Assembly (NCBI GenBank): GCA_017962375.1 | Contig: JAGCVJ010000010.1 | Span: 221,320 to 285,319 of the forward strand | Reading direction: 5' to 3' | DNA: 64,000 bases | Source of the DNA: Bacteroidales bacterium | GTDB lineage: Bacteria > Bacteroidota > Bacteroidia > Bacteroidales > UBA932 | Shown here: piece after piece, positions 1 to 64,000 of the stretch | Layout of the letters: each line of letters begins with the position of its first letter | Numbering within the stretch: the first letter of the stretch is position 1 | Translations under genes and position numbers: made by a program | The notes under the pieces: generated by a model | Database searches by the model: none | Told to the model about the DNA's origin: nothing | The model's input: only the letters and a program-made list of their open reading frames with translations

Positions 1-1041
1 GAACAGCTTATACATGAGGCCCGGGCCGTACAGCGGCTTGAATGTGATTTCGTCTCCCGTCTGAAGCAGGTGAGGGAACGGTCCGATAAGTCCGCCCAGG
101 ATGAAAACCAGGCGGTTGAAGAATGAGGATGTCACATTTACGCTCTCGCCGCCGGTGCTGTATCTGTAATAGTTCTCGACAATCAGCCTGAAGGCCAGGT
201 AAATTATCAAGATTCCGAATACGGAGAAGAAAATCACCAGCACTCTCCTCTTTTCAACGAACAGGTAATAAACCAGATACGCCAGCCACAAACCGAAGGT
301 AACTGCCGGCCTGAAGAAGAACAGCAGGGCGGACATTACAAGTCCCAGCACAATGTTGCGCGTATGTTTTGTGCTTTTGTGGCGGTAGAGGCAGAAAATG
401 CACGCGATAACCAGGAACAGCAGCAGAATCTCCTTGAGGAAGCTTCCCATGAAGAATATCGTGTAGGAAGAAATGCTATAGGCCAACGAGGCGGTGTAGG
501 CGTATCTCTTGCTCATTAGGCTTCTTCCGATGGAGAAGAGCATCCACGCGCTGATGGTGTTCAGTATGATGAAAAACAGGTTGATGAACTCCTTAGAAGG
601 AACAATCTTCATAAGGTAGGACATCACGATAGGGGCTCCCAGGTCGTCGTACTCCAGGTCTTCGATTACGGTCAGATAATAGATGATGTCTTTGTTCGGC
701 ATGTCTTTTATCTTGTAGCTGAGCTCTTCGTAGATTCTGGCGTCCTGCTCGGAGAAGATGAACGTATTGCCCGTGTAATAGTACGAAATCAGCAGATATA
801 GAGCCACAAAGACAAACGAGAAGACGAAGACAGTTATAGCCAGCCTCCTGCTTGTGAGCTTCTCCTCATTGATGGTGAGGCTTCGGTAAACTACGGCGGA
901 AAATGCCGTGAACGTTACAAGAATCAGGGCGTTGTAAGGGCTCAGCGGGAACTTCCAATAGAAGAAAAGTATCAGGTAGAGAAGAATACCCGACACAATG
1001 TAAACCTTGTTGATCCTTTTCAGTAGTCCTGTCTGCATCAT
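1..1041 (-). CDS. Multi-pass membrane protein, GT-C glycosyltransferase-like (3' end cut by window)
   Basis: The frame is open from an ATG-ATG at 1041/1038 to the window edge (347 codons, no stop), so the C-terminus is missing. The protein has a short basic start and then many hydrophobic segments (roughly residues 11-30, 36-52, 68-88, 148-165 and several more). An aspartate-containing extracellular-type loop follows the third segment (EQDARIYEE), reminiscent of the first loop of GT39/PMT-type GT-C enzymes, but I see no decisive motif. It is divergent from the glycosyltransferase genes to its right. It could be a lipid-linked sugar transferase, an O-unit polymerase or an unrelated membrane protein of a glycan locus. 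Confidence 0.6.
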   Translation of the reverse strand, partial: MMQTGLLKRINKVYIVSGILLYLILFFYWKFPLSPYNALILVTFTAFSAVVYRSLTINEEKLTSRRLAITVFVFSFVFVALYLLISYYYTGNTFIFSEQDARIYEELSYKIKDMPNKDIIYYLTVIEDLEYDDLGAPIVMSYLMKIVPSKEFINLFFIILNTISAWMLFSIGRSLMSKRYAYTASLAYSISSYTIFFMGSFLKEILLLFLVIACIFCLYRHKSTKHTRNIVLGLVMSALLFFFRPAVTFGLWLAYLVYYLFVEKRRVLVIFFSVFGILIIYLAFRLIVENYYRYSTGGESVNVTSSFFNRLVFILGGLIGPFPHLLQTGDEITFKPLYGPGLMYKLF

Positions 1042-1131
1042 AAATCGCGGAAGAAAGCCCCGCATCTTGTAAAGATATAAAACTTTTTTGATGATTGGCA
1101 AGGTGATTCATATAGAAGAAAAGCGTATATT

Positions 1132-1139
1132 TACATTTG
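1132..1139 (+). promoter_or_regulatory. -7 box TACATTTG of the glycan gene cluster
   Basis: Exact match to the Bacteroidota -7 consensus TAnnTTTG, 18 bp before the ATG of the GT4 gene. Confidence 0.6.
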
Positions 1140-1157
1140 TTATAAAATTTTGCAGTT

Positions 1158-2144
1158 ATGAGCGGCAGAAACTTTAAAGTACTGGTTGTGGCCCATGTTA
1201 AAAATGGGAAGTTTTCTCCATTTGTGATAGAGCAGGCAGAGGCCCTGAAGAAGGCTGGCTGCCAGATAGATATGTTCGGCGTGGAAGGGAAAGGCGTTTT
1301 CGGCTATCTGAAGAACTATCCTCGCCTGAAAAAGACGCTCAAGGCCTTCAAGCCGGACATTGTTCACGCATATTACGGGCTCACGGGGCTTTTGGCCAAT
1401 TTTCAGCGCAAGTACCCTGTTGTTACCTCATTCCTTGGGAGCGACATCCACAAGGGGGGCTGGGTTTTCCGCCTTTCCAAGAAATGCATGAAGCTTTCCA
1501 AGTACAATATATTCGGCGGAGTGTGGCTGAAGGAGAAATCGGGATACAAGAAAAGCAATGCCTGCATTGTGAGGTTCGGAGTGGATGGGCATACTTTCTT
1601 CCCGATAGACAAGCAACAGACGCTCGAAAGGGTTAAGAAGGATCCTCATCTTTGCGAGCGGCTGGAGAGCTTTTTGTCTGGGAAAGTGAAGCATCCTATT
1701 CTCTTTGCCGGAGCATTTGCAAACGCCGTTAAAAACGCCCCTCTGGCCCAGGCGGGCGTAGATTTGCTCAAGGCGGAAGACACTTACGAACTGATTGAGC
1801 TGAAGGGATATACGAGGGAGCAGGTAAATCTCCTGCAGAACTTTGTAGACTGCCTGGTTGTAACCTCGCTCAGAGAGGGCGGCGGACCGCTGGTTGTGAA
1901 GGAGGCTATGGCTTCCGGCTGCCCGGTGGTTTCCGTTGCGGTGGGAGACGTCAAGGAATTCATAAGCACTCTCGACGGCTGCTTCATAGTGGAACGAACC
2001 CCGGAGGCAGTAGCCGACGGAATCCGTAAGGCGATTGCTTTCGGCAAGAAGACCGACGGCACCGCAAGGCTGAAGGAACTAGAGCTGTTCAACAACATAA
2101 TTGCGGGCAAGATTATGGATGTGTATTCTAAGGTTTTGGAATGA
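1158..2144 (+). CDS. Family 4 glycosyltransferase (GT-B fold)
   Basis: A 328-residue protein that probably transfers a sugar from a nucleotide-sugar donor during surface polysaccharide or LPS assembly at the cytoplasmic face. The N-terminal half reads as a Rossmann-like acceptor domain. The C-terminal half has the GT4 donor-binding signature: an EGG (REGGGP) followed by VKEAMASGCPVV, that is the E-x7-E arrangement typical of retaining GT4 enzymes. It is somewhat shorter than the usual 360-400 residues, but both domains seem present. The start is an ATG 18 bp after a -7 box. The gene overlaps the next one by 4 nt (ATGA), so the two are translationally coupled. Donor and acceptor are unknown. 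Confidence 0.85.
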   Translation: MSGRNFKVLVVAHVKNGKFSPFVIEQAEALKKAGCQIDMFGVEGKGVFGYLKNYPRLKKTLKAFKPDIVHAYYGLTGLLANFQRKYPVVTSFLGSDIHKGGWVFRLSKKCMKLSKYNIFGGVWLKEKSGYKKSNACIVRFGVDGHTFFPIDKQQTLERVKKDPHLCERLESFLSGKVKHPILFAGAFANAVKNAPLAQAGVDLLKAEDTYELIELKGYTREQVNLLQNFVDCLVVTSLREGGGPLVVKEAMASGCPVVSVAVGDVKEFISTLDGCFIVERTPEAVADGIRKAIAFGKKTDGTARLKELELFNNIIAGKIMDVYSKVLE

Positions 2145-3211
2145 GAATTCTGATAGACATCAATCATCCTGCGCACGTGCATTACTTCCGTAACTTCATC
2201 CGCCTGATGGAGGAGAAGGGGCACAGCTTCTGCATTGTCAACCGCAACAGCAAGATGATTAACCGTTTGCTGGACGCATACGGCATTGAGCATATTGTCC
2301 GTAATGCCCGTCCTCAGAAAAAAGGCACTATCACCGCTTTGAAGTATCTGTGGGGCATGGTCCGCCATTGCCGCATGGCATCGCGGAAGTTCCGCCCCGA
2401 CCTTTACATGGGATTCGGCTCGGCTCCTTGCGCAATTACCTCGTTCCTTAGGCGCAAGCCTTGCATACTGCTGGAGGATACCGAGCATAACTCGTTGAAC
2501 CATAAGCTCTACAAGCCGTTTGTAAACAAGGTGGTTACCCCGTTCTACTTTGAGAAGGAACTCTGGAAGAAACCAAACGGCAAGCAGATCCGCATGAACG
2601 CCTACATTGAGCAGCTGTATCTGCACAGCAGGTTCTTTTCTATGGACAGGTCCGTGCTTGACTCCCTGGGCCTGGAGCCTGGCAAGTACGTGGTTATCCG
2701 TTTCACGGCCTTTGGAGCTCATCACGACATGAAGGTAAACCACATCAGCCCTGAAACCAAGAAACGCATAGTTGCCTCTTTGGCAGACAGATACAAGATT
2801 GTACTTTCTCTTGAGAATCCTAAGGACGCCGAGGATCCAGCTTTCTCATCTCATTTAATGGACTTTCCTCCGGAGAAGATCCACGACATCATGGCCGGTG
2901 CTGCGTTTGTGCTGACAGAGGGTGGCACTATGGCTTCCGAGGCCTTTGTTCTTGGCGTTCCGTACATCTTCCTCAGTCCACTGCTGGCCGGAAACCTGAA
3001 TTACCAGAGCAAGAACTATCCGGACCAGGTGTTTTTGACCAACACTGAAGAGGAAGTATATTCCGCGATAAAGACAATAGAAGAAACAACGGCTTCAAAG
3101 CCAGACTTGTACGGACCGGCTCGCCGAAAAGAAATAGAGGCCGTGACAGACAATCCAACGGCCTTCGTCGAGGACTTTGTCCTGTCATATTTTAAACAGA
3201 ACAAGAGCTGA
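2141..3211 (+). CDS. DUF354 family protein (GT-B-like)
   Basis: A 356-residue soluble protein. It begins with a strand-loop pattern (MRILIDINHPAHVHYF) characteristic of DUF354 proteins, which share the GT-B-like fold of UDP-GlcNAc 2-epimerases and MurG-type enzymes. A second conserved block near residues 250-275 has GAAFVLTEGGTMASEA, a nucleotide-sugar-binding-like Gly/Thr-rich loop with a glutamate. Its biochemical reaction is not established. The 4-nt overlap with the upstream GT4 gene and the surrounding sugar-nucleotide genes suggest a role in polysaccharide synthesis. Confidence 0.8.
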   Translation: MRILIDINHPAHVHYFRNFIRLMEEKGHSFCIVNRNSKMINRLLDAYGIEHIVRNARPQKKGTITALKYLWGMVRHCRMASRKFRPDLYMGFGSAPCAITSFLRRKPCILLEDTEHNSLNHKLYKPFVNKVVTPFYFEKELWKKPNGKQIRMNAYIEQLYLHSRFFSMDRSVLDSLGLEPGKYVVIRFTAFGAHHDMKVNHISPETKKRIVASLADRYKIVLSLENPKDAEDPAFSSHLMDFPPEKIHDIMAGAAFVLTEGGTMASEAFVLGVPYIFLSPLLAGNLNYQSKNYPDQVFLTNTEEEVYSAIKTIEETTASKPDLYGPARRKEIEAVTDNPTAFVEDFVLSYFKQNKS

Positions 3212-3224
3212 TGTCTAGGAGTTT

Positions 3225-4412
3225 ATGGGACTGTACGGCAAGAAATACAAGGTTGACGATGTGAGTGTGAGGGCTTTTCTGGCTCTTGCATCAGCCGGTA
3301 TGTGGGGTGATAAACAGACTTTGGACTGGAAGGCCGTAGACTGGGATGACGTCTTTCAACTGGCTAAAGAACAGGCTCTTGTGGGAATAGTTTCCTCTGC
3401 GTTTGATCCGGCTCCAAGCGGACAGGATCTTGGCTTCGAGTTGCAGGAAGTGCTTTCCAGAGACCAGAGGAAGGCCCTGGCCAAGAAAGTCTACTCCATA
3501 GAGCAGCGCAACCTCAAGATGAATCTTTTCATTGCCAAGCTGTTCAAAATGCTTGAAAACCATAATCTTCATCCGGTGCTTCATAAAGGCCAGGGCTTGG
3601 CTTACGACTACCCGAATCCTTTGCGCAGATCTCCGGGAGATGTGGATATACTTCTTAAGCCGGACGAGTACGCCAAGGCCAGAGATCTTCTGTTGCCCAA
3701 AGCCTCAAAGGTCATCGACGACGGCAATGAGGGTTCTCACGCTTCCTTTTTCTTCTCAGGCAATATCGTGGAGCTTCACGAATCGCTTCATATAAGCCTT
3801 AAAAAGTCTATAGATCAGGAGATTGACCGGTTGCTTGAGGAGATGTTCAAGCAGAAATCGTTCAGGACGCTAGATTTCGAAGCCTCTGATATAAACCTTC
3901 CTGCCGTAAACTACGATGTGGTTTTCGTGTTCTGTCACATTTTGCAGCATCTGTTCACAGGCGGAATTGGACTTCGCCAGGTTTATGACCTGTCTCGGAT
4001 CCTTCATGTTTATCGCGATGAAATAGACCGTGGCTTTCTTGAGACCGAACTGAAACGGCTGGGTCTCATGGATGAGTGGAATGCTTTTGCCACCCTGATG
4101 GTCAATTACTTGGGAGCTCCGGCAGAGGATATTCCTTTCTTCCCGGTACATACTTCAGCCTGCAACAACTCCACAAAGTGGAACCGCAAGGCAAAGAAAA
4201 TCCTGTCCTACATACTTTCCACTGGAAACATGGGCAAGAACCGCGACCTGAGCTACAGGAAGAAATCCCCGTACTTGATCAAGAAGACCGTTACTTTGTG
4301 GTTCATAATCAGCAATGCCGTACGCCTGGGCTCAATCTTCCCGAAAGATACAGCTATGATTTCTTTCAAAGGTCTTGCCTCAGGACTGAAAGACCTTGCC
4401 GAGCATAAGTAA
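3225..4412 (+). CDS. Nucleotidyltransferase-fold protein (NTP_transf_5-like)
   Basis: A 395-residue protein. The centre holds a polymerase-beta-like nucleotidyltransferase signature: HKGQGLAYDYPNP, then SPGDVDILL (the metal-binding D-x-D, about residues 138-143) and a later VELH supplying a third acidic residue. This arrangement fits the uncharacterised family PF14907, found scattered in polysaccharide and lasso-peptide loci. The C-terminal third is basic with one hydrophobic stretch near residue 360. The gene starts 13 bp after the DUF354 gene, in the same operon. What it modifies is unknown. Confidence 0.75.
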   Translation: MGLYGKKYKVDDVSVRAFLALASAGMWGDKQTLDWKAVDWDDVFQLAKEQALVGIVSSAFDPAPSGQDLGFELQEVLSRDQRKALAKKVYSIEQRNLKMNLFIAKLFKMLENHNLHPVLHKGQGLAYDYPNPLRRSPGDVDILLKPDEYAKARDLLLPKASKVIDDGNEGSHASFFFSGNIVELHESLHISLKKSIDQEIDRLLEEMFKQKSFRTLDFEASDINLPAVNYDVVFVFCHILQHLFTGGIGLRQVYDLSRILHVYRDEIDRGFLETELKRLGLMDEWNAFATLMVNYLGAPAEDIPFFPVHTSACNNSTKWNRKAKKILSYILSTGNMGKNRDLSYRKKSPYLIKKTVTLWFIISNAVRLGSIFPKDTAMISFKGLASGLKDLAEHK

Positions 4413-4472
4413 ATAAATCGTATTTTTACTATTTGAAATATGAGAGTTACCGATAATAATACAAGGACTGTT

Positions 4473-5744
4473 ATGAAGAAAGAGACTATTGCCGTTGTGG
4501 GGCTGGGATATGTGGGGCTGCCGCTGGCGCTTGCTTTCGCCGAGAAATTCAAGGTTCTGGGGTTTGACATTAACAATCGCAGGATTGCAAGGCTCAGGAA
4601 GGGGGATGACCCGAGCGGGGAGATGAAGGCTGCGGATTTCAGGAACAAGAACATTGTGTTCACTTCTGAGATTGCGGATATCGCTGAGGCTACTTTCTAT
4701 GTGGTGGCTGTGCCAACTCCCGTGAATGACGCCAATGAGCCGGATCTGTTTCCGCTGCTGTCTGCTACTGAGACAGTTGCAAAGGTGCTGGCAAAGGGAA
4801 ACTGCGTGGTTTACGAGTCTACGGTTTATCCCGGATGCACGGAGGATGACTGCGTGCCGGTGCTGGAGAGGATCTCGGGGCTGAAGATGGGCAAGGGCTT
4901 CAAGGTGGGCTATTCCCCGGAGAGGATCAATCCGGGCGACAAGGTGCATACTCTCAGGAACACGGTGAAGATAGTTTCAGGCTGCGACAAGGCGGCGCTG
5001 GACAGGATAGCAGGCGTGTATTCGTTTGTGGTTGAGCCGGGCGTGCATCGGGCTCCGTCTATCAAGGTTGCGGAAGCGGCAAAGATTATCGAGAATACCC
5101 AGAGGGATGTGAACATAGCCCTGATGAACGAGCTGAGCATACTGTTCGGCCGTATGGGAATCAATACCTACGATGTGCTGGACGCTGCCGGGACCAAGTG
5201 GAACTTCCTGAAGTTCTACCCGGGGCTTGTAGGCGGGCATTGCATCGGGGTGGACCCGTATTACCTTGTGCACAAGGCTCATAAGCTCAAGTATCATACG
5301 AAGGTTATCAATGCCGGAAGGTTTGTCAACGACTCCATGGGCGGCTACATAGGCAAGAAGATTGTCAAGGGGCTGGTGGAGAGCGGACGGGCTATCAAGA
5401 ACTCCAAGGTGCTGATTCTGGGCATCACCTTCAAGGAAGACGTGTCGGATATCCGCAACTCCAAGGTGGTGAACATCATAGAGGAACTCAAGAGCTACGG
5501 GGTGAAGACCACGGTCTATGACCCGATGGCTGATCCTGAGGAGGTGAAGAATGTTTACGGTATCACCCTGAGCAAGACTATTGGAAGCGGGTATGACGCT
5601 GTGGTTGTGGCGGTTGCGCACAAGCAGCTGAAAAGTCTCAAGGAGAAGGACTTCATTGCGATGAGCGGCCCGAACGCCCTTCTTTGCGACATTAAGGGCC
5701 TGTACAGGGGCAAGATCAAGAAGATGAAATACTGGAGCCTGTAG
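4473..5744 (+). CDS. wbpA: UDP-N-acetylhexosamine 6-dehydrogenase (WbpA/TviB type)
   Basis: An NAD-dependent enzyme that oxidises the C6 hydroxyl of a UDP-HexNAc to a uronate. The N-terminus has the Rossmann motif GLGYVGLPLA (residues 10-19). The catalytic cysteine is Cys257 in GGHCIGVDPYY, which in this family forms the thioester intermediate. STVYPGCTEDD and YSPERINPGD are typical of the TviB/WbpA/VipA branch rather than UDP-glucose dehydrogenase. I chose the ATG at 4473, which is preceded by AAGGA at 9 bp and matches family N-termini; an in-frame ATG at 4440 would add 11 residues. It sits directly before a WlbA-type gene, whose substrate would be its product. Confidence 0.88.
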   Translation: MKKETIAVVGLGYVGLPLALAFAEKFKVLGFDINNRRIARLRKGDDPSGEMKAADFRNKNIVFTSEIADIAEATFYVVAVPTPVNDANEPDLFPLLSATETVAKVLAKGNCVVYESTVYPGCTEDDCVPVLERISGLKMGKGFKVGYSPERINPGDKVHTLRNTVKIVSGCDKAALDRIAGVYSFVVEPGVHRAPSIKVAEAAKIIENTQRDVNIALMNELSILFGRMGINTYDVLDAAGTKWNFLKFYPGLVGGHCIGVDPYYLVHKAHKLKYHTKVINAGRFVNDSMGGYIGKKIVKGLVESGRAIKNSKVLILGITFKEDVSDIRNSKVVNIIEELKSYGVKTTVYDPMADPEEVKNVYGITLSKTIGSGYDAVVVAVAHKQLKSLKEKDFIAMSGPNALLCDIKGLYRGKIKKMKYWSL

Positions 5745-5779
5745 CGTACGGGCTTCGGTGACGTTAATATTTTACTGAT

Positions 5780-6760
5780 ATGCAGAATTTTGCGCTTATA
5801 GGAGCTGCGGGTTATATAGCTCCGAGACATATAAAGGCAATTGCCGACACGGGCAACAATCTGGTTGTGGCATACGACAAATTCGACAGCGTGGGGCGTC
5901 TGGACAGCTCGTTCCCGGAGTGCTCGTTCTATACGGAAAACGAGCAGTTCGACCGTTTCTGTTCCAAGAGGATGCTTACGTCTGATCCGCTTAACTGGCT
6001 GAGTATCTGCACTCCTAACTATACTCACGATGCGTTTATCCGCTACGGCCTGCGCCTGGGCGTGGATGTGATCTGCGAGAAGCCGCTGGTGCTCAACCCG
6101 TGGAACATAGACAATCTGGAGGATCTGGAGAGGGAGACCGGCCACAAGGCGTACACGATTCTGCAGCTGAGGCTTCACGATGCCATTGCGGCACTGAAGA
6201 AGAAGGTGGACGAGGGGCCTCAGGACAAGATCTATGACGTTGACCTTACGTACATTACATCGCGAGGAAAATGGTACTACGCTTCCTGGAAGGGCGATGT
6301 TCACAAGAGCGGCGGCGTGGCTACGAACATAGGCGTGCATTTCTACGATATGCTGCAGTGGATCTTCGGCCCGGTGCAGAAGAACATAGTTCACATCATG
6401 AGCTTCGACCGCGTGGCCGGGTATCTGGAACTGAAGAAGGCCCGCGTTCGTTACTTCCTGAGCATCAACGCACAAACGCTTCCTGAAAATGCTGTTCAGG
6501 GCGAGAAGAAGACCTACCGCACCCTCAACATAGACGGCGAGGAGTTCGAGTTCAGCAAGGGCTTCACCGAGCTGCATACGGAGAGCTACAAGAAGATTCT
6601 CGCCGGCGAAGGCTTCCGCATCGGCGAGGCCCGTCCGTGCATAGAAATCGTGAGCCAGATCCGCAACTCCAAGCCGATAGGCCTGGTAGGGGACTATCAT
6701 CCTCTGGCCAAGATGCCGCTTGCCAAGCATCCGTTCGGCTGGGATGACATGAAGTTCTGA
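5780..6760 (+). CDS. wlbA: UDP-N-acetyl-2-amino-2-deoxyglucuronate 3-oxidase (Gfo/Idh/MocA)
   Basis: A 326-residue NAD-dependent dehydrogenase that oxidises the C3 hydroxyl of UDP-GlcNAcA, the second step towards UDP-2,3-diacetamido uronic acids. The sequence begins with the WlbA hallmark NFALIGAAGYIAPRH, has the GFO/IDH catalytic EKP (residues 100-102) and the NIGVHFYDML block with His187. The whole protein is close to what I recall of Bordetella WlbA and Pseudomonas WbpB, including its length. It follows the dehydrogenase gene by 35 bp. The aminotransferase and acetyltransferase needed for the next steps are not in this window. Confidence 0.88.
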   Translation: MQNFALIGAAGYIAPRHIKAIADTGNNLVVAYDKFDSVGRLDSSFPECSFYTENEQFDRFCSKRMLTSDPLNWLSICTPNYTHDAFIRYGLRLGVDVICEKPLVLNPWNIDNLEDLERETGHKAYTILQLRLHDAIAALKKKVDEGPQDKIYDVDLTYITSRGKWYYASWKGDVHKSGGVATNIGVHFYDMLQWIFGPVQKNIVHIMSFDRVAGYLELKKARVRYFLSINAQTLPENAVQGEKKTYRTLNIDGEEFEFSKGFTELHTESYKKILAGEGFRIGEARPCIEIVSQIRNSKPIGLVGDYHPLAKMPLAKHPFGWDDMKF

Positions 6761-6778
6761 TTAGTTTCCGCAAAACAA

Positions 6779-9700
6779 ATGGTCAATCATTTGCGTCCTG
6801 TGTATGTCTCGGACAGGCAGTCTGCCTGTTATTATGCAGACGATCTGCATAGAATTGCATATTCGGCCGACGCTTCTGTTTACCGTGAGATTCCTCTGGG
6901 AGTGGCTTATCCTCAGACGGTTGAGGATGTGATTGAACTTGTTCGGGCTGCCTGTAAGATGCACACTCATCTTATTCCCCGGGCGGGCGGCACTTCCATC
7001 TGCGGCCAGGTTGTGGGAAGCGGCATTGTATGCGACATCTCCCGCCACTGGAGCAAGATTCTGGAAATCAATCCTGACCAGAAATGGGCCAGGGTTCAGC
7101 CGGGAGTTGTGCGCGATGAACTGAACCTTGCACTGAAGCCTTACGGCCTGTTTTTCAGCCCGGAAACTTCCACCAGCAACCGCTGCTGCATTGGCGGAAT
7201 GCTGGGCAACAATTCTTGCGGCACTCATTCCCTGGTTTACGGCTCCACCCGCCATCATGTTCTGGAGGCCACCGCTATTCTCAGCGACGGCACGGTTGAA
7301 GTCTTCAAGGAATACACGATAGCCGAGCTGGAAGACCGCTTCGGCAAGCGGTTCTGGGAGAAGGAAAGCGGCGGAGATTCCCTGATAGAAAAGATTTATG
7401 CTCAGCTTATTAGATGGGCGCTTGATTCAAATTCAGTTGCTCTTGTCCGTGACAATTATCCAGATCCGAGCCTCAGGCGCAGAAGTTGCGGCTACGCAAT
7501 AGATGAAACAATTTCAGACATTCCGCAAAATATAAACCTTTGCAAGCTGCTTTGCGGCAGCGAGGGCACGCTGGCATTCATCACGGAGATCAAGGTTTCT
7601 CTTGATCCTCTTCCGTCTGAAAGCAAGATGGTGGTATGCGCCCATTGCAACAGCCTGGAAGCCAGTCTCCAGGCCAATCTCGTAGCCCTTCGGCACAACC
7701 CCGTGGCCGTGGAGCTGATGGACGGGCAGATTCTGGATCTTAGCGCAAACAACCTTGAGCAGCAGCGCAACCGTTTCTTCATACAGGGCAATCCTGCAGC
7801 GCTGATTATCGCTGAGTTTGAAGGGGAGCAGATGGAGAAAAACGCTGCTGAGTTTGAGAAAGAGGTTCTGGCGGCAGAAGGGGCTGATGCTTTAGCGTAT
7901 TGCTGCACAAGGGTTTACGGAAGCGATATAAGCCGCGTATGGGATCTGAGAAAAGCTGGCCTGGGCGTATTGAGCGGAATGAAAGGCGATGCCAAGCCGG
8001 TGGGAGTTATCGAGGACACAGCAGTTGCTCCGTCTCGTCTTCCGGCATATATTGCGGACTTCAAGCAGATGCTCACAAACCTCGGACTTTCCTGCGTATA
8101 CTACGGGCATATAAGCACGGGCGAGCTGCATCTTCGTCCGATTCTCAACCTCAAAGACCCGTTTGACCGCAAGAAATTCCGTCAGGTGGCTCACGACACG
8201 GCTCTTCTAGTACGCAAGCACAAGGGTAGCCTCTCCGGCGAGCACGGCGACGGCAGGCTCCGCGGGGAGTTTATTCCGCTGATGTACGGCCCTGAGGTTT
8301 ACGAGCTTATGCGCCAGGTGAAAAAGACCTGGGACCCGGACGGCGTGTTCAATATGGGCAAGATTGTGGATACTCCGCCTATGGACGAGTACCTTCGTTA
8401 TCTGCTAGGAGAATCGGGATATATTCTTCCAGAGGAGACTTTCTTCACTTGGAACGGGGAGTTCTCTCACGGCGAGAGCAATCCGTACGCAATGCTCTGC
8501 AGCATAGAGCAGTGCAACGGTGCCGGAGCCTGCCGAAAGTCTTCGCTGATGGGCGGAACCATGTGTCCGGCATTCAAGGTTTCAGGCGAGGAGCTCTGGA
8601 GCACTCGCGCCCGTAGCAATGTCCTCCGCGAACTGCTGACATACGGCTTTTCGGGAAAGGAGAGTTTCAAGGAAGTTGTATGCAGCGCTGAAGTAGGGGA
8701 TATACTCTCATCATGCCTTGCGTGCAAGGGCTGCCGGAGCGAATGCCCGTCCAACGTGGATATGACAAGGCTCCACGCCGAGCTGCTTCAGCACCGCTGG
8801 AAGTACAAGGGTACTCCGCTCAGTATCTGGATGATAGCCCGCATGGCTTCGTTCGAGAGGCTGGGGCATTATGTGCGTCCGCTGTACAATTTCTTCGCCG
8901 GATGGAAGCCGTCTGCATCGCTGATAAAGAAGATTGTCAAGTTCTCGTCTGAGAGGAATATTCCTAAGCTCAGCCGCTGGTCTATGCGCAGTCTTGTGGC
9001 CCGCGAGCTGAAGAAGGAACAGGTGCGCCGGGAAAAGAGTTCACGGAAGGTATATCTTTTCGCCGACGAGTTCACCAACTATCAGGAGGCGGAGCTGGGC
9101 CTGACGTTTGCGCGTCTGCTGATGAGTCTGGGCTATGATGTCCAGATTCCGCGCCACGTGGAAAGCGGCAGGGCGGCCATATCCAAGGGTTGCCTGAAGT
9201 TGGCCAAGAGGTTTGCGGCAAAGAATGTTTCTCTGCTGAGCGGCATAATCGCCGAAGATGCTCCTTTGGTTGGCATTGAGCCGAGCTGCATACTGAGTTT
9301 CAGGGACGAGTACCCGGATCTTGTGCCTGCTGAAATGCGGGCCAAAGCCAAGGCTCTGGCGAAGAACTGTCTGCTCTATGACGAGTTCATAGTCAGGGAG
9401 ATAGAGAAGGGTAACATTTCCGCCCGAGACTTCAATTCCGTCAGGTGCGACATTTATCTGCACGGCCACTGCCACCAGAAGGCGCTGGTGGGAATCGGCA
9501 AGACGGAGCAGATGCTCAAGACGCTTCTGCCAAAGGCTGAAGTGCATACGATTCCAAGCGGATGCTGCGGCATGGCAGGCAGTTTCGGCTATGAGAAGGC
9601 CCACTACCAGACCTCTATGGAGATTGGGGAGATGGTTCTCTTCCCGGCTGTGCGCCAGGCTCTTGGTTCAAAGGGCAAATGCGTACCGTCATTCCCGGTT

Positions 9701-9808
9701 CTGGTTGCCGCTCCGGGTACTTCCTGCCGCCAGCAGATTCTGGATGGCACCGGCGTGAAAGCCCTCCACCCGATCGAGATACTGAGAGATTTCCTCAAAA
9801 GGCAATAG
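6779..9808 (+). CDS. FAD-linked oxidase / Fe-S oxidoreductase fusion (YdiJ-like)
   Basis: A 1009-residue cytoplasmic or peripheral membrane oxidoreductase of the D-lactate / D-2-hydroxyacid dehydrogenase type. The N-terminal half is a vanillyl-alcohol-oxidase-fold FAD domain: RAGGTSICGQ at residues 68-77 is the FAD pyrophosphate loop, and the C-terminal cap ends with the SGEHGDGR block. The C-terminal half carries two ferredoxin-like cysteine clusters (around residues 575-600 and 645-660, the second CLACKGCRSECP) and a CCG-type domain with SGCCGMAGSFG near residue 930. The length matches E. coli YdiJ (about 1018). It starts 18 bp after wlbA but looks metabolically unrelated. The exact 2-hydroxyacid cannot be read from sequence. 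Confidence 0.88.
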   Translation: MVNHLRPVYVSDRQSACYYADDLHRIAYSADASVYREIPLGVAYPQTVEDVIELVRAACKMHTHLIPRAGGTSICGQVVGSGIVCDISRHWSKILEINPDQKWARVQPGVVRDELNLALKPYGLFFSPETSTSNRCCIGGMLGNNSCGTHSLVYGSTRHHVLEATAILSDGTVEVFKEYTIAELEDRFGKRFWEKESGGDSLIEKIYAQLIRWALDSNSVALVRDNYPDPSLRRRSCGYAIDETISDIPQNINLCKLLCGSEGTLAFITEIKVSLDPLPSESKMVVCAHCNSLEASLQANLVALRHNPVAVELMDGQILDLSANNLEQQRNRFFIQGNPAALIIAEFEGEQMEKNAAEFEKEVLAAEGADALAYCCTRVYGSDISRVWDLRKAGLGVLSGMKGDAKPVGVIEDTAVAPSRLPAYIADFKQMLTNLGLSCVYYGHISTGELHLRPILNLKDPFDRKKFRQVAHDTALLVRKHKGSLSGEHGDGRLRGEFIPLMYGPEVYELMRQVKKTWDPDGVFNMGKIVDTPPMDEYLRYLLGESGYILPEETFFTWNGEFSHGESNPYAMLCSIEQCNGAGACRKSSLMGGTMCPAFKVSGEELWSTRARSNVLRELLTYGFSGKESFKEVVCSAEVGDILSSCLACKGCRSECPSNVDMTRLHAELLQHRWKYKGTPLSIWMIARMASFERLGHYVRPLYNFFAGWKPSASLIKKIVKFSSERNIPKLSRWSMRSLVARELKKEQVRREKSSRKVYLFADEFTNYQEAELGLTFARLLMSLGYDVQIPRHVESGRAAISKGCLKLAKRFAAKNVSLLSGIIAEDAPLVGIEPSCILSFRDEYPDLVPAEMRAKAKALAKNCLLYDEFIVREIEKGNISARDFNSVRCDIYLHGHCHQKALVGIGKTEQMLKTLLPKAEVHTIPSGCCGMAGSFGYEKAHYQTSMEIGEMVLFPAVRQALGSKGKCVPSFPVLVAAPGTSCRQQILDGTGVKALHPIEILRDFLKRQ

Positions 9809-9814
9809 ATTTTG

Positions 9815-9822
9815 TAAATTTG
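9815..9822 (+). promoter_or_regulatory. -7 box TAAATTTG upstream of the GPx-type gene
   Basis: Exact TAnnTTTG match 25 bp before the ATG at 9848, immediately after the stop of the oxidoreductase gene, giving the peroxidase/UDG/lipoprotein genes their own promoter. Confidence 0.6.
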
Positions 9823-9847
9823 TAAGAACGTAAATAATTATCGCGAT

Positions 9848-10597
9848 ATGGAAAACCAGCCCAACAAAAGAATCCAGTTCGACAGAAGCAGCCTGGAAAG
9901 GCGCAAGGCCAAAAACAAGAAAAGCACTGTAACGCTGTTAGTTCTGCTGCTTATTCTGATTGGCGTATTGATTTATCTGTCGAGGTTTGCCGCCCAGAAC
10001 AAGAAGGACCAGACTTCTGCCAATACCGAAACTCTAAAAACAAACGATATGAAAACAGTTACCGATTTCTCCCTGATTGGCAAAAACGGCCAGGAGATCA
10101 GCCTTGCTGAGTACAAGGGCAAGGTTCTGCTGATAGTAAACACCGCCACCGGATGCGGCTTCACTCCTCAGTACGATGAGCTGGAGGCTATGTACAAGAA
10201 GCTCAAGGACAAGGGATTCGAGATTCTGGACGTGCCTTGCAACCAGTTCGGGAACCAGACTCCGGGAACGGATGAGGAGATCACCGAGTTCTGCCAGGTC
10301 AAGTTCGGCACCGACTTTCCTCAGTTCAAAAAGAGCGACGTAAACGGCCCGAACGAACTGCCTCTTTACACCTGGCTCAAGAGCCAGAAAGGCTTCGAGG
10401 GCTTTGACGCCGAGAACAAGCTCACTCCGATCCTGGAGAAGATGTTCGACGAGAACAACCCTGGCTGGAGAGAAACCTCTGACATCAAGTGGAACTTCAC
10501 CAAGTTCCTGGTTAACCGTAACGGCGAGGTTGTTGCCCGCTTTGAGCCTACCTGCCCGCTGGACAAGGTTGAGGCTGCCGCCACCCTGCTTCTTTGA
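9848..10597 (+). CDS. Membrane-anchored glutathione peroxidase-family thiol peroxidase
   Basis: Reduces hydroperoxides. Residues 1-26 are basic, 27-45 form one transmembrane helix, and residues 69-249 form a GPx domain that should lie outside the cytoplasmic membrane. The peroxidatic residue is Cys103 (TGCGFT), not selenocysteine. Gln133 (CNQFGNQ) and Trp in KWNFTKF complete the catalytic tetrad. Cys149 is placed as a resolving cysteine, so thioredoxin-like reductants are more likely than glutathione. An internal methionine at residue 68 begins a complete family-length domain, so an internal cytosolic start is conceivable. The stop codon overlaps the next gene's ATG by one base. Confidence 0.88.
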   Translation: MENQPNKRIQFDRSSLERRKAKNKKSTVTLLVLLLILIGVLIYLSRFAAQNKKDQTSANTETLKTNDMKTVTDFSLIGKNGQEISLAEYKGKVLLIVNTATGCGFTPQYDELEAMYKKLKDKGFEILDVPCNQFGNQTPGTDEEITEFCQVKFGTDFPQFKKSDVNGPNELPLYTWLKSQKGFEGFDAENKLTPILEKMFDENNPGWRETSDIKWNFTKFLVNRNGEVVARFEPTCPLDKVEAAATLLL

Positions 10598-11202
10598 TGG
10601 ACGTAATTGAACATCCGCTGAAGCCTTTCATCCCTGAAGGCGCACGTCTCCTGGTTCTGGGCAGCTTTCCTCCGCCCCAGGTCCGCTGGAGCATGGATTT
10701 CTTTTACCCTAATTTCATCAACGATTTCTGGAGAATATGCGGCATTGTCTTTTTCAGCGACAAAGATCACTTCATCGCTGAGGATAATGGAAAGAAACTC
10801 AAGAAGTTTGACAGGGAGAGGATAATCGCTTTCTGCCGGGGAAAGGGGATTGCGCTATATGATACTGCTTCAGCGGTCAGGCGCCTCAAGGGCAACGCTT
10901 CCGACAAGTTCCTGGAGGTTGCCCGCCCTACAGACATAGTCGCACTGCTTGCCCAGATGCCTGATTGCAAGGCCATTGCTGTTACCGGACAGAAAGCCTT
11001 GGAGACATTCATTGAGGCCAACCGCCCGATAGCTGATGGCATGCTTCTCAACGTAAAGAACATCAAAATAGGGGAACCGGTTGACATCCTTCTTGCTTCT
11101 CGTACTGTTAAGTTTTTCCGTATGCCGTCCACCTCCCGAGCCTATCCGCTTTCGTTGGAGAAAAAGGCTGAGTGTTATCGTAAACTCTTTGCTTATGTTT
11201 AG
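10597..11202 (+). CDS. Uracil-DNA glycosylase superfamily protein (Mug-like)
   Basis: A 201-residue protein with a UDG-fold N-terminus: LLVLGSFPPPQVRWSMDFFYPN contains the GS-x-P motif-1 position and the aromatic patch typical of the family. A strand-turn near residues 122-128 (KAIAVTGQKA) and the late PSTSRAY correspond to the motif that inserts into DNA in related enzymes. It probably removes damaged bases such as uracil or thymine from mismatches. The ATG overlaps the upstream TGA (TGATG); a TTG one codon earlier is less likely. The gene overlaps the following lipoprotein by 8 nt. Confidence 0.75.
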   Translation: MDVIEHPLKPFIPEGARLLVLGSFPPPQVRWSMDFFYPNFINDFWRICGIVFFSDKDHFIAEDNGKKLKKFDRERIIAFCRGKGIALYDTASAVRRLKGNASDKFLEVARPTDIVALLAQMPDCKAIAVTGQKALETFIEANRPIADGMLLNVKNIKIGEPVDILLASRTVKFFRMPSTSRAYPLSLEKKAECYRKLFAYV

Positions 11203-11923
11203 GAAACTGTTCATAGCCATCATCGTCTGCCTTACTGCCATATCCTGCGCTTCAACAAGAAACGTGGAAACTGAGAACAATGAAGGGAAACCTGTTCCAC
11301 CAGTGCCTCCTGTCTTTCTAAATAAGTACAGACCTCTCACAAATGATAAGCTGGCAACTTTTATGGAGGACTGGCATGCCTGGTCCAAGAAAGTTAACGC
11401 ATCCATGCCTAAGTCAGACAGCATTACTATACTGTTTGCCAAGGTGTTCCATCATTATCAGAAAGATCTGGAGAGTGATATAAGTGAATACATAGTCCTG
11501 CCGTTTAGCGTGGAGGTAATAGATAACAGGCACGGCAAAAAGGATACGACATACATGTTTCCGCGCTACATGAAAACTAACAAGAACGAGCCGGACAGAA
11601 AGGTTTTGTACATTACTCCAGAAATCCAAGGCCATCTTTCCCGATTCCTGGGCAGGCTTCGTCTGAATAAACCAGGAAAGTCACATCTTAAGCGTTCTCC
11701 GGTGAACGAAAGGGGACTTTATACATTGGCTGGCTACATTCCAGTTCACGAAGGCCACTGGGGTGGCTACTGGCATCTTCAGTCTATGCCGATAATCTAT
11801 GACATAACCATCACCCCGGACGGGTATGAACTATCTTTGCGAACAAGCTGGTGGTCAGGTGAAATAACCCGTGTAGACAAAGACATGAAGACTATAACCC
11901 AAGGCATGTCGTGGGTGGAATAG
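11195..11923 (+). CDS. Lipoprotein of unknown function
   Basis: A 242-residue protein with a lipoprotein signal: MFRK, a hydrophobic stretch and the lipobox AISC (Cys about residue 18). The start at 11195 is chosen because the lipobox lies at the right distance; a longer frame to 11081 has no sensible N-terminus. The mature part is rich in aromatic residues and ends in a beta-like region (WGGYWHLQSMP, LRTSWWSGEIT). I recognise no family. It is the last gene before a strong terminator and overlaps the UDG-like gene by 8 nt. Confidence 0.7.
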   Translation: MFRKLFIAIIVCLTAISCASTRNVETENNEGKPVPPVPPVFLNKYRPLTNDKLATFMEDWHAWSKKVNASMPKSDSITILFAKVFHHYQKDLESDISEYIVLPFSVEVIDNRHGKKDTTYMFPRYMKTNKNEPDRKVLYITPEIQGHLSRFLGRLRLNKPGKSHLKRSPVNERGLYTLAGYIPVHEGHWGGYWHLQSMPIIYDITITPDGYELSLRTSWWSGEITRVDKDMKTITQGMSWVE

Positions 11924-11933
11924 GTATAAAAGA

Positions 11934-11974
11934 AAAGTTGCCAACTGATTGTGTGTCATTCAGTTAGCAACTTT
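11934..11974 (+). terminator. Bidirectional hairpin terminator
   Basis: Fifteen-base arms (AAAGTTGcCAACTGA and TCAGTTaGCAACTTT) pair with one mismatch around an 11-base loop, with A- and T-rich ends on both sides. It ends the lipoprotein operon on the plus strand and also lies just past the 3' end of tRNA-Arg on the minus strand. Confidence 0.8.
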
Positions 11975-11980
11975 ATTCAG

Positions 11981-12054
11981 TGATTCGGTTGGGATTCGAA
12001 CCCAAGACCCACAGCTTAGAAGGCTGTTGCTCTATCCAGCTGAGCTACCGAACC
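11981..12054 (-). tRNA. trnR: tRNA-Arg (anticodon TCT)
   Basis: A 74-nt cloverleaf on the minus strand. The acceptor GGTTCGG pairs with CCGAATC and is followed by discriminator A. The D-arm is GCTC/GAGC, the anticodon stem ACAGC/GCTGT carries loop CTTCTAA with TCT in the anticodon position, and the T-arm has GGTTCGAATCC. CCA is not encoded. Confidence 0.93.
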
Positions 12055-12098
12055 AGTCCCGTGTGCGTTACACGATCAATGCTTTGGCATTGGGAGTG

Positions 12099-12106
12099 CA
12101 AATGTA
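12099..12106 (-). promoter_or_regulatory. -7 box TACATTTG of tRNA-Arg
   Basis: Exact TAnnTTTG match on the minus strand, 45 bp upstream of the tRNA 5' end. Confidence 0.5.
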
Positions 12107-12147
12107 GCAAAATTTCTCAATCTTCCTAAACTCCCTAGGCTTTTTCT

Positions 12148-12669
12148 TTACTTGCCCTTTACGGTGGCCAGGATGTTGAGGACTTCCGGGTCGTTAGGGT
12201 TTTCGAGGGAAGAGCCCACTCTGACAACGCCTTCCTTTACCTGGGCAACGTAGATGGTCTTGAAACCCTGGCCGTTTTGGAATACGCTCCAGGTGATGTC
12301 GCCGGTAGAAATGGCGTCGGTCTTTTCGGCGTCTTTGCCTATGTTTTCAATCCATTTTTCAACATCTGCCTTGGCCTGTTCCTTGAAGTTGAGCTCTGCG
12401 CCTTCCTTCTTGGCGGTCATCTCTGAAACATACTGCTTTACTTCCCAGTTGGTTGGGATGTCTACAGTGTACCAGGCGCGATCTTCTGTGTTTACAGGTA
12501 TTGCTTCCTCGGCTGGGACTTGAGTCTCAGAGGCTTGTGGCTGTGCCTGAGCTTCAGGCTGAGGCTGATCGGCTGCCTGTTTCTGAGGCTCCGGCTTTTT
12601 GTTGTTGCCGCAGGATGCAATCATCAAGCCTGCTGCCAGGAGGGCTATGCTTAAAATAGCTTTGTTCAT
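12148..12669 (-). CDS. Lipoprotein of unknown function
   Basis: A 173-residue protein. The signal ends in the lipobox IASC (Cys20) followed by a long Gln/Pro/Glu-rich tether (about residues 24-60) that should hold a small folded domain away from the membrane. The domain (residues 65-173) has alternating strands and a helix with KADVEKWIENIGKDAEKTDA and ends at VKGK. No family is recognised with confidence. The gene follows the DUF368 gene by 29 bp in a minus-strand run and probably shares its transcript. Confidence 0.7.
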   Translation of the reverse strand: MNKAILSIALLAAGLMIASCGNNKKPEPQKQAADQPQPEAQAQPQASETQVPAEEAIPVNTEDRAWYTVDIPTNWEVKQYVSEMTAKKEGAELNFKEQAKADVEKWIENIGKDAEKTDAISTGDITWSVFQNGQGFKTIYVAQVKEGVVRVGSSLENPNDPEVLNILATVKGK

Positions 12670-12698
12670 TATGCTTTTATTGTTAAATGATTGTTTGC

Positions 12699-13619
12699 TT
12701 ATTCGCTGGCTTTCTGTCTGCCGGCCCAGGTTTCCAGGACAACAACTATGGCGATGCCCACTATTGCCATGATTATGGCGGTGAGGATCTTAGGGTCCTG
12801 GCCGTAAAGCTCGGCGTACTTGGCAGGAAGAATAGGATGTGTGACAGCCTTGTCGCCTTCGCCCTGGAGGATCTGCTGCCACGGCCAGATCTTGACCAGA
12901 GAGCCCACCATGAAGCCTGTAAGCAGGGCGATGGTCTGGTTGTACCAGTGCTTCATGAGCCAGGCCAGGAAATGGGAGAAGGCCAGAAGGCCCGCAACGG
13001 CGCCAATCAGGTATAGAGCCAGGCGAGGAAGGTTGAGGGAACTGATGCTGTGCATAAGGTCCTCGTACTTGACCATCAGAACCAGAAGGAAGCTGCCCGA
13101 GATTCCGGGAAGAATCATTCCGCAGATGCTGGCCGCGCCGGCAATTAGGATGAACCACCAGGTGTCAGGAGTCTCGGTAGGGGATGTCAGCGATACCCAC
13201 ACGGCTATGGCAATGCCCAGCGCAAGGCTGATGAATGTGCCTATGTTCCAGACCTTTATCTCCTTGGTTACATACCAGCAGGAAACCAGCACCAGGCCGA
13301 AGAAGAAGGCCCAGGTGGCAACCGGATGGTTGTGGAGAAGGTAGAGCATGAGCTTGGCCAGGGAGAAGGCGCTGATCGCGATACCAAGAATTATGAACAG
13401 CAGGAACACGATGTCGGTTTCCTTGGCCCACTGGCGGAACTTGCCCTTGAACAGGAGTTTGGTGGTCTTGAAGTTGAACGACTTGAGGCTGTTGATCAGT
13501 CTCTCGAAGATGCCGGTCAAAAAGGCGATGGTGCCGCCGCTTACGCCTGGAATGACGTTTGCCGCTCCGATGCCTATGCCTTTAAGCGTCCAAAGTATGT
13601 AGTCTCTAATCTTTCCCAT
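12699..13619 (-). CDS. DUF368 family membrane protein
   Basis: A 306-residue polytopic membrane protein with about eight or nine hydrophobic segments. It has the DUF368 N-terminal signature GAANVIPGVSGGTIAFLTGIFERL and a second, internal near-repeat GMILPGISGSFLLVLM near residue 165. The two PGxSG loops suggest an inverted-repeat transporter or flippase-like fold. Some DUF368 proteins have been linked to export or recycling of undecaprenyl phosphate; whether this one does so is inference. It lies 10 bp after the TPR gene and 29 bp before the lipoprotein gene, in one operon. Confidence 0.85.
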   Translation of the reverse strand: MGKIRDYILWTLKGIGIGAANVIPGVSGGTIAFLTGIFERLINSLKSFNFKTTKLLFKGKFRQWAKETDIVFLLFIILGIAISAFSLAKLMLYLLHNHPVATWAFFFGLVLVSCWYVTKEIKVWNIGTFISLALGIAIAVWVSLTSPTETPDTWWFILIAGAASICGMILPGISGSFLLVLMVKYEDLMHSISSLNLPRLALYLIGAVAGLLAFSHFLAWLMKHWYNQTIALLTGFMVGSLVKIWPWQQILQGEGDKAVTHPILPAKYAELYGQDPKILTAIIMAIVGIAIVVVLETWAGRQKASE

Positions 13620-13629
13620 TTAAATATTA

Positions 13630-14838
13630 TCAGTCTTTCGGGTTGTTTCCTTCATTGTCGCGATGTCTGGACTTGTATTTCTCCCTGAGTTTCTTTTCTG
13701 ACTGGACTTCCGTCAGGCCCTTGAGCGAAGCCTGATGGTCGGGGCAGAAAATCAGGGCTTTGCGGTAGAGGATCTCGCTCTGCTCCAGGTTGCCCTTGAG
13801 GAAATGCGCCAGGGCGAGGGAGGATATGGAGTCCGGGTTGTCCTTCTCAATCTTGCAGCAGTCCTCAAAGTACTGCTGAGCCTGGTCCAGCAGGTTGCAT
13901 TCCAGGCAGAGATGCCCCATGTTGAACAGTGCGTTGACGTTCTTGGGGTTGAGGGCTATGGCGTAGCCGAATGCCTCGTAGGCCTGCTTGAAAAGGCTTT
14001 TCTTGCTGTAGATGATGCCCAGGTTGTGCCATACGATATCGTTGAACGGGTCTATGTCCAGGCATTTCTTGTAGAGCTCGGCAGCCTTTTCCTCGTTGCC
14101 GGTCTTCTCGGAGCAGAAAGCGTAGTCGAAATAGAAGGAAGCCTGGTTCTCGGCCTTTTCCGTTTCGTTGTGCTTGCGGTTCCAGATGGAGGTCAGCTCC
14201 CCGGTACGGTCGAGATAAAAGAGTGCCTCGCCCCACATCTCAATCTCCATGCAGTCCTGGGCCAGGGTGTGGATGGAGTCGCAGATATCCTCCGGCGACG
14301 ATTCCACTTCAATGGCCATATCGTAATACCTGCGGGCATTCTCCAGGTCTTTCATCCCGATATATACTCGGCTGTAAGACAGGTAGATGTCTGAGCTCGG
14401 AGGGAAGCTGTCCTTGTAGTCGTCCAGAACCAGGAGAGCCTTGCCCAGCTCCTTGCCTATGATCAGCGCGTCGCAGTACTTGACCAGAGGCGCCGAGGAG
14501 TAGGGGTAGGCCTTGAAGCCCATCTCGGCACTGACGCGGGCCATGCGGTCGTTGAAAAGGTCGATGTACCGGTCTGTTATGTACTCGTACTCATCCTCCT
14601 CAAACGACGGGGCTTCCTCAGGATTGAAATCTTTGAACAGGTCTTCTTCCGCCTTCTGGTTTTGAGCGTCATCTTTGAGGGAATCGTTGAATTCATCGGG
14701 AATATAAGGATATCTCTTGGACACAACAGAATTCCTTTCCCTGCCGTTGTTGTACAAGGAATCAAATCTGTTGAATGCAGCCCTAAGGCGGTCGTTTTCC
14801 TCTCTGTCGAATTGCTGTTCTTCCCTCTCCTGTTCCAT
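13630..14838 (-). CDS. Tetratricopeptide-repeat protein
   Basis: A 402-residue soluble protein with no signal peptide. The N-terminal 110 residues are charged and acidic. From about residue 130 onwards helical pairs repeat with TPR spacing, for example NDIVWHNLGIIYSKKS, NVNALFNMGHLCLECN and NPDSISSLALAHFLKGN, so at least five repeats can be seen. The ATG at 14838 (MEQERE) is preferred; an upstream in-frame start would add 19 hydrophobic, unconserved residues. It probably acts as a protein-interaction scaffold. It lies first in the run TPR-DUF368-lipoprotein and downstream of clpB's terminator. Confidence 0.8.
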   Translation of the reverse strand: MEQEREEQQFDREENDRLRAAFNRFDSLYNNGRERNSVVSKRYPYIPDEFNDSLKDDAQNQKAEEDLFKDFNPEEAPSFEEDEYEYITDRYIDLFNDRMARVSAEMGFKAYPYSSAPLVKYCDALIIGKELGKALLVLDDYKDSFPPSSDIYLSYSRVYIGMKDLENARRYYDMAIEVESSPEDICDSIHTLAQDCMEIEMWGEALFYLDRTGELTSIWNRKHNETEKAENQASFYFDYAFCSEKTGNEEKAAELYKKCLDIDPFNDIVWHNLGIIYSKKSLFKQAYEAFGYAIALNPKNVNALFNMGHLCLECNLLDQAQQYFEDCCKIEKDNPDSISSLALAHFLKGNLEQSEILYRKALIFCPDHQASLKGLTEVQSEKKLREKYKSRHRDNEGNNPKD

Positions 14839-14884
14839 AGGGTGCAAAAATACTAAATATCTGTAAATCTGCATCAGATTGTAA

Positions 14885-14920
14885 CAATAAAACACCTTCC
14901 CCGGTTTTTCAGGGAAGGTG
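14885..14920 (-). terminator. Terminator of clpB
   Basis: Perfect 9-bp arms (CACCTTCCC / GGGAAGGTG) around a 10-base loop. Read on the minus strand the hairpin is followed by TTTTATTG, and it lies about 45 bp after the clpB stop. Confidence 0.85.
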
Positions 14921-14962
14921 ATTTGTTAAGATGCTGACTGTCAGATATGTATCCGGCAGGGG

Positions 14963-17194
14963 TTAGCTGATTACAAGTCCGCCGTCTATGCAGTCTATGG
15001 TGATGGTGCTGCCTTTGGCTACCTTGCCGCCAATCAGTGCCTTGGCCACGTTGTTGATGACCTCCTTCTGGAGCAGCCTCTTGATAGGCCTTGCGCCGTA
15101 GGCTATGTCGAAGCCCTTGTCTGCCAGGTAGTCCAGAGCTTTCTCCGTGAAGTTCAGGGATATGTTCTGCGGCTCCAGCATCTTGGCTGCCTGGTCTATC
15201 TGCAGCTTCAGGATGCCGCGGATCTCGGCCTTGCCCAGAGGACGGAACATTATGATCTCGTCTATTCGGTTAAGGAACTCCGGGCGGACGGTGTGCTTCA
15301 TCAGGGCCAGTACCTTTTCCTTGCACTCGTCCAGCAGCTGCTCGTTGTGGGCCTTGTTGATTGTCATCTCGGCATACTCGGCGTTGTCCTTAGGGTCTGG
15401 AATTCCGTCGCCGTCCTTGTCGGTGAAGTCTACAATCTCCAGGCCTTTCATCTTGGACATGTAGCTCTGGATGATGTCGCTGCCCACGTTGCTGGTCATG
15501 ATCAGGATGGTGTTCTTGAAGTTGACCGTTCTTCCCTTGCCGTCTGTAAGACGCCCGTCGTCAAGCACTTGCAGCAAGATGTTGAATACGTCCGGATGGG
15601 CTTTCTCTATCTCGTCGAAGAGCACTACGGAGTAAGGTTTTCTCCTTACAGCCTCGGTCAGCTGGCCGCCTTCCTCGTAGCCCACATATCCTGGAGGCGC
15701 TCCCACAAGACGGGTGGCTGCAAATCTCTCCTGATATTCGCTCATGTCGATACGAGTCATCATATTCTCATCGTCGAACAGGAACTCTGCCAGAGCCTTC
15801 GCCAGCTCCGTCTTGCCCACGCCGGTAGTACCGAGGAACAGGAATGATCCGATAGGGCGCTTCTCGCTCTGAAGGCCTGCCCTTGAGCGCCTTACGGCAT
15901 CGGCTACAGCCTTGATTGCCTCGTCCTGGCCAATGACTCTCTTGTGCAGCTCGGCCTCCAGGTGCAGGAGCTTGTCCTTTTCGCTCTGCATCATCTTGGT
16001 TACAGGAATGCCGGTCCACTTTGCCACTATCTCGGCAATGTCCTCAGGGCTGACCTGCTCGTCGATAAGGCGGTGCTCATTTGCCTCGATCTTCTTGTTC
16101 AGCTCTTCGATTTCCTTCTGCAGGTTTGCAATCTTGCCGTAGCGGAGCTCAGCAACCTTGGCGTAGTCTCCGTTGCGCTCGGCGTTGTCTGCCTGGAACT
16201 TGAGGTTGTCTATCTCCTGCCTCTTGGCCTGGACGCTGTCGTAAACGGCTTTTTCCTCCTTCCACTGCTTGTTCAGCACCTCCAGCTGCTTCTTCTGCTC
16301 CTCGAGCTGGTTGGTGATGTCGGTCAGCTTCGGCGACTTGCCTTCCCTTCTGATGGCTTCTCTCTCGATTTCCAGCTGACGGATTCTTCGCTGAAACTCA
16401 TCCACTTCCTCCGGAACGGAGTTCATCTCCAGACGGAGCTTGGCCGCTGCCTCGTCTATCAGGTCTATAGCCTTGTCCGGCAAATGTCGGTTGGTGATGT
16501 ACCTGTGGCTTAGCTCTACGGCTGCTATGATGGCGTCATCCTCAATCTTTACCTTGTGGTGGTTCTCGTACTTAGGCTTGAGGCCTCTCAGTATGGAGAT
16601 GCTCTCTGCCGGAGACGGCTCGTCCACCATAACCATCTGGAAACGGCGCTCCAGAGCCTTGTCCTTCTCAAAGTACTTCTGGTATTCGTCCAGCGTAGTG
16701 GAACCCACGCAGCGGAGCTCTCCACGGCTAAGGGCCGGCTTAAGGATGTTGGCCGCATCCATTGCGCCGCTGGTCTGTCCCGCGCCCACAAGCGTGTGGA
16801 TTTCATCTATGTAGAGTATGATTTCTCCGTCGCTCTCCACAACTTCCTTCACCACGCCCTTGAGTCTTTCCTCAAATTCTCCCTGATATTTGGCACCCGC
16901 AATCAGAGCTCCCATATCCAGGGAGTAGATTACCTTACCCTTCAGCATCTGCGCTACATCGCCGTGCACGATCCTCTGGGCCAGACCTTCTGCAATCGCA
17001 GTCTTGCCCACGCCCGCTTCTCCCACGAGAATAGGGTTGTTCTTTGTACGGCGGCTCAGAATCTGGAGAACTCGCCTGATCTCGTCGTCTCGTCCGATAA
17101 CGGGATCCAGCTTGCCTTTCTCTGCCCTCTCGTTGAGGTTGATGGCATACTTCTCCAGCATCTTTCCTTGTGCCTGATTGTTCATTACATTCAT
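14963..17194 (-). CDS. clpB: ClpB disaggregase lacking the N-domain, with an aspartate-loop insertion
   Basis: A hexameric AAA+ unfoldase that would extract polypeptides from aggregates together with DnaK. D1 begins almost at once (Walker A GEAGVGKT at residues 58-65; IDEIHT Walker B). The coiled-coil middle domain (about 310-430) identifies ClpB rather than ClpA/ClpC. D2 has GTTGVGKT and the GAPPGYVGY pore loop. Usual ClpB is about 860 residues; here the roughly 150-residue N-domain is absent. The start is well supported: AGGAGG lies 7 bp upstream of the ATG and an in-frame TAA sits at 17224-17222. In D2, residues about 583-615 contain an insertion with [13 protein letters not shown] (592-604), unlike the family. 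The gene stands alone with its own terminator. Confidence 0.93.
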
Positions 17195-17327
17195 ATCTAA
17201 TCCTCCTTTTTTCCAGTTAAATTATTCTCGGCGATTATTTCACCAATCCAGCAGGCGTTTTTCGCCCGCCAGAACAACTATGCAATATGCCCGCCACTCC
17301 GTTTCCGGCCTAAAAAAGCCCCCAGAT

Positions 17328-17342
17328 ATGCCATAATGTCAG
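17328..17342. promoter_or_regulatory. Imperfect dyad, copy 1 (possible stress operator)
   Basis: Read on the minus strand it is CTGACATTATGGCAT, an imperfect dyad of half-sites CTGACA and TGGCAT around three bases. It lies 134 bp upstream of the clpB ATG. A role in clpB control is inference from position and from the second copy. Confidence 0.4.
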
Positions 17343-17380
17343 CGCAGAAGGCCTTCTCCACCGGAATTCCCTGCCCCAGT

Positions 17381-17395
17381 CTGCCAGAAAGTCAG
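17381..17395. promoter_or_regulatory. Imperfect dyad, copy 2
   Basis: Read on the minus strand it is CTGACTTTCTGGCAG, matching copy 1 at 12 of 15 positions. The two centres are 53 bp apart, about five helical turns, so proteins bound at both would face the same side of the DNA. Confidence 0.4.
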
Positions 17396-17413
17396 CACCA
17401 CGAATAAAATGTC

Positions 17414-17619
17414 CATCTAAAGAAGCTGGAATGGGGACCTTTCGGCGATGGTGTCTTGTAACTCGTTGAAAATCAACGCGCCCCCAATATTACCTATGCG
17501 TTTTCGAGGGGTAATATTAGGGAGGCGCTGAATATCAGCCACTTACAGCGCACCATCGCCGAGCTGGCTCCCTCCCCAGTTTAGCTCATCGCTACATGGG
17601 GAGGGGACGGGTTTAGATG
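17414..17619. repeat. Nested inverted-repeat element with branched folding potential
   Basis: Arms seen by eye: CATCTAAA (17414-17421) with TTTAGATG (17612-17619); CGGCGATGGTG (17443-17453) with CACCATCGCCG (17551-17561); two small side hairpins (CGTTGA..TCAACG at 17464-17478 and GCTGA..TCAGC at 17527-17539); a central long stem whose arms share GGTAATATT (about 17478-17494 with 17510-17527); and CCCTCCCCA (17570-17578) with TGGGGAGGG (17597-17605). The symmetrical layout suggests a structured RNA or a small palindromic mobile element. No coding capacity. Confidence 0.6.
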
Positions 17620-17644
17620 ATGGTGGAAGTACGATAATTATTAG

Positions 17645-17652
17645 TATATTTG
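17645..17652 (+). promoter_or_regulatory. -7 box TATATTTG of queE
   Basis: Exact TAnnTTTG match 24 bp before the ATG at 17676. An in-frame GTG at 17652 lies inside this box, which argues for the later start. Confidence 0.6.
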
Positions 17653-17675
17653 TGGATAAGTGTTTTGTCCGCTTA

Positions 17676-18320
17676 ATGAACGTAGAGAGATCATATCCGT
17701 CGTTGGAAGGGGGGCGTCTGCTGCCGCTGGTGGAGAGCTTCTATACCATTCAGGGTGAGGGTTTCCATTCGGGGAAGCCGGCGTTTTTCATTCGCCTGGG
17801 CGGATGTGACGTGGGATGCCGCTGGTGCGACAGCAAGGAGAGCTGGAATCCGGACCTATTCCCGCCGGTGGATATCGAGACTATAGTCAGAGACGCCGCA
17901 GCCACTCCGGCAAAGTCCATCGTGATTACAGGGGGCGAACCGATGAACTACCCGCTGGATCCTTTGTGCAACTTGCTGAAAGACTACGGCTTGGAGATTT
18001 TCCTGGAGACCAGCGGAAGCAGCCCGAAGAGCGGCCACTTCGACTGGATCTGTCTCAGCCCTAAGAGGAACAAGCCGCCGAGAGAGGAGTTTTTCCGCAT
18101 CGCCGATGAGCTGAAGGTGATTGTTGAAGACCCTTCGGACTTTGAGTGGGCGGAGAAGAATCGCCGGAAAGTGATTGAACAGCAGGGGCGTTGCCTTTTC
18201 TACCTGCAGCCCGAGTGGAGCAGAATGAAAACCGTGGCGCCGTTTATAGTGGAGTATGTGAAAGAGCATCCTGAGTGGAACATTTCCATCCAGGCGCACA
18301 AGTTCCTGAGAATACCGTAA
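17676..18320 (+). CDS. queE: 7-carboxy-7-deazaguanine synthase
   Basis: A radical SAM enzyme that contracts the pterin ring of 6-carboxytetrahydropterin to 7-carboxy-7-deazaguanine in queuosine synthesis. The substrate-binding N-terminus FYTIQGEG (about 22-29) and the cluster Cys44-x3-Cys48-x2-Cys51 in GGCDVGCRWCDSKESW are typical of QueE. TGGEPMNYP provides the SAM-binding GGEP motif. The length of 215 residues is normal. No other queuosine gene is adjacent. The ATG at 17676 is chosen because a -7 promoter box overlaps the only upstream alternative. Confidence 0.92.
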   Translation: MNVERSYPSLEGGRLLPLVESFYTIQGEGFHSGKPAFFIRLGGCDVGCRWCDSKESWNPDLFPPVDIETIVRDAAATPAKSIVITGGEPMNYPLDPLCNLLKDYGLEIFLETSGSSPKSGHFDWICLSPKRNKPPREEFFRIADELKVIVEDPSDFEWAEKNRRKVIEQQGRCLFYLQPEWSRMKTVAPFIVEYVKEHPEWNISIQAHKFLRIP

Positions 18321-18346
18321 AATAAATAATTATAAAACAACAAATT

Positions 18347-19552
18347 ATGAAAGTATTTAAGTATTTCTTGGCAGTTGCTGCTTTGTTCTGCATGACAGCT
18401 GCTTTTGCTCAGCCGAACGTTCCTCAGAAGGAACAGAGAAATGGTTTCGAGTTCACCACGGTAAAGGCTAATCCTATCACCGGCATCCGCAACCAGGGAA
18501 TCAGCGGCACCTGCTGGGCTTTCTCAACAACTTCTTTCTTCGAGAGCGAGGCTATCCGCAACGGACACGCAGACACATCGCTGAACCTCTCTGTAATGTA
18601 CACTGTTACAAAGAACTACATTGAGAAGATGCGCAAGTTCATCCGCGTGGACGGCTATCTGTGCTTTGCAGAGGGCGGATCGTTTGAGGATGTTTCCCAT
18701 TCATTTGAGGACTACGGCGTTGTTCTGGAGAAGGATATGCCTAACCTGCTTCCTGGCGAGAAGAGGATCAACTTCCGCGAACTGACTGCTATCAGCACTG
18801 GTTTGGCAGAGGGCGCAAAGAAGGCTGGCGGAAAGGTTTCTCCAAGATATATGGAAACCTACAAGACCATCCTCGAGACCTATCTCGGCAAATGCCCTGA
18901 GACTACTACTTACAAGGGAGTTGTTTACACTCCAAAAGAGTTTGTGACCAAGGGTCTGGGTCTGGATATGAAAGACTATGTTTCAGTTACTTCCTTCACT
19001 CACTATCCATTCTACACTCAGTTTGCTATCGAGGTTCCGGACAACTGGAGATGGGATCTGAGCTACAATGTCACTATTGATGATCTTATCGCGATTATGG
19101 ATAACGCCATTGAGAAGGGCTACACAATTGCTTGGGGATCAGACGTGAGCGAGACCGGCTTTACTCGCGATGGCATTGGAGTTGTTCCTGATATGGAAGA
19201 GCTGCAGAAGACTTTCGTAGGCTCTGACCAGGCACGATGGGTAGGCGGCAACAATCCGCAGGCAAGACCTCAGATCGTTGCTCCTGTAAAGGAACTGGCT
19301 ATCACTCAGGAGATGCGTCAGGAAGGCTATGACAACAAGAGCACTACCGACGACCACGGAATGCAGATCTTCGGCATTGCCAAGGACCAGAACGGCACCA
19401 AGTACTATATGGTGAAGAACTCTTGGGGCCCAACCGGCCGCTACAAGGGAATCTGGTATGTATCAGAGGCTTTCGTAAGATACAAGACCATGAACATCCT
19501 CGTGAACAAGAACTCTATCCCTAAGGACATCCGCAAGAAGATGGGTATCTAA
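18347..19552 (+). CDS. Secreted C1-family (PepC/bleomycin hydrolase-like) cysteine peptidase
   Basis: A 401-residue papain-fold protease. Residues 1-21 are a type I signal peptide ending FAQ, so it is exported. The active site is visible: Gln50 in the oxyanion position, Cys56 in SGTCWAFS, a histidine in DDHGMQIFGI and asparagine in VKNSWGP, matching the aminopeptidase C branch. Most PepC proteins are cytoplasmic, so the signal peptide is notable though seen in Bacteroidales. It is followed 34 bp later by a paralogue with the same layout. Substrates are presumably peptides in the periplasm or outside the cell. Confidence 0.87.
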   Translation: MKVFKYFLAVAALFCMTAAFAQPNVPQKEQRNGFEFTTVKANPITGIRNQGISGTCWAFSTTSFFESEAIRNGHADTSLNLSVMYTVTKNYIEKMRKFIRVDGYLCFAEGGSFEDVSHSFEDYGVVLEKDMPNLLPGEKRINFRELTAISTGLAEGAKKAGGKVSPRYMETYKTILETYLGKCPETTTYKGVVYTPKEFVTKGLGLDMKDYVSVTSFTHYPFYTQFAIEVPDNWRWDLSYNVTIDDLIAIMDNAIEKGYTIAWGSDVSETGFTRDGIGVVPDMEELQKTFVGSDQARWVGGNNPQARPQIVAPVKELAITQEMRQEGYDNKSTTDDHGMQIFGIAKDQNGTKYYMVKNSWGPTGRYKGIWYVSEAFVRYKTMNILVNKNSIPKDIRKKMGI

Positions 19553-19586
19553 ACAAATCTGATAATCAATACAAAACAAACACAAT

Positions 19587-20714
19587 ATGAAAAGATTATT
19601 CATTGCAGCAGCTGCTCTGTTCCTTGGAACGGCTATGTTTGCACAAGAATTGCAGACCAGCTTCCCGTTCTATGAGTTCACCATCGTGAAGAACAACCCG
19701 GCTACCGCTGTCAAGAACCAGGCCGCTACCGGTACTTGCTGGTGCTTTGCCACCACTTCATTCCTTGAGAGCGAGGCTATCCGCAAGGGTACTGCCGACA
19801 CTTCCCTTGACATCTCCGAGATGTATATCGTAAGGCAGGAGTACCTCAGAAGGGGAGCCGACTTCTATTATCGCAGAGGAAAGGGCCGCAGAGGACCTGG
19901 CGGAATCAGCCATCAGGAAACTTACCAGATGGACAAGATGGGCCTTATGCCGGAAGAAGCCTACCACGGCATCAACTACAACTCCAAGACTCACAATCAC
20001 GGCAAACTCCAGAAGGAGATTGACGACCTCCTGGATAAGGCTGTTCAGGAGAAGAAGGGCATTCCTTACGACCAGATGAACGAGATCATGGACAATTATC
20101 TTGGCAAGGTTCCTGAGACCTTCACCTACAAGGGGAAGGAATACACTCCTTGGTCATTCAAGGAGAGCCTGAAGCTCAAGGGAGATGATTACGTGGAGAT
20201 TACAAGCTTCCTCCATCATCCTTACTACGAGGAGTTCATCATCGAGATTCCTGACAACTGGGACATGGCCAAGTCTTACAACGTTCCTCTGGACGAGATG
20301 GACGAGATCTGCACCAGGGCACTGATGAAAGGCTACACTGTTGCCTGGGATGCTGACATGAGCGAGATCTACTTTGCCCAGAACAAGCACCTGGCTTTGT
20401 TCACCCCGGATGTAAACCTCCGCGGAATGAAGGCCGTAGAGAAGAAGTACGAGGAGAATCCTATTGACGCTGACATCCGTCAGGCCATGTGGACCGACTT
20501 TACCACCTCCGACGACCACCTGATGCACATCACCGGCATCGCCAAGGACCAGGACGGCGTAAAGTACTACATCGTGAAGAACTCCTGGGGCCCGGACAAC
20601 GGAGACGGCTACATCTATGTATCAGAGAACTACTTCAAGGCCAAGACCATCCAGATCATGGTTCACAAGGACGCTCTGAGCAAGAATGTGAAGAAGAAAC
20701 TCCACATCAAGTAG
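19587..20714 (+). CDS. Secreted C1-family cysteine peptidase, tandem paralogue
   Basis: A 375-residue protein, paralogous to the preceding gene along its whole length. It has a signal peptide (residues 1-19, ending MFA), Gln45 and the catalytic Cys51 in TGTCWCFA, a histidine in DDHLMHITGI and VKNSWGP. Against the first copy it has an Arg/Gly-rich stretch (RRGKGRRGPGGIS) near residues 94-106 and lacks the segment around residues 298-315. Divergence between conserved blocks suggests an old duplication with different specificities. A strong terminator follows, so the pair probably forms one transcript. Confidence 0.87.
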   Translation: MKRLFIAAAALFLGTAMFAQELQTSFPFYEFTIVKNNPATAVKNQAATGTCWCFATTSFLESEAIRKGTADTSLDISEMYIVRQEYLRRGADFYYRRGKGRRGPGGISHQETYQMDKMGLMPEEAYHGINYNSKTHNHGKLQKEIDDLLDKAVQEKKGIPYDQMNEIMDNYLGKVPETFTYKGKEYTPWSFKESLKLKGDDYVEITSFLHHPYYEEFIIEIPDNWDMAKSYNVPLDEMDEICTRALMKGYTVAWDADMSEIYFAQNKHLALFTPDVNLRGMKAVEKKYEENPIDADIRQAMWTDFTTSDDHLMHITGIAKDQDGVKYYIVKNSWGPDNGDGYIYVSENYFKAKTIQIMVHKDALSKNVKKKLHIK

Positions 20715-20758
20715 GCAAGCGTTTTTGGCAAATAGCTGAGAACCAGTTAAATGAGATT

Positions 20759-20797
20759 TTGTAGGGTATTGTTCTTCAGTACCCTACAATTTCTTTT
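20759..20797 (+). terminator. Terminator after the tandem peptidases
   Basis: Perfect 10-bp arms (TTGTAGGGTA / TACCCTACAA) around an 11-base loop, followed by TTTCTTTTA. Confidence 0.9.
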
Positions 20798-20862
20798 ATT
20801 GCTGATCTTCAGCGATTTGTGAAAAACGCCCAGTGATTTATGTTAAGCTGAGAATTTTTTCC

Positions 20863-20870
20863 TATATTTG
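20863..20870 (+). promoter_or_regulatory. -7 box TATATTTG of the ATPase gene
   Basis: Exact TAnnTTTG match. The expected leader of about 50 nt holds a near-repeat of TTTCGGAA (twice) and an AGGAGG ribosome site. Confidence 0.55.
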
Positions 20871-20924
20871 TAGCGAAATGGCTGTTTCGGAAATAGCGGT
20901 TTCGGAATAAAGGAGGATGAATTT

Positions 20925-22244
20925 ATGAAGTTCTACGACAGGGAAAAAGAAATAAAGTTTCTTCTGGAAACCAGACAGGCGGCAGAAAATAATGCTAGGT
21001 TTACCGTGGTTACCGGCAGGAGAAGAATAGGAAAGACATCGCTGATAACAAAGGCTTATGAGGATTCTCCATTCCTATACTTCTTTGTTGCAAGGAAGGC
21101 GGAAAAAGACCTATGCGATGGCTATCTTGAGGAGATATCACAGAAACTGCTGCTCCCCGTGCTGGGGCAGGTCAAGGGCTTTGCGGAGATATTCGAGTTC
21201 CTTATGAAACTCTCTTGCGACAGGAGTTTTACCCTGGTGATTGACGAGTTCCAGAACTTTTTTAGGGTTAACAAGAGTATCTTCAGCGATATCCAGAAGA
21301 TCTGGGACAAGTACGAGAAACAGTCCAAGATTAATTTGGTAGTTTGCGGTTCTGTGTATTCTATGATGCAGAAGCTCTTCAAGAACAAAAAGGAACCGCT
21401 CTACGGCAGGGCTACAGGAGAGCTTAAAGTAAGGGCTTTTGCTCCGTCTATCCTTAAAGAGATAATTGCTGATGCCAATCCAAGCTACACCAAAGAAGAC
21501 CTCCTTGCTCTGTTTTCCTTTACCGGTGGCGTAGCCAAGTATGTGCAGCTTCTGGTAGATGCAGGTGCCCTTACGAAGGATAAGATGATTGACTGCATAG
21601 TTAGCCCAAACTCCACTTTCCTGACAGAGGGCAAAGAAAACCTTGTAGAAGAGTTTGGCCGCGACTACGGAACATATTTCTCAATACTGTCCTGCATCTC
21701 AAGGGGATACAATACTCGTTCCGACATAGAAAACGTAATAGGCAAGGAAGTTGGCGGTTATCTTACCAACCTTGAAAAGGAGTATGAACTCATCCATAAG
21801 CGCCAGCCGCTGTTCGAGAAGACCTCCACCAAGAACGTAAGATACGAAATAGATGATGTCTTCTACAGTTTCTGGTTCCGTTTTATCTTCAAGTATAGCT
21901 ACATCGTTGAAATTGAGAATTATCAGAAATTGAAGGAAATAATCCTCCGCGATTACGAGACCTTTACCGGCCTTATGCTTGAGCGTTACTTCTTCCGGAA
22001 GGAAAAGGAATCCGGCAGATGGACCCGTCTTGGCCGCTGGTGGGGCCGCAAGGGAGAAAACGAGATAGACCTCATTGCAGAGGATGAGCTAAGCAAGACG
22101 GCAGTCTTCTACGAAATCAAGCGCAATCCTCTTAAAATCAACCCAAACGATCTTAAAACCAAATCCCAAATCTTTTTGGACTCCACCCGCCAGTTCAAGC
22201 ATTATGACATCTCCTTGAAAATGCTGTCTATGAAGGATATGTAA
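20925..22244 (+). CDS. P-loop ATPase with C-terminal PD-(D/E)XK-like region (ATPase/DUF234 type)
   Basis: A 439-residue protein of the archaeal-type ATPase family that is widespread in Bacteroidota. The N-terminus has a P-loop GRRRIGKTSL (about residues 30-39) and Walker B LVIDEFQNF. The middle is a winged-helix-like segment. The C-terminus has NEIDLIAEDE followed by FYEIKRNP, the D...E-x-K spacing of a restriction-endonuclease fold, as in DUF234 proteins. The molecular role is unsettled in this family; proposals include defence, TA-like or DNA-processing functions. It is a single-gene unit with an AGGAGG ribosome site, a -7 box upstream and another promoter downstream. Confidence 0.82.
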   Translation: MKFYDREKEIKFLLETRQAAENNARFTVVTGRRRIGKTSLITKAYEDSPFLYFFVARKAEKDLCDGYLEEISQKLLLPVLGQVKGFAEIFEFLMKLSCDRSFTLVIDEFQNFFRVNKSIFSDIQKIWDKYEKQSKINLVVCGSVYSMMQKLFKNKKEPLYGRATGELKVRAFAPSILKEIIADANPSYTKEDLLALFSFTGGVAKYVQLLVDAGALTKDKMIDCIVSPNSTFLTEGKENLVEEFGRDYGTYFSILSCISRGYNTRSDIENVIGKEVGGYLTNLEKEYELIHKRQPLFEKTSTKNVRYEIDDVFYSFWFRFIFKYSYIVEIENYQKLKEIILRDYETFTGLMLERYFFRKEKESGRWTRLGRWWGRKGENEIDLIAEDELSKTAVFYEIKRNPLKINPNDLKTKSQIFLDSTRQFKHYDISLKMLSMKDM

Positions 22245-22262
22245 ATATCGTATTCTATTTAT

Positions 22263-22270
22263 TAACTTTG
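22263..22270 (+). promoter_or_regulatory. -7 box TAACTTTG directly before pssA
   Basis: Exact TAnnTTTG match only 7 bp before the pssA ATG at 22278, implying a leaderless or nearly leaderless transcript if used. Confidence 0.45.
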
Positions 22271-22277
22271 CAGAACG

Positions 22278-23189
22278 ATGGGAATCAAAAAGCACATACC
22301 AAACGCATTAACCTGCTGCAATCTGCTTTGCGGCTGTTTGGCTATTATCTGCTCATCCAATCCTCTTGCACCCCTTTTATTCGTTCTGCTGGCAGCTTTT
22401 TTCGATTTCTTCGATGGTCTTGCTGCCAGATCCCTGAAAGCTTACACGCCAGTCGGGAAAGATCTGGATTCCCTTGCCGATATGGTGAGCTTCGGTGTTG
22501 CTCCGGCCATTGTAGGATACAAATACATTCTTGGCCTTGGAATAAAGGCATTTGGATATGATCAGCCGTTGTCGGTTTATTTCTTCAGGAATTGGTGGCC
22601 GGTGGATTATATTGCAAATCAGCCGGCTATGAAGATTCAGGCAGATGGGGCTTTCCTTCCGCTTAGTGGCGGAAATATCACTCTTTTCCTTATAGCATTG
22701 ATGTTGCCACTTTTTATTGCGGTCTTTTCGGCCCTGAGACTGGCCAAGTTCAACAACGATACTCGCCAGAGAGATAATTTCATAGGGCTTGCCACTCCTG
22801 CTTGCGCTATATTCTACATTTCACTCATTTGGGCATTATATCTTGAACTTACCCATAGGTATTTCTTGTTTACAGCTGATCAAGGTGATCCTCAAGGTTA
22901 TCCAAATCCGGCTCTTTGGGTTACCAATTGGCTCCCGGCCGTCATCGTGCCGGTTCTGTGCTGGCTGCTGGTAAGCGAGATTCCTATGTTCTCGATGAAG
23001 TTCAGGAACCTCTCCTGGGCAGATAATCGTGACAGATTTATCTTTCTTCTGATAGTGGCCGTTGAGATTGTTATGGCTATAGTAGGGGGATTCAGTTTCC
23101 CTGCGCTTATAGTGGCGGTAATTACCACCTACATCATCATCAACCTTCTGTTGCTTGCTTTTCGCAAGAAACCAAAGTTGAAGGAATGA
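22278..23189 (+). CDS. pssA: CDP-diacylglycerol-serine O-phosphatidyltransferase
   Basis: A membrane enzyme that joins serine to CDP-diacylglycerol, giving phosphatidylserine for phosphatidylethanolamine synthesis. The CDP-alcohol phosphotransferase motif is complete: Asp43, Asp46-Gly47, Ala50-Arg51, Gly60, Asp64 and Asp68. The N-terminus IPNALTCCNLLCG is typical of PssA. About seven hydrophobic segments are present. At 303 residues it is longer than the usual 235-250, owing to loops around residues 110-130 and 190-220. An M48 peptidase follows after 19 bp. Confidence 0.9.
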   Translation: MGIKKHIPNALTCCNLLCGCLAIICSSNPLAPLLFVLLAAFFDFFDGLAARSLKAYTPVGKDLDSLADMVSFGVAPAIVGYKYILGLGIKAFGYDQPLSVYFFRNWWPVDYIANQPAMKIQADGAFLPLSGGNITLFLIALMLPLFIAVFSALRLAKFNNDTRQRDNFIGLATPACAIFYISLIWALYLELTHRYFLFTADQGDPQGYPNPALWVTNWLPAVIVPVLCWLLVSEIPMFSMKFRNLSWADNRDRFIFLLIVAVEIVMAIVGGFSFPALIVAVITTYIIINLLLLAFRKKPKLKE

Positions 23190-23208
23190 ATCAGAAGAAT
23201 CATAGCAT

Positions 23209-25014
23209 ATGGAAAGGGTAAAACATTACGAATCCATTGTCAGAAAACGATTACGTGTTGTTTTCCTTGTCTATGCGCTGATTGTTGCTGTGGCCTTGGT
23301 TCTGTTTCTGTTTTGTACCGTTATATCTGTAGTCGGGCTTTTTAGAATGATGCGGTATGCGGCAGATTATAATATCAATATTCTTCTGACACTTACGTTA
23401 TTGGCTGTTGTGTTCGGCTTTAGTCTTTTCTTCATTATTTCTCCTGTTTTTGATTTTTTTAGGAAAAGAGAGACTATATCTGGGACAGAGATCTTTGAAA
23501 ATGAATATCCGGAACTTTATGGTATCATCAGAGAGGTTGCAGACAGGTTGAAGGTTCATTATCCCTATAAGATTCTGGTCAGCAACATCTGCAATCTGGG
23601 AGTTAAGACATCGCTGAGGAAAAAGAACAAAAACTATACGCTTCTTGTAGGCTTTCCGGCTTTATTTGGGGGTAACAAGACAGAGCTGAAAGTAGCTTTG
23701 AGCCACGAGCTTGCACATTTGAATCAAGATGCATTGCATATTAATTCAATGGCATCTCTTTTAGATGTATTCGGTTCATTTCTTTATGATAGACTTGTGG
23801 ATGATATAGAAGAAACTCACGGCATAATTGGCTGGTTGTCATCTTTTTTCAAGGCTCTTCTTCACAGAGCTTTAGTACGTCCTCTGGATAAACTGAAGGA
23901 GGCGAACCAGAATCTTTCCTGGGCGTTGGAATATGATGCTGACAAGATTTCCTGCCTACAGTGGGGGACCGAAGCCTCTGTCTCATTCCTATGCAAACTG
24001 GAGGTTGTTTCTCAGCGATGGGTGGATTTCATTGATGGAATACGTCTGTTGGGCAAGGATGAAGGGCGTTGCCCTAAGGACTTCCTGACCGCCTTTTCTG
24101 CGTATTCTGAGGATAGAGACCGCGGCTATTCCAAGAAGCTTCTTCCTGCTTCTCATTTTGAGTACGAAGATTCTGATATGTTTTTCTTGCCGCTAATCAT
24201 AGGAGATGATAGTCATCCTGAAACGTCATCAAGGATAGAAGCCTTGAAAAATAATCCATATACTCCTTCTGAGTGGGACGATACTCCTGCCTTTGATTTG
24301 TTTGAGAATGAGCTCATAAGGGAAATTATTGACAAGACTACTATTGACCTCTCTCGCAATTATCTTGGAAACAGATCATTAGTCCACAATCTTTCCGAAG
24401 AGGATGTGCGAGTCAAGTTAAATGCCTATCCTTCTTATCTTAACTGTTTCTACTCAGATGACTTGTTTGTGAGAAAACAGATTTCTGGCACTCTTGAGGA
24501 ATTATCCTTGCCTCAGTTTCAGGATTCCCCATTTACATATGAAAATGCAAAGGTGCTGATGAATTATCTTAATTCTCGCCCATATAATCAATCTCTTGAT
24601 TTTGAAGATATTAGTCCTCTTCAGAAAAAAGCTTTGGACATAGCTCATTGGTGCAATTGCTGGATGCTTAGAAAGACAGACGAAAAGGGACTGAAATTTG
24701 AATTCAACTGTATGCGCTTGTCTGTCTTGGCTTTAATGTATTTAGAAACCCCTGGCGTTGACGAGAGCTTAAGAGTCAAAGAGGCACTGGGGTCGCTAAT
24801 GGAAGAAAGGCAGGGAATGATTCCTTTTGACGAAATTGCAGATAACGTCAAACTCTCGCCATCTGTTCGCAGATGTATTATCAGATATTATAAAGGCATA
24901 GACCGTTCCGAGAACAATTTGAAAGACACTTATTATTGGCTCCTGGAATCTTGTTACAATTATCGCGATATAGAATGGCGAGACCTGATCAAGAAGGTCG
25001 TTCTCAGCTCTTAA
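23209..25014 (+). CDS. Membrane M48-family metallopeptidase
   Basis: A 601-residue protein with two N-terminal membrane helices (about 17-44 and 57-85) and a zinc peptidase domain. The zinc motif is HELAH at 166-170 and the third ligand is Glu241 in EYDADK, the HtpX/Ste24-type arrangement. A further 330 residues follow with no recognised domain; they are helical and acidic. The family cleaves membrane or membrane-proximal proteins in quality control. It lies 19 bp after pssA. The coding sequence is more AT-rich than the neighbours upstream, and its end overlaps the convergent DUF3791 gene by 4 nt. Confidence 0.82.
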   Translation: MERVKHYESIVRKRLRVVFLVYALIVAVALVLFLFCTVISVVGLFRMMRYAADYNINILLTLTLLAVVFGFSLFFIISPVFDFFRKRETISGTEIFENEYPELYGIIREVADRLKVHYPYKILVSNICNLGVKTSLRKKNKNYTLLVGFPALFGGNKTELKVALSHELAHLNQDALHINSMASLLDVFGSFLYDRLVDDIEETHGIIGWLSSFFKALLHRALVRPLDKLKEANQNLSWALEYDADKISCLQWGTEASVSFLCKLEVVSQRWVDFIDGIRLLGKDEGRCPKDFLTAFSAYSEDRDRGYSKKLLPASHFEYEDSDMFFLPLIIGDDSHPETSSRIEALKNNPYTPSEWDDTPAFDLFENELIREIIDKTTIDLSRNYLGNRSLVHNLSEEDVRVKLNAYPSYLNCFYSDDLFVRKQISGTLEELSLPQFQDSPFTYENAKVLMNYLNSRPYNQSLDFEDISPLQKKALDIAHWCNCWMLRKTDEKGLKFEFNCMRLSVLALMYLETPGVDESLRVKEALGSLMEERQGMIPFDEIADNVKLSPSVRRCIIRYYKGIDRSENNLKDTYYWLLESCYNYRDIEWRDLIKKVVLSS

Positions 25015-25259
25015 CGGGTCTTTTCTCTTATGTAGTCTTCTGCTATGTAGCCGGCGCTGAAAAGGTAGAGGCCGGTGCTTCTGTCGTGTAGCTGGCGGCA
25101 GGTGTTGCTTTCGTAGAACAGCTGGAGAGCCAGCAGAGGTTCTGTCTTGAGCCTCTCTGCAAGCACACAGGCTATTTCCCCGATGAGATTGCACAGAACT
25201 ATCTCTTTGAGAATTATATCGTTTTGTTCCTTTTCTTTCTTAGATAAATTCCATTCCAT
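25011..25259 (-). CDS. DUF3791-like small protein
   Basis: An 82-residue protein, last gene of a three-gene operon. It begins with a charged helix and contains FYES.TCRQLHD followed by TGLYLFSAGYIAEDY, a pattern I associate with the short DUF3791 proteins that accompany DUF3990. No enzyme motif is seen. It overlaps the DUF3990 gene by 20 nt, so translation is probably coupled. The role is unknown; a partner or neutraliser of the DUF3990 protein is plausible from gene order only. Confidence 0.6.
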   Translation of the reverse strand: MEWNLSKKEKEQNDIILKEIVLCNLIGEIACVLAERLKTEPLLALQLFYESNTCRQLHDRSTGLYLFSAGYIAEDYIREKTR

Positions 25260-25740
25260 TATATTCCAGGTATTTGTCTATTGTCGGTTGATTGAGAAAA
25301 CACATCTGGCTGCTAGGCTCGACTGTAGAGAGTGTCTTTAGGGCAGTTTTGTAATCCATAAGTCCAGAAACAACGCTATTTACGGTATCAATTACCCGGT
25401 CGTCAGCCACGCCGCCTTCTATGTAGTCGAATTTTCTTGAAGGATCATATCCTTTGCGGCAAAGGACCACAAAATTCAGCCAATCTTCATCATAATATCC
25501 AAAGAACCTGCATTTTGCCTGTCTTACGATTGAGTCCCAGTCAAGCAGATATCTGCTGACTACTGGCTCCAGGCCACGTTTTTTGGCGATTATCTTTGCC
25601 CACATAATGGCCTGTTCCTTTATATCGGTGACGTAGAAGCCTTTGCCGAAGTCTAGCAGGCTTCTTCCATAGTTATAAAGAGGGTGCTCAATTAACTCTG
25701 TTCCTCCGTGATATACAAGGAGTTTTCTCTTCTCATCCAT
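25240..25740 (-). CDS. DUF3990 protein, putative ADP-ribosyltransferase-fold toxin
   Basis: A 166-residue protein. It opens with LVYHGG (His11) and continues with YGRSLLDFGKGFYVTDIKEQA at residues 24-43, resembling the first two motifs of ADP-ribosyltransferase folds (H and a tyrosine in a G-x-G-F-Y turn). DUF3990 proteins have, as I recall, been placed with ART-like enzymes, but activity is not shown by sequence. The ATG at 25740 is chosen; an upstream extension would overlap the HTH gene and lacks conserved character. It lies between two DUF3791-type genes, an order common in gut Bacteroidota and Firmicutes. Confidence 0.7.
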   Translation of the reverse strand: MDEKRKLLVYHGGTELIEHPLYNYGRSLLDFGKGFYVTDIKEQAIMWAKIIAKKRGLEPVVSRYLLDWDSIVRQAKCRFFGYYDEDWLNFVVLCRKGYDPSRKFDYIEGGVADDRVIDTVNSVVSGLMDYKTALKTLSTVEPSSQMCFLNQPTIDKYLEYNGMEFI

Positions 25741-25751
25741 AATCTTTCGAA

Positions 25752-26315
25752 TTAGTTGTTCATTCTTTTTTCCCACATTTCTAGACACTCCAGTATATCC
25801 ACCGCTAAATTCTCGCGGCTTTCTGTGTGTAGCCCGTCATAGCATGGATAGATGTAATTCTCTATCAGACGGACTTTCTTCATTCGCTTGTATATGGCTT
25901 CATAAGAGCATTTTGCAGTTCTGGCCGCAGCCTCGATGCAGGTTGAAACAAAGCTCATTATAACTTGTTCCTTTGGTACATCGATGAACTTCAGGTCATC
26001 TATTATCAGGTATTTTACCTTAGAGTAAGCTGACGGCTTGATTACAGGTTTAGGTAGAGTATGATAAGTCGCGCTTGGTTCTTTAAGTAGTGATGGTTCC
26101 TTGTCTTCAGGAATAGGGTATTTTTTCTCCTTTGACAATAGTTCTGGCAGATCAACATCCAGTATATGCGCAATTTCTTCAAGTGCTTTTGCAGGCGGCT
26201 GAATAGTGTTGCTGCAGTACATATTGACCGTACGGAAACTCTTGCCCAGCTTCTTTGCCAGCCAAGTTTGCGAAATCCCCTTATTGTCAAGCAATTCCTT
26301 TATTCTGTTTCTCAT
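25752..26315 (-). CDS. XRE-type HTH regulator fused to a DUF3791-like domain
   Basis: A 187-residue protein. Residues 1-60 form a lambda-repressor-type helix-turn-helix (ISQTWLAKKLGKSFRTVNMYC). A linker rich in Pro, Lys and Glu follows. The C-terminal 85 residues read as the longer DUF3791 type: a helical start (QVIMSFVSTCIEAAARTAKC) and then CYDGLHTESRENLAVDILECL, where LHT and the VxDI segment are diagnostic. The ATG at 26315 is chosen because a -7 box covers the alternative TTG. A palindrome upstream of that box suggests autoregulation. It is first in the operon, as an antitoxin would be. Confidence 0.75.
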   Translation of the reverse strand: MRNRIKELLDNKGISQTWLAKKLGKSFRTVNMYCSNTIQPPAKALEEIAHILDVDLPELLSKEKKYPIPEDKEPSLLKEPSATYHTLPKPVIKPSAYSKVKYLIIDDLKFIDVPKEQVIMSFVSTCIEAAARTAKCSYEAIYKRMKKVRLIENYIYPCYDGLHTESRENLAVDILECLEMWEKRMNN

Positions 26316-26336
26316 ATCCGCATTAATTGTGCTTTG

Positions 26337-26344
26337 CAAATATA
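26337..26344 (-). promoter_or_regulatory. -7 box TATATTTG of the HTH/DUF3990 operon
   Basis: Exact TAnnTTTG match on the minus strand, 22 bp before the ATG at 26315. Confidence 0.6.
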
Positions 26345-26354
26345 AGAAACAAAA

Positions 26355-26372
26355 TTTCCTAAAACAAGGAAA
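26355..26372. promoter_or_regulatory. Palindrome TTTCCT-N6-AGGAAA, putative operator
   Basis: Perfect 6-bp arms centred about 23 bp upstream of the -7 box, overlapping the expected -33 region of the HTH operon promoter. A repressor bound here would block polymerase. Binding by the adjacent HTH protein is inference. Confidence 0.45.
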
Positions 26373-26398
26373 TAGCCGATTTGCTTAATTTAATTGTG

Positions 26399-26926
26399 CT
26401 AGTTGTGGCTGACTAGCTTTATTGGCATGTTTGCCATGTCTTTGTCAACAATAATGATCAATACAGGGCGGATGGTGTAAGAGATGTCTTCTCCTTGCTT
26501 GATGGCGTAGTGGAACACTAGCTTGCCGTCGTGGTGGTTAATCAGGTATTCCGGAATCAGAGTGGTCTCTTTCTGGACAAGGCCGGTCTCAACTGCAATC
26601 ACGAAGCTCTTGTCAAAGTCAATCTCGGTTGGCTTGCCGTTTTCTCCCATAGTGGTGGCCATGCCGAAGATGCTGTCAAATGTTTCTTTATCTGTAATCT
26701 TATGGTTGTCAGGAAGCTTAGCGCCGTTTTTGATGAAATAGTTTTCAGCCTTGGTAAATGGTACTGCAGTAGGCCTGCCTAGTGGGGTTGCTTTGTGTGG
26801 GGCTTCTACTGAAGGTTCTGCATTTGCGTCTGAAGGGGCTTTGGAGCTATTGTAGCAAGATGTCATTGTGATGGCTGAGGCCAGGATGATGGCCGCTGCT
26901 GTGATGATTGGGCGAAGGGTTTTCAT
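26399..26926 (-). CDS. Lipoprotein of unknown function
   Basis: A 175-residue protein with a lipoprotein signal peptide (lipobox MTSC, Cys24), a Ser/Pro/Ala-rich tether to about residue 50 and a small domain with repeated beta-strand patterns (KSFVIAVETGL, KLVFHYAIKQ, PVLIIIVDKDM). I recognise no family. The upstream 80 bp is a T-rich low-complexity stretch with repeated TTATTGC units. The gene is separate from the HTH/DUF3990 operon downstream. Confidence 0.65.
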   Translation of the reverse strand: MKTLRPIITAAAIILASAITMTSCYNSSKAPSDANAEPSVEAPHKATPLGRPTAVPFTKAENYFIKNGAKLPDNHKITDKETFDSIFGMATTMGENGKPTEIDFDKSFVIAVETGLVQKETTLIPEYLINHHDGKLVFHYAIKQGEDISYTIRPVLIIIVDKDMANMPIKLVSHN

Positions 26927-27008
26927 ATTTGTTGTTTTTTTGTTTCTTTGTTTCTTGTTTCTGTTAGTGTTAGTTTATTGCTTATTGCTTATTGTTAATT
27001 GCTGGTTG

Positions 27009-27767
27009 TTATTTCTCCAGCACTTTGACGAATGAGCCAGGGAGGAGGATGTTGTCAACCTTCATTGCGGCCCTGAAGAGCGGGGCCATTTCTTCGTCTG
27101 TGAAGCCTGCTATGCCACAGCCGATACGGGTTACGAGGAAGGTAAGTTGAGGGTGTTGCATTGCGTAGGCAATAAACTGGTCTACATAAGGTTTGATGGT
27201 TTCAACGCCACCTTGCATGGTTGGAATTGCGTAGGTCTGGCCGAAGTGGCCGACGCCTTCTCCCCAGACTGCGCCGAACTTTTGGTAGGCAACCAGGGCC
27301 GCTCCGCCGCCATGTGATCCTCTCAGGTTGCTGCCGAAGACAAAGACTTCGTTGGGCTTGAGATCTATGATGGAGTTGGGGGAGCAAGGCTTGCGCCTAG
27401 GCTTTGCGCCTGCGTCAGGTTTTGGGGTGCGGATAGCGTGTTTCATTTCAAATGGTATTTCCATAGAGAGTTCCATAAAGCCCTTGTATTCGCCTTTGTC
27501 ATACCACGGGGTCTGGTAGATGAGCTTTTTAACGCCGTTTTTCTCAATGGTGTAGGCGTTGTTTCTAGGATGGGCAAGAAGGTCGCTCAGAAGAGTCCTG
27601 GCAGGCTCCGGGTGGCAGTCCAGCACGTTTTTGCCAATCAGATCTTCATCTCCGGGCTTCAGGAAAGTCTTCCTGGATTTCTGGTTCATGTAGATGATTT
27701 CGCCGTCTGCCTTGCATACGGTTACGGCAAAACCGGCCTCTTCTATGTAATTCTTCTGGTTTTTCAT
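27009..27767 (-). CDS. PAS domain fused to a macro-like (A1S_2505-type) domain
   Basis: A 252-residue cytoplasmic protein with two parts. Residues 1-108 read as a PAS sensor fold (DGEIIYMNQKS, then a conserved helix and a beta-sheet ending YKGFMELSMEI). Residues 109-130 are a Lys/Pro-rich linker. Residues 138-252 carry VFVFGSNLRGSHGGGAA, GEGVGHFGQTYAIPT and FLVTRIGCGIAGF, the signature of a phage-associated family resembling macrodomains that bind ADP-ribose-type ligands. A PAS plus macro-like fusion is not an arrangement I know. It lies 0.7 kb upstream of a predicted ADP-ribosyltransferase operon on the same strand. Confidence 0.75.
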   Translation of the reverse strand: MKNQKNYIEEAGFAVTVCKADGEIIYMNQKSRKTFLKPGDEDLIGKNVLDCHPEPARTLLSDLLAHPRNNAYTIEKNGVKKLIYQTPWYDKGEYKGFMELSMEIPFEMKHAIRTPKPDAGAKPRRKPCSPNSIIDLKPNEVFVFGSNLRGSHGGGAALVAYQKFGAVWGEGVGHFGQTYAIPTMQGGVETIKPYVDQFIAYAMQHPQLTFLVTRIGCGIAGFTDEEMAPLFRAAMKVDNILLPGSFVKVLEK

Positions 27768-27846
27768 AAAGCATTATGCTTTTAGGGATTATAAAGGTAT
27801 GAAAAAAACACTATCTTTATAACGGAAAAACAATTACATACAATAT

Positions 27847-28974
27847 ATGAAACGGTTTTTGATTCTTCTGGTTGTGGCTCTGGTGCCGGTTTTTGCTCAA
27901 TCTCAGGATTTGTCCAAGGAGGATGATTTGAAGGTCCGGCAGGCGATTCAGTTTATGAATAACGGCAATCTCGACAAGTCTGTTGAGTTGCTGAAGGAGG
28001 TGCAAAAGGCTAATCCCAAGAACTTTATTGTTGGCTATGAGCTCGGCCTGGCTTATTACAGCAAACAAGATTATGACTCGGCGATAGATATTTTCAAGAA
28101 ACTTCAGAAGAACAAGGATGCCAATTCAATCCTGTATCAGGCTTGGGGCAATGCCTACGATATGAAAGGGCAGAGAGACAAGGCTCGGGAGACCTACGAC
28201 AAGGGACTTAAGCTGTTCCCGAATTCCGGTCCGCTGTATCTGGAAAAAGGCAACCTGGAGAATATGGAGGGCAATTACTATGAGGCGTTGCTGCTGTATG
28301 AGAACGGCATTAAGGTGGATCCTGACTTTACGTCTAACTATTTCAGGGCAGCTGAAATACTGGGCCAGTCTAGCGAGCCGATCTTTGCTATTCTGTACGC
28401 TACGGTTTACAGGCTGCTGGACCCTAACAGCGATAGGAGCGCCATTATGGGGGCGATGATTGCGGACGTTTACAGGGAGCATATAGCATTTGAGGGAGAT
28501 ACTGTTGCCAAAGTGCACGTTACTCTTACCAAGAAGAACAACATTCAGATATCCCAGGCAGATTTATCTTCTCCGGAGGCGCTGTTGGCCAAGATGACTT
28601 GCTTTGAGCTTACATATGAGCGTGGCGTTCTGGCATCTGGAGCCTTGACTGAGGCCGCAAAAAGTAAAGAGCTGACATTTGATGATTTGATAGAGATTAG
28701 GGGAGATGCTCTGGAGTATTACCTGAAGGAGCAGCAGGAAAAAGGAAGCATTATTCCGCAAAATGATTTGGTGGCAGTTCTCAAATACGAGAAGAAGATT
28801 AAAGATGCCGGTTTCTGGAGGGTTTACAATGCCTGGCTTATGGGCAGCAACGAGTTCTATGGCGGATATGAGATTCTTGGGGCCGAGCAGGAGAAATTCA
28901 AGGAGTTCATCCAGTGGGAGTCCAACAACCTCTTTGTTCCGTCCAGAGACGGCCTGACTTTAAGGCAGGAATAG
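27847..28974 (+). CDS. Secreted tetratricopeptide-repeat protein
   Basis: A 375-residue protein with a signal peptide (residues 1-19, ending AQS) and TPR units from about residue 30 to 160: repeated pairs such as NPKNFIVGYELGLAYYSKQDYDSAI and LYLEKGNLENMEGNYYEALLLY. The C-terminal 200 residues are helical without a known domain. It presumably works in the periplasm as an interaction scaffold. It is a single-gene unit with a bidirectional terminator 40 bp after the stop. Confidence 0.8.
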   Translation: MKRFLILLVVALVPVFAQSQDLSKEDDLKVRQAIQFMNNGNLDKSVELLKEVQKANPKNFIVGYELGLAYYSKQDYDSAIDIFKKLQKNKDANSILYQAWGNAYDMKGQRDKARETYDKGLKLFPNSGPLYLEKGNLENMEGNYYEALLLYENGIKVDPDFTSNYFRAAEILGQSSEPIFAILYATVYRLLDPNSDRSAIMGAMIADVYREHIAFEGDTVAKVHVTLTKKNNIQISQADLSSPEALLAKMTCFELTYERGVLASGALTEAAKSKELTFDDLIEIRGDALEYYLKEQQEKGSIIPQNDLVAVLKYEKKIKDAGFWRVYNAWLMGSNEFYGGYEILGAEQEKFKEFIQWESNNLFVPSRDGLTLRQE

Positions 28975-29012
28975 GCGTAGTTCCGGTCACAAATTTGGAC
29001 ACAGGTAATAAC

Positions 29013-29048
29013 AAAAAAGCCTTCAGAGTTACTTCTGAAGGCTTTTTT
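29013..29048. terminator. Bidirectional terminator between TPR gene and tRNA-Lys
   Basis: AAAAAAGCCTTCAGA and TCTGAAGGCTTTTTT form a strong hairpin with A- and T-tracts at both ends; it serves the TPR gene on the plus strand and tRNA-Lys on the minus strand. Confidence 0.92.
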
Positions 29049-29049
29049 G

Positions 29050-29122
29050 TGACCCGCCAGGGGATCGAACCCTGGACCCCAACATTAAGAGTGTCGTGCT
29101 CTACCAGCTGAGCTAGCGAGTC
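29050..29122 (-). tRNA. trnK: tRNA-Lys (anticodon CTT)
   Basis: A 73-nt cloverleaf. The acceptor GACTCGC pairs with GCGGGTC (one G-T) with discriminator A; the D-arm is GCTC/GAGC; the anticodon stem CGACA/TGTTG holds loop CTCTTAA with CTT; the T-arm has GGTTCGATCC. CCA is not encoded. Confidence 0.93.
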
Positions 29123-29156
29123 AGCTAATCGCGGAATTGCTTCCGTTTTGGGACTG

Positions 29157-29164
29157 CAAATATA
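29157..29164 (-). promoter_or_regulatory. -7 box TATATTTG of tRNA-Lys
   Basis: Exact TAnnTTTG match on the minus strand, 35 bp upstream of the tRNA 5' end. Confidence 0.55.
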
Positions 29165-29250
29165 CTGCCTTTTTTCAATTCTCCAAAACTTTTTTAAGTT
29201 TTCTTGAAAGATTTTTCGCTCGGCGATGTTTTTCGCTGAGTATAAGCGGG

Positions 29251-30138
29251 TTAATATTGCTGGTTAAGGCCGTCATATTTTGGAGACGGGCCCCATTTGT
29301 TCGGTTTAGGGTCGCTGTCTTTGCAGAGCCAGACTATCATTACGATGAGTGCGGCAAGCATCACGAAAAACAGTATCGGGTAAACTAACCACACCTTCGG
29401 ATTGAGGAAAATGGCCAGATAGAACAGCAGAACCGACCCGATAAAGATCATCTGCCACCAACCGCTCTTGCCTGTGTCGTAGAGCCTTCTGCAGATGACG
29501 GCCAGGTTAGGTATGAGCAGGCCCAGCCATACCACTACAGACAGCCACCATACCGGGTTTGTGAGCATTGAGCCCATTGAATCCCACGCAATGCCGAACA
29601 GTTCTCCGCTGTTGCCGGATAAGTCTGACAATGAATATGAGGAAGTCAGCGATACCGCTCTGGACAAAATATAGGTGAGGATTGTCTGGGCCAGGTAGAA
29701 CCACCAGAACTCGCTTCGGCGGGCTCTGCCGGTGAAAGTGGAGTATTTTTCTACCAGGCAGGTTTTTATGGCCTTTACGAAAGGCATCTTCGGGATTGGC
29801 TGAGGGTACTGGTATCCGGGAGGATAGCCGTAAGGTGCTTGGCCGTATTGCTGCTGAGGGTCAGGGCCGTAGGTCTGCTGCGGGCCTTGGCTGTAGGAAT
29901 CCTGGCGGTTCCAGGTGTAGCCGGAGCGAGGGCCGTCTTGCTGCTGGTCCTGGCCGTAGGCGTTTTGCTGCTGATCCTGGCCGTATGTGTTTTGCTGCGG
30001 GCCCTGATTGGAGCTGCCGGCAGTTCCTTCCTCGTTTATAGGCTCGAGGTTGTCAGGCAGCGTTTCGGCGCAGTAGGGGCACCGGTCTAGTCCGAGGTAA
30101 ACCTTTTCCCCGCAGAACGGGCATTTTGTCTCTTGCAT
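29251..30138 (-). CDS. DUF805 membrane protein with N-terminal zinc ribbon and Gln/Tyr-rich linker
   Basis: A 295-residue protein. Cys6, Cys9, Cys20 and Cys23 form a short zinc ribbon. Residues 35-118 are a low-complexity Gln/Gly/Tyr/Pro region with repeats of YGQDQQQ and PQQ units. Residues 119-295 are a DUF805 domain with four membrane helices; the conserved FTGRARRSEFWWFYL marks its start and the ending KPNKWGPSPKY is shared with the next gene. DUF805 function is unknown. The gene follows its paralogue by 1 bp. Confidence 0.82.
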   Translation of the reverse strand: MQETKCPFCGEKVYLGLDRCPYCAETLPDNLEPINEEGTAGSSNQGPQQNTYGQDQQQNAYGQDQQQDGPRSGYTWNRQDSYSQGPQQTYGPDPQQQYGQAPYGYPPGYQYPQPIPKMPFVKAIKTCLVEKYSTFTGRARRSEFWWFYLAQTILTYILSRAVSLTSSYSLSDLSGNSGELFGIAWDSMGSMLTNPVWWLSVVVWLGLLIPNLAVICRRLYDTGKSGWWQMIFIGSVLLFYLAIFLNPKVWLVYPILFFVMLAALIVMIVWLCKDSDPKPNKWGPSPKYDGLNQQY

Positions 30139-30139
30139 G

Positions 30140-30724
30140 TTATGAGTTTTGTTCTATCGGGAAGTATTTTGGTGAAGGGCCCCACTTGTTGGTTTCCTTC
30201 TTGCCGTTAGTAGCCATCCAGACAAGCATGATAATCATTATGGCCAAGGTTATGACATAAGCTACAATCATGAAGAACCACAGGTCGTGATTGAATATGG
30301 CGAGCACAACAGCTCCCCCAACCAATATCGGAGACAGGAAAGGCAGAAGCAGATACCAGCCGCTTTTGCCTATGTCGTGGAGCCTTCTGACCATAACTGA
30401 AAGATTCGGGATGATGAGAGCCAAAGAATACAGGCAGTAGATCCAGAATACCGGGTTTTTGAACATGAAATAGAAACCGTTTTCTTCTGTGATGCTTCCG
30501 TTGGAGACTCCAATGACAAGCTGTACTATCATGACTATCACCATTAAAAAAGAAAGTGCCATAGCTATAAGATACTGGGCGAGCATGAACCACCAGTATT
30601 CGCTTCTGCGGGCTCTGCCGGAGAAGACAGCGTATTTTCTGAGGCAGGTTTTGGTGGCCTCAATCATAGAAGGCATGGGTCTTTCTCCGTACATCGGCTG
30701 GCTGTAGTTGATGTTTTCTTCCAT
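30140..30724 (-). CDS. DUF805 membrane protein
   Basis: A 194-residue protein with four predicted membrane helices. It has the DUF805 signature FSGRARRSEYWWFML, a second conserved segment VRRLHDIGKSGW and the terminal KETNKWGPSPKY, all shared with the downstream paralogue. It lacks that protein's zinc ribbon and Gln-rich linker. It lies 2 bp after the DUF1460 gene and 1 bp before the second DUF805 gene, so the three are co-transcribed. No function is known. Confidence 0.82.
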   Translation of the reverse strand: MEENINYSQPMYGERPMPSMIEATKTCLRKYAVFSGRARRSEYWWFMLAQYLIAMALSFLMVIVMIVQLVIGVSNGSITEENGFYFMFKNPVFWIYCLYSLALIIPNLSVMVRRLHDIGKSGWYLLLPFLSPILVGGAVVLAIFNHDLWFFMIVAYVITLAIMIIMLVWMATNGKKETNKWGPSPKYFPIEQNS

Positions 30725-30726
30725 AA

Positions 30727-31707
30727 CTATTTTACTCTAATAACCTTGATTCCGTTGATGTATTTGCTGGCGTTTGCGTACTCGGCGATGGTCTTTTCAT
30801 CTATCACCACTTTCATCTTGCCCATTGAAGCGTGGATGAAGCCGAGCTTGCCGTCTTTTCTCCAGTAGGCGATGGCAACGTGGGCGATGTCCAGGCCGTC
30901 AGTGGTGGACATGTAGCCGATGATGTCGCCGCTCTTGATGTTTTTCTCGCAGGCTTTGATCTTGTCCTGAGGGATGTAGGTGTATGGCTTGGAGTTGAGC
31001 TCTTTCTCAACTCTGGCTATGGTGCGGTAGTCTTTGGTGGCCTGGTTCATGGTGCAGGTCTCGTTGTCTTCTTCATTGCCGCAGCATTGCTTGGTTACTT
31101 CAGCGTCTTTGAGGTGCTTGTATTTCTGGTAGTTCTTGGTCATGAAGAAGATAGGGTGGTCGTAAACCTGTCCTCCGCACTTGAGGGTGATGTCTTCCAG
31201 TATGCCGCGCTTTTCGCCCTGGCGGATCCACTCTGTGGTGTAATGGATGCGGTCTGAGTAGCAGCGTACCATTCCGTCGCGGTAGCGGCTCTGGCGCACC
31301 ATCTGGCAGAGTTTCTCGAAGTCTGCATCTTTTCCGTATTTCTTTACGGTGAGAACCAGGTTCATGCAGGTTTCCACAAAGATTATGCAGTCTGTCTTGC
31401 TCAGGTAAACCCTCACGTCTTCGCTGTCTCCTTCTTCCAGAGTTCCTGCTACATAAGGGTTGCCCAGAAGCTTCTTGGCGGCCATTATCATAAGCTCTCC
31501 GGAGGTCTTGGTGTCTTTGTAAGGAAGCAGCTCCTTCATTATCATTTCAGCCGTAGGAATGTCTTTCTTCAGGGTGATGGCATAGAAGTCAGGGTCTGAA
31601 GAAAGCTTGATGGTGTCGCTCTGAGCGTAGGTGCTAATCGCTGAGGATAAGGTAAATAACAACGCAAAAACAGTTGCGTAGACGATTCTTTTTGGCATTG
31701 CTTTCAT
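30727..31707 (-). CDS. DUF1460 secreted amidase-like protein (NlpC/P60 fold)
   Basis: A 326-residue exported protein with a signal peptide (to about residue 28, STYAQ). The catalytic region has SKTDCIIFVETCMN, giving the NlpC/P60-type cysteine, and later LDIAHVAIAYW with the histidine, as in DUF1460 proteins, which cleave cell-wall peptide or N-acetylmuramoyl-amide bonds. It likely acts in peptidoglycan recycling in the periplasm. A cysteine-rich segment (QCCGNEEDNETC) near residues 212-223 is unusual. It is first in the run with two DUF805 genes. Confidence 0.82.
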   Translation of the reverse strand: MKAMPKRIVYATVFALLFTLSSAISTYAQSDTIKLSSDPDFYAITLKKDIPTAEMIMKELLPYKDTKTSGELMIMAAKKLLGNPYVAGTLEEGDSEDVRVYLSKTDCIIFVETCMNLVLTVKKYGKDADFEKLCQMVRQSRYRDGMVRCYSDRIHYTTEWIRQGEKRGILEDITLKCGGQVYDHPIFFMTKNYQKYKHLKDAEVTKQCCGNEEDNETCTMNQATKDYRTIARVEKELNSKPYTYIPQDKIKACEKNIKSGDIIGYMSTTDGLDIAHVAIAYWRKDGKLGFIHASMGKMKVVIDEKTIAEYANASKYINGIKVIRVK

Positions 31708-31759
31708 ATTTTGCTATTTTTGTATTCAGCAGTGAGCAAGACTTGTACCAGTCTTGTTT

Positions 31760-31767
31760 CAAATGTA
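31760..31767 (-). promoter_or_regulatory. -7 box TACATTTG of the DUF1460 operon
   Basis: Exact TAnnTTTG match on the minus strand, 52 bp before the ATG. The start of the transcript would fold into a 7-bp hairpin (31737-31756, CAAGACT/AGTCTTG). Confidence 0.55.
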
Positions 31768-31810
31768 AAGATAAGAATTATCGGACATAATTTTCAAAGC
31801 TGTTTTCTTT

Positions 31811-32455
31811 ATGGCTTTTAATTTGTTTTCACGACGCGGAGGCGGTGAGAAGTTCTTTCCGCTTTTCAGGGAGCAGAGCGCTCTGATTGTCAAGGCTGCG
31901 GCCTTGCTGGTTGAAATCCTCAAGGAGGAATCGTACGAGAAGAAAAAGGAGCTTTCCAGGCAGATGAAGGAAGTGGAGAGGGAAGGGGATGTGGTTGACG
32001 CCAAGATCTCCGAAACTTTGTACAAGAGTTCCAGGGTGCCGTTCGACAGGGAGGATATCCAGACTCTGGGCTCCAGGATGGAGACTTTCCTGGACATGAT
32101 CCACGACAGCGCCAAAAAACTGGTCATCTATAGGCCTAACTACACAGACAATTCCTGGATTGAGATCGGCGACCAGATTGTTGAGGACGCTCGTCTGCTT
32201 TCAGCCATTACCGCAGACTTTGACCAGTGGAAGAAAAAGGGCGAAGAGCTCAAGTCTATGTGCGGCAAAATCAAGGAGATAGAAAGCGAGGTGGACGACA
32301 TATACGAAAACTATATGAGCCATCTGTTCGAGGCTGAGACCAACGGCATCGAGCTTACCAAGTGCAAGAACATTGTCCAGTCTCTTGAGGATGCCACAGA
32401 TGTGGCCAAGGAGATTGGAGACTGCATAAAGCTAATGCTCGTGAAGGAAGGGTAA
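31811..32455 (+). CDS. DUF47 (PhoU-like) protein
   Basis: A 214-residue all-helical cytoplasmic protein of the DUF47/PhoU-like family, which normally binds metal clusters and regulates a PiT-type phosphate transporter. The order of helices is typical: FFPLFREQSALIVKAAALL, then the E-x-x-D helix KEVEREGDVVDAKI, and the late pattern VDDIYENYMSHLF. No PiT gene follows; the next gene is a lipoprotein overlapping by one base (TAATG). Confidence 0.82.
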   Translation: MAFNLFSRRGGGEKFFPLFREQSALIVKAAALLVEILKEESYEKKKELSRQMKEVEREGDVVDAKISETLYKSSRVPFDREDIQTLGSRMETFLDMIHDSAKKLVIYRPNYTDNSWIEIGDQIVEDARLLSAITADFDQWKKKGEELKSMCGKIKEIESEVDDIYENYMSHLFEAETNGIELTKCKNIVQSLEDATDVAKEIGDCIKLMLVKEG

Positions 32456-33273
32456 TGGAACGGTTTTCCTTGACAAAGATTCTTGCCTTGCTTATTTCTC
32501 TGGTTGTCATGTCTGGCGGATGTAAGGATAAAACTCCAAAATATTCAAGTGGTTATATGCGAGGCCCCTGCTATCTTGACATAGATGCTGGTGGCAAGGA
32601 TTCTTCCCTGGTAATCTATACTCTCCATTTCAACGATGTCGATCTTGTCTGCGGGAAAATGCCTGACTACAACGTTGAGACAGATATTATCTTTTGTTGT
32701 GAAGCCGCTTTCACTGGAGAACTTCTGGAAGAGTTCTCTCACGGCAACATAGCGGGGAATCATATAAGTGGGGGAGTGCTTTACAAGGGATACGACTGCC
32801 CTGACAATACCGGCGAGTTTATTGCTGCAAAAGGTACAGCTTGGGGATTTGTTCTTACAAAGAGCAAGCCCGGAAGTGAGTGTGATATTGAAAGAAGTTT
32901 CATGCTTGATGAAAATCACCTGCCTTCTGTCAACGGTTTTCCTGTAACAATGGGCTTCGGGCAGAATATGATAATCTACGACTTCAAGACTCAGCCCAGA
33001 TTCCGTGACAGACTTCCGGACGGGAAATATTATTTCCGCAGCCTGTGCTGCCTGAACAGGGAATTGTGCATCGTTGATTCAAAAGAGGAAATCCGTTATG
33101 CCGAGTATGTGGAGCTTTTGGAGCAACTTGGCGTCCAGTATGCTCTTTATCTGGATATGGGAAGCGGATGGAACCATTCCTGGTACAGGGAAAGGCCGGC
33201 AGGAGAGGTCACGGTCATTCACCCGTGGGTGGAGAAATGCAAGTATACCACCAACTGGATTGTATTCAGGTAA
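32455..33273 (+). CDS. Lipoprotein, phosphodiester-glycosidase-like (NAGPA/DUF2233)
   Basis: A 272-residue protein with a lipoprotein signal (lipobox SGGC, Cys23). The body resembles the phosphodiester glycosidase fold: CCEAAFTG, GNIAGNHISGGVLYKG, a central GFGQN and the late LGVQYALYLDMGSGWNHSWYR, matching the usual end block with aspartate and glycines. The family removes GlcNAc or similar sugars from phosphodiesters or wall glycans. The match is by pattern only and moderately sure. Its ATG overlaps the DUF47 stop. Confidence 0.6.
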   Translation: MERFSLTKILALLISLVVMSGGCKDKTPKYSSGYMRGPCYLDIDAGGKDSSLVIYTLHFNDVDLVCGKMPDYNVETDIIFCCEAAFTGELLEEFSHGNIAGNHISGGVLYKGYDCPDNTGEFIAAKGTAWGFVLTKSKPGSECDIERSFMLDENHLPSVNGFPVTMGFGQNMIIYDFKTQPRFRDRLPDGKYYFRSLCCLNRELCIVDSKEEIRYAEYVELLEQLGVQYALYLDMGSGWNHSWYRERPAGEVTVIHPWVEKCKYTTNWIVFR

Positions 33274-33281
33274 ATAGTCCG

Positions 33282-33346
33282 GCTACCGGGAGAACCCAAA
33301 TTGGATAATCGCGAATCTAAGGCTTCAGGAAGGGTAGCGGGTTCCC
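33282..33346. other. Interleaved complementary segments (possible pseudoknot)
   Basis: Between convergent genes, GCTACC (33282-33287) is complementary to GGTAGC (33333-33338) and GGGAgAaCCC (33288-33297) to GGGTTCCC (33339-33346). The order A-B-A'-B' fits an H-type pseudoknot rather than a simple hairpin. It may act as a transcription end. Confidence 0.4.
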
Positions 33347-33349
33347 CTG

Positions 33350-34432
33350 TTACAGAATGCCTTTCACGTGGGCGGAAACCGTGACTATCAGAGCGGCGAC
33401 AACGACAAACACGAAGAATGTCAGTATTCCGTTGATAATCAGAGTCAGTATTGTCTTGCCCAGGCTCTTTCCCCAGCTGATTCCGAACAGCTGCTTGAAA
33501 TCCCATATCATTATCACCGGGAGAATCCATATAGGAAGGTCTCCGGAGCTTGTCTGCCAGAACGGGAGTATCAGGATGGCAAGGACTATAAGCTGGCAGC
33601 TTATGTAAATCTGCACGAAGAAGTGCTCCGTGTATGAAAGCCTTCCGATTTCAGGGGCTCTCTTGAACATGAACCAGCATACAAAGGCGAGGGTTATGTT
33701 GAGAATAAGCGTGTACAGCGGCTTGTTTCTGTCTATCCAGTCCAGATATTTGTTTTGATAGTCAAGAGTGGTGCTGGCGATGCCAATTACCCTGTCTTTT
33801 TTCGCCTTCAGCTTGAGATACTCTTCTTCTTCGGTCTCTGTCAGTTCAAATGATAAAGAGTCATCAGATTTTTTTGCAGCTTCTTGTGCCAGGGCAGTGT
33901 TTTTATCGGCGATGCCAGGGGTGCCGTCTTCGTCCTCAAAGTCATCTTCAGCCCAGACCCAGGCGAGTGAGTCTAGCTTGGCCTGAGAAATCTCTTTTTG
34001 TGCTTCTATCTGTTTTTTAGGGCTCTTGATGATTCCCAGGTTGACTTCAATCGCGAGTATGACGCAGAGGAAGAAAAGGAGCTTGATAGGGGCATAATAA
34101 GGTGCGCGGTGGCCTTTGAGGAAGTCCCTCATATAGTAGCCTGGTCTGTAGAACAGTTCCAGGATGGTTCCGATAACGCTTCTGTTGTTGAAGTCTCCGA
34201 CCTCAAGCACACTGCTTATGATGTTGCCTGGCGTAAGCTTTTGGGTGGCAGCCTTCTGACCGCAGCGGGGGCAGAACTTGCCCTCATATTCCAGCCCGCA
34301 GTTTGCGCAGGTATGCTTTGTCTGCATGCCTTTGAAATCGTACCTTTTGCTCTCCTTGGGGTGGGAAATGCTATGGCCCAACTCTATGAAATAGAGTTTG
34401 AGCTTGGAGAACAATCGGCGAAAAAACTTCAT
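33350..34432 (-). CDS. DUF3667 membrane protein with zinc ribbon
   Basis: A 360-residue protein. The zinc ribbon uses Cys42, Cys45, Cys54 and Cys57 (CANCGLEYEGKFCPRCGQ). It is followed by the DUF3667 block FNNRSVIGTILELFYRPG and a first membrane helix (YAPIKLLFFLCVI). A charged acidic loop (about residues 165-215) precedes four more helices. DUF3667 proteins are widespread in Bacteroidota without known function. The next gene starts 21 bp upstream on the same strand. Confidence 0.85.
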   Translation of the reverse strand: MKFFRRLFSKLKLYFIELGHSISHPKESKRYDFKGMQTKHTCANCGLEYEGKFCPRCGQKAATQKLTPGNIISSVLEVGDFNNRSVIGTILELFYRPGYYMRDFLKGHRAPYYAPIKLLFFLCVILAIEVNLGIIKSPKKQIEAQKEISQAKLDSLAWVWAEDDFEDEDGTPGIADKNTALAQEAAKKSDDSLSFELTETEEEEYLKLKAKKDRVIGIASTTLDYQNKYLDWIDRNKPLYTLILNITLAFVCWFMFKRAPEIGRLSYTEHFFVQIYISCQLIVLAILILPFWQTSSGDLPIWILPVIMIWDFKQLFGISWGKSLGKTILTLIINGILTFFVFVVVAALIVTVSAHVKGIL

Positions 34433-34453
34433 CGCGGGCTTAAACTGAGAGGC

Positions 34454-34987
34454 TTATTTTAATCTTTTGAAAACTATTGTTATACCATCTTCAGTGGCCT
34501 GGATTTTCTGGCCGTCTTCAAGAAGGGTGAAGGTGACCGTTTCTTTGTTCGTGGCGTCCCTGATGTTAAGGTTTTTGCCTTCAATGGTATATGTTCCAGA
34601 TGTTTTCATGTCTGCGCTTAACTGCATCAGCATCGAGTTTGCCTCCTCAATCTGTTCGCGTCCCATACTTGCTTTATGGGCCAGGCTGTTGTTAATGCTC
34701 ATCATTACGGTGCTGACAAACCTGTTCTTGCTTTTGAAAGCCATCCCGATCTTTATGTCGGTCATGGCCAGAAGGGCTACTATTGCTTCTTTTTCCACAG
34801 CCGGAGCATCGCTGAAACTTTTGTCCTTGGCCAGAAGTTTCAAGATCATCTGGTGGCAGACTTCAAGGTCTTCAGTGATGTAGCGCCTTCCGTTCCAGTC
34901 CTGTGCAGCCAGGCTGTTGTCAAAGCAAAATGCTGATGAGATAACCATCAGGAATATAGCGGACAGTTTGAGTGTAAAAGCTCTCAT
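34454..34987 (-). CDS. Secreted protein of unknown function
   Basis: A 177-residue protein with a signal peptide (residues 1-28, NSLAAQ). The middle is helical and Met-rich. The C-terminal 50 residues form a repeated strand pattern (GTYTIEGKNLNIRDATN, TFTLLEDGQKIQATEDG) that resembles small lipocalin-like domains of Bacteroidota. No family is assigned. It precedes the DUF3667 gene by 21 bp and may be co-transcribed. Confidence 0.65.
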   Translation of the reverse strand: MRAFTLKLSAIFLMVISSAFCFDNSLAAQDWNGRRYITEDLEVCHQMILKLLAKDKSFSDAPAVEKEAIVALLAMTDIKIGMAFKSKNRFVSTVMMSINNSLAHKASMGREQIEEANSMLMQLSADMKTSGTYTIEGKNLNIRDATNKETVTFTLLEDGQKIQATEDGITIVFKRLK

Positions 34988-35050
34988 TGCAGTATGTGAT
35001 ATGCGTTTGGATTCAGTAAAATTTGCACAAAAATAAGAAGATTTTGCGAA

Positions 35051-36115
35051 TTAGGGCTTCAGGAAGGCCCTTATCTGGTGGATAGGGATGCCGAAGTTGA
35101 AGCTCTGGGTGCCGCTCACTGCCGCAAAGTTCACGGCTACAAGGTCTCCGTAGGAGTTGACAACAGGGCTTCCGCTTGAGCCCTGGAGGATTGGAATTGT
35201 GTATAGAAGGCGGTACTGGTCCGGCTTCTGCGATATCTTTCCGCTAGTCAGCTGGGCCTTGATGCCTTCTGTGGTGGAAGCCAAGGCTATGCCCTGGTTA
35301 TAGCCGATCAGGTAGAGCTGCTGGTCCAGAGTGAGCTTGTCCGCCGTGTTCTCGTGAATGTTGCCCATAGAGTCTATTCCTGCGTTGAAGATAGCCGCTC
35401 CTTCAGGTGTCTGCTTGTCGGAGAGCCTTATAAGGGCAAGATCCACATTCTCGTCTTCAGACTCTTTCTCTACTGTGCAAGGCTTGAAGTCTGAGGGTCC
35501 GGTTACGTAGGAGTCGTTGTAGGCGATGCCTATCTTGCCGTGGCATCTGACGGCTATCTGGGATGCGTCTATTCTCTTGATCTGGGCAATGTAGCTCTGG
35601 GCCTCTTCGTATTCCTGGCTCAGCTCGTAGAGCCTTTGCTTTAGGGCTTGGCTGTAGGAGTCCGACATGTCGCTCTGCCTGAGGTACTGGTAGATGCGGC
35701 CGCCTTCGTACATTGCCTTCTCCTGCCTTTCCTGGGCGTAGGAGGCCAGGGCCGTGAGCAGGTTCTGCACATAGTGAACCACGTCGCTCTTTTTTACATA
35801 GTGGTTCACCACGTGGCGGTTGGTGAGGATTCCGCCGTACTTGTCAACGAAAAATCCCGTTCCGAAGGAATATGCAGTCTGGATCTGGTTTTGGGAGAAA
35901 GCTACGTTCTGCAGCTTCCCGTCCTCGATTCCTGTAAAGTAAAAAGTGTTTCCGGTTGGCAGAGTAACGCTATAGAAGTGCTCGTTGAGTATCATCACTA
36001 CTCCGCTGGCTTTCTCGTTATAGATTTCTTCTGCGCTCTTTTCTCTGGTGCATGACAGCAGGTTAAGGCACAAAACGGCCAGAAATGCCGCTGAAATTAG
36101 GTTCCTTTTATACAT
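35051..36115 (-). CDS. Trypsin-like serine protease lipoprotein (S1C-like)
   Basis: A 354-residue lipoprotein (lipobox LLSC, Cys22). It carries the chymotrypsin-fold triad: His in LTNRHVVNHY, Asp in DLALIRLSD and Ser in QGSSGSPVVNSYGD, as in DegP/HtrA-type proteases, but has no PDZ domain. About 90 residues of helix and coil (ASYAQERQEKAMYEG and following) are inserted between His and Asp. The ATG at 36115 is chosen because the lipobox lies at normal distance. It is divergent from DUF4332, across a 109-bp gap. Substrates are unknown. Confidence 0.84.
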   Translation of the reverse strand: MYKRNLISAAFLAVLCLNLLSCTREKSAEEIYNEKASGVVMILNEHFYSVTLPTGNTFYFTGIEDGKLQNVAFSQNQIQTAYSFGTGFFVDKYGGILTNRHVVNHYVKKSDVVHYVQNLLTALASYAQERQEKAMYEGGRIYQYLRQSDMSDSYSQALKQRLYELSQEYEEAQSYIAQIKRIDASQIAVRCHGKIGIAYNDSYVTGPSDFKPCTVEKESEDENVDLALIRLSDKQTPEGAAIFNAGIDSMGNIHENTADKLTLDQQLYLIGYNQGIALASTTEGIKAQLTSGKISQKPDQYRLLYTIPILQGSSGSPVVNSYGDLVAVNFAAVSGTQSFNFGIPIHQIRAFLKP

Positions 36116-36189
36116 ATCGCTGATAAAATTTTCAAAAAGTCTTGCAAAGTTTTTGCCAACCGGTTGATTTTTAAGCAGAATTTTTTTAT

Positions 36190-36197
36190 TAAATTTG
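36190..36197 (+). promoter_or_regulatory. -7 box TAAATTTG of the DUF4332 gene
   Basis: Exact TAnnTTTG match 27 bp before the ATG at 36225. Confidence 0.6.
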
Positions 36198-36224
36198 TAA
36201 GTAACACTTTTTAATACTACTACC

Positions 36225-36632
36225 ATGGATTACAAAATCATTGACATCGAAGGCGTAGGTGACGTTTATGCAAAGAAACTTACCGAGGCCGGCATCAACA
36301 AGGTCAGCGAACTCCTTGAAAGATGCGCAGCTCCTAAAGGCCGCAAGGAACTTGCAAAGGCTACCGACATTCCGGAGAAACTCATACTCCGTTGGACTAA
36401 CCACGCAGACTTGTTCAGAATCAAGGGTATAGGCCCTCAGTTCTCAGAACTGCTGGAGGCTGCAGGAGTTGACACTGTTAAGGAGCTCCGCAACCGCAAG
36501 GCCGAGAATCTGCAGAAGGCTCTTGAGGAGACCAACGCAAAGAAGAAACTCACTAGAGTTGTTCCTCCTCTGAAATCTGTAGAGAAGATGATTGCACAGG
36601 CCAAGGAACTTGAGCCTAAGATGACTTACTAG
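36225..36632 (+). CDS. DUF4332 helix-hairpin-helix protein
   Basis: A 135-residue protein with two helix-hairpin-helix-like turns, IEGVGDVYAKKLTEAGI (about 6-22) and IKGIGPQFSELLEAAGV (about 66-82), each with a G-x-G loop. This is the DUF4332 layout. Such repeats bind DNA non-specifically in other proteins; whether this one does is inference. It is a single-gene unit with its own promoter and terminator. Confidence 0.85.
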   Translation: MDYKIIDIEGVGDVYAKKLTEAGINKVSELLERCAAPKGRKELAKATDIPEKLILRWTNHADLFRIKGIGPQFSELLEAAGVDTVKELRNRKAENLQKALEETNAKKKLTRVVPPLKSVEKMIAQAKELEPKMTY

Positions 36633-36678
36633 TTCACGGTTACTCCGCCGGAACATCTGGCGGATGTTAAGAAAGTGG

Positions 36679-36708
36679 AAGGGGTTGGCAAATTGCCAAC
36701 CCCTTTTT
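36679..36708. terminator. Bidirectional terminator after DUF4332
   Basis: A perfect palindrome GGGGTTGGCAATTGCCAACCCC followed by TTTTTA on the plus strand and preceded by an A-containing tract. It serves the convergent genes at 36225 and 36733. Confidence 0.92.
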
Positions 36709-36732
36709 ATTCATATTCAGAGCTTCAATTAA

Positions 36733-37611
36733 TTATTTGTCTTTTAGCTCGTTATATAAGGCCTGGAGATAATTGAGTATCCCGAAGAGAGCCTCGTGAT
36801 GGTCCGGGCCCGACATATATCCGCCAGTGGAGAGGAATACCGGCCTGAGCTTGTCTGAGTTCTTGTATTTCTCAGTGCCTTCTATCACTGCGCTCATGTT
36901 CCATCCGGTGCCGTCGGTCACGTCGTAGAGCGGCTGGTAGTTTTTAGATTCTTTGTACAGCTCGCCATCTTTGATCATGTTGTAAACCTTTACGAATACC
37001 GAGTCATCCACTTCTACAGCCTTAGCCTCTTTCGGTTCCTCGTTTGCCATCCTGATCATTTGCTTGGTTTCACATTTGAGGGTTCCTTTGTTGTTCTCAT
37101 CGCGAGAAAGCCTACATTCAGTACTCCACCCGGCAAAGCCGTTACCAGCTGTGTATGAGAAAGAAAGCAGCCTGCCTTCAGGCATTGTTTTCTTGCCTCT
37201 GGATTCCTTAGTTCCATTGGCCATTCCAAGAAACCTGGCGGCCCTTTCCTTAAGTATTTCCGCCTCGCTGAAGAAAGCGAGCGCCTGTGCTGGCTCATTG
37301 AAATACTTCTTGAGCCTCTTTTTGATCTTGGATTCCTTATTGGCGTCGCCGATGATGGCGTTCTTGGTTTCCAGTATCTTGTCGAGCATGGCAATCTCCT
37401 CTTCCGCCATCTTGGCCACCTGATCCAGGTCTCTGATTTCAAGATCCGGGATGGTTGCAGCCATCCTGTCATAATATCTCTGGTCAAAAATAAAGTTGGT
37501 CGACTTTATTTTGCCGCCTTTGTTTATCAGATCAACTATTTCCTTGTCCTGGGCATTCAGGCAGGCTATTCCAAACAGTGAAGCAAGTGCCATGATAAAG
37601 ATTCTTTTCAT
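36733..37611 (-). CDS. Secreted protein of unknown function
   Basis: A 292-residue protein with a signal peptide (residues 1-20, CLNAQ). The N-terminal half is strongly helical and charged with a possible coiled coil (LDQVAKMAEEEIAMLDKILETKNA). The C-terminal half is more globular with aromatic residues and ends YLQALYNELKDK. The ATG at 37611 is chosen for the signal peptide; the longer frame gives a non-signal extension. I recognise no family. Confidence 0.68.
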   Translation of the reverse strand: MKRIFIMALASLFGIACLNAQDKEIVDLINKGGKIKSTNFIFDQRYYDRMAATIPDLEIRDLDQVAKMAEEEIAMLDKILETKNAIIGDANKESKIKKRLKKYFNEPAQALAFFSEAEILKERAARFLGMANGTKESRGKKTMPEGRLLSFSYTAGNGFAGWSTECRLSRDENNKGTLKCETKQMIRMANEEPKEAKAVEVDDSVFVKVYNMIKDGELYKESKNYQPLYDVTDGTGWNMSAVIEGTEKYKNSDKLRPVFLSTGGYMSGPDHHEALFGILNYLQALYNELKDK

Positions 37612-37856
37612 ATCTGAATATTTGAAAATCTGCAATTTTGTCAGTTTGTAAATCCGCATTTTTGGCGGTTTCCTCTTACAACAATGTAAATATACGCAAA
37701 AATGGCGGTTTTTCCTAATCATATCTAATCTGCTGATATGCAAATCCCTTCAAAGTTCCTTAAAATATTTTTGGCATAATACTTGTCTGTGTCAAATCAA
37801 CGCATTATATTTGCGTTAGAAATACACAACAATTAACTTTTAAAACTATTTTAATT
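37612..37856. other. AT-rich non-coding stretch with a repeated GC-box
   Basis: No credible reading frame. Two similar boxes, GCATTTTTGGCGGTTT (37656-37671) and GCAAAAATGGCGGTTT (37697-37712), are spaced 41 bp apart. TGGCAT-N5-TTGT (37772-37786) is a weak sigma-54-like match, and a -7 box follows at 37806. Confidence 0.5.
37806..37813 (+). promoter_or_regulatory. -7 box TATATTTG upstream of the unknown/VWA genes
   Basis: Exact TAnnTTTG match 43 bp before the ATG at 37857. Confidence 0.6.
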
Positions 37857-38288
37857 ATGAGTACTTATCATCTTGCTTTTAATTTGGAAAACGACGGACG
37901 CTGGTACATTGATCTTCCTAGCTGGCCATTTGCTCACCATAACCTTATGATGGTAGCTGGAGCAGACAAGCTCTGCGAATACGCCGCAAAACTTCAAGGC
38001 CGCACGAACCGGGCTGAAATAGATGTTACTGTCAATGACGATAGACTTGACGGAAAAGAACCTGACATCAGGATGGAGCGCTTCAAGAGGGGCTATGGAG
38101 CATCATACTATAATTATTTAAAAGACGGTTCCTCTCCCAAAGTCGTTAAAGACGGAAAAGAAATAGAGGTGAACACTTCCTGGATCTGCCCTGTAACCTT
38201 GTTCGTTCTCGGAAGGTATCCAAAGACGATCAATGCCTACATTCCGATACCTGCAAGCACCACAAATAATAACACCAACATCAGCTAA
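37857..38288 (+). CDS. Unknown protein (possibly DUF6717-like)
   Basis: A 143-residue cytoplasmic protein. The first half is conserved-looking: GRWYIDLPSWPFAHHNLMMVAGADKL, with several tryptophans and a glycine turn, then an acidic strand VTVNDDRLDG. The C-terminus is a Thr/Asn-rich tail. It reminds me of a family annotated DUF6717, but I am not sure. It lies 70 bp before the VWA gene and might belong to the same transcript. Confidence 0.6.
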   Translation: MSTYHLAFNLENDGRWYIDLPSWPFAHHNLMMVAGADKLCEYAAKLQGRTNRAEIDVTVNDDRLDGKEPDIRMERFKRGYGASYYNYLKDGSSPKVVKDGKEIEVNTSWICPVTLFVLGRYPKTINAYIPIPASTTNNNTNIS

Positions 38289-38358
38289 GACAACAAATTA
38301 ACAAGCAACTATCAAAAATAACTCAAACACAGTATTAACCTTTAGATCTTGATTTATT

Positions 38359-39105
38359 ATGGAAAAGACAAACAACAAAAAGCAGAATGTTTACAACCTT
38401 GTGATTATGGACAAGAGTGGCTCTATGAGTTCAATTAAAGACGCAGCAATAGAGGGCTTCAACGATGTGCTAGCCGGCGTGAGAAAGCTCGCCAAGGATT
38501 ACGCTGACACCAAAGACCAGAAGATGTCACTTGTCCTTTTTGATACCTCAAGTATGGACGAAGTGGCATGGAATGCCGATCCCGAAAAGGTGGAGTTCCT
38601 CAACAACGAGAACTATCGTCCTTGCGCCTGCACTCCTTTGTACGATGCTATGGGGCGCAACCTAACAAAGCTTGAGAAAGAGGTTGGTAACGAGGACGCT
38701 TCCGTAATGGTTACAATAATAACCGACGGATATGAGAATGCCTCTACTGACTATAACCTCAAGGATATCAAGGAGCTGATCAATCGCCTGAAGGAGAAGG
38801 GCTGGTCATTTGCCTATATGGGAACCGACCACGATGTTGACGCAGTAACGGTAGATCTCTCTATTACAAATGTAATAAAGTTCGAGAAGAACTTGGAAGA
38901 AACCAAGAGAGCCTTCGCCCGAGAAAGGAGAGCCAAGGAGCGCTGGATGGAAAATGAGAAATTGTTTGACTCTTCCTGCCCTTGTTATACGTCTGAGGAC
39001 AAGATAGCTTTCATGAAGAGAGCCGCTTCCCACTACTATGACGAGGACTGGAAGGAAGGTTCTGATAATGCCGACTCCGGAAAATCCGACAAATCAAACA
39101 AATAA
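38359..39105 (+). CDS. VWA-domain protein
   Basis: A 248-residue protein with a von Willebrand A domain from about residue 11 to 185. The metal-ion site is complete: Asp18-x-Ser20-x-Ser22 (DKSGSMS), a threonine in CTPLYDAMG and an aspartate in TIITDGYEN. There is no signal peptide or membrane helix, so it acts in the cytoplasm. The last 60 residues are highly charged. VWA proteins of this size often partner an AAA+ ATPase or ternary defence proteins, but none is adjacent. Confidence 0.85.
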   Translation: MEKTNNKKQNVYNLVIMDKSGSMSSIKDAAIEGFNDVLAGVRKLAKDYADTKDQKMSLVLFDTSSMDEVAWNADPEKVEFLNNENYRPCACTPLYDAMGRNLTKLEKEVGNEDASVMVTIITDGYENASTDYNLKDIKELINRLKEKGWSFAYMGTDHDVDAVTVDLSITNVIKFEKNLEETKRAFARERRAKERWMENEKLFDSSCPCYTSEDKIAFMKRAASHYYDEDWKEGSDNADSGKSDKSNK

Positions 39106-39124
39106 TTCGGATTCTGTATTTGTC

Positions 39125-39132
39125 TATATTTG
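39125..39132 (+). promoter_or_regulatory. -7 box TATATTTG of the AT-rich orphan
   Basis: Exact TAnnTTTG match 27 bp before the ATG at 39160; an in-frame TTG overlapping the box is thereby ruled out as start. Confidence 0.6.
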
Positions 39133-39159
39133 TGGAACAATATAAGCACGAGTAAAAAG

Positions 39160-40059
39160 ATGGTACGGTTAAGTAAGGTTGAAGTTAAGGAACTGATTAA
39201 AGGATCAGTAGAAAGGGTATTGTCCATGCTTGAAAGCAGCTCAAGTTTATTTCTGAAAAAAGATGAAGTATTCGACTTGGATAAGATACCTCAGGACGTA
39301 CTTGACAGAAATTATGTTTTGTATTCTCCTTATAGGCTAAGTGCATCTTGTGACAGCAGGTTGCAATTATCTGTCAGCGGAAGATACTTGTGCGATGATA
39401 TTGACTATGAAGAAAGTGTAGATGAAGCTATAGAAGGAATAACTCATACTTTTCCGATAGACGAGGTATATCAGGTCAGTAAACAAAAAGGGTATCATGA
39501 TATTTATGTTGCCTTGCTGGTGGCCAATAAGCAAGGCAACATAGATATTATAATAGAGAGTATGGGGCAATACAATTATTTCCTGAGCAAGAATACTCCA
39601 AGCGTTGTTCTCAAGAAAGGGGATCAGGAATGGATAGATTTGAGATTTGAACCGCGTCTTCAAGATGATGTTTCCGATAAGGTCAGGAAAATGTATGCTA
39701 CTCTTGGACATTTGTCTCCTGCGATAAATAAAGATAATATTCTGGAAAACGGATTGTTGGCATCTAACAATAATCCTGTTTTCAAATATCCTTCGCCGAG
39801 ATTGTACTTAATAGAGGAAAACGCTACAAACAATGACATAAAAATGCTAACGCAAACATTGTTTGGGCAAGCATTGGAAAAGGGTATTAAAGGATTGACG
39901 CCTGAGTATATTCTTTTTTCTATTGATCTGAGTAAAGTACCGGATACAACCCATTTTTATTGGGATGTGAATGAGAAATTTGGGCTATTCACGGATTCAA
40001 ATATTCCTCCGGAAGCAATAAGTATTGTGAGAACTGTTTGGGCGGAAGATAAAAAATAG
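39160..40059 (+). CDS. AT-rich orphan with C-terminal ART-like pattern
   Basis: A 299-residue protein with no signal peptide. The N-terminal 170 residues are acidic and unrecognised. From about residue 176 the pattern HLSPAINKDNILENGLL, then PSPRLYLIEE, then YILFSIDLSKV and a late GLFTDSNIPPEAI resembles phage and ICE proteins with an ADP-ribosyltransferase or 2'-phosphotransferase (KptA-like) fold, where the histidine and the GL turn bind NAD. Base composition is clearly more AT-rich than the flanking genes, suggesting transfer. Function is unproved. Confidence 0.6.
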   Translation: MVRLSKVEVKELIKGSVERVLSMLESSSSLFLKKDEVFDLDKIPQDVLDRNYVLYSPYRLSASCDSRLQLSVSGRYLCDDIDYEESVDEAIEGITHTFPIDEVYQVSKQKGYHDIYVALLVANKQGNIDIIIESMGQYNYFLSKNTPSVVLKKGDQEWIDLRFEPRLQDDVSDKVRKMYATLGHLSPAINKDNILENGLLASNNNPVFKYPSPRLYLIEENATNNDIKMLTQTLFGQALEKGIKGLTPEYILFSIDLSKVPDTTHFYWDVNEKFGLFTDSNIPPEAISIVRTVWAEDKK

Positions 40060-40098
40060 GTGCACTTTTAACATGATATAGACAAACCCGTTTTTGTG

Positions 40099-41652
40099 TT
40101 AAAAGCCTCTTCCGTAGGCCATCCAGAAGTCTTTTTCCATCTGGTTCCAGGCTTTGACAGCGGTTTCGTAGATGTTGGCCGTCAAGGCGTTGAGTTCTTC
40201 TGCCTTTGTGGTTTTGGTTAGTTTTGATACGGAGTCGAAGGAGAGTTTCTCTATTTTGGAGATTTCTTCTTCGACTCTTTTTCTTGACTTCTGCCAGGCA
40301 ACGGTTGCAAGACGGTTAGGCCTTCTGAACTGCCAGAGAATGCAGTCTTCCTTGTACTGTTTCTGGCCGCAGAAACTAAAGCCGTCAGGAAGGGTGGTGC
40401 CGCCGGCAAACAGCGGGATTCTCGGGCTTTCGGCAGGATTGTCAACTGCATACCAGCAGATGCCTCCTACAGAGTCGGGGAGCCAGTTTCTGAGCTGGAT
40501 GACAGTAGAGTAGGAGCACCAGCACACGGCAAGGGTGCGGCTGAATTCAACGGTTCCCGGAGCAATGGTGTTGAGGGTGTTTCTTGTATCTGCCGTAAGC
40601 CAAGGGTTGGCTACGGGGCTTGTGATTATTTTCTTGGAGCCGTCTTTAGCGGTCAGCTCCATCTTCCAGTTCTGAGTCATGTCGAACTGGCTGCCCTCAA
40701 AGGTGGAGCGGAAGAGTTCCATTACTTTTCTCACGTCAACTTTCTCGTCCGGCTTAACGGAGAACGGAAGCTCGTCCATGTAATAGGTGAAGTTCTGCGA
40801 AGGAGCCAGTTGCGAGAACACGTAGAAGTCTCTTTCTCGGAAGTTTTTGCCGTCGCCGTAATTGCCGTGGTAGGCCTTGTAGAACTTGAACTCTCCCTGT
40901 CCGTCCCATAGGCCGTGTTCAATGGCCACTTTCTCCACGTTGTCGGAGCAGAGGAAGTTCTTCTTGTCCTTTTTGTCAATCTTCCCGATTCTAGGAATGT
41001 TGCAGGAGATGGAGATATGGTCGTCAGGCACTCTCTGGGCAGCCCATACGGCACCTTTGCTGTGCTTGCCGTTGCCCAGGATCTCAAAGCACCAGACCTC
41101 GTTCTTGTCGGCTACCGTAAGGCATTCTCCGCCGTCTCCATAGCCGTATTCCTCGGCGAGTTTTCCCATCAGCTTTACGGCATCTTTGGCATTGTCGCAT
41201 CTCTGGAGGGCGATTCTGGCAAGCTCCTCAATCATGAACATCCCGTTGGGATTCTTGAGAGTGTCGGGGCCGGAGAAAGTGGTTTCACCAATGGCCACCT
41301 GCTTTTCGTTCAGGCAAGGATAGCCGGTGTTCAGGTAGGCGTAGGTGTGCCTTGCCTGAGGAATCTCTCCTCTGTATCTTACTCCTGTGGTGTCTCCCTT
41401 GAACTTGGTCCAGCGAGTGCCGTAATAGACTTTCTGAACCTCTCCCTTCTTGTGGTCTGCGGCAGGTTCGTAGCTTACCCAAGTGTGTGACACACCATCG
41501 CAGGTATGGGATGTGATGACCGAGCCGTCGGTGGAGGCCAGCCTTCCGACCATAATACTGGTACATTCTTCAGAAGTCTGATAATCTTGTGTCTGCGCCC
41601 AAAGACAGGCGGAGGACAGCACTACTGTCGCGATTATAAAAAGTCTTTTCAT
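40099..41652 (-). CDS. C69-family secreted dipeptidase
   Basis: A 517-residue N-terminal-nucleophile hydrolase of family C69 (dipeptidase A type). A signal peptide (to about residue 20, LWAQ) is followed by Cys30 in SEECTSIMVG, the predicted nucleophile after processing. GDGGECLTVADKNEVWCFEI and the late GGICWYAVDNPAESPRIPL are family blocks. It hydrolyses short peptides. Starting at 41652 leaves no overlap with the permease gene; an ATG at 41661 would add MNN. As the last gene of an export operon, it may process peptides moved by that system. Confidence 0.85.
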   Translation of the reverse strand: MKRLFIIATVVLSSACLWAQTQDYQTSEECTSIMVGRLASTDGSVITSHTCDGVSHTWVSYEPAADHKKGEVQKVYYGTRWTKFKGDTTGVRYRGEIPQARHTYAYLNTGYPCLNEKQVAIGETTFSGPDTLKNPNGMFMIEELARIALQRCDNAKDAVKLMGKLAEEYGYGDGGECLTVADKNEVWCFEILGNGKHSKGAVWAAQRVPDDHISISCNIPRIGKIDKKDKKNFLCSDNVEKVAIEHGLWDGQGEFKFYKAYHGNYGDGKNFRERDFYVFSQLAPSQNFTYYMDELPFSVKPDEKVDVRKVMELFRSTFEGSQFDMTQNWKMELTAKDGSKKIITSPVANPWLTADTRNTLNTIAPGTVEFSRTLAVCWCSYSTVIQLRNWLPDSVGGICWYAVDNPAESPRIPLFAGGTTLPDGFSFCGQKQYKEDCILWQFRRPNRLATVAWQKSRKRVEEEISKIEKLSFDSVSKLTKTTKAEELNALTANIYETAVKAWNQMEKDFWMAYGRGF

Positions 41653-41653
41653 A

Positions 41654-42874
41654 TTATTCATATCGTATAGCTTCGATAGGGTCGAGGTTGGCGGCTTTCT
41701 TGGCAGGGTACCAGCCGAAGAAGATTCCCGTGATGGAGCAAACGGCGAAGCTGAGGATCACGCTCATTGGCTGGATGGCAATAGGCCAGCCGGCAAAGAA
41801 CTTGACTCCGTAGGCCGCTCCCACGCCCAGCAGCACTCCGATAAGGCCGCCGGTGATGCTTATCATCACGGCTTCTATGAGGAACTGCGTCAGGATGTCC
41901 AGGCCCCTGGCTCCCACGCTCATTCTAAGGCCGATTTCCTTGGTCCTCTCGGTAACGCTCACATACATAATATTCATGATGCCAATACCGCCCACAATCA
42001 GCGAAATGCCGGCTACGCAGGCCAGCAGTATGGTCATGGAAGTGGTGGTGGAAGTCATCATTGAGCTGAGCTCTTCCTGGCTTCGGACATTGAAGTTGTC
42101 CGCCTTGTCTGCCTGGAGCTTGTGGTTGGTGCGGAGAATCTCAGAAATCTCGTCTATGGCCTCGTTGGTCTGGCTTTCAGTTATCGCTGAGGCGTAAATC
42201 ATGGACAGATAGTTTACGGAGAGGATCCTCTTCATGACGGTTGTGTAAGGAGCCAGCACAACATCGTCCTGGTCTTGGCCCATAGTGTTGTAACCCTTTG
42301 ATTTGAGTACTCCTATGACCGTGAACGGCATATTCTTGAAGCGGATGATCTGGCCGACAGGATTCTCTCCTGCGGTGAAAAGGTTGTCCGCGATGGTTTT
42401 ACCTATGACGCAGACCTTGGCGCTCTGGGCAATGTCCACATCGTCGAACATTTCCCCGTCTTCCACCTCCAGCTGGCGGATTTTCAGATAGTCCTGGCTG
42501 ACTCCGCTTATAGAGGAGGAGTAGTTGTTGCCGCCGAAGATGAACTGCCCGCCGGAAGAAACGCTGGGGCTTATGGCCGCAACATACTGGCACTCTTCCT
42601 TCAGGGTGTTGTAGTCGCTGATTTTAAGTGTCTGCATATCAGACGATCCCATCCTCACTCCGCCACGCCTTTCCGCACCCGGCATTATCATTATCATATT
42701 GCTGCCCATCTTGGAGATCTGGCTCTGGATGCTCTGCTTGGAGCCTTGTCCGATGGCAAGCATCGTGATGACGGAAGCCACGCCGATGATGATTCCCAGC
42801 ATCGTGAGGAAGGTGCGCAACTTGTTGTTGGCTATGGCCTTGAGGGCAATCTTGAATAGATTCGACCAGTTCAT
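41654..42874 (-). CDS. macB: MacB-type ABC transporter permease
   Basis: A 406-residue inner-membrane protein of the MacB/FtsX class. It has one N-terminal helix after the coupling motif (KAIANNKLRTFLTMLGIIIGVAS), a large periplasmic domain (about residues 45-270) and three C-terminal helices (around 285-310, 335-360 and 370-392). In this class the permease drives mechanical movement of the periplasmic adaptor instead of pumping through itself. The ATP-binding subunit is a separate gene 2 bp upstream, unlike fused E. coli MacB. The ATG at 42874 is chosen over a TTG two codons earlier. Confidence 0.9.
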   Translation of the reverse strand: MNWSNLFKIALKAIANNKLRTFLTMLGIIIGVASVITMLAIGQGSKQSIQSQISKMGSNMIMIMPGAERRGGVRMGSSDMQTLKISDYNTLKEECQYVAAISPSVSSGGQFIFGGNNYSSSISGVSQDYLKIRQLEVEDGEMFDDVDIAQSAKVCVIGKTIADNLFTAGENPVGQIIRFKNMPFTVIGVLKSKGYNTMGQDQDDVVLAPYTTVMKRILSVNYLSMIYASAITESQTNEAIDEISEILRTNHKLQADKADNFNVRSQEELSSMMTSTTTSMTILLACVAGISLIVGGIGIMNIMYVSVTERTKEIGLRMSVGARGLDILTQFLIEAVMISITGGLIGVLLGVGAAYGVKFFAGWPIAIQPMSVILSFAVCSITGIFFGWYPAKKAANLDPIEAIRYE

Positions 42875-42876
42875 TC

Positions 42877-43635
42877 TCAATCCTCCTCGTTTTTAGGCAG
42901 GGCCGCCAGGCCTTCCTCTGCCGACAGTATGTTGTTATTGTAGGTGTCTTCACGGACTTTGCCGTCTGCCAGGAAGATGTTTCTCTGGCTGTACTGGGCG
43001 ATGTCAGGGTTATGGGTGACAAAGATTATGGTCTTGCCGTCTTTCCAGAGTTTCTGGAAGAGGACCAGTATCTCGAACGATGTCCTGGTGTCCAGGTTTC
43101 CCGTAGCCTCGTCGGCGAGGATAACGGCCGGATTGTTGACCAGAGCCCTGGCGATTGCAACTCTCTGCATCTGGCCTCCTGACATCTGGTTTGACTTGTG
43201 TTCCAGGCGGTTGCCCAGTCCCACCATCTGCAGGGCCTGGACGGCGGCCTCTCTTCTCTGCTTTGAATTGTACTTGGTGTTGTACATCAGCGGCAGTTCC
43301 ACGTTCTCTACGGCAGTGGTCTTGGCCAGCAGGTTGTAGCTCTGGAAGACGAACCCGATCTTGCGGTTTCTGAGTATGGCACGCTCGTTCTTGCTCATTT
43401 TCCTGACCGATACCCCGTCGAGATAATATTCTCCCGAAGTGGGGGTGTCCAGGCAGCCCAGGGTGTTCAGAAGGGTGGATTTTCCGCTTCCGGATTTTCC
43501 CATTATGGTCACGAACTCCCCTTCGTAGATCTTGAAACTCACGCCCCTCAGGGCACGGACGGTTTCTTCACCCACGATGAAGTCTCTCCTTATGTTCTGG
43601 AGGTCTATTACAACTTTTTTCTCGTTTTCTGCCAT
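42877..43635 (-). CDS. ABC transporter ATP-binding protein (MacB/LolD type)
   Basis: A 252-residue ATPase with Walker A GKSGSGKST, Q-loop FVFQSYNLLAKTT, signature MSGGQMQR, Walker B VILADEATGNLD and switch histidine in FVTHN. The sequence is the LolD/MacB subtype. It powers the permease encoded immediately downstream. It lies 6 bp after the adaptor gene in the same operon. Confidence 0.93.
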   Translation of the reverse strand: MAENEKKVVIDLQNIRRDFIVGEETVRALRGVSFKIYEGEFVTIMGKSGSGKSTLLNTLGCLDTPTSGEYYLDGVSVRKMSKNERAILRNRKIGFVFQSYNLLAKTTAVENVELPLMYNTKYNSKQRREAAVQALQMVGLGNRLEHKSNQMSGGQMQRVAIARALVNNPAVILADEATGNLDTRTSFEILVLFQKLWKDGKTIIFVTHNPDIAQYSQRNIFLADGKVREDTYNNNILSAEEGLAALPKNEED

Positions 43636-43641
43636 AGCCGG

Positions 43642-44859
43642 TTATCTCCTTGGGACTCCGCCTCTTCCGCCCGGCCTCTGAGGCATGAACGGATTGTTGG
43701 CGCCTTCGCTTGAAGCAGATTTCTTCACCTGTTCTTCCGTGCTGGCTTCCAGGACTATGACATCTCCTTCCTTTATATTGCCGCTGACTTCGGTGGCTAT
43801 CTTGCTGCTCATTCCGGTGGCTATCTGACGGCCCTTGAATACCTTGCCGTCCAGGGTCCAGATTATGGCCTGCCCCTTGGGAACTCTTGCCTGTGCGAGT
43901 TCCCTGGATGCCGGATCTATGCTGTAGCCCTGAACTCCGTCGTATTGCATCGGGTTGAACTTCAGGGCCTTTGGCTGAACGGTGAGCACTTCTCCGCTTT
44001 CCTTTGTAAAAATGGTGATGTTGGCGGTAAGGCCCGGCTTGAGTTTCAGGTCCGGGTTAGGTGCGTCCACCACGACCTCGTAGGTTACCACGTTGTTTGT
44101 GGTTGTGGCGTTCTGCCTTACCTGGGTGACTGTTCCGTTGAAGGTTTCTCCCACGTATGCATCTACGGTAAATTCAACTCTCTGTCCTTCAAGTACGCTG
44201 CCTATGTCGGCCTCGTCCACGCTGGCTATAACCCTCATCTGTGTCAGGTTGTTGGCTATATAGAACAAGGTAGGGGTGGAGAAGCTGGCCGCAACTGTCT
44301 GGCCTTCCTCCACGCTCTTGCTCAGCACCACTCCATCTATCGGGGAGGTGATGGTTGCGTATGAGAGGTTGGTCTTGGCTTTCTGGAGATTCTGGCTAGC
44401 CACTGAAAGCGAGCTCTTTGCACTCTGGAAGCTCTGCACGGCTGCCTCATACTCGTTGTCGGCGATAAGGCCCTTGTCGTGGAGTGTCTTCATCCTGTCG
44501 TGGTTGGATTTCTGGTAGTTGTAGTCGCTCTGGGCCTTGGCCAGGTTGCTCTGCTGGCTCTGGTACTCGCTCTGAAGGTTGGTCTTGTCAAGCTCGGCAA
44601 TCACCTGTCCTTTCTTTACCACGCTGTTGTAGTCTACGTAGAGTTTCTTCACGATACCGGATACCTGGGTACCCACTTCCACCTTCACTACCGGCTCGAT
44701 GGTTCCCGTGGCGGTTACGTAGTTGGTGATGACTCCGGTTTCCACCCTTGCCATCTTGAAGGCGATTTTGCTGCTTTCCTTCTTGGAACTGAGATACTGC
44801 CAAAGCGCTATCAGGCCCACAAGAACTATTATTCCAATCCAGATGTACTTCTTTTTCAT
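43642..44859 (-). CDS. macA: Periplasmic adaptor subunit (MacA/HlyD type)
   Basis: A 405-residue membrane-fusion protein. One N-terminal membrane helix (about 5-20) anchors it. A biotinyl-lipoyl-like motif (VKVEVGTQVSGIVKKLYVDYNS), a helical hairpin of about 90 residues (QSEYQSQQSNLAKAQSDYNY and on) and beta-barrel domains follow. The C-terminus is Gly/Arg/Pro-rich. It links the MacB permease and the TolC channel. It starts 22 bp after tolC's stop. Confidence 0.91.
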   Translation of the reverse strand: MKKKYIWIGIIVLVGLIALWQYLSSKKESSKIAFKMARVETGVITNYVTATGTIEPVVKVEVGTQVSGIVKKLYVDYNSVVKKGQVIAELDKTNLQSEYQSQQSNLAKAQSDYNYQKSNHDRMKTLHDKGLIADNEYEAAVQSFQSAKSSLSVASQNLQKAKTNLSYATITSPIDGVVLSKSVEEGQTVAASFSTPTLFYIANNLTQMRVIASVDEADIGSVLEGQRVEFTVDAYVGETFNGTVTQVRQNATTTNNVVTYEVVVDAPNPDLKLKPGLTANITIFTKESGEVLTVQPKALKFNPMQYDGVQGYSIDPASRELAQARVPKGQAIIWTLDGKVFKGRQIATGMSSKIATEVSGNIKEGDVIVLEASTEEQVKKSASSEGANNPFMPQRPGGRGGVPRR

Positions 44860-44881
44860 ATCGTTGATTATTATAAATATT

Positions 44882-46216
44882 CTAAATGTTGATTTCTATT
44901 CCGGTGTAGAACTTGAGTACCTGCAGGTTGTACAGCGCCATATATTTGGACTGTGCAAGAGACAGTTCCGCTGCCATGTAGGTGCTTCTCTCCTGTTCCA
45001 TCTCGGCGATGTTCTTCATGCCAAGATTGAATTGCTCAACTGCGAGCTCATAGCTTAGGCGGGCGCTCTCGTAGGCTTTCTTGGCGCTTATGTACTGCTG
45101 CTGGGAGTTGCGGGCGTTCAGGTAAACGGTCTCGATAGTTGTGTAGAGGTTGTCTTCCGCTTCCTCGGCTTCCAGCTTGGATTGCTCAAGATCGTTTCGT
45201 GCCTTTTCCACCGCGCTCTTATTCTGCCGCTGGCTGTAGATAGGGATGGAAAGGTTGAGGCCGAGGGAGTTGCTCCAGTTGTTCTTTAGCTGTCGGCCGA
45301 AGTTACCGCCGCTGCTGTTGTTGGTTCCGGAAGATGCAGAGAGCGAGAGCCTTGGGGCATATCCCATCTTTGCTCCCTTGAGGTTCAGTTCGCTGTTCTG
45401 GATGCCGATGTTTCCTATCTCTATTTCCGGACGGAGTTCCATTGCGCGGGCAAACACCTCATCCCTGGAAGGAAGGATCTCGAGAATTCTTTCCTCCGAT
45501 ATTTCCGGTGTTATGATGTCCAGAGCGTCTCTCTGCATCCTCATCGCGGTTTTCAGAGACAGCAGATCATTGTCATACTGGCTCTTGGCGTTGGTTATCT
45601 GATAGAGATCGGATGCGTTCTGGCTTTCCAGCTTTGCCACGTCGGCCTTGGACATGCTTCCGGCCTTGAGGAATTCCAGGCCTCTGTCCCACAGGGCCTT
45701 GGATGCGGCAGCATTCTCTTCCTTCATCTTGATGGTCTCCTTGTCGTAGAGAACCTGTATGTAAAGCTGTGCTATTCTTAGCTTGAGGTCCAGAATGCTT
45801 TTCTCCATGCTTAGATTCTGGATCTTCAGGCTGTTCTCGCTCTTTTCTATGTTTCTGCGGATGCTTCCTCCGTTATAGAGGGTCATTCCGGCCGATACGC
45901 CGTAGTTTCCGCCATAGCGGCTTTTTGAGGAAGCGCTGTTGAACCAGTTGTTGCTGACGCTCTGGCCCATGGAGGCGGATATGTCGGGGTATCTGGCGGC
46001 TTTGGCTGTGAGTACGTCTATCTTGGCATTCTCCATATTCAGCTGATTGGATTCAATGTCGTGGTTGTGCTCTACAGCGTAATCCGTGCACTCCCTGAGA
46101 GTCCATAGCCGCGATGCAGGGCTGTCTGTGTTTTGTGAAAAAGACTGTGAAACTGAAATAACCGGGAGCAGCAAAGACAGGAGAAGTCTGCTTACGTTGT
46201 TGATATAATGGGCCAT
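44882..46216 (-). CDS. TolC-family outer-membrane channel
   Basis: A 444-residue outer membrane efflux protein. A signal peptide (to about residue 28) is followed by two homologous halves with long amphipathic helices (VLTAKAARYPDISASMGQSVS in the first, ELNLKGAKMGYAPRLSLSAS in the second), the repeated layout of TolC. It is first in the TolC-MacA-ATPase-MacB-C69 operon, which forms a tripartite exporter. The substrate (drug, peptide or lipid) cannot be told. Confidence 0.9.
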   Translation of the reverse strand: MAHYINNVSRLLLSLLLPVISVSQSFSQNTDSPASRLWTLRECTDYAVEHNHDIESNQLNMENAKIDVLTAKAARYPDISASMGQSVSNNWFNSASSKSRYGGNYGVSAGMTLYNGGSIRRNIEKSENSLKIQNLSMEKSILDLKLRIAQLYIQVLYDKETIKMKEENAAASKALWDRGLEFLKAGSMSKADVAKLESQNASDLYQITNAKSQYDNDLLSLKTAMRMQRDALDIITPEISEERILEILPSRDEVFARAMELRPEIEIGNIGIQNSELNLKGAKMGYAPRLSLSASSGTNNSSGGNFGRQLKNNWSNSLGLNLSIPIYSQRQNKSAVEKARNDLEQSKLEAEEAEDNLYTTIETVYLNARNSQQQYISAKKAYESARLSYELAVEQFNLGMKNIAEMEQERSTYMAAELSLAQSKYMALYNLQVLKFYTGIEINI

Positions 46217-46300
46217 AATGATGCTGTGTTCTATTATGTCTGAATGTTCTCAATATGTAAATAAGATGCTCCAGACATTGTAAAGTTAAAAAAATCAGTG

Positions 46301-46308
46301 TAAATTTG
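46301..46308 (+). promoter_or_regulatory. -7 box TAAATTTG of the methyltransferase gene
   Basis: Exact TAnnTTTG match 16 bp before the ATG at 46325. Confidence 0.6.
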
Positions 46309-46324
46309 AAAAAATAAAATCGCG

Positions 46325-47410
46325 ATGAAATTAGAATCTCCGCTCAAGGAAAAATACGGAAAAGACAAAAAATCTATATTCGAAGCACAGCGTGCCGCTC
46401 AGGAAATTGCCTTTGCGCCGATTGCGTTCCAGGCTTCCAGGATGATGCTCAAATTGGGTGTATTCCAGGCTCTTAAGGATAATCCGGACGGTCTTTCAAT
46501 GGAAGAAATCGCCGAGAAGACCAATATCTCCAAATACGCTGCAAAGGTTCTGGTTGAGGCATCTTTGTCTATAGGCACGGTGATAGTGAAGGATGACAAA
46601 TTCTTCCTGACCAAGACCGGCTGGTATCTTCTCACTGACAAGATGACTAGGGTGAACATGGATTTTGTCAACGATGTCAACTATCTGGGATTCTTTCACT
46701 TGGAGGAGGCTCTGAAAGAGGGCAGACCTGCCGGGCTGAAGGCTCTGGGAGACTGGCCTACGGTTTATGACGGCCTTAAATATCTGGATGAGCCGGCCAA
46801 GAGCAGCTGGTTTGCCTTTGACCATTTCTATTCCGACCATTCATTTGACGAGGCTCTGGGGATTGTCTTTTCCAGGCCGGTGGGCAAACTGATGGATGTT
46901 GGCGGCAACACAGGCAAGTTCTCGATGAAATGTGTCGCGTACAACGATAAGGTAAACGTTACCGTCATGGACCTTCCCGGCCAGCTGGATATGCTCAAGG
47001 AGAACATCAAGGGCAAACCTGGCGCCGACAGGATCAGCACCTGCCCAAGAAACCTCCTCAAAGACTCTGACTATCCGAAAGGATTCGATGTCATCTGGAT
47101 GAGCCAGTTCCTGGACTGCTTCTCGGAAGAGCAGATATTCCAGATCGTCTCCAACGCCAAGCAAAGCCTGAACAAAGACGGCAGGCTCATCATTATGGAA
47201 AACCTCTGGGACAGGCAGCAGTACGAGACTGCAACTTACTGTCTTACAATGACCAGCCTCTACTTCACCGCCATTGCCAACGGCAATTCCAAGATGTACC
47301 ACAGCCAAGACTTCATAGACATCCTAACCCAAGCGGGTTACAAGATTGCCGCCATTCACGACAACGTTGGCGGCTACGGCCACACCATCCTGGAATGCAT
47401 TTTAAGTTAA
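46325..47410 (+). CDS. SAM-dependent O-methyltransferase-like protein
   Basis: A 361-residue cytoplasmic enzyme of the Methyltransf_2 type. Residues 20-100 form a winged-helix dimerisation domain (FQASRMMLKLGVFQAL, ISKYAAKVLVEAS). The Rossmann SAM domain starts at LMDVGGNTGKFSMK (about 190) with the glycine motif, then VTVMDLPGQL supplies the acidic ribose ligand, and SQFLDCFSEEQ matches the family block. The substrate is unknown. It is a single-gene unit between a divergent efflux operon and a terminator. Confidence 0.82.
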   Translation: MKLESPLKEKYGKDKKSIFEAQRAAQEIAFAPIAFQASRMMLKLGVFQALKDNPDGLSMEEIAEKTNISKYAAKVLVEASLSIGTVIVKDDKFFLTKTGWYLLTDKMTRVNMDFVNDVNYLGFFHLEEALKEGRPAGLKALGDWPTVYDGLKYLDEPAKSSWFAFDHFYSDHSFDEALGIVFSRPVGKLMDVGGNTGKFSMKCVAYNDKVNVTVMDLPGQLDMLKENIKGKPGADRISTCPRNLLKDSDYPKGFDVIWMSQFLDCFSEEQIFQIVSNAKQSLNKDGRLIIMENLWDRQQYETATYCLTMTSLYFTAIANGNSKMYHSQDFIDILTQAGYKIAAIHDNVGGYGHTILECILS

Positions 47411-47430
47411 AATGATTGGTCTAAACAAAT

Positions 47431-47478
47431 AGAGGGTGGCTGAAGTCTGTTTTGACTTTGAGTCACCCTCTTGTTTAA
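47431..47478. terminator. Bidirectional terminator
   Basis: GAGGGTG and CACCCTC arms with further pairing AAGTC/GACTT inside and T-rich ends; shared by the methyltransferase and the convergent Rpn-type gene. Confidence 0.85.
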
Positions 47479-47496
47479 TTATTTCACCGTAAAGCT

Positions 47497-48393
47497 TCAG
47501 AGCGATGCTAAGTCTTCTTTCTCGAGTCCAGTGCATTGAGAGATAGTCTCAATAGGTATGCCCTGCTTGAGCATCTTGGAAGCTATTTCTCTACGAGATG
47601 TTTCACGACCTTCTTCGCGGCCCTCTTCACGGCCTTCTTCGAGCCCTTCCTGGCGATACTCTTTCAAGGTTTCTTCGTACTCAAACTCGTTCATGACAGC
47701 TTTCTTGTAATTGTGTTTGTCGTTGCTTTTGTAAGTGTGAAGATCTGCAGCGTCAAACATCCGAACAAGCATATCGTCATCCATCACAGAAGGCCGCTCG
47801 TCGTAAGAAGCCATCGTCTTCATTGCCACTGCAAACTTGCTTAGAAAAGATGAATCCTCTTTCAGATCCTCCAGCTTATCTGCAAATTTAGGAAGTTCAA
47901 TAAAGATATGCAATATCTTGTCATTTAGAACGCTTGTTTTCTCAGCATCCATATCGCACAAGGCTAGACGGACAGGAGCATGCTTGACTTTCGGAAAGAT
48001 CTTTTCACCAGTAATGGCAATCAGGTAGGTTTTTTGAACACGGTAATCCCTGCTCTTGGAATAGGTGTAATTCTCAAGAATGGAGGCGGAAGTGTAAACC
48101 AAAGCCCTCTCTACAAAAGCCGTTTTGGCATAGTTCTGCATTTCCACGATTACTCTAGAACCATCTGTGCATTTGCAGTACACGTCAAAGCTCATGCGCC
48201 GGACGCTTCCAACAGGAACTAGCACGTCCCTGTCTAGATACTCCAGGTCTTCTATGACCCGGTCGTCGATGATTTTGTTTAACAGGCTGATAAGCAGCCC
48301 TTTGTTGATTTCGGAGCCGAAGAGTCTCTTGAAGCCCCAGTCTGAGGTCGGAATGATGTACCGTTGCCTCTCGTTGTAGATTTGTGACACCAT
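47497..48393 (-). CDS. Rpn/PDDEXK-family nuclease (transposase-like)
   Basis: A 298-residue protein of the Rpn (recombination-promoting nuclease) / PDDEXK_2 family. The N-terminus SDWGFKRLFGSEINKGLL is the family hallmark. The nuclease core has FDVYCKCTDGSRVIVEMQNY, with the D and the E-x-Q/K position. The C-terminus carries charged repeats (GLEEGREEGREEGRE), which in Rpn proteins vary in number through short DNA repeats, followed by a helix like a degenerate tail. Such proteins move or promote recombination without being a standard insertion sequence. No inverted ends were seen. Confidence 0.85.
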   Translation of the reverse strand: MVSQIYNERQRYIIPTSDWGFKRLFGSEINKGLLISLLNKIIDDRVIEDLEYLDRDVLVPVGSVRRMSFDVYCKCTDGSRVIVEMQNYAKTAFVERALVYTSASILENYTYSKSRDYRVQKTYLIAITGEKIFPKVKHAPVRLALCDMDAEKTSVLNDKILHIFIELPKFADKLEDLKEDSSFLSKFAVAMKTMASYDERPSVMDDDMLVRMFDAADLHTYKSNDKHNYKKAVMNEFEYEETLKEYRQEGLEEGREEGREEGRETSRREIASKMLKQGIPIETISQCTGLEKEDLASL

Positions 48394-48644
48394 AGTAACA
48401 CAGTGTTAAAGGTTAAACAAATCCGGAACGGCTAATGCCGCCCGACAATGTTACTATTAGCGCCCTGAATCGGGAATCTCAGCAGATTGGCAAAAAGCAA
48501 CGAGGCCCCCCGTAACTGGGTTTCTATTAATATACGACTCCGCTCTGCCTCAGCGATTCCCTCATCGCTTGATGCAAAGTTATATCTTAGTTGATGATTT
48601 TGTATTATATTTGAAAAGGAAAATAATTGAACCAATTACATACT
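48394..48644. other. Non-coding stretch beside the Rpn-type gene
   Basis: About 250 bp without a supported gene. It holds several small complementary blocks (AGCGA..TCGCT at 48560-48580, CTGA..TCAG, CCCGA..TCGGG), a C-rich spot and a -7 box at 48606. A 67-codon minus-strand frame exists but shows no protein-like character. It may be the flank of a mobile or repeated element. Confidence 0.45.
48606..48613 (+). promoter_or_regulatory. -7 box TATATTTG of the 48645 gene
   Basis: Exact TAnnTTTG match 31 bp before the ATG at 48645. Confidence 0.6.
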
Positions 48645-49796
48645 ATGAAAAAGATTGTTATCGCGATTATGCTTCTGGCATTGCCTGTATCGGGATTCTG
48701 CCAGTTTACTGAAGAAGGCTCAAAGATTGCAAAAAAGCATCTGGATGAGCTTCTGAATGATGCGGATGATGACCGCAAGATTGATCTGTATGCAGATTAT
48801 GACGTGGATGGTGACGGAGTGAACGAGCTGGTACTTGCCAGCTATGACCTGAAGCGCACCACGGTTTATTCCTTGAAGGCAGACAAGAAATTCCTTGAGC
48901 CTATGCCTCTTACAAACGAGCAGGTGGCTAAATTGCAGGACAGGAGCAATATGTATTATAATTCTGTAGCATATCTGCTGAGCGGCCTTATGCTGGACGA
49001 GGATGATCATCTGAAAGTGCTGGATCCTATGTTTATATGGGATGCAAACCTGGCCGGGAACCGCTTTACTTTTGACATTGGAAAGGATGATGCACTCGGA
49101 ACCAGGGACGATCTTCTTCCGCTGTATAACAAGATGGTGTTCAAGCCGCACGTGGGAGACGTTAAGTATATGGGCGTAAAGGAATGCGGCAAAGACTATT
49201 ATGACTATTCCCTTATCTGGAAGATGGTGGATCCTGAGTTCATCAAGAAAGAGTTCAGAGGCTACAGGAGCGAGGAGGTTGCCCCGATACTGTTCAAGGA
49301 AGGTTTTGACAAGACTATCCATCTTCTTAATTTCTCAAGATGGAAGAACGGCGAGCCTATAAAGACCGTGGGCAAAGACGTAAAGGATATTATTCTCAGA
49401 TATTACCGCACGGAAAAGATAGCCGGAATACGCTATGTGGCTGACTGCAAGGATAACGAGAGAAGCTGGTACAGAGTGGTATTTGCAAGGAAAGGAAACG
49501 TAGGGCACTGCGCGCTGGTATGTATAGCGGAAGGAGATGTGGCATCTGTATGGGATGAGTTCTGGGATCTGAACGAGTTTGGGGCAGATCCTAACGACCT
49601 GTGGTACGGCGGAAGCCTGGAGGAATTCTGGGGCTGGAAGCAGGTGGAATTCATGGCTATGTGGGGCTCGCCTAAGGGCCTGGAGATTGCTGTTAGATGG
49701 CCGTCTCTGGAAGGATTCCATTACAGTATCCTCCGCGAAGCTGGCAACAAGATAATGATTGCCTCAGACGAGTACCAGTATTTCGGAGCTTATTAG
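48645..49796 (+). CDS. Secreted protein with an aspartate-rich loop
   Basis: A 383-residue exported protein (signal peptide to about residue 20, SGFCQ). Near the N-terminus DYDVDGDGVNE (residues 51-61) looks like a calcium-binding DxDxDG loop as in VCBS/EF-hand-like repeats. The rest is rich in aromatic residues and has no known domain. Two lipoproteins at 50647-52021 carry the same kind of loop (DIDxDG). The ATG at 48645 is preferred to a TTG 18 bp earlier because it starts the signal peptide. It converges with the BASS gene, overlapping by 4 nt. Confidence 0.7.
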   Translation: MKKIVIAIMLLALPVSGFCQFTEEGSKIAKKHLDELLNDADDDRKIDLYADYDVDGDGVNELVLASYDLKRTTVYSLKADKKFLEPMPLTNEQVAKLQDRSNMYYNSVAYLLSGLMLDEDDHLKVLDPMFIWDANLAGNRFTFDIGKDDALGTRDDLLPLYNKMVFKPHVGDVKYMGVKECGKDYYDYSLIWKMVDPEFIKKEFRGYRSEEVAPILFKEGFDKTIHLLNFSRWKNGEPIKTVGKDVKDIILRYYRTEKIAGIRYVADCKDNERSWYRVVFARKGNVGHCALVCIAEGDVASVWDEFWDLNEFGADPNDLWYGGSLEEFWGWKQVEFMAMWGSPKGLEIAVRWPSLEGFHYSILREAGNKIMIASDEYQYFGAY

Positions 49797-50647
49797 TTTT
49801 TCTTTACAACGGCTACGTAAATAAGCAGCACAACGTTCATCAGCAGGGCATAGATTATGGCTGGGATGGCCAGAGCCGAGTTGTTGAAAATGAACGGGCT
49901 GGACGCTATGGCTATGGCTTGGGCGGCGTTCTGCATGCCCACTTCTATAATGATGGTCTTGCGGTCTCTTTTCTGGAGCTTTATTGCTCTGGAAATCAGA
50001 GCTGATACCGCAATGGAAAGAATCAGCATTGAAATAATAACCGCTCCCAGAAGCAGAATGTTCTCAGCGATGGTCTTGTGATGCTGGATGAAGAAGACTG
50101 CGGCAAGGAGCATCAGGGCCGGGAAGGCGATCTTGGAGATGACCTTGTCGGTTTTCCTGGCGGCGTTAGGCCAAAGCCTGGTCATAAGGAAGCCCAGGAG
50201 AATGGGAACGAACATCAGCACTATGTTCTGGATCAGGAGCTTGCCAACGGGAAGGTTTATGCTGCCGAACGCCTCGAATCCGCTGCAGCGGTTGAGGGCC
50301 ATCTGCAGTACAACGGGGATGGTGAACATGGTGATAATGCTGCTCAAGGCCGTGAGAGTGATGGAAAGAGCCACGTTTCCGCCCGCAATCTTGGAGAAGA
50401 CGTTGGAGGAACTGCCGCCGGGGCAGCAGGCAATCAGTATTACACCAATGTAGAACAGGGCAGGGAGGCTGAAGATTTCAGCAATGGCAAATGCCAAAGC
50501 CGGCAGAATGATCAGCTGGCCTACAAGGCCTGCAATAAGAGCCGCCGGCTTCTTTGCCAGAGTCTTGAAATCGCTGAGATTCAGGCTGAGACCCAGCCCG
50601 AACATCAAGACTATAAGAATCGGGATTACAATGAATATTGAATTCAT
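49793..50647 (-). CDS. Bile acid:sodium symporter family (BASS) transporter
   Basis: A 284-residue membrane protein with about nine or ten helices. Family motifs are visible: GLGLSLNLSDF near residue 20, GVILIACCPGGSSSNV (about 75-90) with the sodium-binding CPGGxxSN pattern, and a helical cross-over EVGMQNAAQAIAIA (about 236-250). Substrates of bacterial members include bile acids, pantoate and other organic anions; here it is unknown. Its ATG overlaps the preceding lipoprotein stop by one base. Confidence 0.88.
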   Translation of the reverse strand: MNSIFIVIPILIVLMFGLGLSLNLSDFKTLAKKPAALIAGLVGQLIILPALAFAIAEIFSLPALFYIGVILIACCPGGSSSNVFSKIAGGNVALSITLTALSSIITMFTIPVVLQMALNRCSGFEAFGSINLPVGKLLIQNIVLMFVPILLGFLMTRLWPNAARKTDKVISKIAFPALMLLAAVFFIQHHKTIAENILLLGAVIISMLILSIAVSALISRAIKLQKRDRKTIIIEVGMQNAAQAIAIASSPFIFNNSALAIPAIIYALLMNVVLLIYVAVVKKN

Positions 50648-51351
50648 TACTGCTCAGAGTCTTCCATTTCGCTTGGATCCGGTTCATCTCCAATCATTCC
50701 GTTAAGGAATCCAAGCGGGGTAAATCTGGAGTCTTCAATTCCGTTTGGGATTAAATGCCAGCCGTCGTTTTCAAGCATTTTGTCCAGCTTTTCATAGAAA
50801 GGGCGAGTTTTCTCTTCCGGATAGGAAGTGTTATGGTTACCGGCCACAAAGAACTGCATCTTAGGTTCTCCTGTCTCGAAATCCATCTCGCCGCATTCCA
50901 TGAAGTCAGGGCCCACTACGTGGCTGTTTTGCAGCTCAAAAAAGCGGAGGACGGTGTATCCTGAAGGGAAATGAATGTCCATCCTGATGATATTGCCGCA
51001 ATATGTGAGCTTGGAATGCTCGTTGTCTTGGTCGGCAATTAGTTCAGCATTGCCGCTTCCGCAGCAGAAAAGCCAGGCATTTTCGCTATAGTCCTCCTTG
51101 AGGTACATCTCCTGAATCCCGTCATTGTCAATATCCAGGAAGATGTAGTTTGTGCAGAGAAGGTCGGCATCGGGATTACATTCCAAAATGAGCTGCTCAA
51201 CCCTCTTGACGCTGTCTTTGAAGAACTGCTCGGCATCGATCTTCTTGGCCTCGGTCTTCTGCTCAGGCTGCTGAGGGGTCTGGTTCTGGCTGGTCTTGCA
51301 GCCTGCGGCAAGGAGCGCAAGGGCTAATGCTGTTGCGAGTATCTTGTTCAT
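50647..51351 (-). CDS. Lipoprotein with aspartate-rich loop (paralogue 1)
   Basis: A 234-residue lipoprotein (lipobox AAGC, Cys18) with a Gln/Lys/Glu tether and a domain beginning near residue 40. DIDNDGIQE (73-81) is a calcium-loop-like motif, followed by WLFCCGSG. Its neighbour at 51368 shares this order of motifs, so they are tandem paralogues. The function is unknown; they look like small surface or periplasmic domains. It overlaps the BASS gene by one base. Confidence 0.72.
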   Translation of the reverse strand: MNKILATALALALLAAGCKTSQNQTPQQPEQKTEAKKIDAEQFFKDSVKRVEQLILECNPDADLLCTNYIFLDIDNDGIQEMYLKEDYSENAWLFCCGSGNAELIADQDNEHSKLTYCGNIIRMDIHFPSGYTVLRFFELQNSHVVGPDFMECGEMDFETGEPKMQFFVAGNHNTSYPEEKTRPFYEKLDKMLENDGWHLIPNGIEDSRFTPLGFLNGMIGDEPDPSEMEDSEQ

Positions 51352-51367
51352 AATCAGCGATTATTTG

Positions 51368-52021
51368 TTATTCCTGCTCGTCTTCAGGAATCTTGCCGTT
51401 CAGCTCCCAAATAGGCTTGAAAGTCTTGCCTTCGTTCAGAAGCTCCCAGTCTGCGGTCTTTTTCAGCTCATTTACCTTGTCAAAGAACGGGCGGGTCTTT
51501 TCTTCAGGATAGTCTCCGTCAAAGTCTGTAACAGGGTGATAGACAGTTCTTGTGGAGTCTTCAGTTCCCCATACGAATTCATTCAGCTCAAAGAAGTCCG
51601 GGCCCACGCAGGAGCTGTTGACAATCTCGTAGTATCCTGAATAGAAAGTGCCGGTTCCGGCTGAGCCGGCGAGCATCAAGATGTTGCCAAGCTGTGAGAG
51701 ATGGAGCTTGAAGTTCTCAGCGGCAACCAGCTGGAGAGTGTCAGCTCCGCAGCAAAGCAGCCATCCGCTGTCTGAGGCGTCGTCTCTGACGTAAAGTTCA
51801 TCCACTCCGTCTTTGTCTATATCCACGTAGGTATAGGTTGCGCCGAAAAATTCAGCTTCGTCTGAGGCCCTTTCCTCCATGCATAGGGTTTCAACCTTTT
51901 CTATGTTTTCCTTGAAGAATTTCTGGGCGTCAACTTTCTTTACTGGAGTTTCTGCCGGGGTGTTCTTGCAGCCGGACAGGGCAAATACTATTGCAGCGGC
52001 AATGATTAGATACTTTTTCAT
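51368..52021 (-). CDS. Lipoprotein with aspartate-rich loop (paralogue 2)
   Basis: A 217-residue lipoprotein (lipobox LSGC, Cys18). DIDKDGVDE lies at residues 67-75 and is followed by WLLCCGAD, as in the neighbouring gene. Both end with PEEKTRPF and a C-terminal helix (KVNELKKTADWELL). The ATG at 52021 is chosen for the signal; an extension upstream adds eight non-signal residues. It is first in the run paralogue 2 - paralogue 1 - BASS, with a 16-bp gap. Confidence 0.72.
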   Translation of the reverse strand: MKKYLIIAAAIVFALSGCKNTPAETPVKKVDAQKFFKENIEKVETLCMEERASDEAEFFGATYTYVDIDKDGVDELYVRDDASDSGWLLCCGADTLQLVAAENFKLHLSQLGNILMLAGSAGTGTFYSGYYEIVNSSCVGPDFFELNEFVWGTEDSTRTVYHPVTDFDGDYPEEKTRPFFDKVNELKKTADWELLNEGKTFKPIWELNGKIPEDEQE

Positions 52022-52075
52022 AGTCCTTGGATTTATTTTTTGCAAGATACGAAATTCCCGCTGGATGAAAAAGAT

Positions 52076-52083
52076 TATCTTTG
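52076..52083 (+). promoter_or_regulatory. -7 box TATCTTTG of the HD-domain operon
   Basis: Exact TAnnTTTG match only 9 bp before the ATG at 52093, implying a very short leader. Confidence 0.5.
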
Positions 52084-52092
52084 ATATAAATT

Positions 52093-53094
52093 ATGATAGA
52101 AAGGCTGCTGGACATATATTCTGACAAAATTCCGGCTTTTTTGTACGAGATAGCTGATTCTCCCCAGATGCAGAGGCTCAAGGGGATAGGCATGAACTGC
52201 GGGTGCGAGTACACCTCATTTCCGCTGTTTGCCGCCCTGGAGCCTTATTCCAGGTTTATGCACAGCGTGGGAGTGGGGGCTATCGTCTGGAACTTTACCC
52301 GAGATCCAAAGCAGGCCATTGCCGGTCTTCTTCACGATGTGGCCTCTCCCGCTTTCGCCCACGTGATAGACTTTATGAAGGGCGATTACCTGGTGCAGGA
52401 ATCCACCGAGGAGAGGACTTCGTCTATAATTGCTTCCTCCGCTTCTATCTGCGAAGTACTGGCCATGCTGGGGATATCCATAGGTCAGGTGTCTGACTAT
52501 CATCTGTATCCGATTGCAGACAACGACACTCCGCGCCTTAGTGCAGACAGGCTTGAATACACAATGGGGAACATTCTCAACTACAAGTACGGCACGCTGG
52601 AAGATGTTGCAAGATATTACGGCAATCTCGTTGTGGCCAAGAATGAAGACGGGGTGAATGAGCTTTGCTTTGCCGATGAGGATATCGCTGAGGAATTTGC
52701 CCTCAAGGCGCTGGATTGCGGGAAAGTGTATGTGTGCGATGCGGACAGGTATTCCATGCAGTATCTGGCTGAAATAGTGAAGAGTGCAATTGGCCGCGGA
52801 ACGGTGACGGAAGACATGCTATACGAAACTGAGAGCAAGGTAATTGCGGCATTGACATCTGATGATGCCGGGCGAAATGACTGGGAGAGTTTCCGGAAAA
52901 TGAGCAGAATGGAAAGATCAGACCGCTCAACCGGTTATCCAGTCCGCAAGATAAACGCCAAGAAACGTTACATAGACCCGTATGTTGCTGGAAAGGGGAG
53001 AGTATCTGTTATCAGCGACAAATTCCGCCTGTTGGCCGAAGCTTTCAGGGAAGAGACATTTGATTATTTTATAACTTGCAGCATAATTAAATAA
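52093..53094 (+). CDS. HD-domain phosphohydrolase
   Basis: A 333-residue cytoplasmic protein of the dGTPase-like HD superfamily. The metal site is visible: His57 in RFMHSVG, His81-Asp82 in LLHDVASPAF and an aspartate in LSADRLEYT (about residue 155). The opening PQMQRLKGIGMNC is typical of dNTPase-type HD proteins. It may hydrolyse nucleotides or cyclic nucleotides; the substrate cannot be told. It starts an operon with a lipoprotein and a GntP transporter. Confidence 0.8.
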   Translation: MIERLLDIYSDKIPAFLYEIADSPQMQRLKGIGMNCGCEYTSFPLFAALEPYSRFMHSVGVGAIVWNFTRDPKQAIAGLLHDVASPAFAHVIDFMKGDYLVQESTEERTSSIIASSASICEVLAMLGISIGQVSDYHLYPIADNDTPRLSADRLEYTMGNILNYKYGTLEDVARYYGNLVVAKNEDGVNELCFADEDIAEEFALKALDCGKVYVCDADRYSMQYLAEIVKSAIGRGTVTEDMLYETESKVIAALTSDDAGRNDWESFRKMSRMERSDRSTGYPVRKINAKKRYIDPYVAGKGRVSVISDKFRLLAEAFREETFDYFITCSIIK

Positions 53095-53102
53095 CATAAA
53101 CG

Positions 53103-54095
53103 ATGAAAAAGTATTTGATTCCGCTATCCGCGTTCTTTCTGGTGATGGGATGCGCATCTCAGCAAACGCAAGATGACAATACGATTGCCTTCAGGCTGTC
53201 TGAAAGTCAGCAGAGTATGTATGACAGTGTAATGGCCTTGTGCAATTCGGAGGAGACTCTTTATTTTGCCGATGAAGAATTTGCCCAGGACTGGGCGGGG
53301 CATGAAACCGAGCTGAAGGCTGCAAAATTCATAACCTATCTTCTCAGGGTGAATAACAGCAACCGGGGCGACAGCCGTACCGTGGCGGTAGGCCATAAAT
53401 TCCTTGACGAGTGCCTGGATTCCCTTGGAAAAGAGGTTCCTGCCGCTTATCCTGAAAACTTTAAGGCATACGCTTCTTTCCTGGACAGCGTTCTCAAACC
53501 TGTTGAAGATCACATGATAGGAGGCAGCCAGCTGGATATGAACCAGTACTCGTATGCAGACGATGACATCCAGAAATTCAAGGGAATGCTTAAAAACGAC
53601 TTGCTGAGAGGCTGTTTCAAGGAATCTAACCTCAAGGCCGCGCTGGAAAAGGAGGCTTCTGCATGGGACAGGCTCAGAGAGGAAATCGGCGGCCTTTTCT
53701 ACAATTACAGGGTCAAGCTTAACGGAGGAATTGGCTATTCAATGCTTCCTCTGGAGGTTTCAGGCGTCACTACCAAGTTAGACCAGGCCAGGGAAAAGTC
53801 TATGGATGTGCTTTATGCCATCTCCAAGGAAGGTCAGGACGCTGTTTTCCCTGAGATGGAAGACGGAGACTGTTCAGACATTGTCCCTAAGTTTTTGGCC
53901 GCTATGGAAGAAGAGGGAGTGGATACAGCAGTTTTCAAGGAAAAGCTTGACACATTCCTTGCAGCAAGAGAGGACGTGAAGAACCTTCTTTCTTCCGGCA
54001 TGGCTGACATTTACAACAAAGATACTCAGCGATATATAAAGCTCCTGCCCGTTGTTGAACACTTTGGCAACGAAGACTGGGAAGCTGAACAATAG
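53103..54095 (+). CDS. Lipoprotein of unknown function
   Basis: A 330-residue lipoprotein (lipobox VMGC, Cys17). The mature part is almost fully helical and acidic with no recognised domain. It lies 8 bp after the HD gene and 11 bp before the gntP-like gene, so it is co-transcribed with both. Confidence 0.7.
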   Translation: MKKYLIPLSAFFLVMGCASQQTQDDNTIAFRLSESQQSMYDSVMALCNSEETLYFADEEFAQDWAGHETELKAAKFITYLLRVNNSNRGDSRTVAVGHKFLDECLDSLGKEVPAAYPENFKAYASFLDSVLKPVEDHMIGGSQLDMNQYSYADDDIQKFKGMLKNDLLRGCFKESNLKAALEKEASAWDRLREEIGGLFYNYRVKLNGGIGYSMLPLEVSGVTTKLDQAREKSMDVLYAISKEGQDAVFPEMEDGDCSDIVPKFLAAMEEEGVDTAVFKEKLDTFLAAREDVKNLLSSGMADIYNKDTQRYIKLLPVVEHFGNEDWEAEQ

Positions 54096-54106
54096 CAATA
54101 CTTGAT

Positions 54107-55486
54107 ATGACTGGATGGTTAGTTCCGCTGCTGGTTTTCGTGGCGGTAATAGTTCTGATGATTGTGGCCATTTCCAGATGGAAGATTCATCCTTTCCTCT
54201 CGATTATGGGTTCGGCCCTTCTGCTTGCTCTTGTCATGGGCATTCCTTTCAGGAACATAGCAGACGTGATAGGAAAGGGGTTCGCTACAATTTTCGCCAG
54301 CATCGGCCTGGTTATCATACTGGGCACGATTATCGGCCTTGTTCTGGAGAAAAGCGGAGCTGCTATAAAGCTGGCAGAGACAGTGCTCAGGCTGCTTGGC
54401 AAGAAGCATCCGCAGCTGGCTATAATGCTGATAGGGTGGGTGCTGTCTATTCCTGTATTCTGTGACAGCGGGTTTGTGATAGTGAACCCGATCCGTAAAT
54501 GGATGAGCCGCCAGAGCGGAGTTTCATCCGTAACGATGACCATTGCCCTGGCTGCCGGATTGTATGTGGCTCACGTGTTCATTCCGCCTACACCGGGGCC
54601 TGTAGCCGCCGCCGGACTGGTGGGCCTTGGGGACAACCTGATTTTGGTTATACTTGTGGGCATTGCGCTCAGTATCTTTCCTTTGGCTGCAGCATACTTC
54701 TTTGCCAACCATGCAGGAAAGAAGATTCATTCGTCGGATGAAACGGATGATGTGAACGTATCTGAACTGATAGACAGCAAGAATCTTCCTTCCGCCACGC
54801 TTTCGCTTCTTCCGATAATTCTCCCGATTTTGTTTATGGGAATTGGCTCCCTGGTTTCTGTCCTGAAGCTGGAAGGCCTTGGCGCTGACATACTCTATTT
54901 CCTCGGCAAACCTGTGATTGCCCTGGTATGCGGCGTGCTGTGCTGCATTCCTCTGCTGAGGTTCATACCGTACGAAGACGGCAAGACTCCGGTTACAAGG
55001 CTTCATCACATTACCGAAAACTCTCTCAGGACCGCAGGTCCAATTGTTTTCATAACAGCTGCCGGAGCAATGCTGGGGCAAGTTATCTACGATGCTGGTT
55101 TTGTGGAGCTTATCAAGGCAAATGCCGGTTTCTTCTCTACGCTGGGCATCCTGTTCCCGTTCCTGATAGCGGCTATTCTGAAGACCGCTCAGGGCTCTTC
55201 TACCGTGGCTATGACAACCACTGCCGGAATTATGGGCATGTTCTCGTCTTCGGAATCGCTGATGAGTGCCATGGGTATGACCACTCCTCTTAGCGCAGCT
55301 CTTGTGGTTATGGCAATCGGCGCCGGCGCAATGACTGTTTCACACGCCAACGACAGTTATTTCTGGGTTGTTACAAGGCTTGGCGGCCTGAATGTGAAAG
55401 ACGGCTACCGTACCCAGACAAAATGCTCTTTCATTCTGGGAATCACTTCAGCTGCAGTGCTGTTTGTGGCATCGCTGATGATATAG
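54107..55486 (+). CDS. gntP: GntP-family gluconate/organic acid:H+ symporter
   Basis: A 459-residue membrane protein with about 12-14 hydrophobic segments. GntP family blocks are visible: LGTIIGLVLEKSGAA, SIPVFCDSGFVIVNPIRK, HVFIPPTPGPVAAAG and KTAQGSSTVAMTT. The family imports gluconate, glycerate or other sugar acids with protons. No gluconate kinase or other catabolic gene is near, so the substrate is open. It is last in the HD-lipoprotein-GntP operon. Confidence 0.9.
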   Translation: MTGWLVPLLVFVAVIVLMIVAISRWKIHPFLSIMGSALLLALVMGIPFRNIADVIGKGFATIFASIGLVIILGTIIGLVLEKSGAAIKLAETVLRLLGKKHPQLAIMLIGWVLSIPVFCDSGFVIVNPIRKWMSRQSGVSSVTMTIALAAGLYVAHVFIPPTPGPVAAAGLVGLGDNLILVILVGIALSIFPLAAAYFFANHAGKKIHSSDETDDVNVSELIDSKNLPSATLSLLPIILPILFMGIGSLVSVLKLEGLGADILYFLGKPVIALVCGVLCCIPLLRFIPYEDGKTPVTRLHHITENSLRTAGPIVFITAAGAMLGQVIYDAGFVELIKANAGFFSTLGILFPFLIAAILKTAQGSSTVAMTTTAGIMGMFSSSESLMSAMGMTTPLSAALVVMAIGAGAMTVSHANDSYFWVVTRLGGLNVKDGYRTQTKCSFILGITSAAVLFVASLMI

Positions 55487-55492
55487 AATAAA

Positions 55493-56968
55493 CTAGACTT
55501 CCGGAGCAGCCGCTTCTGCAGTCTGAGCAGGGGCGGCTTCTTTATTTTCCTCTGGTTCAGCCGGTTTAGGTTTCGGCTTAGGAGGGTAGAAGGTGGCGTG
55601 ATCCTGGGTGAGGAACTTGCTGTAGCGTTTGGCTATGCTGTTGGAATAGGCTGAGAATATGTTGTTTGCAAACAGGATGTCGGTAATCTTGTTCTCCTTC
55701 ACATACTGCTCCATGTTGAAGGTGAAGTAGCGGTAGTCTATCACGTGGATTTCCTCGAAGGAGAAGAACAGGTAGCCCGGCAAGGCGTTGCCGAAACTGT
55801 CCTTGATTATGATCAGCCTTCTCTTGTTCTTGGTTGAGGTTTCCACCTTGGTGAGCTTGGTGTCTCCGCCCATGAACGTGCAGTAGGCGCTGCCGCTGCC
55901 GTCTTTGTAGTGGAAGAAGTACTTGCCCTTGAACGGCCCGCTCTCTCCTGTAACCTTGTAGTTCTCGTCTATGGTGTAGTTGATGTAGGTGGTGGTGTAG
56001 GTTACGGTGGAGTCAGGCTCCCAGAATATGAAGTCTTCCGGCGCCTTCTTCACGCTGATGTCTTTGGAGTAGCCGTACATGCTTCCTACATAGCGCTTTA
56101 CCACTTTCCTTATGTAAGATGTGGTGTCTTTGAATGGAACTCCTGCCACCTGGGCGAACTTCTGGGCTGCATAGTAGGCTCCAAGCGGAGACCAGTGGTG
56201 GTCTGTCCTCAGGTAGATATCCTCTCCCGCGTGCCTTCCAAGCGTGGTGTAGACATCCACGGCCTTCACTGAGTCTGACAGATGGGCGAATATGTTGTTT
56301 ATTGTGGCCCTCTGGCTCTTGGTGCGGCTCTTTACGGCATCAGGGCAGTAGAACTCTATGGAGGTAGGGATTACCATCAGATAGACGTTCACCTTCTTGC
56401 CCAGCTTCCTCTTGTAGATGTTGGCGGCCTCGGCGAATTTCACTCCGCCCGTGGAGTCTCCGGCGTAGGCCATAAGGGCCCTGACCTTGTCTCCTGTACC
56501 AACAATCACGATTCCGGCGTGGGCTATCTTGGCGTTTTCCTCGGCCGTGAGCTTGTTGCGGTATTCTTCAATCTTGCGGTTTTCCGTAGTGTCTTTAGGG
56601 TTTGCAGGTATGGTGTCGTTTGCCTGGAGGTCGGTTGAGTTGATGTCCGGGGCCTCTATGTCTATAGGGGCTGCGTCAGGGGCGTGGAAGGTGATGGCGT
56701 TCTCCTTGGAGAAGTTCATCCTCATCCAGTCCTTGATGTTCATGCTCAGGTTTATGAAATGGTCGCGATAAGGCTCGCTGTCTGAGAACCAGGAGGATAG
56801 TTCCTTGGTGAACTTGCCTTCTTTCAGGCTCTGGAAAGAAAACTCAGGGAACTTGGCAAGCTCGCGCTTCTCCACTTCGCTGACCGTGCTCCTAGGGAAC
56901 GTGTTGAACACGATCACGAAGGCCGCGAAGAGGGTGGTTGCCAGTATTATGTAAATTTTCTTTCCCAT
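55493..56968 (-). CDS. DHHW-family protein (AlgX/AlgJ-like, SGNH-type)
   Basis: A 491-residue protein anchored by one N-terminal helix (about 5-22). The family motif RTDHHWSPLGAYYAA (about residues 254-268) holds the catalytic Asp-His pair, and IIKDSFGNALPGYLF matches the serine/oxyanion block of SGNH acetyltransferases. It probably transfers acetyl groups to an extracellular polysaccharide after an MBOAT protein moves them across the membrane. It has a 100-residue extension between anchor and domain and a Pro/Lys/Glu/Ala-rich C-terminal tail absent from the neighbour. Confidence 0.83.
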   Translation of the reverse strand: MGKKIYIILATTLFAAFVIVFNTFPRSTVSEVEKRELAKFPEFSFQSLKEGKFTKELSSWFSDSEPYRDHFINLSMNIKDWMRMNFSKENAITFHAPDAAPIDIEAPDINSTDLQANDTIPANPKDTTENRKIEEYRNKLTAEENAKIAHAGIVIVGTGDKVRALMAYAGDSTGGVKFAEAANIYKRKLGKKVNVYLMVIPTSIEFYCPDAVKSRTKSQRATINNIFAHLSDSVKAVDVYTTLGRHAGEDIYLRTDHHWSPLGAYYAAQKFAQVAGVPFKDTTSYIRKVVKRYVGSMYGYSKDISVKKAPEDFIFWEPDSTVTYTTTYINYTIDENYKVTGESGPFKGKYFFHYKDGSGSAYCTFMGGDTKLTKVETSTKNKRRLIIIKDSFGNALPGYLFFSFEEIHVIDYRYFTFNMEQYVKENKITDILFANNIFSAYSNSIAKRYSKFLTQDHATFYPPKPKPKPAEPEENKEAAPAQTAEAAAPEV

Positions 56969-56974
56969 TATGCT

Positions 56975-58111
56975 TTATTGAGTCAAAAATCTTGCGTAAG
57001 CCTTGTTGGTTGTGGCAAGCACGGCTCTCATTATGTTGTTGGCAAACAGTATGTCTGTAATCTTGTTTTCCTTTACGTATTTCTTGATGTTGCGCTTGAA
57101 GAAGCGGCAGTCAACCACGTGGATTTCCTCAAAGGAGAAGAACAGGTAGCCGGGGATGGCGTTGCCGTAGCTGTCTTTGAAGATCAGGAGCCTTCTGCCG
57201 TTCTTGGTGGAGGTTCTCACCTGGGTGATCTTGGCGTCTCCGCCCATGAAGACCACGTAGCAGCCTGCGCCTGATACGCCTTTCTGGAAGTAGTCTCCCT
57301 TCTGGGCTGCACGCTCGGAAAGGGCCACTCCGTTTCTGGTGTTGTAGTTGATGTAGGTGGTTGTGTAGCTGACAGTTGAGTCTGGAGTCCAGTAGATGAA
57401 GTCCTCAGGGGAGTTCTTCACGTCCTGGCTCTTGGTGAACATGTACATTGTGCCAACATAGTTGTGGATGACGTGCTTCTTGTAATGGGACAGGTCCTTG
57501 AACGGAACTCCTGCCACGGCTGCAAACTTCTTGGCCGCATAGAAGGCTCCCAGAGGCGCCCAGTGATGGTCTGTACGGGAGTAGATAGCCTCAGCGGCGT
57601 GTCTTCCGAGTATGGAGTAGATGTCTACAGCCTTCACGTTGTCGTCCAGGTGGGAGAATATGCGGTTGATGGTAGTGCCCTGGTTCTTTCCGGCAGATGC
57701 TTTGTTCGGAGTGTAGAAGGCGCCGGCGTTAGGGATTACCATGCAATAGACGTTTACGCTGTCGCCGAATACGCTCTTGTACTTGTTGGCGGAATTGGCG
57801 TACTCAACTTCACCTGCGCTCCTTCCTCCGTAAGGCTCTGCAGCCCTTACTTTTCCAGGTTCGCCGATAATCATTATTCCAGACTTGAGAGTCTTGACAG
57901 GAGCATTTGCCGTCACCCTGTTCACGTATTTTGCCACCGTGCGGTTAGGGTGGATGTCGTTGGCGTCGGATGTTGGCACAGGGTACTCCTTCTTGGCCGG
58001 AGTTTCAGACTTCACAGTATCTTGCTTGACAGATAGAGAGTCCGGGTTTTGCGCGGCTGCAAAAGAGCCGCACAGAATAATAATGGCTGATATAAATAAT
58101 GTCTTTCTCAT
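56975..58111 (-). CDS. DHHW-family protein (AlgX/AlgJ-like), paralogue
   Basis: A 378-residue exported protein (signal peptide to about residue 21, FAAAQ). It shares with the downstream gene the RTDHHWAPLGAFYAA motif, an IFKDSYGNAIPGYLF block and MIIGEPGKVRAAEPYGG. The ATG at 58111 is chosen because it begins the signal peptide; the longer frame overlaps the MBOAT gene without meaning. It lies 2 bp after the MBOAT gene. Two DHHW proteins for one MBOAT suggests two acetyl-transfer roles or substrates. Confidence 0.83.
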   Translation of the reverse strand: MRKTLFISAIIILCGSFAAAQNPDSLSVKQDTVKSETPAKKEYPVPTSDANDIHPNRTVAKYVNRVTANAPVKTLKSGIMIIGEPGKVRAAEPYGGRSAGEVEYANSANKYKSVFGDSVNVYCMVIPNAGAFYTPNKASAGKNQGTTINRIFSHLDDNVKAVDIYSILGRHAAEAIYSRTDHHWAPLGAFYAAKKFAAVAGVPFKDLSHYKKHVIHNYVGTMYMFTKSQDVKNSPEDFIYWTPDSTVSYTTTYINYNTRNGVALSERAAQKGDYFQKGVSGAGCYVVFMGGDAKITQVRTSTKNGRRLLIFKDSYGNAIPGYLFFSFEEIHVVDCRFFKRNIKKYVKENKITDILFANNIMRAVLATTNKAYARFLTQ

Positions 58112-58113
58112 AA

Positions 58114-59529
58114 TCAGAATCTGAAATAAAGGAACGGGTTGTTGGTGGCGCCCACAAGCAGGGCCACGCTGAATATAAGTATCACGACGGCAACTGCCGC
58201 CCTGAGGTACCATACGAAGCTTAAACGGGAGAACAGCCTTCTGACAGGCATAGCGAACAATATGGCGGCTATCCACAGCCAGAAGTTGTTGGTCAGGGCG
58301 CTCACTGCGGTGAAGTCGGAGGCTGCTCCGGCGTGCCCGAACAGGCTGGAGAACAAGGTCTTCATCTTGCCCAGATCGTCGAAATAGAAGATTCCCCAGC
58401 CGAGAGTGAAAAGGAATATGCTGTACAGGTGGAGGAATATCTTCGGAATCTTGTCATAGACCTTGAGAAGGGTGTATTTTTCTATCATCACGATCAGGCC
58501 GAAGTACAGGCCCCAGATGATGAAGTTCCAGCTTGCTCCGTGCCACATTCCGGTCAAGAACCACACTATCAGTATGTTCAGTGCCTGATGGCGGCGGTTT
58601 CCTCCCAGCGGTATGTAGAGATAGTCGCGGAAGAAGGAACCCAGGGAAATGTGCCATCTCCTCCAGAATTCGGTAATGGAGGTGCTGATATAAGGATGGT
58701 CGAAGTTCTCGTTGAAATGGAAGCCGAGGCATCGGCCAAGGCCTATAGCCATATCGGAGTAGCCTGAGAAGTCGTAGTAGATCTGGAACGTGAAGGCCAG
58801 AAGGCCGATCCAGCTGCCGGCGGTGGAGAAGGTCTCAGGATTTGCCGCCAGGAAATAGTCTGCCACGGTAGATATCTGGTTGGCAATTATCACTTTCTTG
58901 CCCAGGCCTATCAGGAAGCGGTAGCTGCCCTCGGCAAAGTCGTCCCAGGTTACTCTCCTGTCGCTGATTTCCTGGGCTATTGTTCCATACCTTACAATAG
59001 GTCCTGCAATCAGCTGCGGGAACATGGAGATATAGAACAGCAGGTCCAAAAACCTTTTCTGCGGCGGTGAAACCTTCCTGTAAACGTCTATCAGATAGCT
59101 CATGCTCTGGAAGGTGTAGAAGCTGATTCCGATAGGAAGCGCCAGCGTAGGAACCGCCACGTGAAGCCCCAGATTGCCCAGAATATCCGCAAAGAATCCC
59201 AGATACTTGAAGGTTGCCAGAACTGCCAGGTTGAATATGATTCCAAGCACAAGCCCCAGCTTGCGGTGCTTTACGTTGGTGTCTATGGCTATGCCGCACA
59301 GGTAGTTGACAAAAACGCACAGAATCATCAGGAAAACGTAAACCGGCTCTCCCCAGGCGTAGAATATCAGGGAGAAGATAACGGTTATAAGATTCCTGCC
59401 CTTGAAAGACTTTTTCAGGCCGTCTGACGTCATCTTGGCCCCGTTGCGGTCTATCAGACCTGCAATGAGGTAGCACAAGGCGAATGCCGCCAAGAATTCG
59501 AACAGAAACAGAAGGTCTGAAAATACCAT
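58114..59529 (-). CDS. MBOAT-family O-acyltransferase (AlgI-like)
   Basis: A 471-residue polytopic membrane protein with about ten helices. AlgI/DltB-type blocks are visible: FYAWGEPVYVFLMI, NYLCGIAIDTN, GISFYTFQSMSYLIDVY and the conserved histidine in WFLTGMWHGASWNFIIWG. It would move acyl groups from the cytoplasm to polysaccharide-modifying partners outside. It is first in the cassette MBOAT - DHHW - DHHW. Confidence 0.92.
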   Translation of the reverse strand: MVFSDLLFLFEFLAAFALCYLIAGLIDRNGAKMTSDGLKKSFKGRNLITVIFSLIFYAWGEPVYVFLMILCVFVNYLCGIAIDTNVKHRKLGLVLGIIFNLAVLATFKYLGFFADILGNLGLHVAVPTLALPIGISFYTFQSMSYLIDVYRKVSPPQKRFLDLLFYISMFPQLIAGPIVRYGTIAQEISDRRVTWDDFAEGSYRFLIGLGKKVIIANQISTVADYFLAANPETFSTAGSWIGLLAFTFQIYYDFSGYSDMAIGLGRCLGFHFNENFDHPYISTSITEFWRRWHISLGSFFRDYLYIPLGGNRRHQALNILIVWFLTGMWHGASWNFIIWGLYFGLIVMIEKYTLLKVYDKIPKIFLHLYSIFLFTLGWGIFYFDDLGKMKTLFSSLFGHAGAASDFTAVSALTNNFWLWIAAILFAMPVRRLFSRLSFVWYLRAAVAVVILIFSVALLVGATNNPFLYFRF

Positions 59530-59563
59530 ATCCGGGCTTGATTACTGCTTTTTTTTGCGACTT

Positions 59564-59571
59564 CAAATGTA
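59564..59571 (-). promoter_or_regulatory. -7 box TACATTTG of the MBOAT/DHHW cassette
   Basis: Exact TAnnTTTG match on the minus strand, 34 bp before the ATG at 59529. Confidence 0.55.
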
Positions 59572-59629
59572 TGAAAAAAATCGGGAAACGAATTAACTTT
59601 TGTATATTTATGAAATCTAATCTTTGGTT

Positions 59630-62209
59630 ATGAGATACATTAATATACACTTCTATATTCTGCTGTTCTCAGCGACGTTTTTTCTCTCTGTCTGCAAGTC
59701 TTCTGCGCAGGATTCGCTGAACATCCCCAAGAGTCTAGAGGAAAGATATGACGCCTTTGCCAGGATTCTTTCTCCGGAGAAGGTTTATCTCCACTCTGAC
59801 AAAGACGTTTACGCGATAGGGGACACCATCTGGTTCAAGGGCTATGTGGCCAACGCTTCTGCGCTTTCCGAGTATCCTGAAAGCCGTTTCATCTACGTTG
59901 AGCTTGTTGGAAGCACATACTCCAGAAGCATTACATCGGGCAGATACGAGGAAATGAGCTATGTGATGCAGAGGGTGAAGATCCGTTACAGCGGGGGAGT
60001 GCTCCAGGGGCATATTCCGGTTCCGGAAGACGCCAATACGGGCTATGCAACAATCAGGGCTTTCACTTACTGGAACCTGAACGAGGAGCCCGATTTCCTG
60101 TTCTCCAAGACAGTATCCATAATAAATCCCGTTAAGGACAACTATGTGGAGGAACTAAAGGAAAAGAAACTCAGAGACAACTCTTTCTACGAGGAAATAG
60201 GGGCCGGCAACCCGTTTGACGAGAGGAAGCTGGTGCCTAAGTTTGACTGCCATTTTCTTCCTGAGAGCGGCCGTCTGCTTTCAGGCCGTGCCACCAGGAT
60301 AGGCGTCAAGATCATCAACGAGAATGGTCTGGGCCAGCAGGCTGACGGAAAGGTTTACAACCACAACAATGTTCAGGTAGCATCCTTCAGCACAGACGAG
60401 TACGGTTTCGGAAGCTTTGTTCTTACTCCTCAGAGCACGTCCGAGAAGTATTATGCAATGGTGAAGGATGTCAGGGGCACTTCCGAGAAGGTTTCTCTCC
60501 CGGCCGTGGATGCCGAGGGGGCAGCAATCACCATCAAGCCCGGGAAGGATATGATGGAAGCCTCAATGGCTGTCAGCAGCGGCCTCAGAGCTGAGAAGCT
60601 GAGGTTCATCCTCTGCTCCAAAGATGAAATCTACTATGACGAGCCGCTGGACAAAGTGCTGAGAGTCAATCTTCCTACGGAAGGAATGCCGGAGGGCGTG
60701 AACAATGCCGTAATCTGCGACGAAACCGGATACATTTACGCCAAGCGCCCGTTCTTTGTGATGCCTGATGGCAAGGAAATCAAATGCGACCTGTCTTACG
60801 AGACTAAAAAAGGAGCTGGTAAAACGCGTTTTCCGCGCCAGAAGGTTAACGTAACCGTTCCGATTGAAGGAGCGGGTGAGGGCGGCTCTTTCTCCGTATC
60901 GGTGACAGACAATGTTCTTGCGCCGGTCAATACCCAGAATGACAACATTGTTTCCTATATGTTCCTCTCATCTGAAATCAGAGGGAACGTGGAGAATCCC
61001 CAGAGATTCTTCTGCGACACCATTCCTCTGGAAAAGAGGATAGAGGATGTGGACCTGATGCTGATGACGCAGGGCTGGGAGTACTACGACCTGCCTTCCA
61101 TCCTTTCCGGGCAGTATCCTATGCCTAAGTTCGGCAGGGAATATGTGCAGTCTATTTCCGGCCAGGTTAAGAGGGGGCTTCTGAAGAAGCCTAAGGCATC
61201 TATGGTGGCTTTCCTGGCTCCTTCAATCAACTTCGCTGCAGTGGAGAAGATAGACAAGGAAGGGTATTTCGAGCTCAAGGACCTGAACTTCCCTGAAGGC
61301 ACCACCTTTATCGTGAGCGCCACAAATGTCAACAACAACCGCTCTTTGAAGCCGGTTATCTTCGAGGATTCTTTCGCCCCGATGACCAAGTTCATCTACA
61401 ATCGCGAGAAAGTGAAATACACTCCTGAGGTTTCCAAGATATTCCAGGACAATTATTACAATGCGGGAGGAGATCTTTCCTACCAGCTGAATTCCATAAC
61501 CGTTTACGGCAAGAAAAAGACCCTGTCGGGCATTTCTCCGCTCACAAACTGGGAGTTCAAGAGCGACCAGATAAGGGAGGGCAAGCGTCTTGAGCCGTAC
61601 AAGAGCTATGACCTTATCAACTATCTGGCAGAGACTTGCCAAGGTTTGAGGCTCGACCAGCAGGACGGAACCAGAGTTCTTTTGTGCAGGGTTCCGGCTT
61701 CTGCTTCCAACTGGAGCGTGGGAAACGACTGGGTGCCGATCAAGGTTTACATGAACGGCCTTGTGATGAGCGACTGGATGGAGCTGGAGGGCATGATGAT
61801 GGATGATGTTGAGGCTGTTGTCTATCTCAAGGGAATAGACGCCGCCCCGTTCACGATGGGGGAGATGGGCTATGGCACCAGCGCCAATGTAAGCGCTGTT
61901 CTGATAAAGACCAAGACTACTCATAACGTGCTCTGGCACGTGAGCTACGGAAAGCCTCTGGGCTGGCAGATACCTAAGAATTTCTATTCTCCGCGATACG
62001 ATGTGACCACCGGCTATATTCCTCCTCAGGGAACCGACAAGAGATCAACCCTTTACTGGAATCCTAGGCTCAAGGCGGACGCCGACGGAAATGTAAGGTT
62101 CGAGTTCTTCCACTCTGATCTTCCTGAAGACAATTACACCATTACGCTTGAAGGCGTAACCGCTGACGGAAAGCTGGTGTCAAAGCAGGAGGCTCTGATT
62201 AACCGTTAG
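59630..62209 (+). CDS. Large secreted MG2/carboxypeptidase-regulatory-like protein
   Basis: An 859-residue exported protein (signal peptide to about residue 27, KSSAQ). The N-terminal domain has the macroglobulin-2 pattern: EKVYLHSDKDVYAIGDTIWFKGYV, then GHIPVPEDANTGYATIRAFT. Repeated beta-sandwich segments follow, then a region like a TonB-plug or carboxypeptidase-regulatory domain near residues 600-720, and the ending ADGNVRFEFFHSDLPEDNYTITLEG. Such proteins are frequent in Bacteroidota and often sit beside outer membrane receptors, but the role is unclear. The ATG at 59630 is chosen over a TTG 6 bp earlier. It converges with the next gene, overlapping by 11 nt. Confidence 0.82.
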   Translation: MRYINIHFYILLFSATFFLSVCKSSAQDSLNIPKSLEERYDAFARILSPEKVYLHSDKDVYAIGDTIWFKGYVANASALSEYPESRFIYVELVGSTYSRSITSGRYEEMSYVMQRVKIRYSGGVLQGHIPVPEDANTGYATIRAFTYWNLNEEPDFLFSKTVSIINPVKDNYVEELKEKKLRDNSFYEEIGAGNPFDERKLVPKFDCHFLPESGRLLSGRATRIGVKIINENGLGQQADGKVYNHNNVQVASFSTDEYGFGSFVLTPQSTSEKYYAMVKDVRGTSEKVSLPAVDAEGAAITIKPGKDMMEASMAVSSGLRAEKLRFILCSKDEIYYDEPLDKVLRVNLPTEGMPEGVNNAVICDETGYIYAKRPFFVMPDGKEIKCDLSYETKKGAGKTRFPRQKVNVTVPIEGAGEGGSFSVSVTDNVLAPVNTQNDNIVSYMFLSSEIRGNVENPQRFFCDTIPLEKRIEDVDLMLMTQGWEYYDLPSILSGQYPMPKFGREYVQSISGQVKRGLLKKPKASMVAFLAPSINFAAVEKIDKEGYFELKDLNFPEGTTFIVSATNVNNNRSLKPVIFEDSFAPMTKFIYNREKVKYTPEVSKIFQDNYYNAGGDLSYQLNSITVYGKKKTLSGISPLTNWEFKSDQIREGKRLEPYKSYDLINYLAETCQGLRLDQQDGTRVLLCRVPASASNWSVGNDWVPIKVYMNGLVMSDWMELEGMMMDDVEAVVYLKGIDAAPFTMGEMGYGTSANVSAVLIKTKTTHNVLWHVSYGKPLGWQIPKNFYSPRYDVTTGYIPPQGTDKRSTLYWNPRLKADADGNVRFEFFHSDLPEDNYTITLEGVTADGKLVSKQEALINR

Positions 62210-62585
62210 CGGCCTCTTCCTCCTTTTCGGCTTCCTCGAATTCCTTGACGGTCTGCTTGATGAGCTTTTGGCGTTCTTCGCAGTCTTCCATCGGGATGAA
62301 AATCCAGTTCACGTGGTATTCCAGACCGGTTTCAGAGTAGCCGATTGCTCCCTCCAGGCTCACGTAGAAGAAACTGCGGTCTCCTTCCTTTCTCGGATGC
62401 TCGTCGTCCCATTTCTGGGCAAATCGCAGAACATCAAACATCTGGACAGGGGTGCCGTCGCTGGCCAGCCTCCAGGCAGGAACTTTCATAGAGGCGATGG
62501 CGAATGCCTGGACCATATACGGATAGTGTCCGGTAAAATACGCTTTCTTTGCCTCTTCCGGGGTGCATTTGTTTTTGTTATCCAT
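62199..62585 (-). CDS. Small acidic protein of unknown function
   Basis: A 128-residue cytoplasmic protein with strands WRLASDGTPVQMF, FFYVSLEGAIGYSE and LEYHVNWIFIPME, and an acidic C-terminal helix (EFEEAEKEEEA). I recognise no family. Its ATG lies 8 bp after the stop of the acidic-tract gene, so it is the downstream partner in that operon. A cognate regulator, chaperone or immunity protein is conceivable but is inference from order alone. Confidence 0.6.
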   Translation of the reverse strand: MDNKNKCTPEEAKKAYFTGHYPYMVQAFAIASMKVPAWRLASDGTPVQMFDVLRFAQKWDDEHPRKEGDRSFFYVSLEGAIGYSETGLEYHVNWIFIPMEDCEERQKLIKQTVKEFEEAEKEEEAANG

Positions 62586-62593
62586 AGTTATTC

Positions 62594-64000
62594 TTATTTG
62601 TTCTTGTTGTAGTAATTGGTGTACATCTGCTCAACTTTGGAGTTCTTCCAGTCGTTGAAATCACTTGTTATATGATGAGAAATGTTTTCGTCAGCCACGG
62701 TCATGTTGTCGTGTGCCCTGCTATAGATTTCACCGGAGGCGCCTTTGGCGGCGTTGGCAATCTTGTACATGTTGAATACGTTGTTTACGCTCATCTTCCC
62801 GCCGTAATTCTTGCCCACAACGCCGGTTCCATAGTCCGTGATTCCTCCCACAATTGTGCTGAACGCCACCTCTCCGGTCTTCTTGACCATCGATTCCTGG
62901 GCATGTTCTATAGATGATTCCAGGTCTTTTCCTCTGCTTAAGTCGTGGATTACGGTTTTTGTTCCCTCAAACCATACGGTTCCGGCTGCTGTGGCCACCG
63001 TTTGCTTGATCTGGCCTCCGCCGAATCCCTTCATAGCATCTCCCATCTCATTCTGGGCAACGGTTAGAGCTCCTTCGGCCATTCCGCCGATTGTGCCTGT
63101 AACCACGTTTCTGCCTTCCAGATAGGCTTCTTCAGCGCCCAGAAGGGTGGCCTTGGTAAAGTTGTGCCAGTTCTTGACCTGTCTTCCGGCCGGCCCCGTG
63201 CACTCGCCCAGAATGTTCACAGTGCCTTCTGCCACGTTGTCAACCAGTTCCGCGGATGCAATCTTTTCGGAGCACTCCAGTTCTACATCGCTGTAAATCT
63301 TCTGGATAGCCAGCTCGTTCTTGTAGACTTCCCTGTTTACAAAGCCCTTTATTGCCCTTTGGTTGTCTTTCTTGATGTCATCTATGTTCCTCTGGTTGCC
63401 TTTCTCGTCTGTGGTCTTGACTCCGTATTTTTCGGCCGTGTCAAGTATTCTCTGCTCACGGGCACGTTCAGCCTCGCTCTTTTCCTGCTCCTTCATCTCC
63501 TTCTCCACTTCCTTGTTTATCCTTTCCTGGTCGGAAGTGGTGCTGAATTTCTCGAAGTCTTTGTTGAAGGCTTCCTGGTACTTTTTGTTTATGGCATCCT
63601 GCTCGGCCTGAATTCTGGCCCTTTCAGCCTCATAGTCGTAGTCGTCTTCCTCAACTTCCTCTTCTGCTTCTTCTTTCGCTTCTTCTTCCGCCTCCTGAAC
63701 TTCTTCCTCTTTTGCTTCTTCCTCAGGTTCAGCTTCCTGAGCGGTTTCTTCAGGCTCATCGTCCTGACTATCGTCGGTTATATCATCATCGCGATCATCG
63801 TCAGCATCATCTTCTTCGGGCTCAGGTTCATCTTCTGGTTCTTCCTCCTCTTCGGCCTCTTCTTCTTCCGGCTCCTCTTCATCTTCCGTTTCTTCCTCTT
63901 CTTCGTTTTCCTCTTCACTTTCTTCTTCTTCTTCCGGTTCTTCACTTTCTTCAGTCTCCTCTTCCTGCTCTTCTTCCGATTCTTCTTCTGTTTCTTCTTC
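62594..64000 (-). CDS. Acidic-tract protein with Gly/Ala-rich C-terminal domain (5' end cut by window)
   Basis: The frame is open from the window edge to the stop at 62594 (468 codons visible), so the start lies outside. The first visible 120 or so codons (64000 to about 63640) are overwhelmingly Glu, with Asp, Ser, Pro and Ala, arranged as EEE, EEP and EES units. A short charged helical part with DDYDYEAE then leads to a coiled-coil-like basic/acidic stretch. The C-terminal 200 residues are Gly/Ala-rich and globular (GTIGGMAEGALTVAQNEMGDAMKG, VGGITDYGTGVVG), reminiscent of pore or toxin-tail-type sequences, without a recognised motif. No signal peptide can be judged. Confidence 0.7.
   Translation of the reverse strand, partial: EEETEEESEEEQEEETEESEEPEEEEESEEENEEEEETEDEEEPEEEEAEEEEEPEDEPEPEEDDADDDRDDDITDDSQDDEPEETAQEAEPEEEAKEEEVQEAEEEAKEEAEEEVEEDDYDYEAERARIQAEQDAINKKYQEAFNKDFEKFSTTSDQERINKEVEKEMKEQEKSEAERAREQRILDTAEKYGVKTTDEKGNQRNIDDIKKDNQRAIKGFVNREVYKNELAIQKIYSDVELECSEKIASAELVDNVAEGTVNILGECTGPAGRQVKNWHNFTKATLLGAEEAYLEGRNVVTGTIGGMAEGALTVAQNEMGDAMKGFGGGQIKQTVATAAGTVWFEGTKTVIHDLSRGKDLESSIEHAQESMVKKTGEVAFSTIVGGITDYGTGVVGKNYGGKMSVNNVFNMYKIANAAKGASGEIYSRAHDNMTVADENISHHITSDFNDWKNSKVEQMYTNYYNKNK

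Follow-up and report, generated by a model that had tools for sequence, protein, structure and literature searches.

The control of ClpB/Hsp104 has been described as proceeding via the middle domains and Hsp70 (PMC5319980), and E. coli is reported to make both a long and a short form of ClpB (PMC6546751). According to PMC5540906, no protease partner of ClpB is known, and ClpA as well as an engineered ClpB carry a ClpP-docking IGL/F loop on their C-terminal surface; ClpB engineered to bear the ClpA loop has been described to interact with ClpP (PMC5540906, PMC11458177). A published ClpB signature of the Bacteroidetes is a deletion of 3 aa and no insertion (PMC1887533).

Loops of the Dx[DN]xDG type are described as binding a metal ion through side chains at positions 1, 3, 5 and 9 and through the backbone at position 7 (PMC10536834). 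They are thought to arise repeatedly, with convergence considered the likelier origin; homologues often differ in that one has a short loop without the motif and the other a longer loop that bears it, and rat CD2 acquired a Ca site when a DxDxDG loop was placed between its strands (PMC3123361). Inside cells, such loops are stated to be numerous in EF-hands and calcium blades only (PMC3123361), and the free cytosolic Ca2+ of bacteria is given as nanomolar (PMC5615198). A described case of an intracellular bacterial enzyme that binds Ca via such a loop (xDxDxDGxxD) is PepX of Lactobacillus helveticus, the activity of which showed no significant change with EDTA or excess Ca2+, while a double aspartate mutant was inactive (PMC10536834). 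Here, we describe a ClpB with a candidate loop of this type in D2, encoded within a stretch of 64,000 nucleotides from the genome of an uncultured Bacteroidales bacterium (hereafter the window).

Results

Judged by its profile matches, the open reading frame at 14963-17194 on the minus strand of the window is a ClpB, i.e. an Hsp100 disaggregase with two AAA+ modules, a D2-small domain and an M domain:

14963..17194, minus strand: clpB, 743 aa, comprising D1, middle domain and D2, without the N-terminal Clp_N domain

It matches Pfam AAA_2 (E 3.1e-68) and ClpB_D2-small (E 1.5e-22), and its top NCBIfam model is chaperone_ClpB with 1127.9 bits, which is under the whole-length cut-off of 1232.1, the top stretch beginning at profile position 148 of 853. 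In a comparison with the PDB, the nearest solved relatives are ClpB chains (best E 2.1e-260). Residues 7-580 align as a single stretch with residues 155-730 of E. coli ClpB, and the middle (M) domain between D1 and D2 presumably lies within this part.

The Clp_N domain is usual, but not essential, in ClpB. It is absent from the window ClpB and from the 30 ClpBs of the genus with a readable start, in which 32-112 codons of open frame precede GRDxE (30 readable starts of 33; loci L001 and L004-L033); in other families of the order, 180-204 codons precede it in 17 of 19 ClpBs, the remaining two, with frames of 864 and 871 aa, being unread. Of the 39 genus genomes, 34 have a Clp_N match, which lies beside the ClpC gene in 31 of these and on other contigs in G021, G031 and G062, and a comparison of coordinates placed it at ClpB in none of the 34. 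Many ClpBs of the wider family likewise have short open frames, among the matches listed, and short starts are also found in four named loci of other groups (L129, L134, L156, L161). An error in the start codon as the cause of the missing domain was ruled out: the frame stays open for just 9 further codons upstream, and the sole Clp_N match in the window's own genome (2.17 Mb, in an assembly that is 87% complete) lies in ClpC. The window ClpB thus has the D1-middle-D2 architecture of ClpB80, the N-domain-less isoform of E. coli; in contrast to the gene for ClpB80, it has no upstream frame for a long form, and the same is true for the 30 starts read in the genus. The window clpB can encode the short form only, and this absence of the N-domain is a peculiarity independent of the insert described below.

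Upstream of clpB, at positions 17442-17562 of the window, lies an imperfect palindrome with arms of 53 nt (77%) and a gap of 15 nt. The stretch matches 12 places of the own genome, its own position counted in (21 alignments with E no higher than 0.01, and 70-84% identity if the self-match is left aside), and therefore represents a repeated palindromic (MITE- or REP-like) element; Rfam gave 0 matches in the region upstream of clpB.

Within D2 of the window ClpB, TSNVGSD, which we take to be the end of the sensor-1 strand, and RPEFLNR are separated by a linker of 63 aa (residues 574-636). A MAFFT alignment with an insert-less ClpB of the same genus (L024) and the own ClpC sets 30 residues of this linker apart, the exact edges depending on the choice of the aligner:

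15476..15496, minus strand: TSNVGSD, residues 567-573
15362..15451, minus strand: 30-residue insertion, residues 582-611, relative to the insert-less ClpB L024
15383..15421, minus strand: Dx[DN]xDG loop, residues 592-604, with positions 1, 3, 4, 5, 6, 8 and 9 invariant in 7 genomes
15266..15286, minus strand: RPEFLNR, residues 637-643

The original prediction had located a DxDxDG motif at residues 592-604, which indeed correspond to window positions 15421-15383, and had estimated the segment to be about 30 residues longer than in other ClpB proteins, which is borne out by the other families of the order, where 17 of 19 ClpBs have a linker of 33 aa and the remaining two have linkers of 35 and 42 aa. 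If ligands are assigned by sequence from the published motif (PMC10536834), those to be expected are D592, D594, D596, the backbone O of I598, D600 and perhaps D603.

On both strands of the 2.17-Mb genome, DxDxDGxxD is encoded at 3 places only and the reversed control pattern at 0, and since the loop is in addition kept in 7 genomes despite many synonymous changes, its presence in the window ClpB is more than chance. Another of the three sites is found in a glycine-rich protein of 159 aa (L181 1381-1860, minus strand, contig C12 of the own genome, G000) with one EF-hand-like loop, DQDGDGDIDLKDI, for which Pfam returned 0 families at E up to 1. The third, DLDDDGVND, is part of a 643-codon open frame running off its locus (L180, minus strand, contig C10 of G000), which begins like a lipoprotein (SSLVSC) and contains DSDGDGYN at two further points.

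Comparisons of the insert with known loop families gave sub-threshold matches. Pfam TSP_3 (PF02412) reaches 14.3 bits versus a cut-off of 25 (E 0.032) and, on the 63-aa query, is outscored by the unrelated family DUF5908, which itself stays below its cut-off with 16.5 bits versus 27.7. For two cuts of the insert, no EF-hand or dockerin match was listed in Pfam at E up to 10, under filters that drop most weak matches, and the loop yielded matches at chance level in the PDB, the best being caltractin (E 0.17).

The own ClpC carries VGY between sensor 1 and PEFLNR, i.e. in the same turn as the ClpB insert, and its loop GQGVGYATQTK falls into the alignment gap made by ClpB residues 582-611 (in the alignment with L024). 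In ClpC proteins, the loop at this turn serves to dock ClpP, and ClpX likewise carries a ClpP-docking tripeptide loop there. With the docking tripeptide defined as [LIV]G[FLY], i.e. beyond the IGL/F form, inspection of ClpB residues 574-636 found none. R643 of RPEFLNR aligns with residue 756 of E. coli ClpB (by the offset at which query 624 equals chain residue 737), and R756 is described as the AAA-2 arginine finger (PMC5319980). As far as the alignment tells, the insert sits shortly before the D2 arginine finger, and by homology it would lie on the C-terminal (exit) face of the ring.

The sample of the genus comprises 39 genomes, among them 2 without a match to the ClpB D2 query, 3 matching at the ClpC level only and 1 with a ClpB fragment (G011, 214 aa, left out of the counts). 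The three with ClpC-level matches and no ClpB match are G014, G025 and G031; as G014 is 92% complete, the loss of clpB may be true there. The D2 linker spans 21-73 aa in the genus (32 read of 33 ClpBs), and 7 of the 39 genomes carry the motif, namely those of L001 (the window), L004, L005, L006, L007, L008 and L035. Among named loci of the GTDB collection, the linker has 21-48 aa in the 79 readable of 80 and 33 aa in 42, where L083, L084 and L103 are identical in their last 300 residues to L073, L025 and L031 of the genus and are thus counted twice. D-x-[DN]-x-D-G occurs in none of 98 linkers (19 from ClpBs of other families of the order and 79 from named loci). The linker counts exclude the ClpC loci L002 and L003 as well as the overlapping loci L053-L082 save L070 and L073, with L022 and L134 being unreadable; a likeness-based family grouping of some of the loci L083-L127 had no part in them.

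A profile of the seven carrier linkers (A2) was run against even samples of 398 genomes of the family, 393 of the order and 395 of the phylum; as it consists of near relatives only, a DxDxDG-loop ClpB in other surroundings could escape it. In the family, it recovered the same 7 carriers at E 4.0e-36 to 9.2e-38, three long inserts without the motif in G027 (L009, E 2.1e-16), G033 (L015, 1.8e-14) and G036 (L010, 5.1e-13), and two marginal matches near E 1e-3, one to the ClpB of G006, which lacks the motif, and one to a 501-aa frame of G246, a genome that the ClpB query had not matched in the family search. In the phylum, the own genome alone matched at E 0.001. Matches in the order other than the own genome begin at E 8.5e-4, and 185 of the 393 genomes matched at E up to 1; of the 29 loci read among the matches listed, 25 contain D-x-[DN]-x-D-G in some frame, 14 are, as judged by eye, TSP3-like arrays with at least 4 units such as DRDGDGIPDYMDKCP, and a search of all 29 for three ClpB words, with the six frames translated, gave 0 hits. 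The profile searches hence gave no further carriers in the family, in the order (among the matches listed) or in the phylum sample. The loop is restricted to one clade and rare in the sampled genomes. The original prediction would have been refuted by the same insertion in most ClpB proteins of the Bacteroidota; all carriers found belong to a single clade within one genus, and the genus, family, order and phylum searches together with the linker lengths rule out a general trait of the phylum. An assembly artefact was likewise ruled out, as 7 separate genomes carry the motif.

In a tree of the ClpB body, the 7 carriers join L009, L010 and L015 with a support of 100/98. They do not form a clade of their own in the best tree (forks 84/56 and 93/96), and because two changes are needed, at least one loss of the motif is probable, unless the tree fails in resolution; one gain with a later loss and another history may both be compatible with it. 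In L009, L010 and L015, i.e. in 3 of the 10 clade members, the long insert lacks the motif, which is therefore dispensable there. L010 and L015 are separated by body-tree branches of 0.01 each, yet their linkers of 55 and 66 aa lie 11 residues apart, and the loop thus varies fast where the motif is absent. Long inserts at the same D2 turn also occur in another lineage of the genus (L012, L013 and L014, from G017, G006 and G024), with unrelated sequence, linkers of 57-65 aa and no metal motif.

In all 7 carriers, the loop reads D-x-[DN]-x-D-G followed by a later acidic or amide ligand, and the linker has 63 aa. In a parsimony count along the ClpB body tree, the codons for D1, D3, G4, D5, G6, P8 and D9 showed 12 nucleotide changes and 0 amino-acid changes; loop positions 2, 7, 10, 11 and 12 showed 14 nucleotide and 10 amino-acid changes, with only D or N at position 12, and the seven residues directly before the loop 16 amino-acid changes. 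The pN/pS ratio is 0.00 at D1, D3, D5, G6 and D9 versus 0.60 in the 8 residues preceding the loop, and 0.086 for the ClpB body, of which up to 390 codons were compared. Overall, 13 of 31 insert positions are invariant, six of which lie outside the seven loop codons. In tests that are post hoc, the positions having been picked after the motif was seen, and that use seven related sequences and a rough codon model (kappa 3), the probability of finding no replacement in the seven codons, given their nucleotide changes, is 5.5e-4 at an omega of 0.32 (estimated from the insert arms), 2.9e-3 at 0.23 (estimated from the linker outside the loop), 1.7e-7 if neutral and 0.077 at the body omega of 0.086, and a cruder positional test for D1, D3, D5, G6 and D9 all being invariant gives P 0.008. 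By these values, the constraint on the loop equals that on the ClpB body and exceeds that on the remainder of the insert. The conserved positions agree with the metal-ligand rule, the backbone-only position 7 being free, and the pattern is what one would expect of a Dx[DN]xDG metal loop on which purifying selection acts.

Discussion

From these comparisons, we consider it fairly probable that the insert is a true Dx[DN]xDG loop for a divalent metal, confined to one clade and placed at the turn in a helix-turn-helix after D2 sensor 1, and we would give similar credence to the binding of a divalent metal by this loop. The best reading of the sequences is that the loop arose in a single clade, at a surface turn that is permissive, and that selection, under which it apparently stands, then held it in most of that clade. 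The calcium-loop-like (Dx[DN]xDG) character claimed in the original prediction is hence supported by the spacing and the position-specific conservation. An insert that is harmless at the surface, as suggested alongside it, is a less likely description of the loop itself with its conserved ligand codons, yet three of the ten clade members lack the motif.

As to how such a site might work, the side chains of D592, D594, D596 and D600 together with the carbonyl of 598, and perhaps D/N603, would clamp one divalent ion, presumably Ca2+ where it is available and otherwise Mg2+ or Mn2+. The ion would close the loop and cap a helix beginning near N604/A605, by which the long surface excursion would become rigid instead of floppy. 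With one copy per subunit, the exit face would be ringed by six such staples, and from the capped helix the chain would run on to RPEFLNR with the D2 arginine finger. Whereas the sequences show the position, spacing, restricted occurrence and conservation of the loop, we infer the binding of metal, the identity of the ion, the helix, the rigidification, the location on the exit face and any effect on the ATPase or on partner binding.

Nanomolar Ca2+ is low for a lone Dx[DN]xDG loop. A structural role is more likely than a role in sensing. Ca2+ sensing or partner docking by the insert is possible, and divalent ions may tune disaggregation, as the original prediction had suggested. One could speculate about an ion-switched disaggregase, in which the six exit-face loops of the N-domainless ring would sense rising cytosolic Ca2+ (or another ion) in stress and, via the capped helix, shift the D2 arginine finger or open a partner-docking surface, although we regard this as quite unlikely.

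The constraint on the loop bears on the idea that the insert is simply tolerated at the surface, the turn being hypervariable in the genus and DxDxDG a transient state of an acidic, unselected loop. The linker lengths of 21-73 aa in the genus (32 read of 33), the unrelated sequences of the other long inserts (L009, L012-L015) and the three motif-less clade members would all agree with this; however, 12 nucleotide changes without a single replacement in seven loop codons beside freely changing neighbours, and a linker of constant length in all 7 carriers, speak against it, and we consider it unlikely. It seems more doubtful still that the conserved residues form a docking motif, i.e. that the acidic DGDGxPD segment docks a protein on the exit face in the way the IGL/F loop of ClpA docks ClpP, with or without metal. 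That the insert shares its turn with the loop of the own ClpC, and that ClpB engineered with the ClpA loop interacts with ClpP (PMC5540906, PMC11458177), would fit such a function, whereas the lack of an [LIV]G[FLY] tripeptide in residues 574-636 and a conserved spacing that obeys the metal-ligand rule and leaves position 7, which offers its backbone only, free to vary, would not.

With regard to the origin of the loop, it could be a transplant, brought in by recombination from a protein of the TSP3 type, rather than having arisen in place, and the top non-ClpB matches of the insert profile in the sample of the order are indeed largely TSP3-like arrays. Against this, the own genome contains two other DxDxDGxxD sites only and no donor-like DNA, a DNA donor there being ruled out by a next-best match of E 0.04 over 46 bases with 76% identity, although a donor could be missing because the assembly is 87% complete. 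As convergence is also considered the likelier origin of such loops (PMC3123361), a transplant appears very improbable to us.

The insert resembles each of several described systems in part. It shares its core spelling with TSP3-like units of the order, e.g. DRDGDGIPDYMDKCP in L199; in contrast to TSP3 repeats, it is one unit in a protein of 743 aa, without tandem copies or cysteine, and resides inside a ClpB. The loop of PepX, a calcium-blade-like xDx[DN]xDGxxD, has in common with it the D1-D3-D5-G6-D9 spacing, the free position 7, the location in a surface loop and the intracellular setting (PMC10536834), whereas the Ca2+ of PepX is crystallographic and the ClpB loop, on an AAA+ ring with six copies, is predicted from sequence. 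The ClpA-type ClpP-docking loop and the engineered BAP variant of ClpB use the same D2 turn, from sensor 1 to PEFxNR; unlike these, the ClpB insert lacks the docking tripeptide.

Within the open-access literature, outside of which most subscription papers fall, we found no report of a calcium-loop ClpB. What is new here is the presence of a known loop type inside a known machine, in D2 of ClpB, and for this we propose the mechanism outlined above. Sister lineages with and without the Dx[DN]xDG motif are here available for comparison in one housekeeping protein that is intracellular, and such series of loop-bearing and loop-less relatives have been described as hard to obtain (PMC3123361). If the metal site is real, D2 would represent another kind of control point in ClpB, located at the very turn where a relative docks a protease.
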